Part shown: one piece after another, positions 1 through 64,000 of the stretch
Layout of the letters: each line of letters opens with the position of its first letter
Numbering within the stretch: the stretch's first letter is position 1
Source of the DNA: Oscillospiraceae bacterium
Lineage (GTDB): Bacteria; Bacillota; Clostridia; Oscillospirales; Ruminococcaceae
Assembly: GCA_020054675.1 (NCBI GenBank)
Contig: JAIHAL010000001.1
Location: 62,001-126,000 of the forward strand
Direction: 5' to 3'
Length of the DNA: 64,000 nt
Made by a program: the position numbers and the translations under genes
Notes under the pieces: generated by a model
What the model was told of the DNA's origin: nothing
Databases searched by the model: none
Seen by the model: only the letters and a program-made list of their open reading frames with translations

Positions 1-783
1 TCGCTTGAAGAAATAGCGGGGATACGGGCAAAAACTCCTGCGGAACTTGATATTGAAGCCTTTGTGCATGGAGCAATGTGTGTTTCTTTTTCGGGAAGAT
101 GCCTTTTGTCAAATTATATAGTCAACCGTGACGCAAATAGAGGAGAATGTGCCCAGCCGTGCAGATGGGGATATTATTTGATGGAGGAAAAGCGCCCCAA
201 TGAATTTTATCCTATCTATGAGGATGAAAAAGGGACATATATATTAAACGCAAAAGACCTTTGCATGATTGATTTTATTGACAAGCTTGCTTTGGCAGGG
301 ATAACAAGCTTTAAGATAGAAGGAAGGGCAAAGTCGTCGTATTATGTTTCCGTGGTGACAAATGCATACAGAATGGCTATAGACCATTATCTTAAAAATC
401 CGAGTAATTTTAAGCTTCCTAAATGGATTCGCGAGGAAGTTTTTAAAGTCAGCCACCGCAGCTATTGTACAGGATTTTATTTTGGGCATCCAAAGGATTG
501 CCAGTATTATGAAAACAGTGGGTATATCCGCGAATATGACGTGGCGGCAATAATTAAAAAGTGCGAAAACGGCTTTATTTATGCACAGCAGAGGAATAAA
601 TTCAGCGTGGGCGAAACGGTTGAAATTTTTTCGCCAAAAAGAGAACCTGATGAAATGGTTGTTCCGGCTATCTTCAATGGTCAGGATGAAAGCATACAAA
701 GCGCCTGTCATCCGATGATGGAGCTTAAAATCCCTTGCGAAAAAAGCTATCCGGAGAATTCTATAATAAGAATTAAAAGGTAA
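1..783 (+). CDS. Peptidase U32 family protein (3' part)
   Basis: The frame is open from base 1, so the gene begins before the window; about 260 residues of the C-terminal part are visible. Near the start of the visible part is the family signature FVHGAMCVSFSGRC followed by NRDANRGECAQPCRW, which is diagnostic of U32 peptidases such as YrrO/YdcP/RlhA. The GTG at 64 sits inside this motif and is not a real start. Family members are collagenase-like proteins or factors for prephenate-dependent 23S rRNA hydroxylation; which applies here cannot be told. A stem-loop terminator follows at 861-897. Confidence 0.9.
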   Translation, partial: SLEEIAGIRAKTPAELDIEAFVHGAMCVSFSGRCLLSNYIVNRDANRGECAQPCRWGYYLMEEKRPNEFYPIYEDEKGTYILNAKDLCMIDFIDKLALAGITSFKIEGRAKSSYYVSVVTNAYRMAIDHYLKNPSNFKLPKWIREEVFKVSHRSYCTGFYFGHPKDCQYYENSGYIREYDVAAIIKKCENGFIYAQQRNKFSVGETVEIFSPKREPDEMVVPAIFNGQDESIQSACHPMMELKIPCEKSYPENSIIRIKR

Positions 784-814
784 AATTTGCAAGTTACAAT
801 AATTTTTAAAAAAA

Positions 815-836
815 GGCTCTTTGTCAATAGTTGGGG
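815..836. repeat. Possible ISL3-family terminal inverted repeat remnant
   Basis: The stretch starts GGCTCTTTGTCAA, resembling the GGCTCTT-type ends I remember for ISL3-family insertion sequences. No matching opposite end and no transposase were seen nearby, so at most this is a solo end or a chance match. Confidence 0.2.
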
Positions 837-860
837 TAAATCCGAAAAAATGAAAGAAAG

Positions 861-897
861 CAGGTGGTGGCAATCAGACTATCACCTGTTTGTTTTT
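861..897 (+). terminator. Rho-independent terminator after the U32 gene
   Basis: A 10-bp stem (861-870 with 879-888, two G-U pairs) closes an 8-base loop and is followed by TTTGTTTTT. It separates the U32 gene from the str operon. The remaining bases from 898 to 1038 hold no convincing gene. Confidence 0.7.
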
Positions 898-1038
898 AAA
901 ATTTTTGGAAATATTGTAGAGCATGGAAATTATGCAAGACTGATTGATGAAGCTGGCGCATTTGCAAAGCTTTGTCTTGTTGAAGCCGTTGATTAAATGA
1001 CTTTGCAATTAAATTGGCCGATTTATTGCAAAAAACTC

Positions 1039-1067
1039 TTGACAGGGATAAGGAATTGTATTATAAT
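1039..1067 (+). promoter_or_regulatory. str operon promoter
   Basis: Perfect vegetative sigma-A promoter: TTGACA at 1039-1044, 17-base spacer, TATAAT at 1062-1067. It lies about 65 bases before rpsL and would drive rpsL-rpsG-fusA. Confidence 0.9.
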
Positions 1068-1132
1068 ACTTTAGTATGAGTGCGCATATATTGTGTATTT
1101 TCATGCCATTTTAAAGGAAAGGAGATAGATTG

Positions 1133-1558
1133 ATGCCAACCTTTAACCAGTTAGTTCGCAAGGGAAGGGAAGTTGTCGAGAAGAAATCAACCGCTCCGGC
1201 ACTTTTGAAGGGATTCAACTCAAAGAAGAAAATTGAGATTGCTCAGAATTCACCTCAAAAGCGCGGCGTTTGCACTGCGGTAAGAACTCAGACTCCTAAG
1301 AAGCCTAACTCAGCTCTTAGAAAAATTGCCAGAGTAAGGCTTTCAAACCATACTGAAGTTACTGCATACATTCCCGGCATAGGCCATAACCTTCAGGAAC
1401 ACAGCGTAGTTCTCATTCGCGGCGGACGTGTTAAGGACCTCCCGGGTGTGCGTTACCACATTATCCGCGGAACTCTTGATGCGCAAGGCGTTGCAAAGAG
1501 AATGCAGGGACGTTCCAAGTACGGTGCTAAGCGTCCTAAGGCAGGAGCTGCAAAGTAA
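1133..1558 (+). CDS. rpsL: 30S ribosomal protein S12
   Basis: A 141-residue protein of the decoding centre of the small subunit. It has the universal S12 core, including the [11 protein letters not shown] loop, where streptomycin-resistance changes occur and which here is the wild-type sequence, and the [14 protein letters not shown] loop carrying the aspartate that RimO methylthiolates. The C-terminus is basic. I place the start at ATG 1133, not the TTG three bases earlier, because it gives the usual [11 protein letters not shown] start behind an AAGGAAAGGAG ribosome binding site. It is the first gene of the str operon; the usual upstream rpoBC genes are absent, a U32 gene being there instead. 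Confidence 0.98.
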
Positions 1559-1715
1559 TTTGAAAAACAACAACCGCAAACTTAATTTTGGGGTATTTTA
1601 ATATATAATAGTTTTATAATATATATTATTGCCTCAATATTGGTCAACGGGTCTGCGCATTTTTGCGCATTGAAACGAGTACCTGTGATATCATACTATG
1701 AAGGAGGGAAGCGAA

Positions 1716-2186
1716 GTGCCAAGAAGAGGTAATGTTGCCAAGCGAGATGTTTTGGCAGATCCGCTTTATAATTCTAAGCTTGTAACCCGTCTTATAAACA
1801 ACGTTATGCTTGACGGCAAGAAGGGTGTAGCTCAGAAGATTGTTTATGGCGCGTTCGAAATAGTTGCCGAAAAGACAGGCAAAGACGCTTTGGAGGTTTT
1901 TGAGCAGGCAATGGAAAATGTTATGCCTGTTCTTGAAGTAAAAGCTCGCCGTGTCGGCGGTGCAACCTATCAGGTTCCTATGGAAGTGCGTCCTGAAAGA
2001 CGCCAGACTTTGGGACTCAGATGGATAACAGCATATGCAAGGGCAAGAAGCGAAAAGACTATGAAGGAAAAGCTTGCGGCAGAAATACTCGATGCTGTCA
2101 ACGGTGTCGGCGGTGCCTGCAAGAAGCGTGACGATACGCATAAAATGGCTGAGGCCAACAAGGCTTTTGCAAGTTACAGATGGTAA
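1716..2186 (+). CDS. rpsG: 30S ribosomal protein S7
   Basis: A protein of 156 residues, the canonical S7 length, which nucleates assembly of the 30S head by binding the 3' major domain of 16S rRNA. The start is GTG 1716, behind AAGGAGGG at 1701-1708, giving the standard [13 protein letters not shown] start; the ATG at 1698 lies before the ribosome binding site and is rejected. The family signature around [17 protein letters not shown] and the LGLRWI stretch are present. The 157-base gap from rpsL contains a TGCGCA-tttt-TGCGCA repeat (1654-1669), which could fold in the leader. Confidence 0.98.
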
Positions 2187-2222
2187 TGCCGCAAATGCTT
2201 TTGATTATTTAAGGAGGATGTT

Positions 2223-4307
2223 ATGCCAAGAGATTGTTCACTTGAGCGAACCCGTAATATTGGTATAATGGCTCATATTGACGCAGGCAAAACCACCACT
2301 ACAGAACGTATCCTCTTTTATACCGGTATAAACCATAAGATAGGAGAAGTTCACGAGGGTGCTGCAACAATGGACTGGATGGAGCAGGAGCAGGAAAGAG
2401 GTATTACAATTACCTCTGCTGCTACTACTACACACTGGTTGGGTCATAGAATCAACATTATCGACACACCCGGACACGTTGACTTTACGGTAGAAGTTGA
2501 ACGTTCACTCAGAGTGCTTGACGGCTCCGTTACGGTTTTCTGCGCAAAGGGCGGAGTTGAGCCCCAGTCCGAAACCGTATGGCGTCAGGCGGACAAATAC
2601 AGAGTCCCCAGAATGGCTTATGTAAACAAAATGGACATCATGGGCGCCGATTTTTATAGAGTTGTTTCCATGATGCACGATAGACTTAAGTGCAATGCCG
2701 TTCCGATTCAACTTCCGATTGGTTCCGAAGACACATTTAAGGGAATTATCGACCTTGTTGAAATGAAGGCGTACGTTTATTACGACGACCTTGGAAAAGA
2801 TATCAGGGTTGAGGAAATCCCGGCTGATATGGTTGACAAAGCAAATGAATACCGTGCGGCGCTTCTTGACAATGTTGCAGAACATGATGAAGAACTCATG
2901 ATGAAGTACCTTGACGGTGAGGAGCTTACCATTGAGGAAATCAAGCATTGCATAAGAAAGGCAACAATTGCAAATGAAATGGTTCCGGTTGTATGCGGAA
3001 CATCATATAGGAACAAGGGCGTTCAGAAGCTTCTTGACGCTATTGTTGACTATATGCCTTCTCCGCTTGACATTCCCAGCATAAAGGGCGTAAATCCCGA
3101 TACCGGCGAGGAATGTGAAAGGAAAGCTTCAGACAGCGAGCCTTTCTCTGCGCTTGCATTTAAGATTATGACCGACCCGTTTGTTGGAAAGCTTTGCTTC
3201 TTCCGCGTATATTCGGGAACGGTTAATGCGGGAACCACGGTTTATAACTCAACTAAGGACAACAACGAAAGAATGGGAAGAATTCTTCAGATGCACGCAA
3301 ACCACAGGCAGGATATCGAAACCTGCTATGCGGGAGATATTGCCGCTGCGGTAGGACTTAAAAACACCACCACGGGCGATACGCTTTGCGATGAAAAATT
3401 CCCTGTTATTCTTGAGTCCATGGAATTCCCGGACCCTGTTATCCAGCTTGCAATCGAGCCTAAGACCAAGGCCGGACAGGAAAAGATGGGCATAGCGCTT
3501 TCAAAGCTTGCCGAAGAAGACCCGACGTTCAGAACGTGGACGGACGAGGAAACCGGACAGACAATTATTGCCGGAATGGGCGAACTTCACCTTGAAATCA
3601 TCGTAGACAGAATGCTCCGTGAATTCAAGGTTGAGGCAAACGTAGGCGCACCTCAGGTTGCTTACAAGGAAACTATCAGACGTCCTGCCGATGTTGATTG
3701 CAAGTATGCAAGACAGTCCGGTGGTAAAGGTCAGTACGGTCACGTTAAGATTAAGATTGAACCTAATGAGTCCGGAAAGGGCTATGAATTTATCAATGCA
3801 ATAACAGGCGGTGCTATTCCTAAGGAATACATCGGCCCTGTTGACCAAGGTATCAGAGGCGCAATGCAGGCCGGCGTTCTTGCGGGATATCCGGTTGTTG
3901 ACGTTAAGGTTACCTTGTACGATGGTTCATACCACGAAGTAGACTCATCAGAAATGGCGTTTAAGATTGCCGGTTCAATGGCTTTCAAGGAAGCTATGAA
4001 AAAGGCGGACCCGGTTATTCTTGAACCTATAATGAAAGTATCGGTTATCGTTCCGGAAGATTACATGGGCGATGTTATCGGCGACCTTAACTCACGCCGC
4101 GGACAGATTCAGGGCATGGAGGCAAGACCGGGATCGCAGCAGATCAATGCGCTTGTTCCGCTTTCCGAAATGTTCGGATATTCAAATGACCTGCGTTCAA
4201 AGACACAGGGCCGCGGACAGTATAGCATGGAGCCGCATAGCTACATTGAAGTTCCGAAGTCGATTTCTGAAAAGATTATGTCAGCACGCAGCAAGAAGGA
4301 AGAATAA
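2223..4307 (+). CDS. fusA: Elongation factor G
   Basis: A GTPase of 694 residues that drives tRNA-mRNA translocation on the ribosome. G1 [13 protein letters not shown] lies at residues 17-29, the switch I region has [10 protein letters not shown]3 is DTPGHVDF and G4 is NKMD; the EF-G domain IV and V sequences follow, including [10 protein letters not shown] and the C-terminal [20 protein letters not shown] lies at 2211-2217, 36 bases after rpsG, so the three genes form one unit. The length is typical and nothing is missing. Confidence 0.98.
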
Positions 4308-4321
4308 TTTATTTTTACCCC

Positions 4322-4350
4322 TTGAAAACAGGCGTGTTGTCTGCTAAAAT
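4322..4350 (+). promoter_or_regulatory. Internal promoter before tuf
   Basis: TTGAAA at 4322-4327, 17-base spacer, TAAAAT at 4345-4350 with an extended TGC just before the -10. It lies in the fusA-tuf gap and would give tuf extra, independent transcription. Confidence 0.6.
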
Positions 4351-4397
4351 ATAAAATATAATTAACTGGAAATTAAATTTTTAAGGAGGAAAATCCA

Positions 4398-5603
4398 ATG
4401 GCAAAGGCTAAATTCGAAAGAACCAAACCGCACGTTAACATTGGTACAATCGGTCACGTTGACCATGGCAAAACAACTCTTACCGCTGCAATTACAAAGA
4501 CCTTGTCTTTGAAGGGACAGGCTGAATTCAGGGCTTATGACCAAATCGACGGTGCTCCGGAAGAAAGAGAACGTGGAATCACAATCAATACTGCTCACGT
4601 TGAATATGAAACAGACAAGCGCCACTATGCGCACGTTGACTGCCCCGGCCACGCTGACTACGTTAAGAACATGATTACCGGTGCCGCTCAGATGGACGGC
4701 GCTATCCTCGTAGTTGCTGCAACTGATGGTCCTATGGCTCAGACCAAGGAACACCTTCTCCTTGCTTACCAGGTAGGCGTTCCTTACATCGTAGTATTCA
4801 TGAACAAGGTTGACCAGGTTGACGATCCGGAACTCCTTGAACTCGTTGAAATGGATATTCGTGAAGCTCTCACAAAGTACAACTTCAACGGCGATGAAAC
4901 TCCTATCATCAAGGGCTCTGCTCTCCAGGCTCTCGAAGCTCCCAATGATTTGAACAATCCTGCTTACAAGCCGATTTTCGAACTTATGGATGCTGTTGAC
5001 AGCTATATTCCTACTCCTGAAAGAAAGGCTGACCAGCCGTTCCTTATGCCTGTTGAAGACGTATTTACAATCACAGGCCGTGGTACGGTTGCTACCGGTA
5101 GAGTAGAAAGAGGCCAGCTCAAGGTTGGTGAAGAAGTTGCTATCGTTGGTCTTACAAACGATGCTCCTCTTAAGACAGTCGTAACAGGTATCGAAATGTT
5201 CAGAAAGATTCTTGATTACGCTGAAGCAGGCGACAACATCGGTGCTCTTCTCCGTGGCGTTCAGAGAACTGATATCGAAAGAGGACAGGTTCTCTGCAAA
5301 CCCGGTTCAATTCATCCCCACACCAAGTTTAAGGCTCAGGTTTACGTTTTGAAGAAAGAAGAAGGCGGACGTCATACTCCTTTCTTCTCCAACTACAGAC
5401 CTCAGTTCTACTTCAGAACAACTGACGTTACCGGCGTTATCAAGCTTCCTGCTGACAAGGAAATGTGCATCCCTGGCGATAACGTTGAAATGGAAGTTGA
5501 GCTCATTACTCCTATCGCTATTGAAGAAGGTCTCCGTTTCGCTATCCGTGAAGGCGGACGTACTGTAGGTTCAGGCGTAGTTACTTCAATCATTGACAAG
5601 TAA
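4398..5603 (+). CDS. tuf: Elongation factor Tu
   Basis: A GTPase of 401 residues that delivers aminoacyl-tRNA to the A site. Visible motifs are [10 protein letters not shown] (G1), [12 protein letters not shown] (switch I), DCPGHADY (G3), NKVD (G4) and GSAL (G5), followed by the two beta-barrel domains ending in [11 protein letters not shown]. The ribosome binding site is AAGGAGG at 4383-4389. It closes the str operon; a strong bidirectional terminator lies about 50 bases after the stop. Codon use is strongly biased, as expected for a highly expressed gene. Confidence 0.98.
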
Positions 5604-5654
5604 TAAAAATTTTGCTGCTGTTTCAGGCAGTTGTGTTAGGAATTTTTAATTTAT

Positions 5655-5700
5655 TAAAAAATCGGCATAGGTTGGTATTACCACCTATGTCGATTTTGTT
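5655..5700. terminator. Bidirectional terminator between tuf and the SDR gene
   Basis: A 12-bp stem (5661-5672 with 5683-5694) is flanked by an A-run on the left and a T-run on the right, so it can end both tuf on the plus strand and the convergent gene on the minus strand. Confidence 0.85.
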
Positions 5701-5726
5701 TGTATCAAATTTGATTTATGATAGAT

Positions 5727-6446
5727 TTAAATTAAAAATCCTCCGTTTGGACTTATGACTTGTCCGGTTATAAAATCTGCTTTTTTTGAGGCAAGGAAAA
5801 ATATTGTGTTTGCTATATCTTCGGGGGAGCCTATTTTGCCAAGGGGGGTTTCCTCTTTAAGGGCATCCATGACTTCTTTTGGGATGCTTGAATTCATGTC
5901 GGTATTTATGACTCCGGGAGCGACACAGTTTACAGTTATTCCGGATGGGCCAAGCTCTTTTGCAAGAGCTTTTGTGAAGCCTATCAGCGCAGCTTTTGAT
6001 GCCGAATAATGCACTTCGCAGGATGCGCCTGTTATTCCCCATATCGAGGAAATATTTATGATTTTGCCGCTTTTTTTGTTCAGCATATTTGGCAGAACCG
6101 CTTGAGTGCAGTTGAATGCTCCTTTTACGTTTGTGTCAAAAATCCTGTTCCATTCTTCTTCGGAAATATCTTGGAAGAGCATTTGTCCTGCAACAGCGGC
6201 ATTGTTTACAAGTATGTCTATCCCGCCGAAGATTGAATTTGCTTTTTCTACCATTTCAAAAACTTCTTTTCGATTGGAAACATCTGCACGAATGGCTGCT
6301 GCATTTTTTATTTCGGAAAGAAGTTCGAGAGCGTCTTTTTCGCTTTTATTGTAGTTTATAACAACATTAAATCCGTTTTTAGAAAAAAGCTTTGCGGTTT
6401 CGCGTCCAATTCCTCTTGAAGCCCCTGTTATAAGAACAGTTTCCAT
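5727..6446 (-). CDS. SDR-family reductase, similar to EF-P 5-aminopentanone reductase (YmfI) or FabG
   Basis: A 239-residue Rossmann-fold short-chain dehydrogenase/reductase. The nucleotide-binding TGASRGIG lies at 7-14, NNAA at 81-84, the catalytic serine near 133-134 (NISSIWG) and YSASK with Tyr147 and Lys151. The stretch NISSIWGITGASCEVHYSAS is what I recall from the YmfI group, which reduces the 5-aminopentanone group on the modified lysine of EF-P; FabG of fatty-acid synthesis is the alternative. It stands alone, convergent to tuf, with GGAGGA before its ATG. The position beside translation-factor genes fits YmfI but does not prove it. Confidence 0.75.
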   Translation of the reverse strand: METVLITGASRGIGRETAKLFSKNGFNVVINYNKSEKDALELLSEIKNAAAIRADVSNRKEVFEMVEKANSIFGGIDILVNNAAVAGQMLFQDISEEEWNRIFDTNVKGAFNCTQAVLPNMLNKKSGKIINISSIWGITGASCEVHYSASKAALIGFTKALAKELGPSGITVNCVAPGVINTDMNSSIPKEVMDALKEETPLGKIGSPEDIANTIFFLASKKADFITGQVISPNGGFLI

Positions 6447-6469
6447 AAAATCCTCCGTTTTTTATTTTT

Positions 6470-6498
6470 AGTATAGCACACATTTAAATTTATTGCAA
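6470..6498 (-). promoter_or_regulatory. Promoter of the SDR gene
   Basis: On the minus strand, TTGCAA, a 17-base spacer and TATACT with an extended TGC. It lies 24 bases before the start codon. Confidence 0.6.
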
Positions 6499-6563
6499 AA
6501 TGATTACAAAAACTCCAAATAGTTAAGGCAAAAGAATAATTTGGTTACAATTTGGAACACATA

Positions 6564-6592
6564 TGGAAATTTCAAATTATAAGTGGTATAAT
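6564..6592 (+). promoter_or_regulatory. Probable promoter of the ABC transporter operon
   Basis: An extended -10 (TGGTATAAT, with TATAAT at 6587-6592) has only a weak -35 (TGGAAA at 6564-6569). It lies about 40 bases before the ATPase start. Confidence 0.5.
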
Positions 6593-6632
6593 TACTTTTG
6601 TTGAGCAATATTGTTGACGGGAAGGTGAATTG

Positions 6633-7415
6633 ATGCCGTTTATTGAAGTGAAAGGTCTTAGAAAAGTTTATAGGCTTGGTAGCGAAAAAGTTGTGGCACT
6701 GAATAAAATTGACCTTGAAATTGAAAAGGGAGAAATTTGCTGTATACTTGGAACTTCCGGCTCCGGAAAATCCACTTTTTTGAATATGCTTGCGGGACTT
6801 GAAAAGCCTACGAAAGGCTCAATTTTAATAGGCGGCCGCGACATTGCAAAAATGAGTGAAAAGGAACTTGCAAAATTCAGACAGGAAAATACAGGGTTTA
6901 TTTTTCAATCTTACAACTTGCTCCCGTCGCTTACTGCGGCTGAAAACGTAAGCTTGCCGCTTATGTTTAAAGGCATTTCCAAAAATAAAAGGGAAAAAAT
7001 AGCGAAAAGCATGCTTAAAGCCGTAGGGCTTGAAAACAGGATGTCGCACCGGCCAAATCAAATGAGCGGCGGTCAGCAGCAAAGAGTAGGAATAGCAAGG
7101 GCGTTTGTGGCAAAACCGAATGTAGTTTTTGCCGACGAGCCGACAGGAAACCTTGACACCAAAACCACAGCCGAAGTTATGGAGCTTATGGTTAGGATGT
7201 GCAGAAAATACAATCAAACGCTTATTCTTGTTACGCATGATGTGGATATAGCAAAATATGCGGATAGAATAGTCCATTTGATTGACGGCAACATAGACAG
7301 CGATAAAAGGAATGAATCAATAGTTCCAAAGGAGCCGCTTGAAAAAGAAGACGGCAAAACAATAAATAATGCTTGCGAAAATGAAAATATGCAGGCGGAG
7401 GAGATAGGGCAATGA
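6633..7415 (+). CDS. ABC transporter ATP-binding protein, MacB/LolD type
   Basis: A 260-residue ATPase: Walker A GTSGSGKST at 40-48, Q-loop in FIFQSYN near 90, signature MSGGQ at 144-148, Walker B VVFADEP at 164-170 with the adjoining TGNLD typical of the MacB/LolD/FtsE class, and a THD switch histidine near 200. The last 35 or so residues are an acidic, lysine-rich tail not needed for the fold. The start is ATG 6633, not the preceding TTG. It overlaps the next gene by the ATGA type, and with the secreted protein and permease it forms a three-gene operon probably acting at the cell envelope. Confidence 0.93.
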   Translation: MPFIEVKGLRKVYRLGSEKVVALNKIDLEIEKGEICCILGTSGSGKSTFLNMLAGLEKPTKGSILIGGRDIAKMSEKELAKFRQENTGFIFQSYNLLPSLTAAENVSLPLMFKGISKNKREKIAKSMLKAVGLENRMSHRPNQMSGGQQQRVGIARAFVAKPNVVFADEPTGNLDTKTTAEVMELMVRMCRKYNQTLILVTHDVDIAKYADRIVHLIDGNIDSDKRNESIVPKEPLEKEDGKTINNACENENMQAEEIGQ

Positions 7416-9298
7416 AAGATTTATTAAAGAAAATTTCGGTTTTTATTACAGCATTTTTGATTGCGGTTGTTTTTATAATTCCTGATTTTGGGGTTTTGGC
7501 GGATACTACAACACCTGATTCATCATCTACGTCCACATCCACATCCACGTCCACGTCCACATCTACCTCAACCTCAACAACTACAACTATAACTACAATC
7601 ACAACATCCACTACAACAATTACTACAAAACCTATTGAAGGTTCTCCTAATTTTATAATTTCAAGTGTTAGCGGAAATAAAATTGAAGCCGGTAAAACAC
7701 AAACAATTTCAATAAGGTTAAAAAATGTTGGCGATGATTGCAAAAGATCTACAATATCAATTTCAGATGAAAAAGGTATTTTTAGTTTCCCATTTGGTGA
7801 AATTCAAAGCATTTCATACATTGATGAAAATGATTACCAAACGATTTCTTATGAAGTAAGTACCCCTGATTATACATCAAGTGGAAGGTATTCTTTAAAA
7901 CTTGATTTAACTAATATAAATTACGATAAAGTTTCTTCAACACAAAGCCTTAGTTTTTATGTTGATGTTAAAAATAATATTAAAATGGGAGGCCTTGAAG
8001 TTTCGTCCTATTCTACCGATAAAGTGGATGTAAAGGATGGGGATGCTTTTCTTTTGACGGTTAAGCTTAAAAATAATTCTGGGATGAATATAACTGGTGC
8101 CAAAATTTCGCTTGGCGGGCTTGACGGCACAAAATTTGCTATGAACAACGGGCTTTCATCCTATACGGTGGATGTTGCAAAGGATGCCGAAATAACTTTG
8201 CAGTTTCCTTTGGTTGCATGTAAGGGCATTGCATCAATAAGGGAAGTTCTTCCGCTTAACATATCATATTACATAAATCCAAATGATTCCGCAACAAAGC
8301 AAGAGTATTCAAGCAATATTACGATAAGCTGTGCAAAACCGGCTGAAACCACATCAACGACCGAACCCAAGGTTTTTGCGCCTAAGATAATAATTGAAAA
8401 ATATTCTTTTGGCGGAGATTATGTAACCGGCGGAAAAACATTCCCGCTTTCGCTTACTATAAAAAATACCAGTTCAAATGCACAAATACAAAATTTAAAA
8501 GTAACCATTCAAGGAGGTTCTTCGTCTGCCGGCAGCTCATCGGTGGTTGCTTTTACTCCTGCAAATTCTTCAAATTCATTTTTCTTTAAAGCGCTTAATG
8601 CCAATGCTTCGGAAAATATAAATATAGAAATGCTTGCAAAAGCCGATGCAACGCCGAACAGCTATCCAATTGAAGTTGTGTTCAACTATGAATATACGGT
8701 AAACGGCAGAAAAGGAGACAGCGTTGAAAATGTAACGGAAACTATCAATATCCCGCTTCAACAGGAGGACAGACTTGAAGTAAATCAGCCTGAATTGCAG
8801 GAAACAGGCATGGTGGGGCAGGAAATGCCAATAAGCGTTGGCATAGTAAATAAAGGCAAGAGCTCAGTTTATAATGTTACAGTCGATATAGTCGGCGAAG
8901 GTTTTACGAAAACTTCAGCGGCAGCATATTACATAGGCAATATAGACAGCGGCAAAGAGGAATCTTATGACAACAGCATAGTCCCTAATGCGGAAGGACA
9001 GGTAAAGGGCGAAATTGTAGTAACATATGAGGACTCCAACGGAAAGCAGAAGGAAATACGCAAGGAGTTTTCTTTTAATGCAATGCAAATGGTTATTGAT
9101 GACCCGTCAATGACCGGAAGCGATATGCCTGTTAATGGCGATGTTGGAAATAACGGCACATCTCCTGTGCTGATAATAATTATCGTTGTGGTTGGAGTGG
9201 TTGTTTTGGGAGCCGCGGGCTTTGTGGCATTTAAGATTATAAAGAAAAGAAAGTTCAAAAAGGCTCAAGAAATAGAGGATGACGATGAAGTTCTTTGA
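7412..9298 (+). CDS. Secreted, membrane-anchored CARDB-like protein with Ser/Thr linker
   Basis: A 628-residue protein with an N-terminal signal sequence (about residues 1-31), a Ser-Thr repeat at 39-56 running on as a Thr/Ile-rich stretch to about 73, a long extracellular part with several beta-sandwich-like repeats of the NVGD/LKNNSG kind (resembling CARDB or COG1361 domains), and near the C-terminus one membrane helix (about 588-610) followed by a basic cytoplasmic tail. It is sandwiched between the ATPase and the permease, overlapping both, so it is probably an accessory or substrate-binding partner of the transporter. No enzymatic motif is visible, and its ligand is unknown. Confidence 0.75.
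   Translation: MKDLLKKISVFITAFLIAVVFIIPDFGVLADTTTPDSSSTSTSTSTSTSTSTSTSTTTTITTITTSTTTITTKPIEGSPNFIISSVSGNKIEAGKTQTISIRLKNVGDDCKRSTISISDEKGIFSFPFGEIQSISYIDENDYQTISYEVSTPDYTSSGRYSLKLDLTNINYDKVSSTQSLSFYVDVKNNIKMGGLEVSSYSTDKVDVKDGDAFLLTVKLKNNSGMNITGAKISLGGLDGTKFAMNNGLSSYTVDVAKDAEITLQFPLVACKGIASIREVLPLNISYYINPNDSATKQEYSSNITISCAKPAETTSTTEPKVFAPKIIIEKYSFGGDYVTGGKTFPLSLTIKNTSSNAQIQNLKVTIQGGSSSAGSSSVVAFTPANSSNSFFFKALNANASENINIEMLAKADATPNSYPIEVVFNYEYTVNGRKGDSVENVTETINIPLQQEDRLEVNQPELQETGMVGQEMPISVGIVNKGKSSVYNVTVDIVGEGFTKTSAAAYYIGNIDSGKEESYDNSIVPNAEGQVKGEIVVTYEDSNGKQKEIRKEFSFNAMQMVIDDPSMTGSDMPVNGDVGNNGTSPVLIIIIVVVGVVVLGAAGFVAFKIIKKRKFKKAQEIEDDDEVL
7526..7579 (+). repeat. In-frame hexanucleotide repeat encoding Ser-Thr
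   Basis: About nine copies of a hexamer close to TCCACA or TCCACG, read as Ser-Thr. Slippage would lengthen or shorten the linker by Ser-Thr units without a frameshift. Confidence 0.8.
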
Positions 9299-10688
9299 TA
9301 TTATCGGAATGTGCTTTAAAAATCTTTGGCGCAGAAAATTAAGGACCTTGCTTACGGTTTTGGGCGTGGTTATAGGCTCATGCGCAATAATTGTAATGAT
9401 TTCGCTGGGACTTGGTTCAAATGCGGCGCTTGAATATTCCCTTAAACAAATGGGGGATTTGAATGTCGTCACTGTTTATGGAAACAATAACGGCGGCGGT
9501 GTTGTTGTAGACGCTTCCGGCTCATCAAAAAATGCTTCCGGAGCGCCGCCGAAACTTGATGATGCGGCGCTTGAAACAATAAAAGCTCTTGATGGAGTGG
9601 AAGTTGTTTTCCCAAAACTTCGGCTTGATTCAAATATGTTTTCTATTTATGCGGGAAAAAATAACCGTTATAAGGCGCAATGGATAGAAATTTACGGTGT
9701 TTTCCCTGAAGAGCTTGAAAAGTTTGGGTATAAGATTGACCAAGGTCAGCTTCCTGCTGAAATGGGCAATAAATATATTATTTTCGGTTCACAGGCAGCA
9801 TATCAGTTTGCCGATACAAAAAGGAAAAATAGAATGGTTTGGAAAGAGGATAAGGGCGACGGAACTTTTACTGAACCTTTTTTCAAGCCGCTTGAAGAAA
9901 CGATTTTCCTTGCCGTAAACAATACCAAAAAAGACCCTGATTCCAATGGGAATTACCAAAGCGGCGGCAGAAGCTATGAGCATAAACTCAAGGTTGCGGC
10001 AGTGCTTAAAGAAGATTACAATAAGTATGAAAGCGTAAATGCAATAATGCTTGACATGGGCTTTGCAAAGCAGCTTTTGGCGGATTATAACCGTCTTAAC
10101 GGGATAAAGAATTATGATACTTCTTATACCGAGGTTGCAATCTGGGTTAAGGATTTAAATAAAGTCGGCAGTGTGCAGGATGCCGTAACTGAGATGGGAT
10201 TTCAGGCTTACAGCATGGATTCTATACGCGACCAGCTTCAAGGGCAGGTTGTAAAGCAGCAGATGCTGCTTGGAGGCCTTGCGGCAATCAGCCTTTTTGT
10301 TGCGGCAATAGGCATAACAAACACCATGATTATGTCCATTTACGAGCGCACAAAGGAAATAGGCGTCATGAAGGTGCTTGGCTGCTTTATTTCAAACATA
10401 AGGCAGATGTTTTTGATTGAAGCCGGTTTTATAGGCTTTATAGGCGGTGTTATTGGCTCGATTATAAGCATAATAATTTCCATTGTTTTAAATGCAGTGG
10501 GCGGCGGCGCAATTGGAGTGGATATGTATTTTGGAGATACAGGGAAAAGCGTTCCGATATCCATAATACCATTTTGGCTTATTTTGCTTGCGATTGCATT
10601 TTCAACCTTAATAGGACTTGTTTCTGGATTTTCTCCTGCAAACAGGGCGGTTAAAATTTCCGCGCTGGAAGCAATTAAGAATGAATAG
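9285..10688 (+). CDS. ABC transporter permease, MacB/FtsX type
   Basis: A 467-residue permease with the N-terminal cytoplasmic NLWRRKLRTLLTVLGVVIG start and first membrane helix characteristic of MacB, a periplasmic-core-type extracellular domain of about 280 residues, then three membrane helices near 330-350, 375-400 and 430-455, with the ISIYERTKEIGVMKVLG motif of the FtsX domain. I prefer ATG 9285 to ATG 9279 because GAGG at 9275-9278 is then correctly spaced. The start lies inside the end of the preceding gene. With the ATPase it is likely a mechanotransmission-type transporter for a peptide, lipid or cell-wall stress signal; the substrate is unknown. Confidence 0.9.
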   Translation: MKFFDIIGMCFKNLWRRKLRTLLTVLGVVIGSCAIIVMISLGLGSNAALEYSLKQMGDLNVVTVYGNNNGGGVVVDASGSSKNASGAPPKLDDAALETIKALDGVEVVFPKLRLDSNMFSIYAGKNNRYKAQWIEIYGVFPEELEKFGYKIDQGQLPAEMGNKYIIFGSQAAYQFADTKRKNRMVWKEDKGDGTFTEPFFKPLEETIFLAVNNTKKDPDSNGNYQSGGRSYEHKLKVAAVLKEDYNKYESVNAIMLDMGFAKQLLADYNRLNGIKNYDTSYTEVAIWVKDLNKVGSVQDAVTEMGFQAYSMDSIRDQLQGQVVKQQMLLGGLAAISLFVAAIGITNTMIMSIYERTKEIGVMKVLGCFISNIRQMFLIEAGFIGFIGGVIGSIISIIISIVLNAVGGGAIGVDMYFGDTGKSVPISIIPFWLILLAIAFSTLIGLVSGFSPANRAVKISALEAIKNE

Positions 10689-10717
10689 TGGATTTTTTGC
10701 AGGCAATATGGTATAAT
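10689..10717 (+). promoter_or_regulatory. Promoter of the DUF896 gene
   Basis: Extended -10 TGGTATAAT (TATAAT at 10712-10717) with a poor -35 (TGGATT at 10689-10694). Confidence 0.5.
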
Positions 10718-10751
10718 TAAATTTATTAATGCTTCAAAGGGAGAAATTTTA

Positions 10752-10967
10752 ATGGAACAAAAAAAAATTGACAGGATAAATGAACTTGCAAGAAAATCCC
10801 GTACAGCCGGTCTTACAGAAGCTGAAAAAGCGGAACAGGCAAAGCTCAGGCAGGAATATCGTGATGCTATGAAGAGGAGCCTTATAGGCCAGCTTGAAAG
10901 CATAACTGTTCTTGAAGCTGACGGGACAAAGCATAAGCTTTGCGAAAATGCAAAAGTTTGCAGCTGA
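10752..10967 (+). CDS. DUF896 (UPF0291, YnzC-like) protein
   Basis: A 71-residue, highly charged helical protein. It has the family pattern KIDRINELARKSRTAGLTEAE followed by EQAKLRQEYRDAMKRSL. In Bacillus the relative YnzC is a small helical-hairpin protein in the LexA/SOS-associated yneA operon; the biochemical role is unknown. It stands alone between the ABC operon and a strong hairpin terminator. The C-terminal CENAKVCS with two cysteines is beyond the conserved part. Confidence 0.9.
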   Translation: MEQKKIDRINELARKSRTAGLTEAEKAEQAKLRQEYRDAMKRSLIGQLESITVLEADGTKHKLCENAKVCS

Positions 10968-10976
10968 TAAAAAATG

Positions 10977-11014
10977 AAAACGGGACTTTGCCGTAATTGG
11001 TAAAGTCCCGTTTT
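10977..11014. terminator. Bidirectional terminator
   Basis: AAAACGGGACTTT pairs with AAAGTCCCGTTTT, with an extra GCC/GGT segment around a six-base loop. T-runs are present on both strands, so it ends the DUF896 transcript and also the minus-strand transcript that runs through the TnpB-like gene. Confidence 0.9.
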
Positions 11015-11143
11015 ATTAATAGCTGCCATTGCTTTTTAAAAGCCCTGCACAGCAGGATTTGACCGCTTTGGGGGAAATTCCCTTTCGGCAGTTCCGGCGT
11101 AGCAGCTCACCAAGCATTTTTATTAAGCAGAAAACCCTGCCTA
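11015..11143 (-). ncRNA. Candidate omega-RNA-like structured 3' flank of the TnpB-like gene
   Basis: Right after the stop codon of the TnpB-like gene, the minus strand carries a run of small hairpins: GCAG/CTGC (11127-11140), a CCG/CGG stem enclosing GGGAA/TTCCC (11063-11088), CCTGC/GCAGG (11044-11056) and a GCTTTT/AAAAGC palindrome (11031-11043). It then has 16 unpaired bases (11015-11030) and the transcription terminator. This is where TnpB guide RNAs lie, with scaffold first and guide last. It encodes no protein and is far more structured and GC-rich than other gaps here. The role is inferred from position and structure only. Confidence 0.45.
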
Positions 11144-12535
11144 TTTTATTTCAATGAAGTTGATTTTAGAAAAGGCGTTTTCGCCAAGCAGCTTTTTTGC
11201 TGTAAATTGCTGATGTTTTGAAAAATTTCCTATGTTTAGCGCAATGTGTTTTTGCAAACGTTCGCAGAATTCGTTTGCGGCGGAAAGGCTTTTTGCGCAG
11301 ACAACTTCATAATCCAGTATATCAAGCCTGAAAATAATTGAGTTTTCCTCAGTTTTGTAGTATACGGGGATTTTGTTGTTTTTGTATGTTATAAGTGTTT
11401 TGGCAAGATTTGATGAACCGATTTCCTCCAAATTATCGGAATGTCCGCACATTGTGCAGATGAACTTGTCTTTGAGGAAACGGTTTGCGCGTTTGAAGTT
11501 TCCGCATCTTGTGCATCGGTAAAAGATTGAGTTTGCACTTACAAAAGCAACTTCCAATCCGGCAAGCTCTGCCTTGTATGAAACAAAAAATGCAGTTTTA
11601 TTGTAATCGCCGACGCTTAAAGGAAGCTTGATTCCTTTCATTTTAAGCCCGTCACTGCTTGTTGATAGATTCTCCATTATAATGCAGGCGTTGTTTTCTT
11701 TTGCAAGCTTTATAATTTCATTTGAAAGGGAATGAAGTTTATTCAGACCATATATGCTGCTGATATTTATACATCCCTTGGAAGCAATTTCACCGTTTTT
11801 TGAAGAAATGGCATAGCATAAATCTGAATTTATTCCGCGGGATATGCCTATATAAGCTGAAAAAGGCTGTTTTAGAGGTGCGGGATACCAAAAACGGACA
11901 TTGAGGTAAAAATCATCCCCTTTCCGGACAAGTTCCGCACTTTTTGGTGTGCAAATTCCGCTTTCCATATCGCTTAAAAATTTTTTGTTCCACTCGGCTG
12001 CATGCAGAGGGAAAACAGCGTAGCGCTTTGAATTTTGTGCATTGTTTCTGTTGAAAAGATAAAGCTTTGCAAAGTATGTGCCTTTTTCGGATTTAAATAT
12101 GGAATAATCCCTTTTTTCATCAAAACGGCAAAAAAGCAAGGGTCTTTTCTTTTCATATTTTTCAAATACAGTGTTTAATTTTAATTTTGAGATTTTTTCT
12201 TCGCTTTTAAGCAAAACCTCAATGTCCTCATCAAAAGTCCTTGTAACGGGATAGGATGATTTTTTTGAAAAGTAAACCGCCAAAAGCCTTGCAAGGTCAA
12301 GCTTTAAAGCATCTTTAAAAGGCTCCACTCCCAAATTTGAAACGCATTTGAAAAAATTTTTATCCATCAGCTTTAAAAGCTCGGTTTTTGAGGGTGGGGT
12401 ATCGGTAAGGAATTTTTTTATTTCACGCAAAAGGATTTCAAAAGCTGTTGAATATCTCCATATTGCATCTTCAAGCAATGCTTTTTTTGATTTTGATGGA
12501 TTAAGCAGCTTAATTTGCATTGTTTTGTATGGCAT
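11141..12535 (-). CDS. TnpB/OrfB-like RuvC-fold protein with degraded catalytic site
   Basis: A 464-residue protein with the layout of TnpB: N-terminal helical and beta part, a RuvC-I strand YIGISRGIN at 228-236, RuvC-II IIMENL at 285-290 with Glu288, a zinc ribbon with Cys341, 344, 360 and 363, then the RuvC-III position. In active TnpB, RuvC-I reads GIDxG; here the aspartate is Ser232. At RuvC-III the usual aspartate aligns with Glu370 and NAA becomes GSS. Two of three catalytic acids are therefore replaced, while the zinc ribbon is intact. About 85 residues follow the RuvC fold, more than usual. It starts 12 bases after the phosphatase gene behind AGAGGA, so it is the last gene of the redox operon, with no tnpA nearby. 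It could be a domesticated RNA-guided DNA binder; this is inference. Confidence 0.75.
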   Translation of the reverse strand: MPYKTMQIKLLNPSKSKKALLEDAIWRYSTAFEILLREIKKFLTDTPPSKTELLKLMDKNFFKCVSNLGVEPFKDALKLDLARLLAVYFSKKSSYPVTRTFDEDIEVLLKSEEKISKLKLNTVFEKYEKKRPLLFCRFDEKRDYSIFKSEKGTYFAKLYLFNRNNAQNSKRYAVFPLHAAEWNKKFLSDMESGICTPKSAELVRKGDDFYLNVRFWYPAPLKQPFSAYIGISRGINSDLCYAISSKNGEIASKGCINISSIYGLNKLHSLSNEIIKLAKENNACIIMENLSTSSDGLKMKGIKLPLSVGDYNKTAFFVSYKAELAGLEVAFVSANSIFYRCTRCGNFKRANRFLKDKFICTMCGHSDNLEEIGSSNLAKTLITYKNNKIPVYYKTEENSIIFRLDILDYEVVCAKSLSAANEFCERLQKHIALNIGNFSKHQQFTAKKLLGENAFSKINFIEIK

Positions 12536-12547
12536 TTTTTCCTCTAA

Positions 12548-13717
12548 TCAGTAAAATTCTATTTCGACGGTTTTGCCGAGCCGTTTTAAACATTCGGCAA
12601 TGTCACTGACAAGCCTTAATTTTAAATTAAGGCTTATAGGCAGGTCGGGATTTTGGTGCGCGGGATTTATTGCGCGGCCAATGACGAATTTTGCTCCCGT
12701 GCACTTGTTTATAAGCATTTGGGCAAGCTGAGATGCACCGTCTTTTTTGGAATTCAGCATATTGTCACGCCCGATAGAGCCGCTTTCATAGCGCTTTAAT
12801 ATATCATAGCATTTGCCGAGGGTTATTACCCCTTCGGTTACAAGGTCAATGCCTTCTATGCGCCCTATGGGCGGAACGTCTGGACTTATATAATTGAGCA
12901 TTATTTGGAGCTCACGTCTTGAAATTCTGCTGACGATTTGAGATGTTGTGCCGCCGCAGACAATTTTTGTGCCGTTGAAATTTATAAGCTCGTTTACGAT
13001 TCTTTCGTCGTCATCGGATGAAAGGGGAGGTCCGACCATAACATAAGCAATATCCGGAGTTCTTATCTTGCATATGGCAACCGTAGTGTCATCTCCCGGC
13101 GCATCCATGTAAAGGCTCTTGCATGCCTGCAAAAGAAGATTTTGCAGATAAAATGCGGTAGATTCCTTTCTGTAGCTTTTTTCAATATATTCGACGACGT
13201 TTTTATGCTCCCAGCCAAGGTTTAAAAGTTTTCCCACTCCGGCATGCACCACTCCGTCGCTGAAAGTTATGCAGAAATCATTTGGTTTAAGTGTTATGTG
13301 CGTTTCGCGGATTTTTTTGCCGTTTACGACATATTCCTCCCGCGGCAAGGGAAGTGCTTTTCCATCCCGAAGTATTACAGTGTCCGGATTGTCGAATTCC
13401 ACCAGATGGGTTTCTCCGTTGTCTTTTATGTGTATAAAGCTGAAAGTTGAGTATGCTATTTGCCTTTCTTTGCAGACGGGCAAAGTTGAAGCCATGGTTT
13501 CGATGACATCCTGTACGCTTGCTCCCTCTGAGAGCATGGTTATGGCTATTTTGCTTGTGAGCGAGGCAAGTATGTTTGCCTTTACTCCGCTTCCAAGCCC
13601 GTCTGCAAGGACAATAAATGTATCTCCGTCTTTTTTGAGGATTTCCACCTTGTCCCCGCAAAGCTCTTCGCCGTATTTGTTTACGCTGCCCCAGCTTGTT
13701 TCTATGTAGAGATTCAT
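12548..13717 (-). CDS. SpoIIE-type serine phosphatase linked to a hydrogenase-like sensor
   Basis: A 389-residue protein whose N-terminal 220 residues are a PP2C/SpoIIE phosphatase domain: VLADGLGSGVKAN near 36-48 and FSDGVVHAG near 152-160 hold metal-binding aspartates, and PGDDTTVAICKI near 206-217 is the closing motif. The C-terminal half, with GPPLSSDDDERIV, CGGTTSQIVSR and TEGVITL, is a separate conserved domain found in phosphatases that neighbour iron-only-hydrogenase-like sensors. It lies 12 bases after the HfsB-like gene in the same operon and probably dephosphorylates a partner in answer to that sensor. The target is not in the window. Confidence 0.85.
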   Translation of the reverse strand: MNLYIETSWGSVNKYGEELCGDKVEILKKDGDTFIVLADGLGSGVKANILASLTSKIAITMLSEGASVQDVIETMASTLPVCKERQIAYSTFSFIHIKDNGETHLVEFDNPDTVILRDGKALPLPREEYVVNGKKIRETHITLKPNDFCITFSDGVVHAGVGKLLNLGWEHKNVVEYIEKSYRKESTAFYLQNLLLQACKSLYMDAPGDDTTVAICKIRTPDIAYVMVGPPLSSDDDERIVNELINFNGTKIVCGGTTSQIVSRISRRELQIMLNYISPDVPPIGRIEGIDLVTEGVITLGKCYDILKRYESGSIGRDNMLNSKKDGASQLAQMLINKCTGAKFVIGRAINPAHQNPDLPISLNLKLRLVSDIAECLKRLGKTVEIEFY

Positions 13718-13729
13718 TTTATCTTACCT

Positions 13730-15427
13730 TTAAAAATTTTTATCTTGCGCTATGGATTTTTTTAAATTTATAAGCGCCGCTTTTGTTTCTCCGGCTGTTT
13801 CGCCGAGAAGGCTGGCGATTTCCTGCGCCACCCTCATTTGCTTGTCTATGATTTTTTGAGTGGTTTCAAGAGTGTCGCGCCGGATTTTTTCAAGCTCAAG
13901 GCTGCGTTCATATTCAGCGGTCATATTTTTGGCAATTATAATATAATCGCGGTTAGGGGCGTGGATTATGCTGATTTCAAGGAACAGCCTGTCGGAAGTA
14001 TCCTTGCAGTTGGCATAATAAACATTTTTGCCTGAACTTTTCACTTCTTTGAAATGTTCTGAATTTATAAGCATTTCAATCGGCAGGCCGATTGTTTCGG
14101 CGCTTATTTGCGGGAACATCTTTGCTGCGGCAGGATTGTATTCAAGGATATTGAAAGCGCTGTCGGTTACAAAGATTGCATCCGGAGTGTTTTCAAGGAT
14201 TATGTTTGACATTGATTCCGCCTTTTCCCTCATGTATGGGAGACACATTTTAAGGTCGGCCTTGCCTTGAAATACGGCAATGGCTTTTTCACGGCAGGTT
14301 GAGTATCCGCAAGCTCCGCAGTTGAGCATTTGCGCCTGAGAGGTTTTGCCTATGCTTGCAAGTATGCTGTTTATTGTATCTTCATCCGGGACCTTGTCCT
14401 TTACAAGCGTAATATTAAAGACTTTTGACAAATCAGTTGCGGTTTCTTCGGACTTTGGCATAGGAGTTTTGGTTTCTTTTAGAGCGTTTTTAATAATCAA
14501 ATCCTTTGCAACAAGGAAAGGAGCCGCATTTCCATGCATCCCGGGACCCTGCACGCAAGAGCCTGCGCATGAGCTCATTTCAAGGAAATAGCCCTCAATT
14601 TCGCCGCTTTTTAAAGAATCAAGAATTCCTATGCACCTGTCAACTCCATCAACGGCAAGGGTTTTGTAGCTTGCTCTTGCATCTTCGGGAATTGTATGAA
14701 TAATTCCCTCCGGTACGGGATAAAATCTGTTGACGGTATCGTGGATTTCCGTTGCAGTTTCGTCTGGAACTGTAAAATCAATATTTTCCTCCGCAAGCCA
14801 ATTTTCAAGCTCGTCAAACATAAGCACCGCATCGATGTAATTATTCATTTGAGCTTCAAATTTCTTGGATATGCACGGTCCTATGAAAATTACCTTTATG
14901 TCGCCGCCGTAAATTTCTTTAAGAGTTTTTGCATGCGCCGTTGCCGGAGCTGCGACCGGAGCAAGAAAAGGCACAAGCTCCGGGTAATATTTTTCCACAA
15001 GAAGATTTACAGTCGGACAGCATGTGGTTATTATGTTTTTCATTGCCTTTTTGCGCATAAGCTTTGCGTATTCAGCAGAAACCATTTTTGCGCCGATTGC
15101 CGTTTCCTCAACTCCATAAAAGCCAAGCTTTTTAAGAGCGGCGGAGAGATTTGCAAACGGCACGTTTTTAAATACCGAAACATATGACGGGGCAATGGAT
15201 GCAAAAAGCTTTTTTCCGCTTTTTATGTATTCCTTTGTCTTAGGCAAATCTGACCTTATGACTTTTGCGTTTTGAGGGCAGACAAGCGTGCATTTTCCGC
15301 AGAGAATACATTCGCTGTCAAGTATCCTTGCCTGGTCGTTGCTGAATTTTATAGCTTTTAAATCGCAGTTTCTTATGCATTTATAGCAGCCTTTGCAGTT
15401 TGCTTCTTTGAATTGGATAATATCCAT
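13730..15427 (-). CDS. HfsB-like [FeFe]-hydrogenase-related redox sensor with PAS domain
   Basis: A 565-residue cytoplasmic protein. Two [4Fe-4S] motifs have cysteines at 11/14/17/21 and 40/43/46/50. A hydrogenase large-subunit C-terminal domain follows, with H-cluster-type cysteines in TTCCP (136,137), GPCISKK (185) and EMSSCAGSC (287,291). An Fe-S domain CGACGYSTC...MC (370,373,378,395) comes next, then a PAS domain at about 411-510 and a short coiled-coil tail. This matches HfsB or group C sensory hydrogenases, thought to sense H2 or redox state rather than make bulk H2. The H-cluster ligands look kept, although TSCCPxW has become TTCCPTV. It is the second gene of the operon, beside a phosphatase. 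Confidence 0.88.
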   Translation of the reverse strand: MDIIQFKEANCKGCYKCIRNCDLKAIKFSNDQARILDSECILCGKCTLVCPQNAKVIRSDLPKTKEYIKSGKKLFASIAPSYVSVFKNVPFANLSAALKKLGFYGVEETAIGAKMVSAEYAKLMRKKAMKNIITTCCPTVNLLVEKYYPELVPFLAPVAAPATAHAKTLKEIYGGDIKVIFIGPCISKKFEAQMNNYIDAVLMFDELENWLAEENIDFTVPDETATEIHDTVNRFYPVPEGIIHTIPEDARASYKTLAVDGVDRCIGILDSLKSGEIEGYFLEMSSCAGSCVQGPGMHGNAAPFLVAKDLIIKNALKETKTPMPKSEETATDLSKVFNITLVKDKVPDEDTINSILASIGKTSQAQMLNCGACGYSTCREKAIAVFQGKADLKMCLPYMREKAESMSNIILENTPDAIFVTDSAFNILEYNPAAAKMFPQISAETIGLPIEMLINSEHFKEVKSSGKNVYYANCKDTSDRLFLEISIIHAPNRDYIIIAKNMTAEYERSLELEKIRRDTLETTQKIIDKQMRVAQEIASLLGETAGETKAALINLKKSIAQDKNF

Positions 15428-15443
15428 TTTTATCTCCTGAACT

Positions 15444-15695
15444 TTATTTGTTTATTAAGGGGAGGATTTTTTCGTTAAAAATGCTTTCTATCTTTTGAGG
15501 AGTTACATTTGTGATTTTTTCTCCGCAAATTTCCATGCATACGCCGTTTGTGCAGTTGCCGCTGCAAAAACTTGCCTTTAAAACGATTTTTTCTTCCGCA
15601 TTGTTAAGGGAAATGAGCCGCTTTAAGGCTTCAATTACAAGATATGAGCCTTTCATATGGCAAGAACTGCCAACGCATACGCAAACGTCAATCAC
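15444..15695 (-). CDS. [2Fe-2S] thioredoxin-like ferredoxin (NuoE/HydA-associated type)
   Basis: An 83-residue thioredoxin-fold ferredoxin. Cysteines in CVCVGSSCHMKG near residues 5-12 and CSGNCTNGVC near 44-53 have the spacing of the NuoE-type [2Fe-2S] cluster. The start is GTG 15695 behind GGGAGG. It is the first gene of the operon, 16 bases before the hydrogenase-like sensor, to which it probably passes electrons. Confidence 0.88.
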   Translation of the reverse strand: MIDVCVCVGSSCHMKGSYLVIEALKRLISLNNAEEKIVLKASFCSGNCTNGVCMEICGEKITNVTPQKIESIFNEKILPLINK

Positions 15696-15733
15696 GACAA
15701 AACCTCCCGAAATTTAAAAAGTAATCAAATTTA

Positions 15734-15762
15734 ATTATATCATTTTAAAGCTTCTTTTTCAA
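15734..15762 (-). promoter_or_regulatory. Promoter of the redox-sensor/TnpB-like operon
   Basis: On the minus strand, TTGAAA (15757-15762), a 17-base spacer and TATAAT (15734-15739), about 40 bases before the [2Fe-2S] gene. Confidence 0.75.
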
Positions 15763-15795
15763 TATCGCGGCAGGGCAATAATTTTCTCAAAAAGC

Positions 15796-15824
15796 TTGCA
15801 TTTTTATGCAAATAAATTTATAAT
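15796..15824 (+). promoter_or_regulatory. Promoter of trpB2
   Basis: TTGCAT at 15796-15801, 17-base spacer, TATAAT at 15819-15824, divergent from the redox operon promoter. Confidence 0.75.
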
Positions 15825-15874
15825 AAACTTATTGCATAAATAAGCGGAATACCGCAGAGAGGACGATTTTTAAA

Positions 15875-17245
15875 ATGTCTAAAATCCCATACAAAATTTA
15901 TCTTTCCGAAGAGGAAATGCCAAAACAATGGCATAATATAAGGGCGGAAATGAAAGAACTTCCCGACCCGTTTATAAATCCGGCAACTCTGAAGCCTTGC
16001 ACGGCGGACGACCTTGCGCCGGTTTTCTGCAAGGAACTTGTAGAGCAGGAACTTAATGTTACAGACAAATATATAGATATTCCAAAGGGAATACTTGACT
16101 TTTATAAGATGTACCGCCCATCGCCGCTGGTAAGGGCATATGAGCTTGAAAAAAAGCTTGATACCCCTGCAAAGATTTATTATAAATTTGAGGGTACGAA
16201 TACATCCGGTTCGCATAAGCTTAATTCCGCCGCGGCACAGGTTTATTATGCAAAGCAGCAGGGACTCACGCACCTTACAACTGAAACCGGCGCAGGACAG
16301 TGGGGAACTGCCCTTTCGATGGCTTGCGCTTATTATGGAATAGATTTGACGGTTTATATGGTTAAGGTTTCGGCTGAGCAAAAGCCTTACCGCAAGGCGG
16401 TTATTGAAACCTATGGCGGAAAGGTAATTCCGTCGCCGTCGGAAACCACTGAAATAGGAAGAAAAATTCTTGCCGAAAACCCCGGTACGGGAGGTTCTCT
16501 CGGCTGCGCAATTTCAGAGGCAATGGAAGTTGCTCTTAAAACTCCGAATTGCCGTTATGTGCTTGGAAGCGTGCTCAACCATGTTGTGCTCCATCAGTCG
16601 GTAATAGGAATGGAAGTTAAAAAGGCTTGCGAAAAGTATGACATTCAGCCGGATGTCATTATAGGCTGTGCCGGAGGCGGTTCAAACCTCGGCGGACTTA
16701 TTTCGCCGTTTATGGCTGATAAAATCAACGGGAAAAACAATATTGAATTTATTGCTGTTGAACCTGCATCCTGCCCGTCGCTTACAAGAGGAAAATATGC
16801 TTTTGATTTTGGCGATACGGGAAAAACTACTCCGCTTATGAGGATGTATACACTTGGCAGCGGATTCATGCCTTCGCCAAACCATGCGGGAGGACTTCGC
16901 TATCATGGCATGAGCCCGATAGTTTCAAAGCTTTACCATGATGGATACCTTACGGCAAGGGCTGTTGAGCAGACAAAGGTATTTGAAGCTGCCGTAATGT
17001 TTGCAAGGTGCGAGGGCACTCTTCCGGCGCCGGAATCATCCCACGCCATCAGAGTTGCGGTTGACGAGGCGCTTAAATGCAAGGAAACCGGTGAAGCAAA
17101 GACAATTGTATTTGGTCTTACCGGAACGGGATACTTTGATATGTCGGCATATATGGCATACCATGACGGCAGGATGAACGATTATGTTCCTTCTGATGAG
17201 GATTTGGAAAAAGGTTTTGCCACACTTCCCCAAGTGAATTTGTAA
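15875..17245 (+). CDS. trpB: TrpB-like PLP enzyme (tryptophan synthase beta, TrpB2 type)
   Basis: A 456-residue fold-type II PLP enzyme that should make tryptophan from serine and indole. The PLP lysine is Lys115 in GSHKLNSA, the ETGAGQWG loop lies near 137, the phosphate-binding GCAGGGSN near 265 and the serine-type C-terminal GTGYFDM near 425. The length and the N-terminal extension mark the TrpB2 subclass, which acts without TrpA. No other trp gene is near, so it may salvage indole. It is monocistronic, with its own promoter and a perfect terminator. Confidence 0.9.
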   Translation: MSKIPYKIYLSEEEMPKQWHNIRAEMKELPDPFINPATLKPCTADDLAPVFCKELVEQELNVTDKYIDIPKGILDFYKMYRPSPLVRAYELEKKLDTPAKIYYKFEGTNTSGSHKLNSAAAQVYYAKQQGLTHLTTETGAGQWGTALSMACAYYGIDLTVYMVKVSAEQKPYRKAVIETYGGKVIPSPSETTEIGRKILAENPGTGGSLGCAISEAMEVALKTPNCRYVLGSVLNHVVLHQSVIGMEVKKACEKYDIQPDVIIGCAGGGSNLGGLISPFMADKINGKNNIEFIAVEPASCPSLTRGKYAFDFGDTGKTTPLMRMYTLGSGFMPSPNHAGGLRYHGMSPIVSKLYHDGYLTARAVEQTKVFEAAVMFARCEGTLPAPESSHAIRVAVDEALKCKETGEAKTIVFGLTGTGYFDMSAYMAYHDGRMNDYVPSDEDLEKGFATLPQVNL

Positions 17246-17260
17246 TAGAATGATGCAATA

Positions 17261-17300
17261 AAAATCTCCGCTTTGCAATGGCAGGCAAAGCGGAGATTTT
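17261..17300. terminator. Bidirectional terminator between trpB2 and the aminotransferase gene
   Basis: Perfect 16-base arms (17261-17276 and 17285-17300) around an 8-base loop, beginning AAAA and ending TTTT, between convergent genes. Confidence 0.93.
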
Positions 17301-17302
17301 TT

Positions 17303-18583
17303 CTATTGGTTGAGGAGTTTTTCTGCACTTGCAAGTTTTAAGCAAATGCAGAAAAGCTGCATGGCAAGCTCAAGTTCTTCAAGGGGAGGGTAGGTGGGCG
17401 CAATTCTTATGTTGCGGTCCCTTGGGTCAATTCCGTATGGGAAAGTTGCTCCGGCGCCGGTAAGCACAACGCCTGCGTCCTTGCAGAGGGAAACAACTCT
17501 TTTTGCGCAGCCGTCAAGGGTATCGACAGAAATAAAGTACCCGCCGTTTGGATTTTTCCATGACGCTATCCCAAGCGGAGCAATTTCTTTGTCAAGCGCT
17601 TCAAGCACCTTGTTGAATTTAGGTTCAATGATTTGACGGTGCTTTTTCATGTGTTCAAGCATATTTTCATATGTGCCGAAAAATTTCAAATGCCTGAGCT
17701 GATTCATTTTGTCATGTCCGATTGTTTGCATGGACATGATTTTCTTTATATGGTTTATGTTTTCCTCAGAGGCGCCCATAACCGCAACTCCGGCTCCGGC
17801 AAAGGTGATTTTTGAAGTTGAACCGAAAATATATACCATGTTTGGCTTTCCGGCCTTTTTGCATTCGTCAAGGATGTTGAGGAGCGTGTCTGGAGTATCT
17901 TTCAAATGGTGGATGCAGTAAGCATTGTCCCAGAAAATCCTGAAATCCTTTGCGGCCGGGGAAAGGTTTGCAAAGCGCTTTACGACTTCATCGGAATAAG
18001 TGATTCCCTCAGGGTTTGAATACATGGGCACGCACCAAATTCCCTTTATGAGCGAATCGCTTGAAACGAGCTTTTCAACCATATCCATGTCGGGACCATC
18101 GTCAAGCATAGGAACAGTAATAAGTTCAATGCCAAGGCTTTCGCAAATTCCAAAATGCCTGTCATATCCTGGGCTGGGGGCAAGAAATTTTATTTTTTCC
18201 TCTTTTGACCAAGGCTTTTCGCCCCCGGGAACGCCGTAAAGCATTGCCCTTACAACGGTGTCATACATAAGGTTAAGGCTTGAATTTCCATATACAATGG
18301 TTTCTTTTGGAGAAACACCAAGCATTTTTCCAAAAAACTCCTTTGCCTCCGGCAGACCGTCAACAAGCCCGTAGTTTCTGCAATCGGTTCCGTCCTTTGC
18401 AAGAGGTGATGACGTGCTGTTCAAAACATCAAGCATAGGCATGGAAAGGTCAAGCTGTTCAGCGCTTGGCTTTCCTCTTGACATATCAAGCTTAAGCCCC
18501 CTTGCCTTAAAGGCCTCATATTCCCTTATAACATCTTCTTTGAATTTTTCAAGCTCCGCTTTATTCATTTTACTGAGCTGCAT
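17303..18583 (-). CDS. Class I aminotransferase (PF12897/MocR-like aspartate aminotransferase type)
   Basis: A 426-residue fold-type I PLP enzyme. The PLP-binding lysine is Lys258 in FGSTSKITF, with the substrate-binding MYSNPEG at 187-193 and cofactor-contacting Asp219 in FWDNAY. The N-terminal sequence LDMSRGKPSAEQLDLS and GNSSLNLMYD are typical of the long AspB subgroup found widely in Clostridia and Actinobacteria. It starts at ATG 18583 behind GGGAGGAT. It probably transaminates aspartate or another amino acid; no pathway context is visible because it stands alone. Confidence 0.88.
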   Translation of the reverse strand: MQLSKMNKAELEKFKEDVIREYEAFKARGLKLDMSRGKPSAEQLDLSMPMLDVLNSTSSPLAKDGTDCRNYGLVDGLPEAKEFFGKMLGVSPKETIVYGNSSLNLMYDTVVRAMLYGVPGGEKPWSKEEKIKFLAPSPGYDRHFGICESLGIELITVPMLDDGPDMDMVEKLVSSDSLIKGIWCVPMYSNPEGITYSDEVVKRFANLSPAAKDFRIFWDNAYCIHHLKDTPDTLLNILDECKKAGKPNMVYIFGSTSKITFAGAGVAVMGASEENINHIKKIMSMQTIGHDKMNQLRHLKFFGTYENMLEHMKKHRQIIEPKFNKVLEALDKEIAPLGIASWKNPNGGYFISVDTLDGCAKRVVSLCKDAGVVLTGAGATFPYGIDPRDRNIRIAPTYPPLEELELAMQLFCICLKLASAEKLLNQ

Positions 18584-18632
18584 TGCTGGTATCCTCCCTG
18601 AAGATTTTTATTTTTGGATTTATTTCTTTTAT

Positions 18633-18661
18633 ATTGTATACCAAAATACAAGAAAATGCAA
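18633..18661 (-). promoter_or_regulatory. Promoter of the aminotransferase gene
   Basis: On the minus strand, TTGCAT (18656-18661), a 17-base spacer and TACAAT (18633-18638). Confidence 0.65.
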
Positions 18662-18692
18662 GTACTTTTTTGAAAACTTGCAAAATAATATT

Positions 18693-19808
18693 TTATTGAA
18701 AATCAATAAAGAGCGTTGCAATTATGCTGTTTGAAAGCAGACATCCCTTTGCGGTGAGCGAAATTTTTTTGCCGCAAACTTTGACAAGCCCGTTTTTTTC
18801 AAGGATATTACATTTTTGAAGGATTTTTTTGGCGTCTATCCCGTATTTTTTTTCGCAAAATTCCAAATCAAGCCCCTGCAAAAGCCTTATTCCAAGCATT
18901 GCAAATTCCTCAAAGCCTGCCGGGGAGGAATCGGTTATTTCTTTGCTTTGAAATGGATTCTTTATAAAGTCATCTAAGGATGGTTTTGCCGCGAATCTTT
19001 TTCCATCAAAAAAAGAATGGGCACCCGGCCCAATTCCGATGTATTCCTCGCATCTCCAATAATGAAGATTATGCCTGCATTCAAAAGTATTTTTAGCGAA
19101 ATTTGAAATCTCATATTGACGGAATCCTAAATCTTCCAAAACTTTGACGGCAAAAAGATAAAGCTCCGCGGTTTTGTCATCATCAGGCACGCAAAGCTTT
19201 ATTTGCTGACAGTCAAACGGAGTCCCTTTTTCTATTTTAAGCATATAAGCGGAAATATGCACAACAGGAAGCTTTGCCAAATCCGATATTGTTTTGTACA
19301 GCGAATTTTCAGTTTGTCCGGCAATGCCAAGCATTATGTCCGCCGAAATGTTTTCAAATCCCGCAAGAGCGGCATTTTCAATTGCCAAAATTGCTTCTTT
19401 GGAATTATGAAGCCTGCCTAAAAATTTAAGCTCATTTTCATCAAGACTTTGAACACCAAATGAAATCCTGTTAAATCCCGCCGCTTTTAAGTTTTTAAGC
19501 TTGTCCAAATCCACCGAGCATGGGTTTGCTTCAAGACTTATTTCAGGGTTTTCAAAGCCAAAAACCTCATCAGCCTTTTTTAAAATCCCATGCAGCATTT
19601 CCTCCGGCACGAGGGATGGAGTCCCTCCGCCGAAATAAACCGTGTTAATGGGGATTTTTCCATATTTTCCCCCGTAATGTTCAAGGTTTCGCAGAACTGC
19701 AAGGAACCAGCCTTCAACAAGCTCATTATTGACTTTTACCGAGTAAAAATCGCAATACGGGCACTTGCTTTTGCAAAAAGGAACGTGAATATAAAGTCCA
19801 ATAGCCAT
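18693..19808 (-). CDS. hemW: Radical SAM heme chaperone HemW (HemN-like)
   Basis: A 371-residue radical SAM protein. The cluster motif is CKSKCPYCDF in IHVPFCKSKCPYC near residue 12, followed by VYFGGGTPSL and the EANP motif of the HemN/HemW group. The extra N-terminal cysteine set of true coproporphyrinogen dehydrogenase is absent, which favours HemW, a heme-binding chaperone. I take ATG 19808, one base after the lepA stop; a TTG at 19817 is the alternative. The ribosome binding site is weak, so translation is probably coupled to lepA. Confidence 0.9.
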   Translation of the reverse strand: MAIGLYIHVPFCKSKCPYCDFYSVKVNNELVEGWFLAVLRNLEHYGGKYGKIPINTVYFGGGTPSLVPEEMLHGILKKADEVFGFENPEISLEANPCSVDLDKLKNLKAAGFNRISFGVQSLDENELKFLGRLHNSKEAILAIENAALAGFENISADIMLGIAGQTENSLYKTISDLAKLPVVHISAYMLKIEKGTPFDCQQIKLCVPDDDKTAELYLFAVKVLEDLGFRQYEISNFAKNTFECRHNLHYWRCEEYIGIGPGAHSFFDGKRFAAKPSLDDFIKNPFQSKEITDSSPAGFEEFAMLGIRLLQGLDLEFCEKKYGIDAKKILQKCNILEKNGLVKVCGKKISLTAKGCLLSNSIIATLFIDFQ

Positions 19809-19809
19809 A

Positions 19810-21615
19810 TCAGTCAAGCTTCAACACGGCCATAAAAGCCTCTTGCGGAACTTCCACCGAACCAAGCTGGCGCATCCTCTTTTTGCCTTCCTTTTGCTTT
19901 TCAAGAAGCTTTTTCTTTCTTGTTATATCTCCGCCATAGCATTTTGCAAGCACGTCCTTGCGCATGGCCTTTACTGTTTCGCGCGCAATTACCTTTCCGC
20001 CGACTGCCGCCTGTATCGGCACTTCAAAAAGCTGGCGCGGTATGTGTTCCTTTAAATTTTCAGCAATTTTCCTTGCCCTTGCATAGGCTTTGTCGGTGTG
20101 GATTATAAACGAAAGTGCGTCCACAACTTCGCCGTTTAGGAGTATATCAAGCTTTACAAGCTTGCTTGGAGCATAGCCTGTCATTTCATAGTCAAATGAA
20201 GCGTATCCCTTTGTCCTTGATTTTAATGCGTCAAAAAAGTCATATACTATTTCGTTAAGCGGAAGCTCATAATGCAAATTTACCCTTGAAGCGTCAAGGT
20301 ATTTCATATCCTTAAAAGTGCCTCTCCTGTCTTGGCAGAGGTCCATAACGTTGCCGACATAATCAGATGGGACAATGATATTCGCATTTACGACTGGTTC
20401 TTCCGCAAGAGATATTTTTGCCGGGTCCGGATAGTTTGATGGATTGTCTATATACTTCACTTCGCCGTCGGTAAGGGTAACCCTGTAAATAACAGACGGA
20501 GCGGTTGTGATAAGGTCAAGATTGTATTCCCTTTCAAGCCTTTCCTGTATTATTTCCATGTGCAGAAGTCCTAAAAATCCGCAGCGGAAACCAAATCCAA
20601 GAGCAATTGATGTTTCCGGCTCAAAGGAAAGGGAAGCATCATTGAGCTGAAGCTTTTCAAGCGCATCTCTCAAATCGCCGTATTTAGAGCCATCGGCAGG
20701 GTAAATTCCAGAAAAAACCATAGGATTTACTTTTTTGTATCCGGGCAAAGGTTCATCGCATGGGTTGTCGGCATCGGTTACCGTATCTCCGACGCGCGTG
20801 TCGCCTATGCTTTTAATTGAAGCCGCAATGTAGCCAACCTCGCCTGAATGCAGCTCCCCGACATTTATAAGGTCGGTAGCTCCCATAAATCCTGTTTCAA
20901 CCACAGTAAATTCGGCGCCTGTCGACATGAGCTTTATTTTCATGCCGTTCCTGACACAGCCTTCTTTTACCCTTACATAAATTATTACGCCTTTGTAGGA
21001 ATCGTAATAGCTGTCAAAAATAAGGGCTTTTAGCGGAGCATCGTCATCTCCGGAGGGAGCGGGGATATCCGTTATTACTTTTTCAAGCACTGCCCTTATA
21101 TTGGTGCCCATTTTTGCCGATATTTGCGGAGCATCCATTGCCGGTATGCCTATGATTTCCTCAATTTCCTTGCATACAGCGTCCGGATTTGCGGAAGGCA
21201 GGTCAATTTTGTTGACTACCGGAACAACTTCAAGGTTGTGTTCTATGGCAAGGTAAGTATTTGCAAGGGTTTGCGCTTCAATTCCCTGTGAAGCGTCAAC
21301 CACAAGGATTGCCCCCTCGCATGCGGCAAGCGAGCGTGAAACCTCATAATTAAAATCAACGTGGCCGGGCGTGTCTATAAGGTTGAAAATATAATCTTTC
21401 CCGTCGAGAGCGGTATATTTTAACCTTACGGCGCGGGCCTTTATTGTAATTCCGCGTTCGCGCTCAATGTCCATGTTGTCAAGGAGCTGGTCCTCCATGT
21501 CGCGGAGTTCCACTGCCGAAGTAAGCTCAAGAATCCTGTCCGCAAGGGTTGATTTTCCATGGTCTATGTGTGCTATAATGCAGAAATTCCTTATATTTTC
21601 ATGTCTGTGTGACAA
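19810..21615 (-). CDS. lepA: Elongation factor 4 (LepA)
   Basis: A 601-residue ribosome-bound translation GTPase. It has [13 protein letters not shown] (G1), RGITIKA (switch I), DTPGHVDF (G3), NKID (G4), and the LepA-specific C-terminal domain with [21 protein letters not shown] place the start at TTG 21615, because GAGGTGG then has normal spacing, rather than at GTG 21624, which lies within that site. The order lepA-hemW is widespread in Firmicutes. Confidence 0.96.
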
Positions 21616-21651
21616 AAAAACCACCTCAATTAAAAATATACATATCGATTT

Positions 21652-21680
21652 ATTATAGCATAAATAAAATTTCTTGTAAA
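21652..21680 (-). promoter_or_regulatory. Promoter of lepA-hemW
   Basis: On the minus strand, TTTACA (21675-21680), a 17-base spacer and TATAAT (21652-21657) with an extended TGC. Confidence 0.75.
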
Positions 21681-21753
21681 TCCATATAAAAAGCCCTTTA
21701 AGGAATATTTTTCATAGCCTTTGGGGAAATTATGCTTAGGGGTGATTTGTCAG

Positions 21754-22434
21754 ATGGCTGTAATTTTTATAAGGGCGGTAATACTTTATGCGGTCATCGT
21801 GTTTGCCGTACGTTTGATGGGGAAAAGGCAGATAGGGGAACTTCAGCCTTCAGAACTTGTTATAACCATTTTGGTTTCCAATATTGCCACATTGCCGGTT
21901 GAGGACCCGTCCATGCCGATGCTCATGGGAATAATTCCGATAATTGTGCTCGTTTGCCTTGATGTTATTATGTCCGGCCTTACCCTTAAATGCAGAAGAC
22001 TGCGGACCATTGTATCTGGAAGCCCTAAAATAATAATTCGCGACGGAGTGATAGACCAGGAGCAAATGAGGGTTTTAAGGTTTTCTATTGATGATTTGAT
22101 GGAATCCCTGCATGCCTGCAATATTTTTGATATTTCGGAGGTCCAGTTTGCCATTGTTGAAACAACCGGAAAAGTTTCTGTGTACCAAAAGCAAAGCTTC
22201 CAGCCGGTGAGCGCCAAAACGCTTGGAATAGGAATCAAGCCTAAGAATCCGCCGTTTATAGTTATTGATGATGGGATTTTGCTTGTGGAATCACTAAAAA
22301 GCATAAACCGCGATATGAAGTGGCTTGAGGATATTCTGCGCGCAAATAATGTTTCTGTAAGGGAAGTTTTCCTGCTTTCAGCAGATATTAACGGGAAATA
22401 TACCCTTATCAAAAAGGAGAAAAAGAAAAAATGA
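21754..22434 (+). CDS. DUF421 (YetF-like) membrane protein
   Basis: A 226-residue protein with about three N-terminal membrane helices and a soluble C-terminal domain. The family signature AVRLMGKRQIGELQPSELVI near residues 20-40 is clear, with LPVEDPS after it. The start is ATG 21754 behind AGGGGTGA; a TTG at 21721 has no ribosome binding site. The YetF/YcaP family is common in spore formers and has no settled biochemical role. It overlaps the DUF4363 gene by ATGA, a pairing often seen in Clostridia. Confidence 0.88.
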   Translation: MAVIFIRAVILYAVIVFAVRLMGKRQIGELQPSELVITILVSNIATLPVEDPSMPMLMGIIPIIVLVCLDVIMSGLTLKCRRLRTIVSGSPKIIIRDGVIDQEQMRVLRFSIDDLMESLHACNIFDISEVQFAIVETTGKVSVYQKQSFQPVSAKTLGIGIKPKNPPFIVIDDGILLVESLKSINRDMKWLEDILRANNVSVREVFLLSADINGKYTLIKKEKKKK

Positions 22435-22808
22435 AGAGGGTAAAGCTTTGCTGCATAATACTTATTTTCATAATAGCATTTTCGGCGGGCATGCTGAAAC
22501 TTATTGATATGCGCTGCGATGAAATGCTTGCAACCGTTTCGGAAATAGAAGTTTTGCTTGAAAAAAAAGAAACAGCCCGTGCAATTGAAAAAACAGACGA
22601 GCTGAATCTTTTATGGGGGAAGTATTACAAACTGCTTTCGTGCCTTGTAAAACATGACAAGCTTTCGGAAATAAATGCTTCTGTTGCCAAAATAAAACCT
22701 TTAATAAAGTCCGAAAACGCCGAAGTTTTTTCGGAATTGAAAAGTCTTTCTTATCGTTTCAGCCTTATAAAAGACACAGAATTTCCGTATTGGCACAATA
22801 TCCTTTAA
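22431..22808 (+). CDS. DUF4363 family protein
   Basis: A 125-residue protein with one N-terminal membrane helix (about 7-24) and a helical, Lys/Glu-rich remainder outside or inside the membrane. The length, the topology and the overlap with a DUF421 gene match DUF4363. The function is unknown. Its 3' end overlaps the convergent nrdR gene by four bases. Confidence 0.7.
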   Translation: MKRVKLCCIILIFIIAFSAGMLKLIDMRCDEMLATVSEIEVLLEKKETARAIEKTDELNLLWGKYYKLLSCLVKHDKLSEINASVAKIKPLIKSENAEVFSELKSLSYRFSLIKDTEFPYWHNIL

Positions 22809-23257
22809 TTTTTTTCGGAATCAAGCTCCGAAATAATTTTTATAAAGCTTTCAACGTCGCTGAAATCCTTATAAACGGAAGCAAAGCGGACATATGCCAC
22901 AAGGTCTATTTTTTTAAGCATATTTAGGACCATATCGCCAATTTCAACCGAAGTAACCTGGTTTTGCATTTTGTTTGCATAATAGTTTTCAATTTCGTCA
23001 ACCATTTTGTTGACGTCATCCACACTTACCGGACGCTTTTTAATAGCGCTGTATATGCCTTTAATAAGCTTGTTTCGGTCAAAGGGCTCATAGCTTTTGT
23101 CCCTTTTGAGCACCATTAAAAGAGGCATTTCAACAACCTCATAGGTTGTAAATCTTTTGCCGCAGTTTGTGCATTCCCGTCGCCGGCGCTTTTTGTTTTC
23201 CGCCGGACGTGAATCTATGACTTTTGTATCCTCATAACCGCAGAACGGACAACGCAT
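22805..23257 (-). CDS. nrdR: Transcriptional repressor NrdR
   Basis: A 150-residue repressor of ribonucleotide reductase genes. The N-terminal zinc ribbon MRCPFCGYEDTKVIDSR...RRRRECTNCGKRFTTYE has four cysteines, and the ATP-cone domain follows (LMVLKRDKSYEPFDRNKL). The start is ATG 23257 behind GGAGGG; an ATG five codons earlier overlaps that site. No nrd genes are nearby, so it acts in trans on NrdR boxes elsewhere. Confidence 0.97.
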   Translation of the reverse strand: MRCPFCGYEDTKVIDSRPAENKKRRRRECTNCGKRFTTYEVVEMPLLMVLKRDKSYEPFDRNKLIKGIYSAIKKRPVSVDDVNKMVDEIENYYANKMQNQVTSVEIGDMVLNMLKKIDLVAYVRFASVYKDFSDVESFIKIISELDSEKN

Positions 23258-23290
23258 ATATTTGCCCTCCATAGATTTTTATGTAATTAA

Positions 23291-23319
23291 ATATTATCAA
23301 ATCGCAGGAGGTTTTTCAA
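23291..23319 (-). promoter_or_regulatory. Promoter of nrdR
   Basis: On the minus strand, TTGAAA (23314-23319), a 17-base spacer and TAATAT (23291-23296). Confidence 0.6.
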
Positions 23320-23330
23320 GCCGCTAAAAG

Positions 23331-23642
23331 TTAATATTTTGATACAAGGAAATCATAAGCTATGTCTTTTAACGTGCATGGCAGAACTATGTTGTCCACA
23401 AGCATGTCAAAGAGTTCGTTTGCAGTTTCAAAATTTGAGCTGATGTCTTTGACAACTTCAACTTCGTTTGGTGAAAAAAGCGAGGAGAATATTTTTACTC
23501 CATACACGCAGGCATGTTTACCGTCGATAAGGGCATCCGATTTTATAAGACTGTAAATAAGGTGCCCTCCGCCCAAAACTGCTTCCCTTACGGTTTCCGC
23601 AGATTTGGATATTGTTTTTGTCGGTTCTTTTAAAGCTATCAT
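23331..23642 (-). CDS. Small conserved clostridial protein, possibly DUF6514
   Basis: A 103-residue soluble protein. The middle (ACVYGVKIFSSLFSPNEVEVVKDISS) and end (NIVLPCTLKDIAYDFL) resemble the small Clostridia family I know as DUF6514, with a YG(V/I)xI strand and a C-terminal CTLxDIxxDFL. The role is unknown. GAGGG precedes ATG 23642. It lies just upstream of nrdR in the same direction but is separated by the nrdR promoter. Confidence 0.55.
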   Translation of the reverse strand: MIALKEPTKTISKSAETVREAVLGGGHLIYSLIKSDALIDGKHACVYGVKIFSSLFSPNEVEVVKDISSNFETANELFDMLVDNIVLPCTLKDIAYDFLVSKY

Positions 23643-24075
23643 TTGATTTCCCTCTTTCTTGTTTTAATTTTTGTTTAGAAGATAATTCATATTATATACA
23701 TCCTTTTGGAATTTTGAAAGAGAAACAATTCGCACAGTATGACAAAAAAATACATTTTCAACATCAAATCAACAAAATCATAAACAATTAGTTGCGCAAA
23801 TCATCGAAATGTCGAAACATTCTATAATTTGTACAAAACATTTATTTTTTTCTTTTTGAAAATGATAAATTTGTATATTTAATACAAGTGATATATAAAG
23901 AGCCTAAAATTACATTCAGTAAAATTATGTTAATGTGGGGATGAAATATTTTAATTTGCTAAAAAATTAAAAAATCAGCAAAAAAATTGTGCATTCTTTG
24001 TCTTGATATAAAACGTTTTCTATATTATAGTAAAAAGGTATGGGGTTGTCCGAAATAAAAATTCAGGAGGTCAAT
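23643..24075. other. AT-rich intergenic region before the purine permease gene
   Basis: More than 400 bases, very AT-rich, with no gene. I looked for a purine riboswitch before the permease and did not find its conserved core. TTGATA at 24003 with an AT-rich TATATTATA about 15 bases later may be a weak promoter. Nothing else is supported. Confidence 0.5.
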
Positions 24076-25533
24076 ATGGAGAAATTTTTTAAACTTAGGG
24101 AAAACAACACCAAAGTTTCGACAGAAGTCATTGCCGGATTTACAACATTTTTTGCAATGGCATACATCCTTTTTATCAACCCGAGCATTCTTTCATCAAC
24201 CGGAATGCCGTCACAGGCAGTCTTCCTTGCAACAATCATCGCATCAGCGATAGGAACGCTTGTAATGGGACTTTTTGCAAATGTTCCTTACGCTCAAGCT
24301 CCCGGAATGGGACTTAACGCATTTTTTACTTATACCGTATGCTTTGCCCTTGGCTTTACATGGCAGCAGGCGCTTGCGCTTGTGTTTATCTGCGGAGTGG
24401 TGAACATACTCATCACCGTAACAAAGGTGCGCAAATCCATAATCAAGGCAATTCCCGCATCTTTGCAAAGCGCAATCAGCGGCGGCATAGGAATTTTCAT
24501 TGCTTATATCGGTGTTAAAAACGCAAATTTCATCAATTTTACTTCCGATGCCGGGAAAATCATTTCAATCAACGGCTCCGCATTTTCGGCAAACGGAACT
24601 TATGAAAACATCAACTCTGTTGTTACAAACGGCGGGATAGTGCCGGCGCTTGTAAATTTCAACAATGCCACTGTTCTTTTGGCTGTTTTCGGACTTATTT
24701 TAACTGTTGTTTTGCTTGTTCTTAAAGTAAAGGGAGCTATTTTGCTCAGCATTATTGCAACCACGATTGTCGGAATTCCTTTTGGAATTGTTGATGTTTC
24801 CTCTGCAAAGATAAGCTTTGACAGCCTTGGTACATCTTTCTCCGAACTTGGCACAACTTTTGGCGCGGCTTTTGGCAGCGATGGAATGCTTTCTCTGTTT
24901 GACGACCCTTCAAGAATTCCTCTTGTAATAATGACTGTATTTGCATTCAGCCTTTCCGATATATTTGATACAATCGGAACTTTTATAGGAACCGGAAAGC
25001 GTTCGGGAATATTCAGCGATGCCGACATTCAATCGCTTGAAACAACCTCAGGGTTTAAGACAAAGATGGACAGGGCTTTGTTTGCCGATGCTATTGCAAC
25101 TTCAGTGGGAGCTATTTTCGGAACGTCCAATACAACCACTTATGTTGAAAGCTCTGCTGGAATAGAGGCAGGCGGACGCACCGGACTTACCAGCGTTGTT
25201 ACCGCACTTCTCTTTATTGCAAGCATAATTTTTGCCCCTGTTGTAGGAATTGTGCCTGCGGCGGCTACCGCTCCGGCGCTTATTGTTGTCGGAATCATGA
25301 TGATGGGCTCATTCAAGGAAATTGAATGGACTGATTTTGAGGAAGCTGTTCCCGCATTCTTTGCAGCGGTATTTATGTCATTCTGTTATAGCATTTCTTA
25401 CGGCATTGCGGCAGGATTTATCTTCTACTGCATAGTAAAGGCTATAAAGGGCAAATTTAAGGAAATACACCCGATTTTGCTTGTTTCTGCGATACTCTTT
25501 ATCTTAAACTTTATTGTAATGTCAATACTTTAA
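24076..25533 (+). CDS. NCS2-family purine permease (PbuG/AzgA type)
   Basis: A 485-residue integral membrane protein with about 12-14 helices. The family motifs are FTTFFAMAYILFINPSIL near residue 22, NVPYAQAPGMGLNAFFTY near 70-87, SLSDIFDTIGTFIGTG near 295 and the GTSNTTTYVESSAGIEAGGRTG stretch near 350, which belongs to the AzgA/PbuG branch for hypoxanthine, guanine or adenine. AGGAGG at 24065-24070 sets the start at ATG 24076. It is monocistronic with its own terminator. Confidence 0.93.
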   Translation: MEKFFKLRENNTKVSTEVIAGFTTFFAMAYILFINPSILSSTGMPSQAVFLATIIASAIGTLVMGLFANVPYAQAPGMGLNAFFTYTVCFALGFTWQQALALVFICGVVNILITVTKVRKSIIKAIPASLQSAISGGIGIFIAYIGVKNANFINFTSDAGKIISINGSAFSANGTYENINSVVTNGGIVPALVNFNNATVLLAVFGLILTVVLLVLKVKGAILLSIIATTIVGIPFGIVDVSSAKISFDSLGTSFSELGTTFGAAFGSDGMLSLFDDPSRIPLVIMTVFAFSLSDIFDTIGTFIGTGKRSGIFSDADIQSLETTSGFKTKMDRALFADAIATSVGAIFGTSNTTTYVESSAGIEAGGRTGLTSVVTALLFIASIIFAPVVGIVPAAATAPALIVVGIMMMGSFKEIEWTDFEEAVPAFFAAVFMSFCYSISYGIAAGFIFYCIVKAIKGKFKEIHPILLVSAILFILNFIVMSIL

Positions 25534-25574
25534 TTAAATTGCAGCAAAGGCATTTCCAATTATGAATAAAAAAT

Positions 25575-25616
25575 ATCGGCATGGTTTGGATTGATTCCGG
25601 CTGTGCCGATTTTTTA
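25575..25616 (+). terminator. Terminator of the purine permease gene
   Basis: ATCGGCA (25575-25581) pairs with TGCCGAT (25604-25610), with weaker inner pairs, followed by a T-run. Confidence 0.8.
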
Positions 25617-25619
25617 TAT

Positions 25620-25648
25620 TTGGCAGCATATTGATAGGACTGTATAAT
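25620..25648 (+). promoter_or_regulatory. Promoter of spoIIM
   Basis: TTGGCA (25620-25625), 17-base spacer, TATAAT (25643-25648). It looks like a vegetative promoter, although spoIIM in Bacillus is under sigma-E. Confidence 0.55.
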
Positions 25649-25721
25649 GCCATGCAAATAATGAATACCACTTTTATTTTTTGAATATATTTTAATATCA
25701 AAAAAATAAAGGAAGAGGCTT

Positions 25722-26348
25722 ATGGTTGAATTTGAAAGGACAGGCACTTTGCCGAAAAGGAAACTTCCCGGACTTAAAGGAAAGGCATCGCTTATGCTGC
25801 TTATGTTTTTGGTGCTGCTTGGAGTGCTTGCCGGAACCCTTGTTTTCTGCAATATGAGCGGAGCAGATATTTCAGATTTGTCTTTTGTAACTCAGGGTTT
25901 TATTAAAGAGAGAGCGGAGCATACTTTTATTCAGACTTTTTTAGAATCTTTTTCAAGCTCGTCGCTTCTTGTTCTGGTTTGCTTTTTAATGGGATTTTGG
26001 GCGATAGCCCAGCCGTTTGAACTTCTTGTTCCTTTTTTCCGCGGACTTGGGCTTGGTGCGTCAATGTCTTATATTTATGCCATGTATGGCATAAAAGGCT
26101 TTTTCATAATTTTAATAATGATTTTGCCCCATGCGGTTATTTCTTCGGTTGCAATAATTTTTTCAGCAAGGGAGAGCATCAGGCTTTCAAATCTTTTTGC
26201 TGAAACTGTTGTAAATGGGAACAATTCAAATATGGCTTCCTGCATAAAACTTTATCTATTGAAATTTTTAATTTTGTTTGTTATAATAGGATTATCTTCA
26301 TTACTCGACAGTATTCTTACATTTGTTTTTGCAGGAATTTTGTTTTAA
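25722..26348 (+). CDS. spoIIM: Stage II sporulation protein M family (SpoIIM)
   Basis: A 208-residue membrane protein with about five helices. The arrangement of a short cytoplasmic N-terminus, a first helix at 22-42, an outside loop, then four helices with LVCFLMGFWAIAQPFELLVPFFRGLGLGA matches SpoIIM (DUF95). In Bacillus, SpoIIM works with SpoIID and SpoIIP in peptidoglycan hydrolysis during forespore engulfment. Its presence supports a spore-forming host. AAAGGAAG precedes the ATG. The DUF624 gene follows after 30 bases. Confidence 0.82.
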   Translation: MVEFERTGTLPKRKLPGLKGKASLMLLMFLVLLGVLAGTLVFCNMSGADISDLSFVTQGFIKERAEHTFIQTFLESFSSSSLLVLVCFLMGFWAIAQPFELLVPFFRGLGLGASMSYIYAMYGIKGFFIILIMILPHAVISSVAIIFSARESIRLSNLFAETVVNGNNSNMASCIKLYLLKFLILFVIIGLSSLLDSILTFVFAGILF

Positions 26349-26378
26349 ATCTATAAAAGGTTAAGGAGTTGCATTTGT

Positions 26379-27212
26379 TTGGGTTTGTTTAGCATAAATT
26401 ATTCAAAGGCGGGACCGGGAGTTCCTAAAAACGGTCCGAAAAAGAAGCCTTTTTTTCTTTTTTGGGAAATCTTTTTCAGAAAGTTTTGGAAGCTTGTTCC
26501 TCTTAACATAGTATATTTTTTGCTTTGCCTGCCGATAATAACAATAGGTCCGGCAACGGCCGGCTTTACAAAGGTTATAAGGAATTTTTCCCAAGAAAAG
26601 CATGCTTTTGTCTGGTCTGATTTTTTTGAAGCCTTTATGAAAAATTTAAAGCAGGCGTTTCCGGTGGGTATTTTTGATGTCCTTGTAACGGTAAGCATTG
26701 TTTTGGGATTTCAAATTTATCCCTCAATGGCTGCACAAAATTCTTTTTATTATGTTCCTTATGTTTTAAGCATAAGCATAGGCATAATACTTTTAATAAT
26801 GCATTTTTATATATATCTTATGATTGTAACTGTGGACTTGCCGCTTAAAAATATATTTAAAAATGCCTTTATACTTTCTTGCGTTGCGATAAAGAAGAAT
26901 TTGATTACACTTGTTTGCGTTGTATTGGTAATCGGAGGAGTATTCGCTCTTTCATGGTATGTAAGCATGTTCTTTTTATTGCTTTATCCTTTGATTGCCC
27001 TTTCGCTTGCGCAAATGATAATATGCTTTAATTCCTATCCTGTAATTCAAAAGTATATTATCAATCCTTATTACGAGGAAAGAGGGGAACAAAATCCCGA
27101 AACAAGGTATCTTCAGCCGCTTGGCGAAGAAGAGGCTGTGTTTACCGATAAAGGCGGCAGTGAAGCTCCTATAAAAGGACAGCAAAACAGGAAAGGAAAA
27201 ATTATTTCCTGA
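26379..27212 (+). CDS. DUF624 (YesL-like) membrane protein
   Basis: A 277-residue protein with about five membrane helices (first near 38-60) and a polar C-terminal tail of about 60 residues. The N-terminal sequence FWEIFFRKFWKLVPLNIVYFLLCLPIITIGPATAG is the DUF624 signature, best known from YesL in sugar ABC loci. No sugar genes are nearby, so the role is unclear. It starts with TTG 26379, about 10 bases after AAGGAG. Confidence 0.8.
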   Translation: MGLFSINYSKAGPGVPKNGPKKKPFFLFWEIFFRKFWKLVPLNIVYFLLCLPIITIGPATAGFTKVIRNFSQEKHAFVWSDFFEAFMKNLKQAFPVGIFDVLVTVSIVLGFQIYPSMAAQNSFYYVPYVLSISIGIILLIMHFYIYLMIVTVDLPLKNIFKNAFILSCVAIKKNLITLVCVVLVIGGVFALSWYVSMFFLLLYPLIALSLAQMIICFNSYPVIQKYIINPYYEERGEQNPETRYLQPLGEEEAVFTDKGGSEAPIKGQQNRKGKIIS

Positions 27213-27229
27213 AAATCTTGAAAATTCTC

Positions 27230-27258
27230 TTTACAAATTTCAAAAAATTTGGTATAAT
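27230..27258 (+). promoter_or_regulatory. Promoter of rpsO (and pnp)
   Basis: TTTACA (27230-27235), 17-base spacer, TATAAT (27253-27258). It is followed by a leader of about 115 bases. Confidence 0.8.
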
Positions 27259-27264
27259 CTTATT

Positions 27265-27381
27265 TGCGTTATGTAAAACGCATTGCCGCGTGCTTGGCTT
27301 TTGGATATTGCCCTTTTAAAGGGATTTTTGCCCTCCTTTTGCTAAGCCGCAGGGAAAAGATTAAAGGGGTGAAAAAAGCAA
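27265..27381 (+). promoter_or_regulatory. Structured rpsO leader, possible S15-binding autoregulatory RNA
   Basis: A GCGTTATGTAAAACGC hairpin (27267-27282) is followed by a longer domain in which GCTTGGC pairs with GCTAAGC around a CCC/GGG inner hairpin. S15 represses its own mRNA through different leader structures in several phyla, so this may be one, but I cannot match it to a known consensus. Confidence 0.45.
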
Positions 27382-27648
27382 ATGATGCTCAAGGAAGAAA
27401 AAAACGCAATTATTGAAGCTAATAAGATTAGCGAGAACGATACCGGTTCTCCGGAGGTTCAAATTGCAATCCTCACCAAGAGGATTAACGACCTTACCGA
27501 ACACTTGAAGGTTCACAAAAAAGACAATCATTCACGCAGAGGTCTTTTTAAGATGGTAGGTCACAGGCGCAACCTTCTTAACTATCTTATGAAGAAGGAT
27601 GTAAACAGATATCGTGCGATAATCGAAAAGCTTGGTATCCGTAAGTAA
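27382..27648 (+). CDS. rpsO: 30S ribosomal protein S15
   Basis: An 88-residue protein binding the central domain of 16S rRNA. The family core [35 protein letters not shown] and [12 protein letters not shown] is complete, with [10 protein letters not shown] as the RNA-binding loop. ATG 27382 or ATG 27385 may be the start; the second gives the more usual MLKEEK. It is paired with pnp downstream, as in most bacteria. Confidence 0.98.
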
Positions 27649-27660
27649 TTTTTGTGCGTT

Positions 27661-27695
27661 AAAGGCAGAAGGGAAAATTTCCTGTTCTGCCTTTT
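27661..27695 (+). terminator. Hairpin between rpsO and pnp
   Basis: AAAGGCAGAA (27661-27670) pairs perfectly with TTCTGCCTTT (27685-27694). Only a short T-run follows, so it is a partial terminator or an mRNA-processing hairpin. Confidence 0.65.
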
Positions 27696-27716
27696 AGCAT
27701 TAAATTAAGGAAAAAG

Positions 27717-27792
27717 TAGGTAGTGGTTTTTTTAGCATTAAATCGTGTTTCTTTAAAAAAGAAGCAGGATTTATTGCTAAAGCTGCTGCCTA
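27717..27792 (+). promoter_or_regulatory. Long stem-loop in the pnp leader
   Basis: An outer stem 27717-27723/27786-27792 continues, after a short internal loop, as 27731-27744/27768-27781 (13 of 14 paired) and an inner GTTTCTT/AAGAAGC hairpin. In E. coli the pnp leader forms a long stem cut by RNase III and then degraded with PNPase in autoregulation; this stem is in the equivalent position. Confidence 0.6.
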
Positions 27793-27820
27793 TTGAAATA
27801 AAAAATAAAGGAGCAGTTTT

Positions 27821-29941
27821 ATGTTGTTTGAAAACTACAAAGTATTTAAGACGACTTATGTGGGCAGAGAACTTGTTGTGGAAACAGGGAAAACTTGCAT
27901 GCTTTCAAACGGTTCTTGCTGGGTAAGATATGGCGAAACTGTTGTTATGGCAAACGTTACCGCAAGCCCCAAGCCGAGGGAAGGCGTGGATTTTTTCCCG
28001 CTTTCGGTTGATTATGAGGAAAGACTTTATTCGGTAGGAAAAATTCCCGGTTCATTTTTAAAGCGCGAGGGCAAGCCGTCTGAAAAGGCAATTTTGACTT
28101 CAAGACTTGTTGACCGCCCGATAAGACCTCTTTTCCCAAAGGATATGAGGAATGATGTTTCGGTTGTAATGACGGTTCTTTCGGTTGACCCCGACAATTC
28201 CCCTGAAATTGCCGGAATGATTGCCGCGTCAATAGCCCTTTCGATTTCGGATATTCCGTGGAACGGCCCGATAGGCGGAATCAACGTTGGCCTTGTTGAC
28301 GGTGAAATAATTCTCAATCCTAATCTTGCTGAGAGGGAAAAAAGCGATTTGAACCTCACTGTTGCGGCTACAAAGGAAAAAATAGTAATGATAGAAGCCG
28401 GCGCAAATCAAGTTCCGGAAGATACAATGCTTGAAGCCATTATTAAGGCCCATGAGGAAATCAAAAAGATTGTTGACTTTATCAGCGATATACAGGCTCA
28501 AATAGGAAAGAAAAAATTTGAATTTGAGTCGCAGGAAGTTGACCATGATATGTATGAAGCCATTGCTGAATTTGCAATGGAAAAGGTAAAATATGCGCTT
28601 GATACTGATGATAAGAATATCCGCGAGGAAAGGCTCCAGCCGGTAAAAGATGAGATACATGCCAAATTTGATGAGCTTTATCCGGAAAAAGAATTGATGA
28701 TAGACGAGTGCATTTATAAGCTTCAAAAGACAATCGTAAGACGCTGGCTGCTTGATGAGGGCAAACGCGTTGATGGAAGAAAACTTGATGAAATCCGTCC
28801 GCTTGCTGCAGAAGTCGGCGTATTGCCGAGAGTTCACGGTTCAGGACTTTTCACAAGAGGACAAACTCAGGTGCTTACAGTAGCTACTTTGGGCCCTGTA
28901 AGCGATTCACAGCGTATTGACGGGCTGGATGAGGAAGATACCAAAAGATATATGCACCATTATAATTTCCCGAGCTACTCTGTTGGCGAAACAAAACCGA
29001 GCAGAGGCCCCGGAAGACGTGAGATAGGCCACGGCGCACTTGCGGAAAGGGCGCTTGAACCGGTAATTCCAAGCGTAGAGGAATTCCCGTATGCGTATAG
29101 ATTGGTTTCCGAGGTGCTTTCTTCGAACGGTTCAACTTCACAAGGCTCAATTTGCGGTTCAACCCTTGCGCTTATGGATGCCGGAGTGCCGATTAAGGCT
29201 CCGGTTGCCGGAATTTCCTGCGGACTTGTAACCGAGGGAGAACGCTGGATAACAATGGTTGATATTCAGGGCGTTGAAGATTTCTTCGGCGATATGGACT
29301 TTAAAGTCGGCGGAACTCATAAGGGAATAACCGCTATACAGGTTGATATAAAAATTGACGGGCTTACTCCTGAAATAATAAAGGAAGCCTTTGAAAAAAC
29401 AAGAAAAGCAAGGATTTACATTCTTGATGAAATAATGCTTAAAGCAATTCCGGCTCCGCGTCCGGATGTAAGCAAATATGCTCCCAAGATGTTGCAAACG
29501 AGGATACCCGTTGATAAAATCAGGGAAGTCATCGGACAGGGTGGAAAGATTATCCAAAAGATACAGCTTGACTGCGAAGTTAAGATTGATATCAGCGATG
29601 AGGGCGATGTTTTCATTTCGGGTGTTGACATTGAAAAGGCTAAAAAAGCTCTTCAAATTGTCAATACGATTGCAAACGACCCTGAAATCGGAGCAATTTA
29701 TAAAGGAAAAGTTGTCCGCCTGATGAACTTTGGCGCATTTGTTGAAATTGCTCCCGGAAAGGATGGACTGGTTCATATCTCCAAACTTGACAAGGCAAGG
29801 GTTGAAAAGGTTGAGGATGTTGTTTCAATCGGCGATGAAATTGTGGTTAAGGTAATGGAAATAGACCAGCAGGGCAGGATAAACCTTTCAAGAAAAGATG
29901 CTTTGGCTGAATTGGAAGCTAAAAGAACTCAACAGCAATAA
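27821..29941 (+). CDS. pnp: Polynucleotide phosphorylase
   Basis: A 706-residue 3'-5' exoribonuclease that uses phosphate. Two RNase PH domains are joined by a helical linker, with the second core carrying [15 protein letters not shown] near 392 and [16 protein letters not shown] near 488. They are followed by the KH domain ([17 protein letters not shown] near 565) and the S1 domain ([28 protein letters not shown]). The gene is full length. TAAAGGAG at 27807-27814 precedes the ATG, and a long leader hairpin lies just upstream. Confidence 0.98.
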
Positions 29942-29962
29942 ATCCTTTGCATATTTTCGCTT

Positions 29963-29991
29963 ACCTCTGCAAAAACTATTTTTGCAGAGGT
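29963..29991 (+). promoter_or_regulatory. Perfect hairpin covering the ribosome binding site of the next small gene
   Basis: Perfect 13-base arms (29963-29975 and 29979-29991) with only a three-base loop. The GAGG of the ribosome binding site for ATG 29999 lies in the right arm. No T-run follows, so it is not a simple terminator. Confidence 0.7.
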
Positions 29992-29998
29992 GGTTTGA

Positions 29999-30196
29999 AT
30001 GAAGAATTATGCAAATGGAAATGATATTCCTTTGGGGCTTGGGATGGCGCTTGCAAAAAATTTAAATGCCATGAATTACTTTGCCTCGCTTCCAAAGGAA
30101 AAGCAGGACGAAATTATAAACCATACGCATCAGATACAGTCCAAAAGGGAAATGCAGGCATATGTTGACAGCCTGATTCAAAACAATTTTCAGTAA
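29999..30196 (+). CDS. Small conserved protein of unknown function
   Basis: A 65-residue soluble protein. The sequence NDIPLGLGMALAKNLNAMNYFASLPKEKQ then IINHTHQIQSKREM is a recurring pattern in short Clostridia proteins with no known function. GAGGTGG lies before ATG 29999 but is held in a strong hairpin, so translation is probably controlled. A terminator-like hairpin begins seven bases after the stop. Confidence 0.7.
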   Translation: MKNYANGNDIPLGLGMALAKNLNAMNYFASLPKEKQDEIINHTHQIQSKREMQAYVDSLIQNNFQ

Positions 30197-30202
30197 TCAC
30201 AT

Positions 30203-30254
30203 AAAACCTTCCGAAATCATAGATTGTATTATCTGGATTATTCGGGAGGTTTTC
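30203..30254 (+). terminator. Terminator-like hairpin that also contains the next gene's ribosome binding site
   Basis: Thirteen-base arms (30203-30215 and 30241-30253, one G-U) around a 25-base loop, ending GGTTTT. GGGAGGT in the right arm is the ribosome binding site for ATG 30257. Confidence 0.65.
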
Positions 30255-30256
30255 TT

Positions 30257-30610
30257 ATGTCCGGTGAATATGTAATTTTTGCTTTGCTTTTAATAAGCTG
30301 CATTTTTGCGGCAATTGAGGCTGTCAGGATATACGCCAAACTTTATTTGTCATCGAAAAGAAGTTTTGGGGTACTGACGGTGGTTCCGCTTTTTGGCGGT
30401 GGAAATGATGCGGAATACATAGTAAGGAGCCTTATATGGAAGTCAAATTGGAAAGAATGCTGCCTTATGGAAGAGATTGTTTTGCTTGATTTGGGCGTAG
30501 ATGAAGAAACTGCTCTGATATGTCAAAAGCTTTCGGAGGAAAATTCATTTGTTTATTTTTTAAAGCCGGAGGAATTAAAGGATTTTTTGATTGAAAAAAA
30601 ATTTGATTAG
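30257..30610 (+). CDS. Small membrane protein of unknown function
   Basis: A 117-residue protein with one N-terminal membrane helix (about 4-24) and a soluble domain that includes VPLFGGGNDAEYIVRSLIWKSNW and a Glu/Leu-rich end. I do not recognise a family. The start is ATG 30257 behind GGGAGGT; an earlier ATG at 30224 lies in the hairpin loop with no ribosome binding site. Confidence 0.65.
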   Translation: MSGEYVIFALLLISCIFAAIEAVRIYAKLYLSSKRSFGVLTVVPLFGGGNDAEYIVRSLIWKSNWKECCLMEEIVLLDLGVDEETALICQKLSEENSFVYFLKPEELKDFLIEKKFD

Positions 30611-30619
30611 CGTTATAAT
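30591..30619 (+). promoter_or_regulatory. Promoter of recD2-comF
   Basis: TTGAAA (30591-30596), 17-base spacer, TATAAT (30614-30619); it overlaps the end of the preceding gene. A second TATAAT follows at 30621. Confidence 0.75.
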
Positions 30620-30658
30620 GTATAATAAAGTTTTATTTTGCCTTTTGGGGGAACGATT

Positions 30659-32872
30659 TTGGAAGAGCGTCTTTTAAATATTGAAGGCTGCGTTGACAAG
30701 GTAATATATAGAAATGAAAATACTTCATATGTCGTTATTGACCTTGATATGGGAAACGCCATGGCAACCGTCGTCGGCGAGCTTGGAAATGTCGAGGAGG
30801 GGGAGGCTCTCAAAGTTTCGGGGAACTATATAAACCACCCGAAATTCGGCGTTCAGTTCAGCGCAAAATACTGTGAGAGAAAGCTTCCCCAAAGCGCTTA
30901 TGCAATACAAAAATATCTTTCTTCCGGCGCAATAAAGGGGATAGGCCCGTCGCTTGCCGAAAGAATTGTTGATGCATTTGGGGAAAGAACGCTTGATGTG
31001 ATTGAAAACACCCCCTCCGAACTTTTAAAGATAAAAGGCATTTCCCCTAAAAAGTATAATGAAATATCGCAGGAATTTAATAGAATTTTTGGAATCCGCC
31101 GGCTTATGATTTTTCTTTCGGAGTATGGCGTTCCGCCGTCTTTTGCCGTAAAGGCTTGGAAGAGATGGGGGCAATTCAGCATAGATATAATAAAGGAAAA
31201 TCCCTATTGCCTTTGCGGATTTGGCATAGAACTTGATTTTCAAAAGGCTGACAAGATTGCAAAGCTGCTTGATATGCCACCAAACAGCATGGAAAGAATA
31301 AGGGCGGGCATTGCATATGTTCTTTCGGGGAATACCTTGCTTGGGCATACCTGCCTGCCTACGGACAGGCTTCAAAAATCGGTTTGCGATTTTTTAGGCA
31401 TAAGCGAGGAGGATTTTTACAAAACCCTTGAATCTGAATACAAAGAAGAAAATATAATTGAGTATATGAAAGGGAATGTTTCATATTCGTTTCTGCCGGA
31501 TTATTACGTTGCGGAAAGATATGTAGCATCAAGAATAGAAGCTGTAAGCGATTTTTTTAAGGATAATTTAAATGACTACGAACAGGTGATAAGCCTTGAA
31601 GAGGAGCGCGAGGGGATTAAATATGAGGAATTGCAGAGAAAAGCAATTTCGCTTGCGCTTTCAAAGGGATTTTTAATCCTTACCGGAGGCCCCGGAACAG
31701 GAAAAACAACAACTTTGAATGCCATAATATCCCTTTATGAACAGCAAGGCATGAAAGTCATGATTTGTGCCCCTACAGGACGGGCTGCCAAAAGGATTTC
31801 CGATTTGACGGGATATGAGGCAAAAACCATTCACAGACTTCTTGAAATGGGCTATGACGGCGACGGAAAGCTTAAATTTATCCACAATGAAAATAATCCG
31901 ATTAACTGCGATGTGCTTATTGTGGATGAGATGTCAATGGTTGATATTCTTTTGTTTGAGGCTTTGTTAAGGGGAGTAAAGCTTAGTTGCAGGCTTATTA
32001 TGGTTGGTGACAGCAATCAGCTTCCATCGGTGGGAGCCGGAAATTTGCTTAAAGATATGATTGAAAGCGGAAAAATAACCGTAGTGGAGCTTAAAAAGAT
32101 TTTCAGACAGGCACAAAAAAGCTGCATAGTCACCAATGCCCATAGGATAGTTAACGGTGAGGTTCCGGATTTGACCAGAAAGGACAGCGATTTTTTCTTT
32201 TTGCAAAGGCAAAACGAAGAAACGGTTCTTGAAACGGTGGTGGATTTGTATAAAAACAGACTTCCCAAAGCATACGGCTATTCTCCTCTTGACGATATAC
32301 AGATACTTTCGCCTACAAGAAAGGGAGTTTTAGGTGTAACTGAGCTTAATAAAAGGCTGCAAGCAGAAATAAATCCTCCGCAAAAGCATTTGAGTGAAGT
32401 AAAAAGCATAATTTATACATTCAGGGAAAATGACAAGGTAATGCAGACAAAAAATAATTACGATATAGTCTGGACAAAAGATAACGAAGCCGGTGCGGGA
32501 ATTTTTAACGGCGACATAGGCATTGTAAAAAAGATAAGCAGGCGTGAAGGAATAGCCGTAATTGATTTTGACGGCAGGATAGCCGAATATAGCTTTGATA
32601 TGCTTGAACAGCTTGAACTTGCTTATGCGATAACCGTGCATAAAAGCCAAGGCAGTGAATTCCCTGCGGTAATAATTCCGCTTTTTGGAGGATTCAGCAA
32701 GCTTTATTACAGAAGCCTTCTTTATACCGCCATTACAAGGGCAAAAAAGCTCTTAATTATAGTTGGCTCAAAGGAACGTGTTGAGTATATGGTTGCAAAT
32801 AATCGAAAGGCGTTAAGGCATACTTGCTTAAAGGATATGCTTGAAGGGATTGATGCAAATGAGCAAAATTGA
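30659..32872 (+). CDS. recD2: RecD2-type ATP-dependent DNA helicase
   Basis: A 737-residue SF1B 5'-3' helicase. An N-terminal OB-like and helix-hairpin-helix region is followed by Walker A GGPGTGKT at 343-350, Walker B IVDEMSMVD near 421-428, motif III VGDSNQLPSVGAG and the C-terminal AITVHKSQGSEFPAVIIP and YTAITRAKK motifs. RecD2 occurs without RecBC and acts in repair and fork stability. I prefer TTG 30659 behind GGGGGAAC to the earlier in-frame start at 30638, which precedes that site. It overlaps comF. Confidence 0.93.
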   Translation: MEERLLNIEGCVDKVIYRNENTSYVVIDLDMGNAMATVVGELGNVEEGEALKVSGNYINHPKFGVQFSAKYCERKLPQSAYAIQKYLSSGAIKGIGPSLAERIVDAFGERTLDVIENTPSELLKIKGISPKKYNEISQEFNRIFGIRRLMIFLSEYGVPPSFAVKAWKRWGQFSIDIIKENPYCLCGFGIELDFQKADKIAKLLDMPPNSMERIRAGIAYVLSGNTLLGHTCLPTDRLQKSVCDFLGISEEDFYKTLESEYKEENIIEYMKGNVSYSFLPDYYVAERYVASRIEAVSDFFKDNLNDYEQVISLEEEREGIKYEELQRKAISLALSKGFLILTGGPGTGKTTTLNAIISLYEQQGMKVMICAPTGRAAKRISDLTGYEAKTIHRLLEMGYDGDGKLKFIHNENNPINCDVLIVDEMSMVDILLFEALLRGVKLSCRLIMVGDSNQLPSVGAGNLLKDMIESGKITVVELKKIFRQAQKSCIVTNAHRIVNGEVPDLTRKDSDFFFLQRQNEETVLETVVDLYKNRLPKAYGYSPLDDIQILSPTRKGVLGVTELNKRLQAEINPPQKHLSEVKSIIYTFRENDKVMQTKNNYDIVWTKDNEAGAGIFNGDIGIVKKISRREGIAVIDFDGRIAEYSFDMLEQLELAYAITVHKSQGSEFPAVIIPLFGGFSKLYYRSLLYTAITRAKKLLIIVGSKERVEYMVANNRKALRHTCLKDMLEGIDANEQN

Positions 32873-33548
32873 AAAATTCATACAGGATATATTTTTCCCG
32901 AACAGATGCCCTTTTTGCGATAAATTTGTAAGATGGGACAAGCTTTCATGTGAGGAATGCTTGATTAAACTTCCTTTTGTCGATGAAAGGGTATGCCCTT
33001 TGTGCGGAAAAGAGCAGTGCATATGTTCAAAAGGACTTTATTATGACAAATGCTATACAGTCTGCTTTTATGAAGGCATAGCAAGGGACGGAATCATAGC
33101 CTTGAAGACAAAGAATGCAATAAATGCCGCAGAAATTTTTGCGGATTTTCTTTCAGGCAAAATTGCCTGCGATGAAGAAACTTATGATATGATTATACCG
33201 GTTCCCATGTCAAATGGGAAAAAAGCGGAGAGAGGATATAATCAAGCGGAAGAAATTGCAAAATTTATTTCTCAAAGAACAAAAATACCTTTAAATAGTA
33301 ATATACTATCCAAAAAGGGAGGCAATATCGAACAGCACGCTTTAAATGCAGAAGAACGTGCTTTAAATGCTAAAAATGAATTTTTTGTAAAAGAAAATGT
33401 AAATTTAAACGGCAAAAAAATAATTTTATGTGACGACGTAATCACTACCGGCAATACGCTTAACGAGTGCGCAAGGCTTTTAAAAAGCCTTGGTGCATTA
33501 AGAATTGCCTGTGCGGTTGCAGCGACCACAAGTTTAAAAAACGAATAA
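32853..33548 (+). CDS. comF: ComF-family phosphoribosyltransferase-like protein
   Basis: A 231-residue protein with an N-terminal zinc-binding part (CPFC, CEEC, CPLCGKEQCIC), the domain YEGIARDGIIALKTKN and PVPMSNGKKAERGYNQAEEIAK, and the PRPP-binding signature IILCDDVITTGNTL. ComF is needed for DNA uptake in competent bacteria and resembles GntX. The start overlaps the recD2 end; ATG 32859 is the alternative. Pairing with recD2 is common in Clostridia. Confidence 0.9.
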   Translation: MQMSKIEKFIQDIFFPNRCPFCDKFVRWDKLSCEECLIKLPFVDERVCPLCGKEQCICSKGLYYDKCYTVCFYEGIARDGIIALKTKNAINAAEIFADFLSGKIACDEETYDMIIPVPMSNGKKAERGYNQAEEIAKFISQRTKIPLNSNILSKKGGNIEQHALNAEERALNAKNEFFVKENVNLNGKKIILCDDVITTGNTLNECARLLKSLGALRIACAVAATTSLKNE

Positions 33549-33553
33549 AATAC

Positions 33554-33582
33554 TTGAAAAAATAATTAAAAAGTGATAAAAT
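33554..33582 (+). promoter_or_regulatory. Promoter of the mreB-like gene
   Basis: TTGAAA (33554-33559), 17-base spacer, TAAAAT (33577-33582), about 108 bases before the gene. Confidence 0.5.
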
Positions 33583-33689
33583 ATATAAAGTTAAGCAAAA
33601 AAATGCAAATAATATATTTTTTTATATAAGTTTTATAATGCTTACGCTTGACGCAATTTGTTATCAAAATGTTTTGAGAGGGAACAAAA

Positions 33690-34706
33690 ATGGCTTCTGT
33701 GGATATTGGTATTGACCTTGGCACCGCCAGCATAATTATAACAATGGGGAATAAGGGAATTGTCCTTAATGAACCTTCAGTAGTAGCATATAATAAAAAA
33801 ACGAACCAAATTGTTGCTGTTGGGGAAGAAGCTTATAAGATGATAGGCAGAACTCCGGAATATATTGTTGCCGTAAGGCCATTGACTGATGGAGTGATTT
33901 CAGACCATCAGATGACAGAAAGCATGATAAACGAATTTATTTTAAAGGTTTCCGGAAAACAGCTTATAAGGCCAAGGATTGTACTTTGTGTTCCGTCGCT
34001 TATTACGGATGTGGAGAGCAGGGCCGTGGTTGAAGCTGCAAGGAATGCCGGGTCAAGAAAGGTTTATCTGATACAGGAACCTATTGCAGCAATACTTGGC
34101 GCAGGATATGATATTTCAGAGCCTTGCGGAAGAATGGTTGTCGACATAGGCGGAGGAACTACTGATATAGCGGTTGTTTCTTTGAATGGAATTGTCCGCT
34201 CAACATCGCTTAAACTTGCTGGAAATAAGCTTGATGAAGCAATCATCCGCTATGTTTCTGATAAGTACAGAATACTTATCGGAGAAAAAACAGCCGAGCT
34301 TGCAAAAAAAAGCATTACAAATGTTTTTAATCCGGATGGAAATAAAAAGATGTTTGTAAAGGGAAGGAACCTTATAAAAGGGCTTCCGGAAAAGGTTGAA
34401 ATTTCAGATATAGATGTTTTTAATGCAATAAAAGATTTGATATTTGAAATTATTGATGCGGTAAAGGGAGTTTTGGAGAGTACTCCGCCCGAGCTTGTCG
34501 GAGATATATACAATAGCGGAATTATATTGACTGGCGGAGGAGCAATGATAGGCGGCCTTGATAAACTTATTTCCAAAATGACCGGAGTACCTTGCATTGT
34601 TGCTAATGATCCGATTTTGTGTGTTGCAAAAGGCACCGGTATAGCATTTAAAATGCTTGATAAGCTGCTTGACGGATTTCAATGCATTTCGCTTTATAAT
34701 TATTAA
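33690..34706 (+). CDS. mreB: MreB/Mbl family actin-like protein
   Basis: A 338-residue bacterial actin. Phosphate 1 loop GIDLGTASI is at 7-15, the connecting EPSVVAY near 28, and RMVVDIGGGTTDIAVV near 148-163 (phosphate 2); the adenosine loop is TGGGAMIGGLDKL near 290. MreB homologues organise lateral cell-wall synthesis. It is not linked to mreC/mreD and is slightly short at the C-terminus, so it is probably an Mbl or MreBH-type paralogue. It is flanked by its own promoter and two hairpin terminators. Confidence 0.9.
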   Translation: MASVDIGIDLGTASIIITMGNKGIVLNEPSVVAYNKKTNQIVAVGEEAYKMIGRTPEYIVAVRPLTDGVISDHQMTESMINEFILKVSGKQLIRPRIVLCVPSLITDVESRAVVEAARNAGSRKVYLIQEPIAAILGAGYDISEPCGRMVVDIGGGTTDIAVVSLNGIVRSTSLKLAGNKLDEAIIRYVSDKYRILIGEKTAELAKKSITNVFNPDGNKKMFVKGRNLIKGLPEKVEISDIDVFNAIKDLIFEIIDAVKGVLESTPPELVGDIYNSGIILTGGGAMIGGLDKLISKMTGVPCIVANDPILCVAKGTGIAFKMLDKLLDGFQCISLYNY

Positions 34707-34708
34707 AG

Positions 34709-34746
34709 AAACTGCCGATAAACGAGAATGTTTATCGGCAGTTTTT
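34709..34746 (+). terminator. Terminator of the mreB-like gene
   Basis: Perfect 15-base arms (34709-34723 and 34730-34744) with a six-base loop and a T-run; it begins three bases after the stop. Confidence 0.92.
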
Positions 34747-34757
34747 AACGGTAAAAT

Positions 34758-34790
34758 AAAAACCTGCACGTTTAATACGGGCAGGTTTTT
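34758..34790. terminator. Second terminator, mainly for the minus-strand oad genes
   Basis: AAAAACCTGC (34758-34767) pairs with GCAGGTTTTT (34781-34790). T-runs occur on both strands. It lies 12 bases from the end of oadB. Confidence 0.85.
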
Positions 34791-34802
34791 ATGTATAAAA
34801 TT

Positions 34803-35990
34803 TTAGTGAGGTATAATGCTAAGCAATACACCGGCAGCTACTGCTGAACCGATAACTCCGGCAACGTTCGGGCCCATGGCATGCATTAAAAGGAAGTTTG
34901 TAGGATTTGTTTCCGCACCAACCTTTTGAGATACTCTTGCCGCCATAGGAACTGCGGATACACCGGCGGACCCTATAAGAGGATTTACTTTGCCGCCGCT
35001 GAATAAATACATAACTTTTCCGATAAGCACTCCGCAAGCTGTTCCAAACGAGAAAGCAAGCAAGCCGAGGAGTATTATCTTTAAAGTGCTGAGGCTTACA
35101 ATTTTATCTGCTGTGGTAGTTGCTCCGACAGAAATGCCGAGGAAAATGGTAATTATGTTCATAAGCTCATTTTGAGCGGTTTTGCAAAGTCGTTCACATA
35201 CTCCGCTTTCTTTGATAAGGTTTCCAAGCATAAGCATGCCGACGAGGGCTGCTGCAGATGGAACAAGGAGAGATACAACCACAGTTACGGCAATCGGGAA
35301 AATAACCTTTTCTGTTTTGGAAACCGGGCGGAGCTGTTCCATAACAACAGAACGCTCTTTTTTAGTGGTGAGAAGCTTCATTATCGGCGGCTGGATAATG
35401 GGCACAAGAGCCATGTATGAGTATGCTGCAACCGCGACTGTTCCAAGGTCAATGGAGAAGCTTCCATTTTGACCGTAAATATCGGGATGCGAGAGCATTC
35501 TTGATGTTACGTAAATTGTTGTAGGGCCGTCAGCTCCGCCTATAATGGCAATTGAAGCGCATTCCTGCGGGGCAAAGCCCAAAAGTGCGGCAAAAATAAA
35601 GGTAAAGAAAATTCCTCCCTGTGCTGCGGCTCCCAAAAGAAAGCTTTTTGGGTTTGCAATAAGGGGACCGAAATCAGTCATGCAGCCAATTCCAAGGAAG
35701 ATAAGCGGGGGATAAATCCCGTAATGCACGCCTTGGTAGAGATAGTAAAGAAGCCCTCCGACTTCACCATCAGCCGGACCGGAATACGAAGTAAGGTTTG
35801 CAAGAGGAAGGTTTGCAAGCAATATTCCGAAAGAAATCGGCAAAAGGAGAAGAGGCTCATATTGCTTTTTAATTGCAAGATAAAGAAAGACAAAAGCAAT
35901 TAAAAGCATTAAACCTTCGCGCCATGTAAAAGCGGAAAAGCCTGATGTGGACGCAAGATTTGATATTGTTTCAATAAAGGTTTCAAACAT
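34803..35990 (-). CDS. oadB: Na+-translocating decarboxylase beta subunit
   Basis: A 395-residue membrane protein with about 9-11 helices. The conserved IIGGADGPTTIYVTSRML region carries the aspartate needed for Na+ translocation, and VGATTTADKIVS and the C-terminal GPNVAGVIGSAVAAG are typical. It couples carboxyl transfer from biotin to Na+ pumping. The start is ATG 35990 behind AAAGGGA; the earlier ATG at 36011 overlaps that site. It follows oadG, but no carboxyltransferase or biotin-carrier gene is next to it. Confidence 0.93.
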   Translation of the reverse strand: MFETFIETISNLASTSGFSAFTWREGLMLLIAFVFLYLAIKKQYEPLLLLPISFGILLANLPLANLTSYSGPADGEVGGLLYYLYQGVHYGIYPPLIFLGIGCMTDFGPLIANPKSFLLGAAAQGGIFFTFIFAALLGFAPQECASIAIIGGADGPTTIYVTSRMLSHPDIYGQNGSFSIDLGTVAVAAYSYMALVPIIQPPIMKLLTTKKERSVVMEQLRPVSKTEKVIFPIAVTVVVSLLVPSAAALVGMLMLGNLIKESGVCERLCKTAQNELMNIITIFLGISVGATTTADKIVSLSTLKIILLGLLAFSFGTACGVLIGKVMYLFSGGKVNPLIGSAGVSAVPMAARVSQKVGAETNPTNFLLMHAMGPNVAGVIGSAVAAGVLLSIIPH

Positions 35991-36027
35991 AGAAAATCCC
36001 TTTCTGTTCAAAAAATTGCGCAGTCAA

Positions 36028-36387
36028 TTAAAATGCACGGGTATTTTCCTGAAGTCCTGCCGTAGCCCAAACAGGCCTTCCAACCTTGGCAACTTTTTTA
36101 ATGCTGCGCACGGCATAAACGGTATTGTCGGAATCCGACATAGCTGCTATTGCCGCTGAAATTACTGCAATTACCTCATCGCTTATCCCGTCCTCAATTT
36201 GCGCCGATGGCATGGATACGGGCGCCGGGGCCGGAGCGGAAACCGTTTTAGGGGCAGGCTTTTCATCGGATTTTGACTTTTTTAATATCATGCTTAAAAT
36301 ATAAACAAAAGCGATTAAAAGAATCAATCCGCAGAATACTATTACCAAGCCGGTAAAGGTTATTGCTATAACGTCGCTCATAGGCAT
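36028..36387 (-). CDS. OadG-family decarboxylase gamma subunit
   Basis: A 119-residue protein. One membrane helix (about 10-33) is followed by an Ala/Pro-rich linker and the short ISDEVIAVISAAIAAM segment, then an RSIKKVAKVGRPVWATAGLQENTRAF end. This is typical of OadG/DUF subunits that anchor the alpha subunit to OadB. The start is ATG 36387, behind AAAGGAG. It lies 37 bases before oadB in the same operon. Confidence 0.82.
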   Translation of the reverse strand: MPMSDVIAITFTGLVIVFCGLILLIAFVYILSMILKKSKSDEKPAPKTVSAPAPAPVSMPSAQIEDGISDEVIAVISAAIAAMSDSDNTVYAVRSIKKVAKVGRPVWATAGLQENTRAF

Positions 36388-36432
36388 ATTTTTCACTCTC
36401 CTTTGCTAATCAAATAATAAAACAACAATTTC

Positions 36433-36461
36433 ATTATACCTTATGATGCCCGAAAATGCAA
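36433..36461 (-). promoter_or_regulatory. Promoter of oadG-oadB
   Basis: On the minus strand, TTGCAT (36456-36461), a 17-base spacer and TATAAT (36433-36438). Confidence 0.8.
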
Positions 36462-36517
36462 CATAAAATTAGATATTTTTTTCACAAACATATTTATTTT
36501 TATTTGTAGCAAACTTA

Positions 36518-36547
36518 TTGACAAAAAAAGCTTTTAAAAGTTATAAT
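36518..36547 (+). promoter_or_regulatory. Promoter of mscS and the hydrolase gene
   Basis: TTGACA (36518-36523), 18-base spacer, TATAAT (36542-36547), about 32 bases before the start codon. Confidence 0.8.
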
Positions 36548-36578
36548 TGTTAAAAAGTGATAAAGAAAGAGGGATATT

Positions 36579-37406
36579 ATGCTGTTGCTTGCACCTGAAA
36601 ATATTGTTGCAGACCTTTCGTGGTGGGAAAAAATTTGGAATAAATTTGTTGATTTTGTACCTACAATAATAACTGCGGTTGTTGTTTTTGTTGTTGGGAT
36701 TATTTTTACAAAAATCCTTGTGAAGATAACCGGCAAGGCATTGTCAAAAAGCAAGCTGGATATAACGGCGCATGCTTTTTTAAAATCGCTTATTAAAATT
36801 GTATTTTATACACTTGCGGCAGTTATTGCTCTTTCGGTGCTTGGAGTTCCAATGAGCTCGATTGTTGCTGTTATCGGAGCTGCCGGACTTGCAGTAGGCC
36901 TTGCATTGCAAAACAGCCTTTCCAATTTGGCGGGAGGGTTTATAATACTTTTTTCAAAGCCCTTTTCTGCCGGTGATTTTATTGAAACAAATGGCGTAAC
37001 AGGAAAAGTTGAAAGTATAAATATTCTTTATACAAAACTTTTGACGTCTGACAATAAAGCGGTTTTCATTCCAAACGGACAAGTTTCAAATGCAAAAATC
37101 ATAAATTTTACTCAGGAGAAGCTCAGGAAACTTGAGCTGAGTTTCTCTATTTCTTATGATAACGATTATGAAAAAGCAATGTCAATAATCAGGGAAGTAA
37201 TCAATAAAAACAATCTTGCCTTAAAAGACCCGGAACCGTTTATAAGAATGGGCGGACAGGTTCCGAACGGCATAAGCATAGAGGTAAAGGTTTGGGTAGC
37301 TTCTGAAAATTATTTTGAGCTTAATTTTGACCTTTTGGAGGAGGTTAAAAAAGCATTTAATGAAAACGGAATTAAATTCCCAACAATTCCGGTTTCAGGA
37401 GTTTAA
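36579..37406 (+). CDS. mscS: Small-conductance mechanosensitive channel (MscS family)
   Basis: A 275-residue channel with three membrane helices (about 27-50, 66-90, 95-115). The pore helix sequence IGAAGLAVGLALQNSLSNLAGGFIILFSKPFSAGDFIE is the MscS signature, and the soluble beta domain with FIPNGQVSNAKIINFT follows. It releases solutes upon osmotic downshock. AGAGGGA precedes ATG 36579. Confidence 0.95.
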   Translation: MLLLAPENIVADLSWWEKIWNKFVDFVPTIITAVVVFVVGIIFTKILVKITGKALSKSKLDITAHAFLKSLIKIVFYTLAAVIALSVLGVPMSSIVAVIGAAGLAVGLALQNSLSNLAGGFIILFSKPFSAGDFIETNGVTGKVESINILYTKLLTSDNKAVFIPNGQVSNAKIINFTQEKLRKLELSFSISYDNDYEKAMSIIREVINKNNLALKDPEPFIRMGGQVPNGISIEVKVWVASENYFELNFDLLEEVKKAFNENGIKFPTIPVSGV

Positions 37407-37426
37407 ATGGTAATTGGAGCAAAATT

Positions 37427-38182
37427 ATGAAGACAAAAAAGAAAATGAAAACCGGAAAGAAAATAGCAATTGGTTTTGTTGCTTTTTTGATGATTATTAT
37501 TTGCACGTTTTTTGTGTATGTTTCAAATTATTATCATGCCGATAATGCTGCAATAGAAGCTGCAAGCATTAATCCAAATGTAAATATATCGAATGTAAAC
37601 GGAGCACTTGTATTTGATCCGGGCAATGCCGACACAGCATTTATATTTTATCCGGGAGGAAAAGTTGAATATACGGCTTATGAACCGCTGATGATTAAGA
37701 TTGCGCAAAACGGCATTATGTGTATTTTGCCGGAAATGCCGTTTAATCTGGCAGTATTTAATGTAGATGCGGCGGAGGCTTATATTTCTGAATATCCGGA
37801 AATCCTGCATTGGTACATAGGCGGGCATTCACTTGGAGGAAGCATGGCTGCAAATTATGCCTCAAAAAACAGTGAAAAGATTGAAGGACTTATTTTATTG
37901 GCATCATATTCGGCAGATGATATTTCATCCAAAGGCATTAAAGTAATGAGCATATATGGAAGTAAGGATGAAGTGCTGAACAAGGAATCTTATGAAAAAA
38001 ATAAAAAGAATTTGCCTGCGGACTTTAAGGAGATAATTTTAGACGGCGGCAATCATGCGGGATTTGGCTGTTACGGGCCGCAAAAAGGCGACGGTGAAGC
38101 AGCCATTGCTTCCGAACAGCAGCAAATGGATACAGCTAAGGCTATTGCAAAATTTTGTTTCAAAGAAAATGGAAATGAATAA
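37427..38182 (+). CDS. Membrane-anchored alpha/beta hydrolase
   Basis: A 251-residue protein. A membrane helix at about 12-32 anchors or exports an alpha/beta-hydrolase domain; the nucleophile elbow is GGHSLGGS near 133-140, with the probable acid in IYGSKDEV near 186 and the histidine in GGNHAGFG near 205. It is of the family-5 (PF12695) type, and the substrate is unknown. It follows mscS after 20 bases and is probably in the same transcript. Confidence 0.85.
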   Translation: MKTKKKMKTGKKIAIGFVAFLMIIICTFFVYVSNYYHADNAAIEAASINPNVNISNVNGALVFDPGNADTAFIFYPGGKVEYTAYEPLMIKIAQNGIMCILPEMPFNLAVFNVDAAEAYISEYPEILHWYIGGHSLGGSMAANYASKNSEKIEGLILLASYSADDISSKGIKVMSIYGSKDEVLNKESYEKNKKNLPADFKEIILDGGNHAGFGCYGPQKGDGEAAIASEQQQMDTAKAIAKFCFKENGNE

Positions 38183-38258
38183 AATTTTCAAGAAAATATG
38201 GCACGGTATGCTGTTGTCATGTTTAGGAAGTTATATTTTAAAAAAGGAGTTGTTGAGA

Positions 38259-38726
38259 ATGGAGTGGGCAGGACTTTATAGCGCGGACAATCAGCCAAGC
38301 GAGGCGCAGATTGCCGAATATATAGCAACCCCGCTATGGGCGGATTTGAATGATTTTTTGCGCGAAAATTATGGTGTGCAGCCAAGCTATGATTACAGCA
38401 CATGCAGCGGCCAGCCGGGGTGGAACGTAAAGTATAAAAAAGGCGGGCGGGCGCTCTGCACGCTTTATCCGATGCCAGGGTTTTTTATCGCGCTGGTTAC
38501 CATAGGGGCTAAAGAGGAAACGGAAGCAGAGATGCTTGCGCCGACTTTTACAAATCATGTGCAAGAGCTTATGAAAACTGCGGCAAAGGTAATGGGAGCG
38601 CGCTGGCTGATGATCCATGTAACAGACGAACAGGTTCTTGATGATGTCAAGCGGCTTATCCAGATAAGAAGCAAAATAAAAAAGCCTCGTATATGTTCAA
38701 TGCAAGAATTTCAAAAAGACCGCTGA
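38259..38726 (+). CDS. DUF3788 family protein
   Basis: A 155-residue soluble protein. The pattern PLWADLNDFLRENYGVQPSYDYS then GWNVKYKKGGRALCTLYPMPGFFIALVTIG is that of DUF3788, a family of unknown function common in gut anaerobes. The start is ATG 38259 behind AAAAGGAG; the frame is open for another 68 codons upstream but overlaps the hydrolase gene. It seems richer in GC than its neighbours. The terminator begins at its stop codon. Confidence 0.82.
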   Translation: MEWAGLYSADNQPSEAQIAEYIATPLWADLNDFLRENYGVQPSYDYSTCSGQPGWNVKYKKGGRALCTLYPMPGFFIALVTIGAKEETEAEMLAPTFTNHVQELMKTAAKVMGARWLMIHVTDEQVLDDVKRLIQIRSKIKKPRICSMQEFQKDR

Positions 38727-38738
38727 GGCGGTTTTTTT
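38717..38738 (+). terminator. Terminator overlapping the DUF3788 stop codon
   Basis: ACCGC (38719-38723) pairs with GCGGT (38728-38732) around TGAG; T-run to 38738. The following 190 bases up to the island promoter hold nothing recognisable. Confidence 0.75.
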
Positions 38739-38929
38739 ATTTTCACAGAAACTGATTGCGGGTGATTGCTTAAAAGGCAAATCATGAATAGTATGTATCC
38801 CTAATGTTTTTAAATGAAATGTTAATCATTTTTAATTTTTTTTGGCAGATGATATTTGTGCCGCTATTATTAACAATAAATATTGGAAGTTTTAAAAATG
38901 AATGGCAGTGTATAGTTGAAAGGCAGAGA

Positions 38930-38958
38930 TTGACAAGCGAAAAAGGGGACTATATAAT
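38930..38958 (+). promoter_or_regulatory. Promoter of the helicase-methylase-ATPase island
   Basis: Perfect TTGACA (38930-38935), 17-base spacer, TATAAT (38953-38958). It leaves a leader of about 155 bases before the helicase gene. Confidence 0.85.
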
Positions 38959-39119
38959 ATCAATAAAAAAATATTAAAATTATCTTACTTGTTAGCGGCT
39001 GTAAAAAAATTGAAATATTAAAATACTTTTTTATATGTTTAATTAGTTGATAAATGGAATGTTGTCTATTGATGATAATTAAAGATAATGCAATAATTGA
39101 TTAAAGGAGGAGTCGGCAT

Positions 39120-42100
39120 ATGGCTCGACTTGAGGATATAACCGTTGGAGCAAGCGTTGTCGGTATCTTGGGAGGCATGCCGGTGAGTATCATTGCGGTC
39201 AAATGGTACGGAAATGCCGTCTTGGAAGTAACTTTTAAGGATGCACGAGGACAACTTGCAAGTCAGCTTTTATATAGAGAAGATGAGGAGCGGCTTAGTG
39301 TTAAATCTGAGAGTCTGCCATGGTCTTTTGATGCAGACGCTAACATTTTAAGGCTTGTTTCGGAAGCCTATCGAATCAACCTTGCCCATATATTTGACCC
39401 ATATCTTGCAGTGCATACATCTTCCATTGAGCCTCTTCCGCATCAAATTTCAGCGGTTTATCAAGAAATGCTACCACGGTTGCCGCTTCGCTACATTTTG
39501 GCAGATGATCCTGGCGCAGGTAAAACTATTATGACAGGGCTATTTCTTAAAGAATTGCTTGTCCGTGGCGATTTGAAACGCTGTATGATAGTTTCGCCCG
39601 GCAATCTTGCAGAACAATGGCAGGACGAGTTATACCGCAAATTTAATCTTCGGTTTGAGATTCTTACTAATGACCACATCGAGTCTGCGGTTACTGGAAA
39701 TGTGTTTACTGAAGCTAATCTTTGCATTGTTCGTTTGGACAAACTCTCCCGCAATGAAGATATCCAGGAAAAATTGCGTGTTACTGATTGGGACTTAATT
39801 GTCGTAGACGAGGCACATAAAATGTCTGCTACAGTTTGGGGAGGGGAAATCAAATACACAAAACGGTTTCAGCTTGGACGGTTGCTTTCATCAATTACAA
39901 GGCATTTTTTGCTTTTAACAGCAACGCCTCACAGCGGTAAGGAAGAAGACTTCCAGCTCTTTATGTCGCTTATTGATCAGGACCGTTTTGAAGGAGTAGC
40001 AAGAAGCGGTTCTCAGGCAGTAGATGTATCTGATGTAATGCGTCGACTGGTTAAAGAGGATTTGTTGAAGTTTGATGGCACACCTCTTTTTCCGGAACGC
40101 CGTGCCTATACAGTTAACTATGACCTGTCGCCATTGGAGGCAAAGCTATATAGCGCTGTTACAAGCTATGTACAGGAGGAATTCAACCGTGCAGATCAGC
40201 TTAACAGCGACCGCAAGACCACGGTTGGATTTGCCCTCACGATATTGCAACGTCGCCTTGCTTCCTCGCCGGAAGCTATATACCAATCTTTAAAACGTCG
40301 CCGCGAGCGTTTGGAAAGCCGCATAGCAGAGGAACGACTAGGCAAGCGTGCAGCTGATTATATAATATCGGCTTATGATGACTATGATGATGACGATATA
40401 CCATCAGCTGAGTTGGAAGATGCCGAAGAAAAAATTGTAGACCAGGCGTCTGCAGCTCAAACCATTACAGAGCTTGAAGCGGAAATTGCTACGTTAAAAA
40501 AATTGGAACGTATGGCAAATGAAGTCCGGCAAAGCGGGGAAGATCGAAAATGGGATGAACTTTCCAAATTGCTGCAGGATAATGATAATATGTTCGGTCG
40601 TGACGGGATGCGCGAAAAACTGATTATATTTACAGAACATCGAGATACTCTATATTACTTGGCTGATAAAATCCGCTCTCTGCTCGGTAGTGATGAAGCG
40701 GTAATTACTATCCATGGAGGCATGCTTCGGGATGAACGCCGCAAAGTAGAGGAATTGTTCAAGCAAGATAAGGAAGTACGCATACTCATTGCTACCGACG
40801 CTGCCGGTGAAGGTATTAATTTGCAGCGTGCTCACCTTATGGTTAACTATGACCTCCCTTGGAACCCTAATCGCATTGAACAGCGCTTTGGTCGAATTCA
40901 CAGAATCGGACAAACAGAAGTTTGCCATCTTTGGAACTTGGTGAGTCGTGAAACTCGCGAGGGTATGGTCTTCCAGCGGTTATTTGAGAAACTTGAACAG
41001 GAGCGCGAGGCTTTAAAAGGAAAAGTATTTGATGTTCTTGGTAAAGTTACATTTGAGAATAAACCCCTTCGGGATTTGCTTATAGAGGCCATCCGTTACG
41101 GCAATGATCCTGCCGTACGCGCCCGTCTGAATCAAGTGGTTGATAATAGTTTAAACCGCGATGAATTGAGGCGGCTCCTTGACGAAAACGCACTTACAGA
41201 GGACACAATGGATGTGCATCGTGTAATGGTTATTCGTGAGGATATGGAGCGGATGGAGGCTCATAAACTTCAACCGCATTTTATTGAATCTTTCTTTATA
41301 GAAGCGTTCCAGAGTGTGGGTGGAAAGATTCGTGCCCGCGAAAGAGGACGTTATGAGATTACCTCAGTACCGTTTGCAGTTCGAAATCGCGATATGCAGA
41401 TCGGTTTTGGGGAACCTGTGCTTTCACGTTATGAGCGCGTCTGCTTTGATAAACTTTATTGTAATATGCAGGGGCAGGTTCCAGCCGCACTGATTGCACC
41501 GGGTCATCCGCTTTTGGAAGCAACCATAGACCTTGTGAGAGAACGCAATATGGGCGTGTTGAAGCGAGGCGCAGTGTTTGTAGACGATAACGACTTTACC
41601 ACAGATGCAAGGCTGCTTTTTTACATAGAAGATTCAGTACAGGATGGCGTGATGCTGCCGAATGGAAATAAGCGTGTTATTTCCAAGCATATTCACTTTG
41701 TTGAAATCAAAGAGGATGGGACTGCTGTTAACGCCGGATATGCTCCTTACCTTGATTACCGCGCTGCAAAAGATGATGAAGCGGCAGCGGTCCGCACATT
41801 CCTTAATAGCCAGAGTTGGCTTAAGGCGAATGTAGAAGATATTGCTGTCAGTTATGCTATTAACAAAATTATCCCTGTCCATGTCAAGGAAGTGCGAGAG
41901 CGTAAAATTAAACTTATTGACAAGACCATGAAAGCGGTCAAGGATCGTTTGACTGCTGAGATTCAATATTGGGATTATCGTGCCGCAGATTTAAAGACAA
42001 AGGAATTAGCGGGAAAAATAAATGCAAAATTGAATTCCCAAATGGCGTCCCGACGTGCTGAGGAACTTGAAGCCCGTATGCAAAAGCGGCTTGCGGAATT

Positions 42101-42623
42101 GGAAACTGAAAAGCTAATATCTGCGATGCCGCCTGTAGTAGTCGGTGGAGCAATAGTCATACCGCGCGGCCTTTTAAACAAGCTGCTCGGCAGACCTGAC
42201 ACCTTTGCCGCCGATGCGTTGGCTCGCCGTGAAATAGAGCTTGCAGCAATGAAAGCCGTGATGGAGATTGAAGCGTCTCTTGGGTACATCCCGCGCGATG
42301 TGAGCGCAACGAAAGTTGGATATGATATTGAATCAACTATACCGCTAAACCTGCGGGAGCCTGATGGTACAGCACTGCGTTTCATTGAAGTCAAAGGCAG
42401 AGCAGCAGGTGCGGATACTGTAACTGTCAGCAAAAATGAAATCCTTACGGCATTTAATAAGCCGGATGAGTATATTTTGGCGATTGTAGAAGTAGATGGC
42501 GCAAGAACAAAAACTCATTATTTGCAGCGTCCGTTCCGTGAACGCCCGGATTTTGCAGCAACAAGTGTAAACTATAATATTAAAGAATTGATAGACGGCG
42601 CAACAGTCGTCTTGCGGAGGTAA
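39120..42623 (+). CDS. Snf2/DEAD-type helicase with C-terminal DUF3883 domain
   Basis: A 1167-residue SF2 protein. Walker A DDPGAGKT lies at 129-136, DEAH at 230-233, LLLTATPHSG near 268 (motif III), and the second RecA domain has LIIFTEH near 505, GEGINLQRA and FGRIHRIGQTE (motif VI) near 585-600. It resembles RapA/HepA and DrmD-type helicases of defence loci. The end, near 1075-1100, has GYDIES then RFIEVKG, a DUF3883 PD-(D/E)xK-like pattern (D..ExK), so it may nick or cut DNA. AAAGGAGG precedes the ATG. It is the first gene of the island, followed three bases later by the methylase gene. Arginine is often CGN, unlike the AGA/AGG-rich flanks. Confidence 0.88.
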   Translation: MARLEDITVGASVVGILGGMPVSIIAVKWYGNAVLEVTFKDARGQLASQLLYREDEERLSVKSESLPWSFDADANILRLVSEAYRINLAHIFDPYLAVHTSSIEPLPHQISAVYQEMLPRLPLRYILADDPGAGKTIMTGLFLKELLVRGDLKRCMIVSPGNLAEQWQDELYRKFNLRFEILTNDHIESAVTGNVFTEANLCIVRLDKLSRNEDIQEKLRVTDWDLIVVDEAHKMSATVWGGEIKYTKRFQLGRLLSSITRHFLLLTATPHSGKEEDFQLFMSLIDQDRFEGVARSGSQAVDVSDVMRRLVKEDLLKFDGTPLFPERRAYTVNYDLSPLEAKLYSAVTSYVQEEFNRADQLNSDRKTTVGFALTILQRRLASSPEAIYQSLKRRRERLESRIAEERLGKRAADYIISAYDDYDDDDIPSAELEDAEEKIVDQASAAQTITELEAEIATLKKLERMANEVRQSGEDRKWDELSKLLQDNDNMFGRDGMREKLIIFTEHRDTLYYLADKIRSLLGSDEAVITIHGGMLRDERRKVEELFKQDKEVRILIATDAAGEGINLQRAHLMVNYDLPWNPNRIEQRFGRIHRIGQTEVCHLWNLVSRETREGMVFQRLFEKLEQEREALKGKVFDVLGKVTFENKPLRDLLIEAIRYGNDPAVRARLNQVVDNSLNRDELRRLLDENALTEDTMDVHRVMVIREDMERMEAHKLQPHFIESFFIEAFQSVGGKIRARERGRYEITSVPFAVRNRDMQIGFGEPVLSRYERVCFDKLYCNMQGQVPAALIAPGHPLLEATIDLVRERNMGVLKRGAVFVDDNDFTTDARLLFYIEDSVQDGVMLPNGNKRVISKHIHFVEIKEDGTAVNAGYAPYLDYRAAKDDEAAAVRTFLNSQSWLKANVEDIAVSYAINKIIPVHVKEVRERKIKLIDKTMKAVKDRLTAEIQYWDYRAADLKTKELAGKINAKLNSQMASRRAEELEARMQKRLAELETEKLISAMPPVVVGGAIVIPRGLLNKLLGRPDTFAADALARREIELAAMKAVMEIEASLGYIPRDVSATKVGYDIESTIPLNLREPDGTALRFIEVKGRAAGADTVTVSKNEILTAFNKPDEYILAIVEVDGARTKTHYLQRPFRERPDFAATSVNYNIKELIDGATVVLRR

Positions 42624-42626
42624 ACA

Positions 42627-45377
42627 ATGGAATATAAAAAGAAACTGATAGAAGTAGCTTTGCCGCTTGAAGCGATAAATGCTGAGTCGGCGCGAGAAAA
42701 ATCCATACGGCATGGGCATCCATCAACCTTGCATTTATGGTGGGCAAGACGTCCTCTTGCGGCAGCAAGAGCTGTTATCTGGGCTTCTTTGGTTGATGAT
42801 CCGTCCAGTCATCCGGAAGAATTTCCAACTGAGGAAGCACAAAACAAAGAACGCAAACGCTTGTTTGGGATACTTGAAAGGCTGGTAAAATGGGAAAATT
42901 CCAATAATGAGGAAATTCTCGCTGAAGCAAAGGCTGAAATCATGAAATCCACAAACGGGAACCCGCCCCCGCTGCTGGATCCTTTTGCTGGGGGTGGTAC
43001 AATACCGCTTGAAGCTCAGCGGCTCGGTCTGGAAGCACATGCCAGTGATTTAAACCCGGTAGCGGTTATGATAAATAAAGCCATGATAGAAATTCCGCCA
43101 AAATTTTCAGGACAACCGCCGGTAAATCCTGAATCGCGCCGCCGGCTTGGCGGAATGTGGAAAGGTGCGCAAGGCCTTGCCGAAGATGTGCGTTATTACG
43201 GCGAATGGATGAAGCAAAAAGCATGGGAGCGAATTGGTCATTTATATCCTAAGGTCAAGGATGAGCATGGACAAGAGCATACTGTCATTGCGTGGATTTG
43301 GACGCGTACAGTAAAGTGCCCTAATCCTGCCTGCGGTTGTGAAATGCCTCTTGCAAGCAGTTTTGAATTGTCTAAAAAGAAGGGCAGGGAAGCCTATATT
43401 CAGCCAATTATTGAGGGTAAGTCGATTCGTTATGAGGTGAAGTATGGGAAAAATGCGCCAGAACCGCCAAAAACAGGGCGTAGCGCAAAGTTTAAATGTA
43501 TATGTTGCGGCGAAGTTACAACGGAGGATTATATCCGTACTGAGGCAATTAGTCATCGATTAGGTCAGGTTATGATAGCAATAATTGCTGAGAGTAGCGG
43601 TGGTCGTATATACCTTTCACCTGATGATGTGCACTTGGCCGCTGCTAACACTCAAAGGACAGAAAATTATCCAACAGATGAAATTGCATATAATCCTCGT
43701 GATTTTCGAACACCTTATTACGGATTGAATACCTATGGTGAACTATTTACTCATCGTCAGCTTAACACTTTAGTAACTCTGCAGGATTTAATAATTTTTA
43801 CAAAAAAGCAAGTATATAATGATGCTGTTGCCATGGGTAAAAACGTGGATGAATCAGCCGATTATGCTAACGCAGTTAGTGTTTATTTAGCATTCCTCGT
43901 TGACAAAATGACTGACTACCATTCTTCACTTTGCACTTGGCACGCATCAAAAGAGCTTATTAGAAATACTTTCGGGCGACAGGCAGTTGGAATCACTTGG
44001 GATTATTCAGAAGCGAATCCGTTCAGCAATTCTGCAGGTTGCCTTAATAATATGATTGAATGGATTGCAAAAACATTATTATATTTTCCGGAAACCAGTG
44101 TCTTAGGAAAAGTTGAACAAAGAGATGCTCAGAACGATAATGGTATGCGTGAAGTTATGGTTTCAACAGATCCACCATATTATAACAACATTGCCTATGC
44201 AGACTTATCTGATTACTTTTATGTGTGGCTTCGTAGGTCGTTGCGGACGATATATTCAGATCTTTTTCGTACTATGCTTGTTCCAAAAGCGGAGGAACTT
44301 GTAGCAAATCCTCATCGTTTTGGAGGAAGTACTAATGAAGCTCAACATTTTTTTGAAAATGGCATGTTAAATACTTTCATGCAAATTAATATATATGCAA
44401 GGGAGGATATACCAGTTAGCGTTTATTATGCTTACAAGCAAAGCGATTCAGATGAAAATGACAACACAGCTTCAACCGGTTGGGAAACTATGCTCTCTGC
44501 AATTATAAAAGCTGGATTTTCAATAACTGGTACTTGGCCTATGAGAACAGAAATGGCAAACAGATCAATCGGAATTGATGCAAACGCCCTTGCATCCTCT
44601 ATAGTTCTTGTCTGCCGAAAGAGGCCTGCGGACGCGCCGATATGCACCCGCCGCGATTTTATTAACATATTGAAAAGGGAACTCAAGCCGGCATTGCAGA
44701 AGCTGCAGGAGAGCAGCATTGCGCCGGTGGATTTGGCGCAGAGCGCCATTGGCCCCGGCATGGCAGTGTACTCACGCTTTTCAAAGGTGCTTGAAGCGGA
44801 TGGAACGCCTATGAGCGTAAGATCAGCCCTGCAGATTATAAATCAGGAGCTTGACCTTTATTTTACCGAGCAGGATGGCGAACTTGACCGCGACAGCCGA
44901 TTCTGCGTTGATTTATATACGCAATACGCATTTAACGATGTGAAGTTTGGTGAGGCGGATGTTCTGGCGCGGGCAAAGAATACATCAGTAGAAAAACTGG
45001 CTGCCAGAGGAATTTTAAATGCGCAAAAAGGCGTGGTACGATTGCTTACGCGTGATGAAATTCCCGATAAAATTGAGCATAGAGATTGCATTATGTGGCT
45101 TTTGACCCAACAGCTTACCCGTGCATTGGATAAGGAAGGCGTGCTTGGCGCGGCAAAGATAGTTTCCGACATTTACACATCCGAACCTGAACAGGCAAAG
45201 GCTTTGGCATACCGCCTGTTTCAGATAGCTGAGCGAAAAGGCTGGGCACAAGAAGCCTACGCTTACAACTCACTTGTCATATCTTGGCCGGAAATTCAGA
45301 GCAAGGCGGCTGAGCTGCAGTCGCAGATGCGAAACGCTAAACAAATGACACTATTTGATATCCAGGAGAATAATTAA
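42627..45377 (+). CDS. DUF1156 DNA methylase with zinc ribbon
   Basis: A 916-residue putative adenine-specific DNA methyltransferase (COG1743). The N-terminal KSIRHGHPSTLHLWWARRPLAAAR is the DUF1156 signature. SAM-binding motif I is LLDPFAGGGTIPLEA near 113, and the catalytic motif IV is STDPPYYNNIAYADLSDYFYVW near 507, of the (D/N)PPY type. Between them are paired cysteines (CPNPACGC and CICCG) that form a zinc ribbon. It may mark host DNA so that the island spares it. It is between the helicase and the ATPase, with gaps of 3 and 17 bases, which suggests co-translation. Confidence 0.88.
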   Translation: MEYKKKLIEVALPLEAINAESAREKSIRHGHPSTLHLWWARRPLAAARAVIWASLVDDPSSHPEEFPTEEAQNKERKRLFGILERLVKWENSNNEEILAEAKAEIMKSTNGNPPPLLDPFAGGGTIPLEAQRLGLEAHASDLNPVAVMINKAMIEIPPKFSGQPPVNPESRRRLGGMWKGAQGLAEDVRYYGEWMKQKAWERIGHLYPKVKDEHGQEHTVIAWIWTRTVKCPNPACGCEMPLASSFELSKKKGREAYIQPIIEGKSIRYEVKYGKNAPEPPKTGRSAKFKCICCGEVTTEDYIRTEAISHRLGQVMIAIIAESSGGRIYLSPDDVHLAAANTQRTENYPTDEIAYNPRDFRTPYYGLNTYGELFTHRQLNTLVTLQDLIIFTKKQVYNDAVAMGKNVDESADYANAVSVYLAFLVDKMTDYHSSLCTWHASKELIRNTFGRQAVGITWDYSEANPFSNSAGCLNNMIEWIAKTLLYFPETSVLGKVEQRDAQNDNGMREVMVSTDPPYYNNIAYADLSDYFYVWLRRSLRTIYSDLFRTMLVPKAEELVANPHRFGGSTNEAQHFFENGMLNTFMQINIYAREDIPVSVYYAYKQSDSDENDNTASTGWETMLSAIIKAGFSITGTWPMRTEMANRSIGIDANALASSIVLVCRKRPADAPICTRRDFINILKRELKPALQKLQESSIAPVDLAQSAIGPGMAVYSRFSKVLEADGTPMSVRSALQIINQELDLYFTEQDGELDRDSRFCVDLYTQYAFNDVKFGEADVLARAKNTSVEKLAARGILNAQKGVVRLLTRDEIPDKIEHRDCIMWLLTQQLTRALDKEGVLGAAKIVSDIYTSEPEQAKALAYRLFQIAERKGWAQEAYAYNSLVISWPEIQSKAAELQSQMRNAKQMTLFDIQENN

Positions 45378-45394
45378 AGTTGGAGGATAAGATT

Positions 45395-48300
45395 ATGGAA
45401 AACAGTAAAATTATTTCTGATGGCTTCGCCATCCTGAGGAATACGCTTGCTCCTTACATAGGCAGAGAACTTGGGCTGGAGTACGGTACAAACATTTGGT
45501 GGCGTGAAGGAGTTATGAAAGTCCTCCGTGAAGATCAGAAGCGAAATTTGCCGACTGACGGCGATTTTGCCAAACTGACCGACTCTTTGGATATAGCGAT
45601 GTGTCTTTTGTTGTTTGATATTCATTGGCAGTATGTATTTAAGAAAAAACTTTCAATTGACCATCGGACCTGGGCAAAGGAGCTTACTGGCTTTCGCAAC
45701 CGTTTAGCGCATATCGGCGGTCGAGATTTTACCGATGATGATACATGGCGGGCACTTGACACAATGTCACGGCTGTGTGAGCAAATAGATCCGGAAAGTG
45801 CAGAGGAAATTCGTGTACTTTTGCGTAAATCCCGCTATGGTTCAGCAAGCGGATCTACCTCTGTAGTGGAAAGCGCATCATCATTAATTACAGCGCCTAA
45901 TGTCAAAAAGGACGGCATATTAATAGATATGCCTTTAAATGGTCTTCCCAGCTGGCGAGACATAATAGAGCCGCATCCCGATGTAGCGCAAGGACGTTAT
46001 AAGAATGCTGAATTTGCTGCAGATTTAGCGCAAGTTGCCCGTGGTGAAGGTGCGTATGAATACCGCGATCCTGTAGAGTTTTTTGCACGAACTTATGTTA
46101 CGGAAGGTATGGCGGGACTTTTGGAGCAGGCGCTTCGCCGTATTTGCGGCAAGGACGGAGAGCCTGTCATTCAGCTTAAAACGGCGTTTGGCGGCGGAAA
46201 GACACACAGCATGCTGGCACTTTACCATATGATGCGCGGAAGAGTATCTATTGATAAAATTCCAAATGTTAAACCAGTATTGCAGCGGGCAGGCATTTCT
46301 GCATTGCCAAAGGCAAATGTAGCGGTTTTAGTTGGTACGGCGCTTGATCCTGCAAGAAGCAAGCGTCCGAACAATATGCCAGGCATCACCATAAATACAC
46401 TATGGGGAGAAATGGCGGCACAACTGGCAGAGTCTGCCGGCAATCCTGCTTTATATGATTTTATAAAAGAATCGGATAAGAAAGGTGTATCCCCAGGCTC
46501 AGAAGCTTTAAAGAATCTCTTTGATGCCGCAGCTCCTTGTCTTATTCTTATGGATGAATTAGTTGCTTATGCAAAAAAACTTTATGGCGCAAGCGGTCTG
46601 CCGGCGGGGACATTTGATAATTTTATTTCTTTTATTCAGGAAGTAACTGAGGCTGCCAGAGCTTCTAAGAACAGCCTTGTAGTTGCATCAATTCCAGAAT
46701 CAGATATTGAAATCGGCGGTGAAGCAGGCAAGACTGCCCTTGAAACAATTGAACATACCTTCGGACGCATGGAGTCGATTTGGAAGCCGGTTGCAGCAAA
46801 TGAAGGCTTTGAGATTGTGCGCCGACGATTATTCCTCAACTGTAAGAATCCAGAAGCCCGTGATGAAGTTTGTGCGGCTTTTTCTGCAATGTATAATGAG
46901 AATGAAAATGACTTTCCGGTAGAAGCGCGTGAGTTGGAATATAAGGAGCGTATGATATCTTGCTATCCTATACATCCGGAAGTTTTCGACCGTCTTTATA
47001 AGGATTGGTCTACTCTTGAACGTTTTCAACGGACTCGAGGCGTTTTGCGCTTGATGGCAGCAGTTGTTTATGAACTGTGGATGGGCAATGATGCCAGCTT
47101 GATGATAATGCCTGGTTCCATTCCTCTTGATGTACCAAATGTGCGGGATGAACTTACCCGTCATCTTCCTGAAAATTGGAACGGTATTGTCGATAAAGAA
47201 GTGGACGGAAAAGATTCTATTCCGTATAAGACAGATAAAAATGGCAGATACGGACGGCATCTTGCAGCCCGCCGCGTGGCAAGAACTATTATGCTTGGTT
47301 CAGCACCGACAGGGCGTGAGCAGGTTGTACGCGGAATTGAAAGTTCCCGAATTCGTCTTGGAGTAGTTCAACCCGGTGAGAATATAGCTGTATTCAATGA
47401 TGCTTTAAATACTCTGCGCAATTCACTTTCGTTTCTGTATACCAATCCGTCGGGCGATAGATTTTGGTATGACAGTCGTCCTACGTTAAGAAAAACAGCT
47501 GATGACCGTGCCACTCAGGTGTCATCTTCTGATGTTGAATACGAAATAGAGAAGAGACTGCGCTCTTTGCGCAAGGAAGCGCCATTTGCGGGAATACATA
47601 TTTGCCCGGCATCTTCGCTTGATGTACCGGACGAGCAGTCTGTTCGTCTTGTTGTATTGAATCCATCTGATGAATACAAAGCAACTGATCAAAACAATGC
47701 TGCATTGACTGCGGCAATAGATATATTAAATAACCGTGGCAATACGCCGCGTATTTATCGAAACATGCTTGCGTTCATTGCTCCCGACCAAGATTTTATG
47801 ATTAATCTCAAACAGGCAGTTAGGCTTTATATTGCATGGAAGTCTATCAGGGATGATAGCGAAGACTTGAATCTTGATGCGGCGCAAAATCGTGAAACTC
47901 AAAATAACCTTAACCGCGCTGACGAGACTGTAGATGCTCGGATAAAAGAGGCTTATTGCTGGCTTATTGTGCCATACATTGATAAAAATGCTGATATGAA
48001 AACTATTATTTGGGATGCTATTACAATTAGGGGCGGCAATGAAGGCATCATACAGAAAGCTGCAAAGAAAATGCGACAGAACGAAGCTGTTATTGAACGC
48101 TGGGCTCCAACTCTCTTGCGTATGGAACTTGATAACATATTATGGCGTGAATCTGACAGCATTAATATTAAAAAACTTTGGGAATACCTTTGCACGTATT
48201 GTTATTTGCCGCGTTTGGCGAATGAAAATGTACTCATTGATGCTATACAGACAGGGGTAAATTCTACGGAATATTTTGCTTTAGCATCTGGTTTCGACGG

Positions 48301-48796
48301 AACAAGGTACATTGACCTGAAATTTAACCAATATGTTGGAATTATTGAAAAATCAGGCTATTTGGTAAAGGTAGAAGTCGCCCAAAAGCAGTTTGCCGAG
48401 GAAGCGGCAACACGTCAAACAAATGCGGATAAGGCATCATTACGTATTGGAGGCAATTCAACAATTCAATCAACTGAAAGCAATTATGGCGGTTATATCT
48501 CTGCATCATCAAACCAAGGCAGCATAATTAGTGAGGGAAATATTGCTTCTGTGCAAACACCAAAAAATAAAAGGTTCTTCATGTGTGCAGACCTTGATAC
48601 TACTCGCATCAACCGGGATGTTCAAAAGTATGTTGAGGAGATTATCCAACACTTGACTTCGGTTGATGGTGCCAAAGTTAAAGTTTCGCTTGAAGTACAG
48701 GCAGAATATGAGGAAGGTTTTAACCAGCAAACTGTGCGTACAATATCTGAGAATTGCCGGACGTTGCGGGTGCGTGAATCTGGATTTGAAGAATAA
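45395..48796 (+). CDS. DUF499 AAA ATPase with N-terminal Swt1-type HEPN domain
   Basis: A 1133-residue protein. Residues 1-115 look like a Swt1-type HEPN domain whose RNRLAH at 101-106 gives the Rx4H signature of HEPN ribonucleases. A DUF499 ATPase follows, with Walker A FGGGKTH at 265-271 and Walker B LILMDE at 383-388. The remaining part is long and helical, ending in a region near 1030-1133 that includes a Ser/Asn/Gly-rich linker. DUF499 is often next to DUF1156 methylases. The start is ATG 45395 behind GGAGGA; the earlier TTG overlaps that site. An ATP-gated RNase that acts upon infection is a reasonable guess, not shown. Confidence 0.85.
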   Translation: MENSKIISDGFAILRNTLAPYIGRELGLEYGTNIWWREGVMKVLREDQKRNLPTDGDFAKLTDSLDIAMCLLLFDIHWQYVFKKKLSIDHRTWAKELTGFRNRLAHIGGRDFTDDDTWRALDTMSRLCEQIDPESAEEIRVLLRKSRYGSASGSTSVVESASSLITAPNVKKDGILIDMPLNGLPSWRDIIEPHPDVAQGRYKNAEFAADLAQVARGEGAYEYRDPVEFFARTYVTEGMAGLLEQALRRICGKDGEPVIQLKTAFGGGKTHSMLALYHMMRGRVSIDKIPNVKPVLQRAGISALPKANVAVLVGTALDPARSKRPNNMPGITINTLWGEMAAQLAESAGNPALYDFIKESDKKGVSPGSEALKNLFDAAAPCLILMDELVAYAKKLYGASGLPAGTFDNFISFIQEVTEAARASKNSLVVASIPESDIEIGGEAGKTALETIEHTFGRMESIWKPVAANEGFEIVRRRLFLNCKNPEARDEVCAAFSAMYNENENDFPVEARELEYKERMISCYPIHPEVFDRLYKDWSTLERFQRTRGVLRLMAAVVYELWMGNDASLMIMPGSIPLDVPNVRDELTRHLPENWNGIVDKEVDGKDSIPYKTDKNGRYGRHLAARRVARTIMLGSAPTGREQVVRGIESSRIRLGVVQPGENIAVFNDALNTLRNSLSFLYTNPSGDRFWYDSRPTLRKTADDRATQVSSSDVEYEIEKRLRSLRKEAPFAGIHICPASSLDVPDEQSVRLVVLNPSDEYKATDQNNAALTAAIDILNNRGNTPRIYRNMLAFIAPDQDFMINLKQAVRLYIAWKSIRDDSEDLNLDAAQNRETQNNLNRADETVDARIKEAYCWLIVPYIDKNADMKTIIWDAITIRGGNEGIIQKAAKKMRQNEAVIERWAPTLLRMELDNILWRESDSINIKKLWEYLCTYCYLPRLANENVLIDAIQTGVNSTEYFALASGFDGTRYIDLKFNQYVGIIEKSGYLVKVEVAQKQFAEEAATRQTNADKASLRIGGNSTIQSTESNYGGYISASSNQGSIISEGNIASVQTPKNKRFFMCADLDTTRINRDVQKYVEEIIQHLTSVDGAKVKVSLEVQAEYEEGFNQQTVRTISENCRTLRVRESGFEE

Positions 48797-48875
48797 AATG
48801 CAATATTTCAATTTTTGAAATTTACACATATTGTCTGGAATGTATTGTGATATTTTAGATTGGAGGGAATTTTTG

Positions 48876-49424
48876 ATGGTGCTGAGTGATAAAGACTCAA
48901 AGCTTTTTTATGAGCTGTGGTTTCCATTGCTTGATTTTGCGAATGAGGAATTAGGAGTAAACCCAGAAATGGGTAAAATACATGGAGCAAAAAGTTTAGA
49001 TCCGGCCGAGGTTAAAAAGATTGCCAATGCTTTATGGGATAATATTCATTTAATTGATGAGTATCTGGCAAAACGTGGGAGCAATATTTCCGAGGAAAAC
49101 CGCAGCATAATCAAAGGTTGGAAAAGCCGGATTAAAGATGATTTTATGCTTGAACGGCATTTAAAATCAGGCTCTGTTTTTATTTCGATTAATACTGAAG
49201 AGGTATACCTGGTCAGCGGAATAATATCAAGCTGGGAAGAAATTTTTTGTTACCGGTCTACGCCAATAATGCTAAGTGCGGTCCTCATACCGTTTCGTGA
49301 CGTTATTATTTCCGATGGGCTTGTTGTGTCTTGCAATGTCATATTCGGCAGAAGGTATTCAGGTGAACTCAAGGAAATTTACATGACCGCAAAAAAGGCC
49401 GGATTAATACATAAGACATTATGA
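48876..49424 (+). CDS. Conserved clostridial protein of unknown function in the island
   Basis: A 182-residue soluble protein. The pattern DKDSKLFYELWFPLLDF, IIKGWKSRI, LERHLKSGSVFIS and VSGIISSWEEIF with LIPFRDVIISDGLV recurs in proteins of Clostridia that I cannot assign to a named family; those are often encoded alone. It is 79 bases after the ATPase with GGAGGGA before ATG 48876. It may be the fourth member of the island or an independent gene behind it. Confidence 0.65.
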   Translation: MVLSDKDSKLFYELWFPLLDFANEELGVNPEMGKIHGAKSLDPAEVKKIANALWDNIHLIDEYLAKRGSNISEENRSIIKGWKSRIKDDFMLERHLKSGSVFISINTEEVYLVSGIISSWEEIFCYRSTPIMLSAVLIPFRDVIISDGLVVSCNVIFGRRYSGELKEIYMTAKKAGLIHKTL

Positions 49425-49478
49425 ATATTATGCGGCATTTAATTTAATAAATTATTTATCAGTCATAAAGAAATATGG

Positions 49479-49549
49479 TATAATTTATATATTGAGCATA
49501 TCAAGAAAAGGAGTTGGCAGTGAAGGTACAAAAGACCACTCGGCAATAA
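49479..49549 (+). pseudogene. Start of a truncated gene: promoter, ribosome binding site and nine codons
   Basis: An extended -10 (TGGTATAAT, TATAAT at 49479-49484) is followed by AAAAGGAG and GTG 49520, then nine codons (MKVQKTTRQ) and a stop. It looks like the beginning of a gene cut off by the sequence that brought the toxin-antitoxin pair. The identity is unknown. Confidence 0.35.
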
Positions 49550-49578
49550 CGGCAAAAGAAGGCGGGCGCTGGGGATAA

Positions 49579-49601
49579 GGCCGTCCGGCAGGCGGACGGC
49601 C
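49579..49601. terminator. GC-rich hairpin after vapC
   Basis: GGCCGTCCG (49579-49587) pairs with CGGACGGCC (49593-49601). It lies seven bases after the vapC stop on the minus strand; the T-run is poor, so it may be an mRNA end-protecting hairpin. Confidence 0.5.
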
Positions 49602-49607
49602 GAAGCC

Positions 49608-50018
49608 CTATTTGCTTTTCAGAAAATCGTCCGGCAGCACCGCCCTGACCGGCGAACCGCCGAAGTCCTTAACGTTCCGGGTGATGATGCATTCCATTTT
49701 GCCGCGCCTGGCGCATGCGGCAAGCAGCGCGTCTTCATAATCCGCCATTGGCAGCTCCAGCGCCTTTTCGCAGTCGGAGCCGGTAACGTCGAGTACGCTG
49801 AAGATTTTTATTAGCTTAAAGATTTCCTGCCTGCACCGCTCATTTTCGTGCAGGTGCCTGTGAAGAAGGTAATAGATGTCCGTAATGGAGCTTGCGGTTA
49901 CATGCGCGTTTATTTTTTCTTCGGCGGCCATAATGAAAAGTTTTTGCGCGGCTTCGGCAAAATGGGAACGCGAAAGCATGGCGTCCAAAATGACGTTTGT
50001 GTCAATCAATACGTTCAT
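49608..50018 (-). CDS. vapC: PIN-domain toxin (VapC family)
   Basis: A 136-residue PIN nuclease. The acidic site is seen as Asp6 in LIDTNVILD, Asp93/Asp96 in MADYEDALLA and Asp118 in TRNVKDFGG; SSITDIYYLLHR lies between. VapC toxins cleave tRNA or rRNA. Its start overlaps the antitoxin gene end by 17 bases, so the two are translationally coupled. It is GC-rich relative to the neighbouring genes, which points to transfer. Confidence 0.92.
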   Translation of the reverse strand: MNVLIDTNVILDAMLSRSHFAEAAQKLFIMAAEEKINAHVTASSITDIYYLLHRHLHENERCRQEIFKLIKIFSVLDVTGSDCEKALELPMADYEDALLAACARRGKMECIITRNVKDFGGSPVRAVLPDDFLKSK

Positions 50019-50229
50019 GGTGGTTTAGGCGCTCCTTTCTCGCCTGCTCCAATGAAGCATCAGCGGGCAGTATGCCGAACAGGGACTTTGCCATTTCGAC
50101 CTTGTCCTGTTTGGTGTTTGTAAGCTTGGCAATGCTTTTGCCGTTTTTGGTGATATATATGTCCTCTTTGGACGCAAGGGCAAGATACTTGCCGATGTTG
50201 TTCTTGAACTCGGTCGCAGTTATTTGCAT
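50002..50229 (-). CDS. Phd/YefM-family antitoxin
   Basis: A 75-residue antitoxin. MQITATEFKNNIGKYLALAS and EDIYITKNGKSIAKL are the Phd/YefM DNA-binding fold; the C-terminal part (SLFGILPADASLEQARKERL) would bind the toxin. The start is ATG 50229 behind AAGGAGG; an earlier start at 50250 precedes that site. It probably represses its own promoter. Confidence 0.92.
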   Translation of the reverse strand: MQITATEFKNNIGKYLALASKEDIYITKNGKSIAKLTNTKQDKVEMAKSLFGILPADASLEQARKERLNHHERID

Positions 50230-50276
50230 GGCTGAAACCTCCTTGTACAAGTAATATTATTTAATTTCCCAATATT

Positions 50277-50305
50277 ATTATACGCAAACAGCACGAATTT
50301 GTCAA
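50277..50305 (-). promoter_or_regulatory. Toxin-antitoxin promoter with possible operator repeats
   Basis: On the minus strand, TTGACA (50300-50305), a 17-base spacer and TATAAT (50277-50282). The direct repeat AATATTATT occurs at 50253-50261 and 50271-50279, across the start region, and could be the Phd operator. Confidence 0.7.
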
Positions 50306-50346
50306 TATAAATCGAACAATATTTCTTTAATAATCGTGCGGCATGA

Positions 50347-50439
50347 ACGGTCAAAATCTTATGTTTTAAACATCAAGGGAAAGCATTTGAACGTATGTAT
50401 ATTGATAGTGGCGATAACTGTTCTGAAAAAGTTTTGTAA
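50347..50439 (+). pseudogene. Possible coding debris
   Basis: An open stretch of 30 codons ending in TAA, with protein-like composition (AFERMYIDSGDNCSEKVL), and no start or ribosome binding site. It may be the tail of a gene lost when the island edge formed. Confidence 0.2.
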
Positions 50440-50490
50440 ATGTAAATAAAAGCAATATTGCCCCGCTTTTTAAATTTTTAGCAACTGATA

Positions 50491-50520
50491 TTGCATCAAG
50501 GGCTTTTTTTATGCTATAAT
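50491..50520 (+). promoter_or_regulatory. Promoter of ligA-gatCAB
   Basis: TTGCAT (50491-50496), 18-base spacer, TATAAT (50515-50520) with an extended TGC. Confidence 0.75.
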
Positions 50521-50544
50521 ATGTAATGTATTTTGGCAATTTGG

Positions 50545-50582
50545 ATTATGCCATATCCGTTGTTTTGCGGATATGGCATAAT
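50545..50582 (+). promoter_or_regulatory. Perfect leader hairpin before ligA
   Basis: Perfect 15-base arms (50545-50559 and 50568-50582) around an eight-base loop, nine bases before the ligA ribosome binding site. No T-run follows, so it stays in the mRNA and may protect its 5' end or control translation. Confidence 0.65.
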
Positions 50583-50587
50583 TATGA

Positions 50588-52591
<2,004 letters not shown>

Positions 52592-52597
52592 TTGAAA

Positions 52598-52867
52598 ATG
52601 AAAATTGACATTAAGCACATTGCAAAACTTGCGCGGCTGAGGATTGATGAGCAGAAGTTTGAAAAATTTGAAAAGGATATGCAAAGCATAGTGGATATGA
52701 TTGAAAATCTTCCAGATATAAATGAGGAGCTTGCTTTGGATAAAGAAAATCCTATGGCTTTAAGGAAAGATAAGGCTGTCACAAATAAATTTACAAGAGA
52801 AGAATTGCTTAAAAATGCTCCGCAGGTTCAGGCAGGATGCCTTGTTGTGCCAAAGACAGTTGAATAA
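52598..52867 (+). CDS. gatC: Asp/Glu-tRNA amidotransferase subunit C
   Basis: An 89-residue subunit that stabilises GatA and bridges it to GatB. The start KIDIKHIAKLARLRIDEQ is the family pattern. ATG 52598 is preferred to the TTG at 52592. It follows ligA with six bases between the stop and start. Confidence 0.93.
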   Translation: MKIDIKHIAKLARLRIDEQKFEKFEKDMQSIVDMIENLPDINEELALDKENPMALRKDKAVTNKFTREELLKNAPQVQAGCLVVPKTVE

Positions 52868-52878
52868 GAGGTGTAAAA

Positions 52879-54339
52879 ATGGAACTTTATAAAAAATCGG
52901 CAGCCGAGCTTTCGGATATGCTTAGAAAAAAAGAATGCAGTGCTGTTGAAATTGCACAGTCGGTATTTTCAAGGATTGAAGAGGTTGAAAACAAGGTAGA
53001 TTCATACCTGACACTTTGCAAAAATGAAGCGCTTGAAAAAGCCAAACTTGTTGATAAGGCTTTTGCGGATGGCAAAGAGCTCCATCCGCTTGCTGGAATT
53101 CCAATAGGGATTAAGGATAATATTTCTACAAAAGGCATAAAAACAACCTGCGCATCTAAAATGCTTGAAAATTATGTTCCGCCATTTAATGCGACCGTTG
53201 TCGAGAAAATAAATTCGGCGGATATGGTTATAACAGGAAAGCTTAATATGGATGAATTTGCAATGGGTTCATCTACTGAAAATTCTTATTTTAAGCTTAC
53301 TAAGAATCCTCATGATTTGGAAAGAGTCCCCGGAGGTTCTTCGGGAGGTTCGGCTGCTGCGGTTGCGGCAGGAGAGGCGATAGTTTCGCTTGGCTCCGAT
53401 ACGGGAGGCTCAATACGCCAGCCGTCGGCATTTTGCGGAGTAGTAGGCCTTAAGCCTACATACGGCAGCGTTTCGCGGTATGGACTTGTTGCTTTTGCAT
53501 CATCACTTGACCAGATAGGCCCTCTCGGAAGGACTGTAAAGGACGTTGCCATGCTGCAAAGCCTTATTTGCGGCTACGATAGGATGGATGCGACTTCAAA
53601 GGAAATAGGTTCTCCGGATTTTGCAAAGGAATTAAAATCAAACCTTTCGGGACTTAAAATAGGGATACCGAAAGAATATTTCGGTGATGGAATTGATTCC
53701 GGCGTAAAGCAAAGCGTTATGAATGCCATTAAGGAAATGGAAAAAGCAGGTGCAGCGGTAAAGGAAATAAGCCTGCCAAGTACTTCCTATGCTTTAAATT
53801 CGTACTATATAATTTCTTCTGCGGAGGCATCTTCAAACCTTGCGCGTTTTGACGGGGTAAAGTATGGATATAGAACTCCCGAATATGAAAATTTAATTGA
53901 CATGTATGAAAAAACAAGGAGCGAGGGCTTTGGCGACGAGGTAAAGCGCAGGATAATGCTTGGCACGTTTGTGCTCAGCAGCGGATATTATGACGCCTAT
54001 TACAAAAAGGCAAAGCTTTTGCAAAAGAAAATTTCCGGGGAATTTAGCGCCGCTTTTGAAAATGTCGATATTATTGCGACTCCTACTGTTCCGTCAACAG
54101 CATTTAAGATTGGCGAAAACATAGGCGACCCTATAAAGATGTATACGGCAGATATATGCACCGTAACGATAAATATTGCAGGCCTTCCTGCAATAAGCGT
54201 GCCCTGCGGATTTGAAAATAATCTTCCGGTAGGAATGCAGCTTATAGGAAATAAATTTGAAGAACAAACGCTCCTTAATGCGGCTTTTGGATATGAACAG
54301 CTTGTCGGCGGATTTAAATGCCTGCCGGAAATTGTATAA
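52879..54339 (+). CDS. gatA: Asp/Glu-tRNA amidotransferase subunit A
   Basis: A 486-residue amidase-signature enzyme that releases ammonia from glutamine. The catalytic triad is visible as Lys79 in GIPIGIKDN and the serines of GGSSGGSAAAVAAG and SDTGGSIRQPS. With GatB and GatC it converts Glu-tRNAGln or Asp-tRNAAsn into the amide form, so the organism probably lacks GlnRS or AsnRS. Confidence 0.97.
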   Translation: MELYKKSAAELSDMLRKKECSAVEIAQSVFSRIEEVENKVDSYLTLCKNEALEKAKLVDKAFADGKELHPLAGIPIGIKDNISTKGIKTTCASKMLENYVPPFNATVVEKINSADMVITGKLNMDEFAMGSSTENSYFKLTKNPHDLERVPGGSSGGSAAAVAAGEAIVSLGSDTGGSIRQPSAFCGVVGLKPTYGSVSRYGLVAFASSLDQIGPLGRTVKDVAMLQSLICGYDRMDATSKEIGSPDFAKELKSNLSGLKIGIPKEYFGDGIDSGVKQSVMNAIKEMEKAGAAVKEISLPSTSYALNSYYIISSAEASSNLARFDGVKYGYRTPEYENLIDMYEKTRSEGFGDEVKRRIMLGTFVLSSGYYDAYYKKAKLLQKKISGEFSAAFENVDIIATPTVPSTAFKIGENIGDPIKMYTADICTVTINIAGLPAISVPCGFENNLPVGMQLIGNKFEEQTLLNAAFGYEQLVGGFKCLPEIV

Positions 54340-54350
54340 GGAGGGGCAAA

Positions 54351-55787
54351 ATGATGAATGATTATGAAGTAGTTATAGGTCTTGAAGTCCATGCCGAACT
54401 CAATACCGAATCAAAAATATATTGCGACTGTAAAAATGCCTTTGGTTTGGAAGTGAATACACAGGTTTGCCCTGTTTGTATGGGAATGCCGGGAGCTTTG
54501 CCCACACTTAATGAAAAAGTGGTTGAGTATGCTATAAAAATGGGACACGCTTTAAACTGCAAAATAAATAACGTCTGCAAGCAGGACAGAAAGAATTATT
54601 TTTATCCTGACCTTCCTAAAGCGTATCAGATTTCACAATCTGATGTTCCGCTTTGCCAGAACGGATACCTTGATGTAATGATTGACGGAAAAATAAAACG
54701 TATTGGCATTACAAGGATACACATAGAAGAAGATGCCGGAAAGCTTTTGCATGACGATGCTTTTGCAGGTTCGCTTGTGGATTTGAACAGATGCGGTGTG
54801 CCTCTTATTGAGATTGTTTCCGAGCCTGATATGAGGAGCTCTGCCGAGGCAAAAGCATACCTTGATACTATAAAATCCATATTGCAGTACCTTGATATTT
54901 CAGACTGCAAAATGCAGGAAGGTTCCATCAGATGTGACGTGAATGTTTCCGTGCATAAAAAAGGCGAGCCGTTTGGCACACGCTGCGAAATGAAGAATGT
55001 AAACAGCTTCAGTGCGGCGGTAAGGGCAATAGATTACGAGGCAAAAAGACAAATAGAGCTTTTGGAGGCCGGCGGAACAGTCGAACAGGAAACAAGGCGC
55101 TGGGATGATGCTAAGGGAATAAGCATAACAATGCGTTCCAAGGAAGATGCACAGGATTACCGTTATTTCCCTGAGCCGGATTTGCTGACAATTGTTGTTG
55201 ATGAAAGCAAGGTAAGGGAACTTAAAGAAAGCTTGCCTGAATTGCCTAATGCAAAGATTGCAAGGTATGTAAATGATTTTGGATTGCCTCAAAATGATGC
55301 TGCCCTTATTGTGGATGTCCCGGAAAAGGCAAAGCTTTTTGATGAATGCATAAAAGTAGGCGGATGTTCGCCTAAAATTATAAGCAATTGGATTCTTGGC
55401 GATATTTCAAAGTATATGAACGAAACAGGAAAGAGCATATCCGAAACGCATCTTTCCGCAGAGCGCCTTGCAAAGCTTTTTTCAGTAATTGAAAAAGGAG
55501 TAATTTCAAATGCCGCCGGAAAGATTGTTTTTGAAGCAATCATTTCGGAAGACAAAGACCCTATGGATGTAATTAAAGAGAAAAATCTTGCCCAAAATTC
55601 CGATGCGGATTACCTTGAAAAGCTTGCAAGGGATGTTCTGGCCCAAAATGAAAAATCAGTAACTGATTATAAAAACGGGAAAACCAATGCACTCGGGTTC
55701 CTTGTCGGCCAGTGCATGAAGGCATCTCAAGGAAAAGCAAATCCGGGTATGATGAAAGAAATTGTATTGAAAATGCTTAGCGAATAA
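54351..55787 (+). CDS. gatB: Asp/Glu-tRNA amidotransferase subunit B
   Basis: A 478-residue subunit that binds tRNA and phosphorylates the misacylated residue. The sequence VIGLEVHAELNT, CPVCMGMPGALP and RKNYFYPDLPKAYQISQ are characteristic, and the helical YqeY-like tail ends the protein. The start is ATG 54351 behind AAGGAGGGG. It is the last gene of the operon. Confidence 0.97.
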   Translation: MMNDYEVVIGLEVHAELNTESKIYCDCKNAFGLEVNTQVCPVCMGMPGALPTLNEKVVEYAIKMGHALNCKINNVCKQDRKNYFYPDLPKAYQISQSDVPLCQNGYLDVMIDGKIKRIGITRIHIEEDAGKLLHDDAFAGSLVDLNRCGVPLIEIVSEPDMRSSAEAKAYLDTIKSILQYLDISDCKMQEGSIRCDVNVSVHKKGEPFGTRCEMKNVNSFSAAVRAIDYEAKRQIELLEAGGTVEQETRRWDDAKGISITMRSKEDAQDYRYFPEPDLLTIVVDESKVRELKESLPELPNAKIARYVNDFGLPQNDAALIVDVPEKAKLFDECIKVGGCSPKIISNWILGDISKYMNETGKSISETHLSAERLAKLFSVIEKGVISNAAGKIVFEAIISEDKDPMDVIKEKNLAQNSDADYLEKLARDVLAQNEKSVTDYKNGKTNALGFLVGQCMKASQGKANPGMMKEIVLKMLSE

Positions 55788-55796
55788 AAAATATAT

Positions 55797-55855
55797 AATC
55801 CCCTTAGAGTATTGCACTTGAAAAATTTTCAAGTATACGATAAGGGGATTTTATT
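55797..55855 (+). terminator. Terminator of the ligA-gatCAB operon
   Basis: AATCCCCTTA (55797-55806) pairs with TAAGGGGATT (55841-55850), enclosing an ACTTGA/TCAAGT hairpin, then TTATT. Confidence 0.8.
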
Positions 55856-55919
55856 ATGGTAAGAAATATTTGGATTGTTTTTTCATATATTTTTAAAAAT
55901 TATAGTATAATATTGAAGG

Positions 55920-55948
55920 TTGACTTTAAAAGTTTGCCGTGCTATACT
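55920..55948 (+). promoter_or_regulatory. Promoter of feoA-feoB
   Basis: TTGACT (55920-55925), 17-base spacer, TATACT (55943-55948) with an extended TGC. No Fur box was found with certainty. Confidence 0.7.
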
Positions 55949-55990
55949 TTTGTAAGCCAAAGCTAACAAGTTTTTGCGGGGAGGATTTTT

Positions 55991-56233
55991 ATGGGTGAGT
56001 TGACCCTTAATGATATAAAAACAGGTTCAAGCGCTGTTGTTACAAAAATAGGAAGTCTTGGCCCATTAAAAAGACGGCTTGTTGATATGGGAATAACCCC
56101 CGGAGTAAGGATTTTTGTAAAAAAAGTTGCGCCTTTGGGAGACCCGATTGAAATAAAACTTAGAGGCTATGAGCTTTCAATCAGGCGGTCAGAGGCAAAA
56201 AATATATTTGTTAAAAAGATAATCCATAAATAA
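55991..56233 (+). CDS. feoA: Ferrous iron transport protein A
   Basis: An 80-residue SH3-like cytoplasmic protein that assists FeoB. The pattern RLVDMGITPGVRIFVKKVAPLGDPIEIKLRGYELSIRRSEA is the family signature. GGGGAGG precedes the ATG. It is 17 bases before feoB. Confidence 0.95.
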   Translation: MGELTLNDIKTGSSAVVTKIGSLGPLKRRLVDMGITPGVRIFVKKVAPLGDPIEIKLRGYELSIRRSEAKNIFVKKIIHK

Positions 56234-56250
56234 AGGAAGGTTTTAAAGGA

Positions 56251-58272
56251 ATGGGCGGCAATATAGCTTTGATAGGGAATCCAAATTGCGGGAAAACGAC
56301 CCTTTTCAATGCCCTTACCGGAAGCAACCAATATGTAGGGAACTGGGCTGGGGTTACGGTAGAAAAAAAGACCGGGAGGACAATAAAGGGAAATTTTAAT
56401 ATTACCGACCTTCCCGGTATATATTCTCTTTCCCCATATTCGCTTGAAGAGAGAATAACGAAGGATTATGTGATAAATGAAAATCCCGATGCAATAATCA
56501 ATATAATAGACGGCACAAATATAGAAAGGAATCTTTACCTTACCGTCCAGCTTATTGAACTTGGCAAACCTATGGTGCTTGTCATAAATATGATGGATGA
56601 TGTTGCCGCAAAGGGATGGAGCATAGATTGCGACTATCTTTCAAAGCTTTTGGGGATGCCTATTGTTCCCATATCGGCAAGGAAAAGCGAAAATATAGAT
56701 GAAGTTTTAAAGCAGGTTGAGTATGTTATAACACATAAAATAATTCCTCCTGAAATAACCTATGATTTAAAAACTCAAAATGCATTGAATGAAATATATT
56801 CGATAATAGTTAAAAATATCAGTGATGCCGAAAAAATCCCATATAATTTTTATGCCGCAAAGCTTTTGGAAGGTGATGAAGAGAGTGCAAAAAACTTAAA
56901 ACTTGAGAAATCACAGCTTGAAGCTGTTGAAAAGGTTATTCTTAAATATGAGAAAAATTCCGAATATCATGACAGGGAATCGATGCTTGCCGATGCAAGA
57001 TATAAATTTATTGAGGAAGTGGTAAGAAAAACGGTAGTTAAAAACGATTCTGAAGAAACGATGACAATTTCGGATAAAATTGATGCCGTAGTTACAAACA
57101 GATTTTTGGCGATACCGGTTTTCCTGCTTATAATGTTTTTAATGTTTTCTTTTACTTTTGGCCCGGTGGGGAAATTTTTAAGCGATATAATAGAAATTTT
57201 GGTAAATGATGTAATTGCTTCGTTTATAAGTGAAATTCTTGAAAAAGCAAATGCTCCGCAGTGGACTTATAGGCTTTTGCTGGATGGGGTTGTTTCGGGA
57301 GTCGGCGGAATTTTAACCTTTTTGCCTCAGATAGCAATTTTGTTTTTTTGCCTTTCTATTCTGGAAGACAGCGGATATATGGCAAGGGCGGCTTTTATAA
57401 CGGACAGGTTTTTAAGGCGGCTCGGACTTTCAGGGAAATCCTTTATACCCATGATAATGGGATTTGGCTGCACCACTCCTGCAGTTATGGCAACAAGGAC
57501 GCAGGAAAATATAAATGAACGCAGAATGACGATTATGCTTGTGCCGTTTATGTCTTGCGGCGCAAAGCTTACAATATACGCCCTTTTTGCCGGAGCTTTT
57601 TTTAAAGCAAATAAGGGACTTGTAATTTTCAGCATGTACATTTTAGGCTTTTTGGTTGCAATAGCGGTTGGCCTTTTGCTTAAAAAGACCATTTTTAAAG
57701 GCAATATGGCACTTTTTGTTATGGAGCTTCCTCCATACCGAATGCCAATGCCAAAATCGGTTTTAAAGAACACTTGGGATAAATGCAAAGGTTTTCTTGT
57801 CAAGGCGGGAACGGTTATTTTTTCAATGAGCATTGTGATATGGCTGCTCCAAAATTTTTCACCGTCTTTTCATATGGTAGATGACAGCTCGCAAAGTATT
57901 TTTGGAATTATCGGCGCTGCAATTGCTCCCGTTTTTGCTCCGCTTGGGTTTGGAACATGGCAGGCAAGCGTATCGCTGCTTTCCGGACTTGTTGCAAAGG
58001 AAGCTGTTGTTTCAAGCCTCGGAGTGCTTTACGGAGCAGGCGGCGACAGCCTTTCAGCAGTAATATCTTCGGTGTTTACTCCGCTTTCGGCATATAGTTA
58101 CATGGTATTTTGCCTTTTGTATGTTCCATGCATTTCTGCGTTTGCAACAATAAAGCGTGAAATGGGCAGCCTTAAATGGGCGCTTGCTTCGGCGGCAATG
58201 CAGATAGGCGTTGCATATTTGGTTTCTTTGTTAATTTATCAGGCCGGAAGCCTTATAGGGAGGATTTTTTAA
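56251..58272 (+). CDS. feoB: Ferrous iron transporter FeoB
   Basis: A 673-residue membrane transporter. The N-terminal G domain has GNPNCGKTTLFN (9-20), VGNWAGVTVE, DLPGIYSLSP and NMMD. The C-terminal membrane part has two Gate motifs with LPQIAILFFCLSILEDSGYMARAAF and GCTTPAVMATRT. FeoB imports Fe2+, useful for the Fe-S proteins encoded elsewhere in the window. It is followed directly by a short Cys-rich protein gene. Confidence 0.97.
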   Translation: MGGNIALIGNPNCGKTTLFNALTGSNQYVGNWAGVTVEKKTGRTIKGNFNITDLPGIYSLSPYSLEERITKDYVINENPDAIINIIDGTNIERNLYLTVQLIELGKPMVLVINMMDDVAAKGWSIDCDYLSKLLGMPIVPISARKSENIDEVLKQVEYVITHKIIPPEITYDLKTQNALNEIYSIIVKNISDAEKIPYNFYAAKLLEGDEESAKNLKLEKSQLEAVEKVILKYEKNSEYHDRESMLADARYKFIEEVVRKTVVKNDSEETMTISDKIDAVVTNRFLAIPVFLLIMFLMFSFTFGPVGKFLSDIIEILVNDVIASFISEILEKANAPQWTYRLLLDGVVSGVGGILTFLPQIAILFFCLSILEDSGYMARAAFITDRFLRRLGLSGKSFIPMIMGFGCTTPAVMATRTQENINERRMTIMLVPFMSCGAKLTIYALFAGAFFKANKGLVIFSMYILGFLVAIAVGLLLKKTIFKGNMALFVMELPPYRMPMPKSVLKNTWDKCKGFLVKAGTVIFSMSIVIWLLQNFSPSFHMVDDSSQSIFGIIGAAIAPVFAPLGFGTWQASVSLLSGLVAKEAVVSSLGVLYGAGGDSLSAVISSVFTPLSAYSYMVFCLLYVPCISAFATIKREMGSLKWALASAAMQIGVAYLVSLLIYQAGSLIGRIF

Positions 58273-58452
58273 ATGGGTATTGGAGCAATTTTTATAGTTG
58301 CTTTTTGCATAGCGTTAATTCTTTTAGGAATTTTTATTTTCATAAGAATTGTTGCAAGGGCTTTAAAAGGGCAATCTTCATGCGGGGATTGCAAAAATTG
58401 CCGGGTTGAAAATTGCCCGTCAAGAAGGAAAGAAAATTCCCAAAAAGATTGA
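58273..58452 (+). CDS. FeoB-associated Cys-rich membrane protein
   Basis: A 59-residue protein, with an ATG right after the feoB stop. One membrane helix (about 4-26) is followed by a short cytoplasmic tail with CGDCKNCRVENC, four cysteines likely to bind iron or an Fe-S cluster. Such proteins are regularly encoded downstream of feoB in Firmicutes (FeoB-associated Cys-rich proteins) and may replace FeoC. Confidence 0.88.
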   Translation: MGIGAIFIVAFCIALILLGIFIFIRIVARALKGQSSCGDCKNCRVENCPSRRKENSQKD

Positions 58453-58542
58453 TAAAAAGTTATTAAAGCAGAAATTCTCCTATAAAAATATTACAAAACG
58501 GATACAAATGATTTCATAAAGAATACATTAACTATTTACATG

Positions 58543-58571
58543 TTGACTTTTTAGTGAAATCTTGCTATTAT
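58543..58571 (+). promoter_or_regulatory. Promoter of the kinase-like gene
   Basis: TTGACT (58543-58548), 17-base spacer, TATTAT (58566-58571) with an extended TGC. Confidence 0.7.
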
Positions 58572-58624
58572 TACAATAATACATATTGTACCCAAAATGT
58601 ATTTTGTATAGGAGAACTTTTTAT

Positions 58625-60370
58625 ATGGGAGAAAATTTTAAACTCTGTCTGGGCTGTATGGAGCCAAAAACAGCTGACGGTGTTTGCCCGAATTGCGGCT
58701 ATTCGGATGATGCCCCTTATTTGCCGTCTTATATTGCTCCGGGCACGGTTTTAAATGAGCGTTATCTTGTCGGCAGACTTTTAAAGTATAACGGAGAAGG
58801 AGCCACATATATTGCTTATGATACCGTTACGGACCGTAAGGTTTTGATAAGGGAATATATGCCTGATACATTATGCAGCAGGGTAAAAGGCAGCGCGATA
58901 ATAAGCGTAAATCCAAAGCATTTGGTACAGTATAAAGCATTTATGTCCGAATTTACAGAACTTAACCAAGTGCTTTCAAGGATGAGGACATTAAACCATA
59001 TCAATCCGGCACTGGAACTTTTTGCCGAAAACAATACGACATATGTTGTGTTTGCGTATATAAAAGGAAGGACATTAAAAGATTATCTTCAAGAAAATGC
59101 GGGGGAATTGTCTTGGGAAGAGGTTAAAAAGATTTTCCCGCCTATTTTTACGACTTTAAGCCTTGTTCATAATGCCGGATTGGTTCACCGCGGCATAAGT
59201 CCTGAAACAATTTGGGTGACTGATAAGGGCGAATTAAAGATTACTGATTTTTGCATTGCCGCGGCAAGAACCGCAAATACAGAGCTTGCTTCCGAAGTTT
59301 TTGCCGGATATGCGGCGCCTGAACAATATTCGTCAAGCAGCTGGCATGGGACATGGACTGATGTTTACGGAATATCCGCCCTGCTTTATAGAATCCTAAC
59401 GGGAAGCATGCCTACTGAGGCAATGAGCAGGATTGGAAACGATAATTTGTGCGAGCCTGCAAAGCTCAATCCAAATATTCCGCCAAATGTTTCAAAGGTA
59501 ATTATGGCAGGACTTAAGCTTTCAGGTGAAGTAAGGATTCAAACTATAACCGAATTTGTGACAAAACTTTTTGAACAGCCGGAATATCTTGAACGCAAGA
59601 CAGAAAAAACAATTTCTATGCAAATTCCAAAACAACCTGCAAGGAGTATTTCGTCTAAAAATATGGCAAATAATTTGCAATCAAGAAAGAAAAATGCAAA
59701 AGTAAAGCAAGTTAAAGTGGGACTCATGGTATTTTTGATAGTGTTTGTAATACTTGCTGCCGCTGGAACGGCTTCGCTTGTCTTTTTGAACGGTTCCGGA
59801 AGCAGTAGCCTTGCAGAGGATGCTGTTTCTGATACTTCAGCGGGAATGATGCTTTCATCGGCTGAAACATCATCTTCGGAAACTTCGGCAACGGTATCAA
59901 GCAAAGAAACTCAAACTTCGTCGGAAGATGATAAAAAATATGAAATGCCGTCTTTTGTAAATAAAAATTATGAAGCTATAAAAAATTCCGAAACCTATAA
60001 AGGTTGGCTTAAATTTGTTCCTGAATATGAGTACAATGATTCTTATGAAAAGAATGTTATTTTTTATCAATCAATAGAAGCGGGGGAACTGATAGCTGAG
60101 GGAACGGAAGTTGTACTGAAAATTTCACTTGGCCCTCAAAACGTTTCCGTGCCGGATTATTACGGGCTTACCGGAAAGGAATATACAAAAATACTTAATG
60201 ACAACAACATAAAGTTTTCTGTTATTTATCAGGAAAATAGCGATTATGTAAACGGATATGTTTTTAAAACAAGCAAGGAGCCTGGAGAAATAATAAATGT
60301 CGCCAAAGGCGAGGAACTTGTTGTTTATGTTGCTAAAAATGACGATTATTCAAGCATTTCTTCGTATTGA
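58625..60370 (+). CDS. Zinc-ribbon/kinase-fold/PASTA membrane protein, probable pseudokinase
   Basis: A 581-residue protein. A zinc ribbon (Cys8, 11, 21, 24) leads into a Ser/Thr-kinase fold at about 44-320, a membrane helix at 365-388, a Ser/Thr-rich linker and two PASTA-like repeats outside the cell (about 434-575). Kinase motifs are degenerate: the VAIK lysine is Arg76 (VLIREY), the HRD aspartate is Gly190 (HRGISPET), the metal-binding asparagine is Thr195, and DFG is DFC (208-210). The glycine-rich loop and APEQY remain. It is probably a pseudokinase that senses muropeptides or lipid II through PASTA. The start is ATG 58625 behind AGGAGA. Confidence 0.85.
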   Translation: MGENFKLCLGCMEPKTADGVCPNCGYSDDAPYLPSYIAPGTVLNERYLVGRLLKYNGEGATYIAYDTVTDRKVLIREYMPDTLCSRVKGSAIISVNPKHLVQYKAFMSEFTELNQVLSRMRTLNHINPALELFAENNTTYVVFAYIKGRTLKDYLQENAGELSWEEVKKIFPPIFTTLSLVHNAGLVHRGISPETIWVTDKGELKITDFCIAAARTANTELASEVFAGYAAPEQYSSSSWHGTWTDVYGISALLYRILTGSMPTEAMSRIGNDNLCEPAKLNPNIPPNVSKVIMAGLKLSGEVRIQTITEFVTKLFEQPEYLERKTEKTISMQIPKQPARSISSKNMANNLQSRKKNAKVKQVKVGLMVFLIVFVILAAAGTASLVFLNGSGSSSLAEDAVSDTSAGMMLSSAETSSSETSATVSSKETQTSSEDDKKYEMPSFVNKNYEAIKNSETYKGWLKFVPEYEYNDSYEKNVIFYQSIEAGELIAEGTEVVLKISLGPQNVSVPDYYGLTGKEYTKILNDNNIKFSVIYQENSDYVNGYVFKTSKEPGEIINVAKGEELVVYVAKNDDYSSISSY

Positions 60371-60373
60371 TGG

Positions 60374-60402
60374 TTGACAAAAACTTTAAAATGATGTATT
60401 AT
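60374..60402 (+). promoter_or_regulatory. Promoter of the thi operon
   Basis: TTGACA (60374-60379), 17-base spacer, TATTAT (60397-60402), just before the TPP riboswitch. Confidence 0.82.
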
Positions 60403-60417
60403 TTAGAAAACTTAATA

Positions 60418-60512
60418 GTCGGGGGGCTTGCACATGCAGGCTGAGATAAAGCGAAATGTAGCTTTGACCCGTTAACCTGATTTGGATAATGCCAACGTAG
60501 GGAACTATCATT
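60418..60512 (+). promoter_or_regulatory. TPP riboswitch (THI element)
   Basis: The conserved core is nearly perfect: GGGGGGCTTGCA, then GGCTGAGAT, GACCCGTTAACCTGAT, GGATAATGCC and AACGTAGGGAA. It binds thiamine pyrophosphate and, with the terminator at 60546, would shut off thiC-thiE-thiD when TPP is plentiful. Confidence 0.97.
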
Positions 60513-60545
60513 AAAATGGTGATTCTATTTTAATTTTTTGATGAT

Positions 60546-60583
60546 AAGGTATGCCTGCGTATAGGCATGCCTTATTTTATTTT
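60546..60583 (+). terminator. Riboswitch-controlled terminator before thiC
   Basis: An 11-base stem (60546-60556 with 60563-60573, one G-U) is followed by ATTTTATTTTT. It lies 34 bases after the riboswitch core and before the thiC ribosome binding site. Confidence 0.9.
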
Positions 60584-60597
60584 TAAGGAGAATTGAA

Positions 60598-61911
60598 ATG
60601 GAATTTAAAACTCAAATGGAAGCGGCTAAAAAAGGTATAATTACAAAAGAAATGGAGATTGTGTCGGGAAAAGAAAATATTCCGGTGCAGAAGCTTGTCG
60701 AGCTTATTGCCAAGGGAGAAGTCATCATTCCTGCAAACATAAAACATAAATCGCTTTCTCCGGAAGGCATAGGCAGGGGACTTAGGACAAAAATAAATGT
60801 AAATCTCGGAATTTCCGGGGATAAGGCGGATTATGAGCTTGAGATGGAAAAAGCAAGGCTTGCCGTAAAATTTGGAGCTGAAGCAATAATGGATCTCAGC
60901 AATTACGGCAAAACAAATGCTTTTAGGAAAAAGCTTATAGAATTTTCTCCCGCAATGATAGGAACCGTTCCTGTGTATGATGCGGTTGGCTACCTTGAAA
61001 AGGAACTTTGTGAAATCACTGCAAGGGATTTTCTTTCTGTGATAAAAGCGCATGCCGAAGAAGGCGTTGATTTTATGACAATACACGCCGGAATAAATAA
61101 AAGGGCGGTTGAAGCCTTTAAGAGGACCAAAAGGCTTACAAATATCGTTTCAAGGGGAGGAGCTTTGCTTTTTGCATGGATGGAAATGACAGGTAATGAA
61201 AATCCTTTTTACGAATATTATGATGAGGTTCTTGAAATCCTTAGGGAATACGATGTCACAATAAGCCTTGGGGATGCTTTAAGACCAGGCAGTATAAACG
61301 ACAGTACGGATGCAGGGCAAATAAGCGAACTTATTGAACTTGGAAACCTTGCAAAACGCGCTTGGGAAAAAGATGTTCAGGTTATGGTTGAAGGCCCCGG
61401 ACATATGGCAATGAATGAAATTGCCGCAAATATGACATTGCAGAAAAAGCTTTGCCACAATGCTCCGTTTTACGTTCTTGGGCCTATTGTTACGGATATA
61501 GCACCCGGATATGACCATATAACTTCCGCAATAGGTGGAGCAATTGCCGCCGCAAACGGTGCGGATTTCCTTTGTTATGTTACTCCGGCGGAGCATTTAA
61601 GACTTCCCGATATAAATGACGTAAAGGAAGGGATAGTGGCATCCAAAATAGCGGCGCATGCTGCGGATATTGCCAAGGGAATTCCGGGAGCAAGGGAAAT
61701 CGACAATAAAATGAGTGATGCAAGGAGAAGGGTTGCTTGGGAGGAAATGTTTTCTTTTGCAATTGACCCTCAAAAAGCAAGGGAATATTTTGAAAGCACT
61801 CCGCCATCTGACAGGCATACATGTTCAATGTGCGGCAAAATGTGCGCAATGAAAACCACAAATATGATTTTAAACGGCGAAAAGATAGAACTTGGCGGAA
61901 AGGTTGAATAA
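60598..61911 (+). CDS. thiC: Phosphomethylpyrimidine synthase ThiC
   Basis: A 437-residue radical SAM enzyme that turns AIR into HMP-P for thiamine synthesis. It has [49 protein letters not shown] and [11 protein letters not shown]. The cluster motif near the C-terminus is CSMCGKMC, spaced CX2CX3C, one residue shorter than the CX2CX4C of the long ThiC form. The length fits the short form of Clostridia and archaea. AAGGAG precedes ATG 60598. Confidence 0.97.
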
Positions 61912-61912
61912 A

Positions 61913-62557
61913 ATGAAAAAATTTAATCCTCTGCTTTACCTTGTGACGGACAGCTCCGGCCTTGAAGAAAAGGATTTTTTAAATAAGGTGGAACAGGCAT
62001 TGAAAGGCGGAGTTACGCTCTTGCAATTAAGGGAAAAGGAAAAAAGCGGGCTTGAATTTTATAATTTGTCGCTGAAAGTAAAAAAAATTGCCGATTTTTA
62101 TGATGTTCCGCTGATAATAAACGATAGAGCTGATATAGCTTTGGCAGTTGATGCCGATGGTGTTCATTTGGGGCAAAGCGATATTCCTGTGTTTGAAGCA
62201 AGAAAAATGCTTGGACCTGATAAAATAATAGGCGCCAGCACAAAAACCATCGAACAGGCTAAAAAAGCTGAAAATGATGGTGCGGATTATCTTGGTGTAG
62301 GGGCAATTTTTCCGACAACGACAAAGGTGATAACTGTAATTACTCCCGTAAAAACACTTGATGAAATATGCAGGAATGTTAAAATACCGGCGGTTGCAAT
62401 AGGCGGCCTGAATAAGGAAAATATCAATGTTTTAAAAGGTGTTCCGATAAGCGGAGTATCGGTTGTATCGGCAGTAATGAAAAGCGAAAATCCTTTCGAG
62501 GCTGCAAGGGATTTAAAAACTGCCGTAACTCAGATTTTAAACGGAGATATGCAATGA
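61913..62557 (+). CDS. thiE: Thiamine-phosphate synthase
   Basis: A 214-residue TIM-barrel enzyme joining HMP-PP and thiazole phosphate. LYLVTDSS starts the barrel; the sequences LQLREK, LIINDRADIALAVDADGVHLGQSD, GASTKTIEQA and DYLGVGAIFPTTTK are diagnostic. ATG 61913 is one base after the thiC stop; the open frame starting at 61892 lies inside thiC. Confidence 0.96.
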   Translation: MKKFNPLLYLVTDSSGLEEKDFLNKVEQALKGGVTLLQLREKEKSGLEFYNLSLKVKKIADFYDVPLIINDRADIALAVDADGVHLGQSDIPVFEARKMLGPDKIIGASTKTIEQAKKAENDGADYLGVGAIFPTTTKVITVITPVKTLDEICRNVKIPAVAIGGLNKENINVLKGVPISGVSVVSAVMKSENPFEAARDLKTAVTQILNGDMQ

Positions 62558-63333
62558 AAAAAGTGCTTTCAATAGCAGGTTCCGACCCAAGCGGCGGTGC
62601 GGGCATTCAGGCGGATATAAAAACAATTTCGGCGCATAGGATGTATGCCATGTCGGTTGAAACTGCCCTGACTGTTCAAAATACCATGGGAGTGCATGAG
62701 GTATTTGGGATTCCTGCTGATTTTGTGAAAAAACAGCTTGAATATGTTTTGGAAGATATACCTCCGGATGCCGTAAAAATAGGCATGCTTTTTTCGGCAG
62801 ATACAATATCCTGCATAGCGGAAACACTTGATAAATTCGGAGCAAAAAATATTGTGCTCGACCCGGTTATGCTTTCCACAAGCGGCAAAAGGCTTTTGGA
62901 TGAAACTGCTGAAAGTATTTTAATAAAAAAGCTTTTTCCGTTGTCGGATTTGGTTACTCCAAACATTCATGAAGCGGAAAAGATTAGCGGGATAAAAATA
63001 AACTCCATTGAAGATATAAAAAAAGCTGCAAGTTTGCTTTCAAAACGATGTAAAGGCAATGTGCTTGTCAAAGGAGGACATTTTGGAGAATGCATCGATG
63101 TTCTTTATTTTGAAAATCAGTTTTTCATTTTTGAGGGAAAAAGAATAAACAATCCTAATACCCATGGCACGGGGTGCACACTTTCCTCGGCAATAGCATG
63201 CGGTCTTGCCGCGGGCAAAAGCATTCCTGAAAGCGTTATGCTTGCAAAGGAATATGTAAGCGGAGCAATAGGGGCAATGCTTGATATAGGGAAAGGCAGG
63301 GGCCCGCTTGACCATTTTTGGAATTTGAAATGA
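62554..63333 (+). CDS. thiD: Hydroxymethylpyrimidine/phosphomethylpyrimidine kinase
   Basis: A 259-residue ribokinase-fold kinase that phosphorylates HMP-P. It has SIAGSDPSGGAGIQADIKT, NTMGVHEV, VLDPVMLSTSG, TPNIHEAEKISG, VLVKGGHF and THGTGCTLSSAIACGLA, which contains the catalytic region. It overlaps thiE by ATGA. The thiazole-branch genes are not in this operon. Confidence 0.97.
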   Translation: MKKVLSIAGSDPSGGAGIQADIKTISAHRMYAMSVETALTVQNTMGVHEVFGIPADFVKKQLEYVLEDIPPDAVKIGMLFSADTISCIAETLDKFGAKNIVLDPVMLSTSGKRLLDETAESILIKKLFPLSDLVTPNIHEAEKISGIKINSIEDIKKAASLLSKRCKGNVLVKGGHFGECIDVLYFENQFFIFEGKRINNPNTHGTGCTLSSAIACGLAAGKSIPESVMLAKEYVSGAIGAMLDIGKGRGPLDHFWNLK

Positions 63334-63341
63334 TTTTTTAA

Positions 63342-63378
63342 GCAAAAGCGGCTGAACTAAAAGTCCAGCCGTTTTTGC
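63342..63378. terminator. Terminator after thiD
   Basis: GCAAAAGCGGCTG (63342-63354) pairs with CAGCCGTTTTTGC (63366-63378) with one mismatch; T- and A-runs on the sides let it also serve the convergent SASP gene. Confidence 0.78.
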
Positions 63379-63422
63379 ATTTTAATTAGTTTCGTTTAGT
63401 ATTTCAGTTTTCTTCAGACAGG

Positions 63423-63605
63423 TTATTTTTGAGTTTTGTAGGCGTCTATCATCTTTTTAACCATACGTCCGCCTATTGAACCAGCCTGCTGAGAGGTCAA
63501 GTCGCCGTTATATCCGGGCTTGAGATTTACTCCTACTTCGTTTGCAGATTCCATCTTAAAACGTTCTAAAGCTTCTCTGCCTTGCGGTGTTGTTACGCCT
63601 TTCAT
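63423..63605 (-). CDS. Small acid-soluble spore protein, alpha/beta type
   Basis: A 60-residue DNA-binding protein of the spore core. The pattern ALERFKMESANEVGVNL and NGDLTSQQAGSIGGRMVKKMI matches the alpha/beta SASP family, with the GPR protease site expected near MESANEVG. It coats spore DNA and protects it from UV and heat. AAGGAG lies before the ATG. This is the clearest sign that the host makes endospores. Confidence 0.93.
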   Translation of the reverse strand: MKGVTTPQGREALERFKMESANEVGVNLKPGYNGDLTSQQAGSIGGRMVKKMIDAYKTQK

Positions 63606-63658
63606 AACACTTACAACTCCTTAAAAAATAATTTTTTGAAGCATGGGGTTTGCTTTAT

Positions 63659-63687
63659 TAGTATTGCATAACTTATTGCGTTTATAA
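63659..63687 (-). promoter_or_regulatory. Possible forespore (sigma-G type) promoter of the SASP gene
   Basis: On the minus strand a CAATACTA (63659-63666) resembles the sigma-G -10 CATACTA, with TTATAA (63682-63687) 15 bases upstream as a weak -35. Confidence 0.3.
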
Positions 63688-63729
63688 GTGTAATTTTTTA
63701 TCAACATCGCCAAATTTTATCATTGAATA

Positions 63730-64000
63730 TTAAATTTCCGGCGGAGCAAAATTCTCCATTATTTTAAGCGCAATGCGTATTCCGTCAACGGCGGCGCTCA
63801 TTATTCCGCCTGCATATCCGGCGCCTTCCCCGCAAGGGTAAAGATTTTCAACATTTATGGATTGCAAATTTTCGTTTCTTGTAATTCTTATGGGAGAGGA
63901 AGTTCTTGTTTCAGGAGCGGTAAGTATTGCATCTTTTTCACCAAAGCATTTCATGTTTCTTGAAAATTTTTCAAGACCTGTTTTCATCATGTCCGTTATA
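63730..64000 (-). CDS. FAD-dependent dehydrogenase (COG2509), C-terminal part
   Basis: The open frame runs off the window at 64000, so only about 90 C-terminal residues are seen. The sequence APETRTSSPIRITRNENLQS and LYPCGEGAGYAGGIMSAAVDG is the hallmark of COG2509 FAD-dependent dehydrogenases, found in most Clostridia. The substrate is unknown. Confidence 0.88.
   Translation of the reverse strand, partial: ITDMMKTGLEKFSRNMKCFGEKDAILTAPETRTSSPIRITRNENLQSINVENLYPCGEGAGYAGGIMSAAVDGIRIALKIMENFAPPEI

Follow-up and report, generated by a model that had tools for sequence, protein, structure and literature searches.

A predicted nuclease-dead TnpB-like protein and its conserved RNA in HfsB-type hydrogenase-sensor operons

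A 64,000-nt stretch of an Oscillospiraceae genome (assembly GCA_020054675.1, contig JAIHAL010000001.1; hereafter the window) contains a TnpB-like gene placed behind genes encoding a putative H2/redox sensor and a phosphatase. Does this gene represent a transposon remnant that came to lie there by chance, or does it encode a component of the sensory operon, and what could such a component do? TldR proteins are TnpB-like, nuclease-dead repressors, and oppF is one of their known partner genes. A preliminary description of the window gene proposed an RNA-guided repressor or binder, and this proposal was followed up by a computational analysis of the locus and its relatives.

The TnpB-like gene is the last of a compact putative operon, in which it is preceded by genes encoding a ferredoxin, an HfsB-like sensor and a SpoIIE-type phosphatase (Table 1). 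The sensor combines ferredoxin-like clusters, a [FeFe]-hydrogenase large-subunit domain, an FeS domain and a PAS domain, and the phosphatase contains the Asp motifs of the SpoIIE/PP2C type. The locus thus has what distinguishes group C sensory hydrogenase operons (HfsB/HydS): a hydrogenase-like domain together with a PAS domain, and an adjoining phosphatase gene. The end of the phosphatase gene is separated by 12 nt from the ATG of the TnpB-like gene, which is preceded by AGAGGA, as given in the preliminary description, with both genes lying on the minus strand. The same description reported no tnpA nearby, and a Pfam scan of the nine other ORFs around the gene likewise detected no TnpA. Within positions 7000-18000 of the window no CRISPR-like array was found (repeats of ≥20 nt within 300 nt); only four short, imperfect repeat families occur there. 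A second copy in the same genome was not detected by protein comparison at E up to 10, and the family profile described below gave one more weak match (E 0.037).

Table 1. Features of the sensor operon and its 3' flank (positions in the window).
Feature	Position	Strand	Basis or remark
Intrinsic-terminator-like hairpin, probably the RNA end	10977..11014	minus	Fold
Conserved structured RNA (extent of model R1)	11008..11120	minus	Alignment, covariation, covariance model
Short tail TTAAT, pseudoknot to terminator	11015..11019	minus	Folds; placed by analogy with TnpB RNA
3' pseudoknot strand GCAGC	11022..11026	minus	Covariation
Hairpin H2 (TCCTGC-TGT-GCAGGG)	11043..11057	minus	Covariation
Hairpin H1, arms 11113-11108 and 11099-11094	11094..11113	minus	Loop holds the 5' pseudoknot strand
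5' pseudoknot strand GCTGC	11102..11106	minus	Five pairs formed in 19/19
Predicted nuclease-dead TnpB-like protein, 464 aa	11141..12535	minus	ATG at 12535, stop at 11141; ORF reading, domain and residue comparison
SpoIIE/PP2C-type phosphatase, 389 aa	12548..13717	minus	Pfam
HfsB-like sensor, 565 aa	13730..15427	minus	Pfam and NCBIfam domains
Thioredoxin-like [2Fe-2S] ferredoxin, 83 aa	15444..15695	minus	Pfam; opens the putative operon

The kinship of the 464-aa protein with TnpB and Cas12f is statistical and, by sequence, concerns the C-terminal half alone. The protein matched the Pfam domain Cas12f1-like_TNB (8e-6) and the NCBIfam models Cas12f2 (6e-18) and guided_TnpB (1.7e-9), PADLOC Cas12u3/Cas12f were among the best library matches of the C-terminal half, and TnpB/Cas12f chains of the PDB were matched as well (best E 1.4e-15, with the family profile). 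The N-terminal half yielded no match in the domain-library and PDB searches; it is nevertheless kept within the family, in which 21 of 32 invariant columns precede RuvC-I. A structure predicted from two input sequences (the window protein and L005) reached pLDDT 41 and pTM 0.36, and nothing was drawn from this model.

The catalytic residues were compared by aligning 19 full-length family members (the partial G103 was left out) with 18 ordinary TnpB proteins, a control set that omits ORFs of <320 aa (L119, L120, L122, L125, L128 and the second ORF of L129) as well as G541. In the window protein, GISRG with Ser232 occupies RuvC-I, Glu288 is found at RuvC-II, Glu370 at the RuvC-III position with GSS in place of NAA, and the CxxC/CxxC zinc ribbon is intact (Cys341/344/360/363); the alignment bears out the preliminary description in each of these residues. 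It also answers whether the RuvC changes are conserved among relatives, as that description had suggested checking: the RuvC-I Asp, present in 18/18 ordinary TnpB proteins, is missing in 19/19 family members, where S, A, G, V or T stands in its place, and the position beside it is held by Arg in 19/19 members vs. 3/18 ordinary proteins. The RuvC-II Glu is retained in 5/19 members (others Q 8, K 3, Y 2, A 1) vs. 15/18 ordinary TnpB proteins, the remaining three of which have Gly in this column and Glu one column on. At the RuvC-III position, Asp in 18/18 controls, the family has Glu (11), Asp (6), Pro (1) or Gln (1), and in one member, G308, all three acids have been lost (A, A, Q). The zinc cysteines occupy all four columns in every one of the 19 members. 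From the RuvC residues we infer that the protein is nuclease-dead.

Two further features set the family apart from ordinary TnpB. The stretch from RuvC-I to RuvC-II comprises 51-68 residues, 5-11 of them Lys or Arg, as compared with 79-99 residues and 11-24 Lys/Arg in the controls; this shortening of a basic stretch is an observation beyond the preliminary description. According to the TnpB structural study, the RuvC helices alpha-1 and alpha-2 bind RNA stem 1 and the triple helix, and the RNA contacts Q227, R231, R232, R238, H262 and K263 fall between D191 and E278 (Nakagawa et al., 2023; PMC10097598). Behind the RuvC-III position, family members have 93-107 residues (~95 in the window protein) vs. 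16-57 in ordinary TnpB. Of what characterizes an active TnpB, the D-E-D triad is missing, the basic, RNA-gripping RuvC-I/RuvC-II stretch is shortened, and the CXXC-CXXC zinc ribbon is present.

Relatives were sought at four taxonomic depths, and all counts are lower bounds because few candidates were scored per genome. Three of 61 close relatives (own genome included) matched. Among 394 genomes of the order at least 11 matched, five of them with family members (G000, G044, G103, G132 and G308) and the other six with the C-terminal TnpB part alone. Of the at least 18 class genomes with a match (391 searched), 14 hold a full-length member and three a partial or ordinary TnpB protein, the last being the own genome. 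In the phylum, matches were obtained in at least 18 of 348 genomes; of those other than the own genome, only G844 carries a fragment judged family-like by eye, on a 6.3-kb contig showing no sensor or phosphatase match. In total, the family occurs in at least 20 genomes of eight families, 19 of them with a full-length gene; the protein of G001 is 86% identical to the window protein. In the six genomes checked, the gene is present in one copy, further matches of the family profile having E 0.01 or worse. The gene of G103, whose genome is 62% complete, has two in-frame stops and lies at a contig end.

Every one of the 19 loci with sufficient sequence (the G103 contig breaks off within the gene) has an HfsB-like and a SpoIIE-type gene upstream of the TnpB-like gene, in the same orientation. 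The TnpB-like gene follows the phosphatase gene directly in 16 of them; in the other three (G531, G504 and G477) an AdhE gene, assigned by Pfam, is interposed. The initial claim that the gene is built into a redox/H2-sensor operon thus holds in all 19 of these loci. Genes of NADH-type hydrogenase subunits adjoin the operon in several members (Pfam check on G597). The converse is not true: with the best three candidates per genome scored, HfsB matches at E up to 1e-60 were found in at least 105 of 394 order genomes, and the TnpB-like gene in at least five, so the sensor usually works without this protein. Among 18 regions around HfsB matches without the gene, some of them cut by contig ends, the sensor was recovered in 17 and a TnpB-like gene in none (sensor strand listed); in several, the neighbor is another hydrogenase-like gene. 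Both operon kinds, with and without the TnpB-like gene, coexist in G132 and G308.

In a tree built without G103, the family forms a single clade (support 100/100) to the exclusion of the 18 ordinary TnpB proteins. When presence of the TnpB-like gene is mapped onto an HfsB tree of 36 rows, two changes are needed, and none of 500 shuffles required as few. A single origin is compatible with this result. Between the window and G001, dN/dS amounts to 0.106 for the TnpB-like gene, 0.021 for the phosphatase gene and 0.053 for the sensor gene. Five further pairs gave 0.08-0.13 for the TnpB-like gene, four of them overlapping within one genus and the fifth being G494/G567 at a dS of 2.0; G132/G308, with 0.36, indicates weaker constraint, the pair G504/G477 was saturated so that dN/dS was not computable, and G103 was excluded. 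The family is mostly under purifying selection.

A conserved structured RNA behind the gene is an addition to what the preliminary description had noticed. The 3' flanks of the 19 members share an element between the stop codon and the terminator, which consists of (i) a hairpin with GCUGC (or GCUAC, GCUGU) in its loop, (ii) more hairpins, (iii) GCAGC (or GUAGC, ACAGC) and (iv) UAU, replaced by GAU in G308; a clear terminator-like hairpin follows in all members but G508. From the first hairpin to the end of the pseudoknot the RNA spans ~65-110 nt, which would make it an unusually small guide RNA. All five pairs of the pseudoknot form in 19/19 sequences, with compensatory changes to A-U in G481 and G477 and to U-A in G508. 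In the 19-sequence alignment the five pairs of H2 are formed in 100% of cells and changed on both sides at 4/5 pairs (figures from the alignment-wide covariation; the automatic stem finder chose another stem in several rows). H1 appears only 79% paired because MAFFT misregisters it in four rows (G000, G001, G132 and G308); a permissive one-by-one search gave 5-8 H1 pairs in 19/19, which is weak evidence alone. For paired percentage, double changes and covariation score alike, none of 500 shuffles came up to the real alignment, and 93% of cells are paired vs. 21-50% in slid controls; the number of further pair types, one of five measures used for covariation, showed no excess (14 vs. 13.9 in shuffles).

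A covariance model built from the nested pairs of the 19 sequences located the element beside the gene in 20/20 genomes (E 3.6e-30 to 2.2e-16), including the held-out G103, where it lies just behind the gene (E 5e-21); the next matches had E 0.0016 or worse among the best 150 candidates per genome. In 17 gene-less sensor loci and in the ordinary TnpB loci searched, the model gave no significant match (best E 0.05). Rfam contained no family reaching its gathering threshold for the RNA (window and five member loci), the best match below threshold being PyrG_leader (32.7 bits vs. a cut-off of 65), located on the RNA end and terminator. Folded by itself, the window RNA has an ordinary energy (z -0.67), and the case for the RNA therefore lies in its covariation and linkage. 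As it accompanies the protein so consistently, an RNA-dependent function is likely.

Could this RNA guide the protein to DNA? Its layout resembles that of the TnpB guide RNA, in which the guide starts immediately after the 3' pseudoknot strand (Nakagawa et al., 2023; PMC10097598). Here, GCAGC, an A and one more base are followed, depending on the lineage, by TCTGAC, TCTAG or TCTA, TCTGTCCGGA, TTAA or TTTA, which are alike between species over the first few nt only. The terminator begins ~4-14 nt behind the pseudoknot in most members (by eye on folds), with outer terminator pairs reaching further into the tail in G044 and G706, and any guide would therefore be very short. Targeting with so short a tail is conceivable, since a TldR, itself a dead TnpB, lowered motility even when its guide was cut to 6 nt (PMC13418256).

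Target sites were searched without mismatches, with each pattern read backwards as a control. In G494/G567, TCTGTCCGGA occurs at 20 places, two of which are the RNA itself, vs. 13 for the control (18/13), and the single place outside the locus common to both genomes lies in a long ORF. TTAAYAAARCG in G000/G001 was found at eight places, again with two being the RNA itself, vs. 56 (6/56). An intergenic site common to G000 (TTAATAAAACGG) and G001 (TTAACAAAACGG), near a potA-like gene (by eye), varies along with the guide at one position; it is weak as a target, since the pattern is degenerate at exactly that position. In four f47 genomes, CATATCTGACA occurs at 11 places vs. 12 in the control (context read for all but L206), and sites which precede the sensor gene by ~400 nt in G504 and G477 are a weak lead. 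TCTAGTTDAGA matched only the own RNA in the one-contig genome G556, which thus has no second match to this 11-nt tail pattern, and the own RNA plus three more places in G774, vs. 12 in the control (3/12). A further weak lead is a site in G597, 160 nt before an alcohol-dehydrogenase-like ORF (by eye). Tail matches of ≥10 nt with one mismatch allowed were few within the loci around the operons, and none was convincing. Overall, the four patterns gave no clear excess over controls, one of them lying above its own. The proposal of an RNA-guided repressor or binder accordingly stands in part: the protein is, by its residues, dead, and it is conserved, operon-linked and accompanied by a conserved RNA, but guidance by base-pairing is hypothetical, given the tail of ~4-14 nt in most members, the shortened basic stretch and the lack of a clear target excess.

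How, then, is the locus to be read? That a decaying transposon passenger lies behind the operon by chance is scarcely credible: the in-frame stops of G103 would suit such a gene, but it should not show purifying selection, a single clade, 19/19 synteny over eight families and one copy per genome (six genomes checked), and for the family as a whole decay was rejected on synteny, one clade and dN/dS. Neither a retained RuvC-I Asp (absent in 19/19) nor scattered, non-syntenic relatives were found, either of which would have told against the preliminary description. An active nuclease was held improbable on the RuvC-I column (Asp 0/19). One could imagine a nuclease whose active site is rearranged or alternative, given the acids at RuvC-III (11 E and 6 D among 19 members) and, in 5/19, at RuvC-II; with the RuvC-I Asp gone in 19/19, Q, K, Y or A at RuvC-II in 14/19 and no acid at all in G308 (A, A, Q), it is very improbable. 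The view that the downstream element is a plain 3' UTR/terminator structure of the operon with no bearing on what the protein does, and that the protein binds DNA or serves as a scaffold by itself, agrees with the location between stop codon and terminator and with the unexceptional fold energy in the window. We consider it improbable, as the element follows the protein (20/20), has no significant match in 17 gene-less sensor loci, covaries in its pseudoknot and occupies the position of the TnpB guide RNA behind its gene (PMC10097598).

A different division of roles is conceivable, in which the ribonucleoprotein (RNP) has been kept and DNA targeting given up; it would then serve as a signaling or sequestration partner, for instance by being held or released by the sensor or phosphatase or by controlling the stability or termination of the mRNA of its own operon. 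The tail of ~4-14 nt in most members, alike between species over its first few nt only, the shortened basic RuvC stretch, the 93-107 residues (vs. 16-57) behind RuvC-III and the lack of a second match to the 11-nt tail pattern in G556 all speak for this account. The zinc ribbon and N-terminal part, however, have been kept (32 invariant columns, 21 before RuvC-I), and a guide of 6 nt can suffice for a TldR (PMC13418256); we regard the account as rather unlikely. The best-supported reading is a nuclease-dead RNP that acts as a regulator. More specifically, we lean toward a dead TnpB captured by an HfsB operon, whose RNP with its own RNA would be the nucleic-acid-binding output arm of the sensor. 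A narrower form of it, which we put forward tentatively and hold to be less than an even bet, is an RNA-guided factor with a fixed guide of ~6-12 nt ended by the terminator, silencing or freeing fermentation or transport genes in an H2-dependent manner. In this narrower form, protein and guide would both be products of the sensor operon, and the protein and RNA scaffold may have been trimmed together.

The closest known system is TldR, whose anatomy the locus appears to resemble: there is TnpB descent with a RuvC inactivated as judged from residues, a tie to non-transposon genes, no tnpA (nine window ORFs by Pfam; in other genomes neighbors were listed and few scanned) and, alongside, a conserved pseudoknotted RNA as a scaffold whose binding by the protein is putative. 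TldR genes are tied to fliC, csrA or oppF, and the family described here to an H2/redox sensor and a phosphatase; csrA-linked chromosomal TldR genes are known in Oscillibacter (PMC13418256). By description, the family further differs from TldR in the very short RNA tail before the terminator and in that no target was found, and it differs from ordinary TnpB in the shortened RuvC-I to RuvC-II stretch and the conserved C-terminal extension. With TnpB of IS200/IS605 it shares the zinc ribbon (TNB), the RuvC frame and a pseudoknotted RNA 3' of the gene, but it has no catalytic triad and no TnpA among the neighbors scanned, its RNA starts at or behind the stop codon whereas that of IS200/IS605 TnpB overlaps the gene, and the RNA-binding stretch between the equivalents of D191 and E278 is shortened (TnpB features from PMC10097598). 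Cas12f/Cas12u provide the best library matches of the C-terminal half (NCBIfam Cas12f2, PADLOC Cas12u3/Cas12f) and are set apart by the missing CRISPR-like array (window 7000-18000) and the lost RuvC-I Asp. The sensor and phosphatase genes near hydrogenase and adhE resemble HfsB/HydS group C sensor operons (PMC5707799, PMC6776011), only a minority of which carry the TnpB-like protein and RNA as an added module. PMC5707799 does not contain the word transposase, and no mention was found in the passages of PMC6776011. In the literature covered by title or abstract start, no TnpB-like gene in a hydrogenase-sensor operon was described; an earlier mention is possible in Wiegand et al. (2024) or in the 2023 PNAS survey of TnpB.

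In the mechanism we propose, a nuclease-dead TnpB descendant entered an HfsB-type [FeFe]-hydrogenase sensor operon, probably in a single event, and this operon would yield sensor, phosphatase, dead TnpB and RNA together by co-transcription. The protein and the structured RNA from the 3' end of the operon transcript would form an RNP, the amount or activity of which may be set by the sensor state (H2/redox) and the phosphatase. The RNP could then bind DNA and switch hydrogenase genes, alcohol-dehydrogenase genes or its own operon. Published hfs-operon work fits a regulatory output: deletion of hfsA or hfsB raised the adhE transcript in T. saccharolyticum and hfsB deletion increased ethanol in several thermophiles (PMC5707799), and a sensor-phosphatase-hydrogenase-adhE cluster of R. 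albus was 111-fold down in coculture, which the authors credit to H2 levels (PMC6776011).

The papers covered do not settle by what route HfsB/HydS-type H2 sensors affect gene expression in fermenting clostridia. The conserved module described here, which has its own RNA and presumably binds nucleic acid, is a candidate for the missing output of these sensors, in one branch. A transposon nuclease would here have turned into a part of core-metabolism control, away from phages and flagella. If a guide of 6-12 nt works, this would bear on the minimum RNA needed by a Cas12-like scaffold. The module may be an RNA-using switch for fermentation.

Three sites outside the TnpB-like gene (see the table) are weak candidate targets of the conserved pseudoknotted RNA that lies directly 3' of this gene. 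The intergenic site TTAA[T/C]AAAACGG of genomes G000 and G001 lies near a potA-like gene and is identical to the tail of each species' own RNA (the short stretch between pseudoknot and terminator) at 12/12 and 11/12 nucleotides; site and tail differ in parallel at one position. On sequence grounds, the site is a possible, weakly indicated target of the RNA tail. Upstream of the sensor genes of G504 and G477, the site AAAACCATATCTGACA matches TATCTGAC of the RNA, a possible case of autoregulation. The ORF following the CATATCTGACA site of G597 appears, by eye, to be alcohol dehydrogenase-like.

Coordinates of candidate sites, operon phosphatases and an additional RNA element
Feature	Genome	Position	Strand	Remark
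Site TTAA[T/C]AAAACGG	G000	C13:52570 (L198, L197, L213, L214, both genomes)		intergenic, conserved
Site TTAA[T/C]AAAACGG	G001	C69:3141		intergenic, conserved
Site AAAACCATATCTGACA	G504	L052 13826		5' of sensor genes
Site AAAACCATATCTGACA	G477	L053 13740		5' of sensor genes
Site CATATCTGACA	G597	C1:3965746 (L212 / L215)		160 nt 5' of ORF
Phosphatase of TnpB-like operon	G308	L018 8093-9127		Asp motifs lost
Phosphatase of TnpB-like operon	G132	L019 4759-5784		Asp motifs lost
Phosphatase of TnpB-like operon	G044	L007 6842-7516		shortened, 224 aa
TPP riboswitch		window 60410-60520	+	75 bits

Four loci (L057, L059, L061 and L062) share another conserved element of leader-like character (AGGGGAGTAGC...CAACAACCGG), placed 3' of the RNA and before the next gene, which by eye is TerC-like. 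The element is reminiscent of a yybP-ykoY riboswitch; an Rfam search of locus L153 at the gathering threshold gave no match for it.

In G103, the TnpB-like gene (L020), located at the end of contig C197, contains two in-frame stops, which may reflect decay or an error in this 62% complete genome; the RNA is nevertheless retained. A family-like fragment with a stop is present in G844, a distant member of the phylum (L146), on the short contig C56, which bears no sensor genes.

The phosphatases encoded in the TnpB-like operons of G132 and G308 have CPG in place of the DG motif and have lost PGDD, while the phosphatase of a second sensor operon of G308 retains the Asp motifs (by eye). One signalling operon may encode two or three pseudoenzymes.
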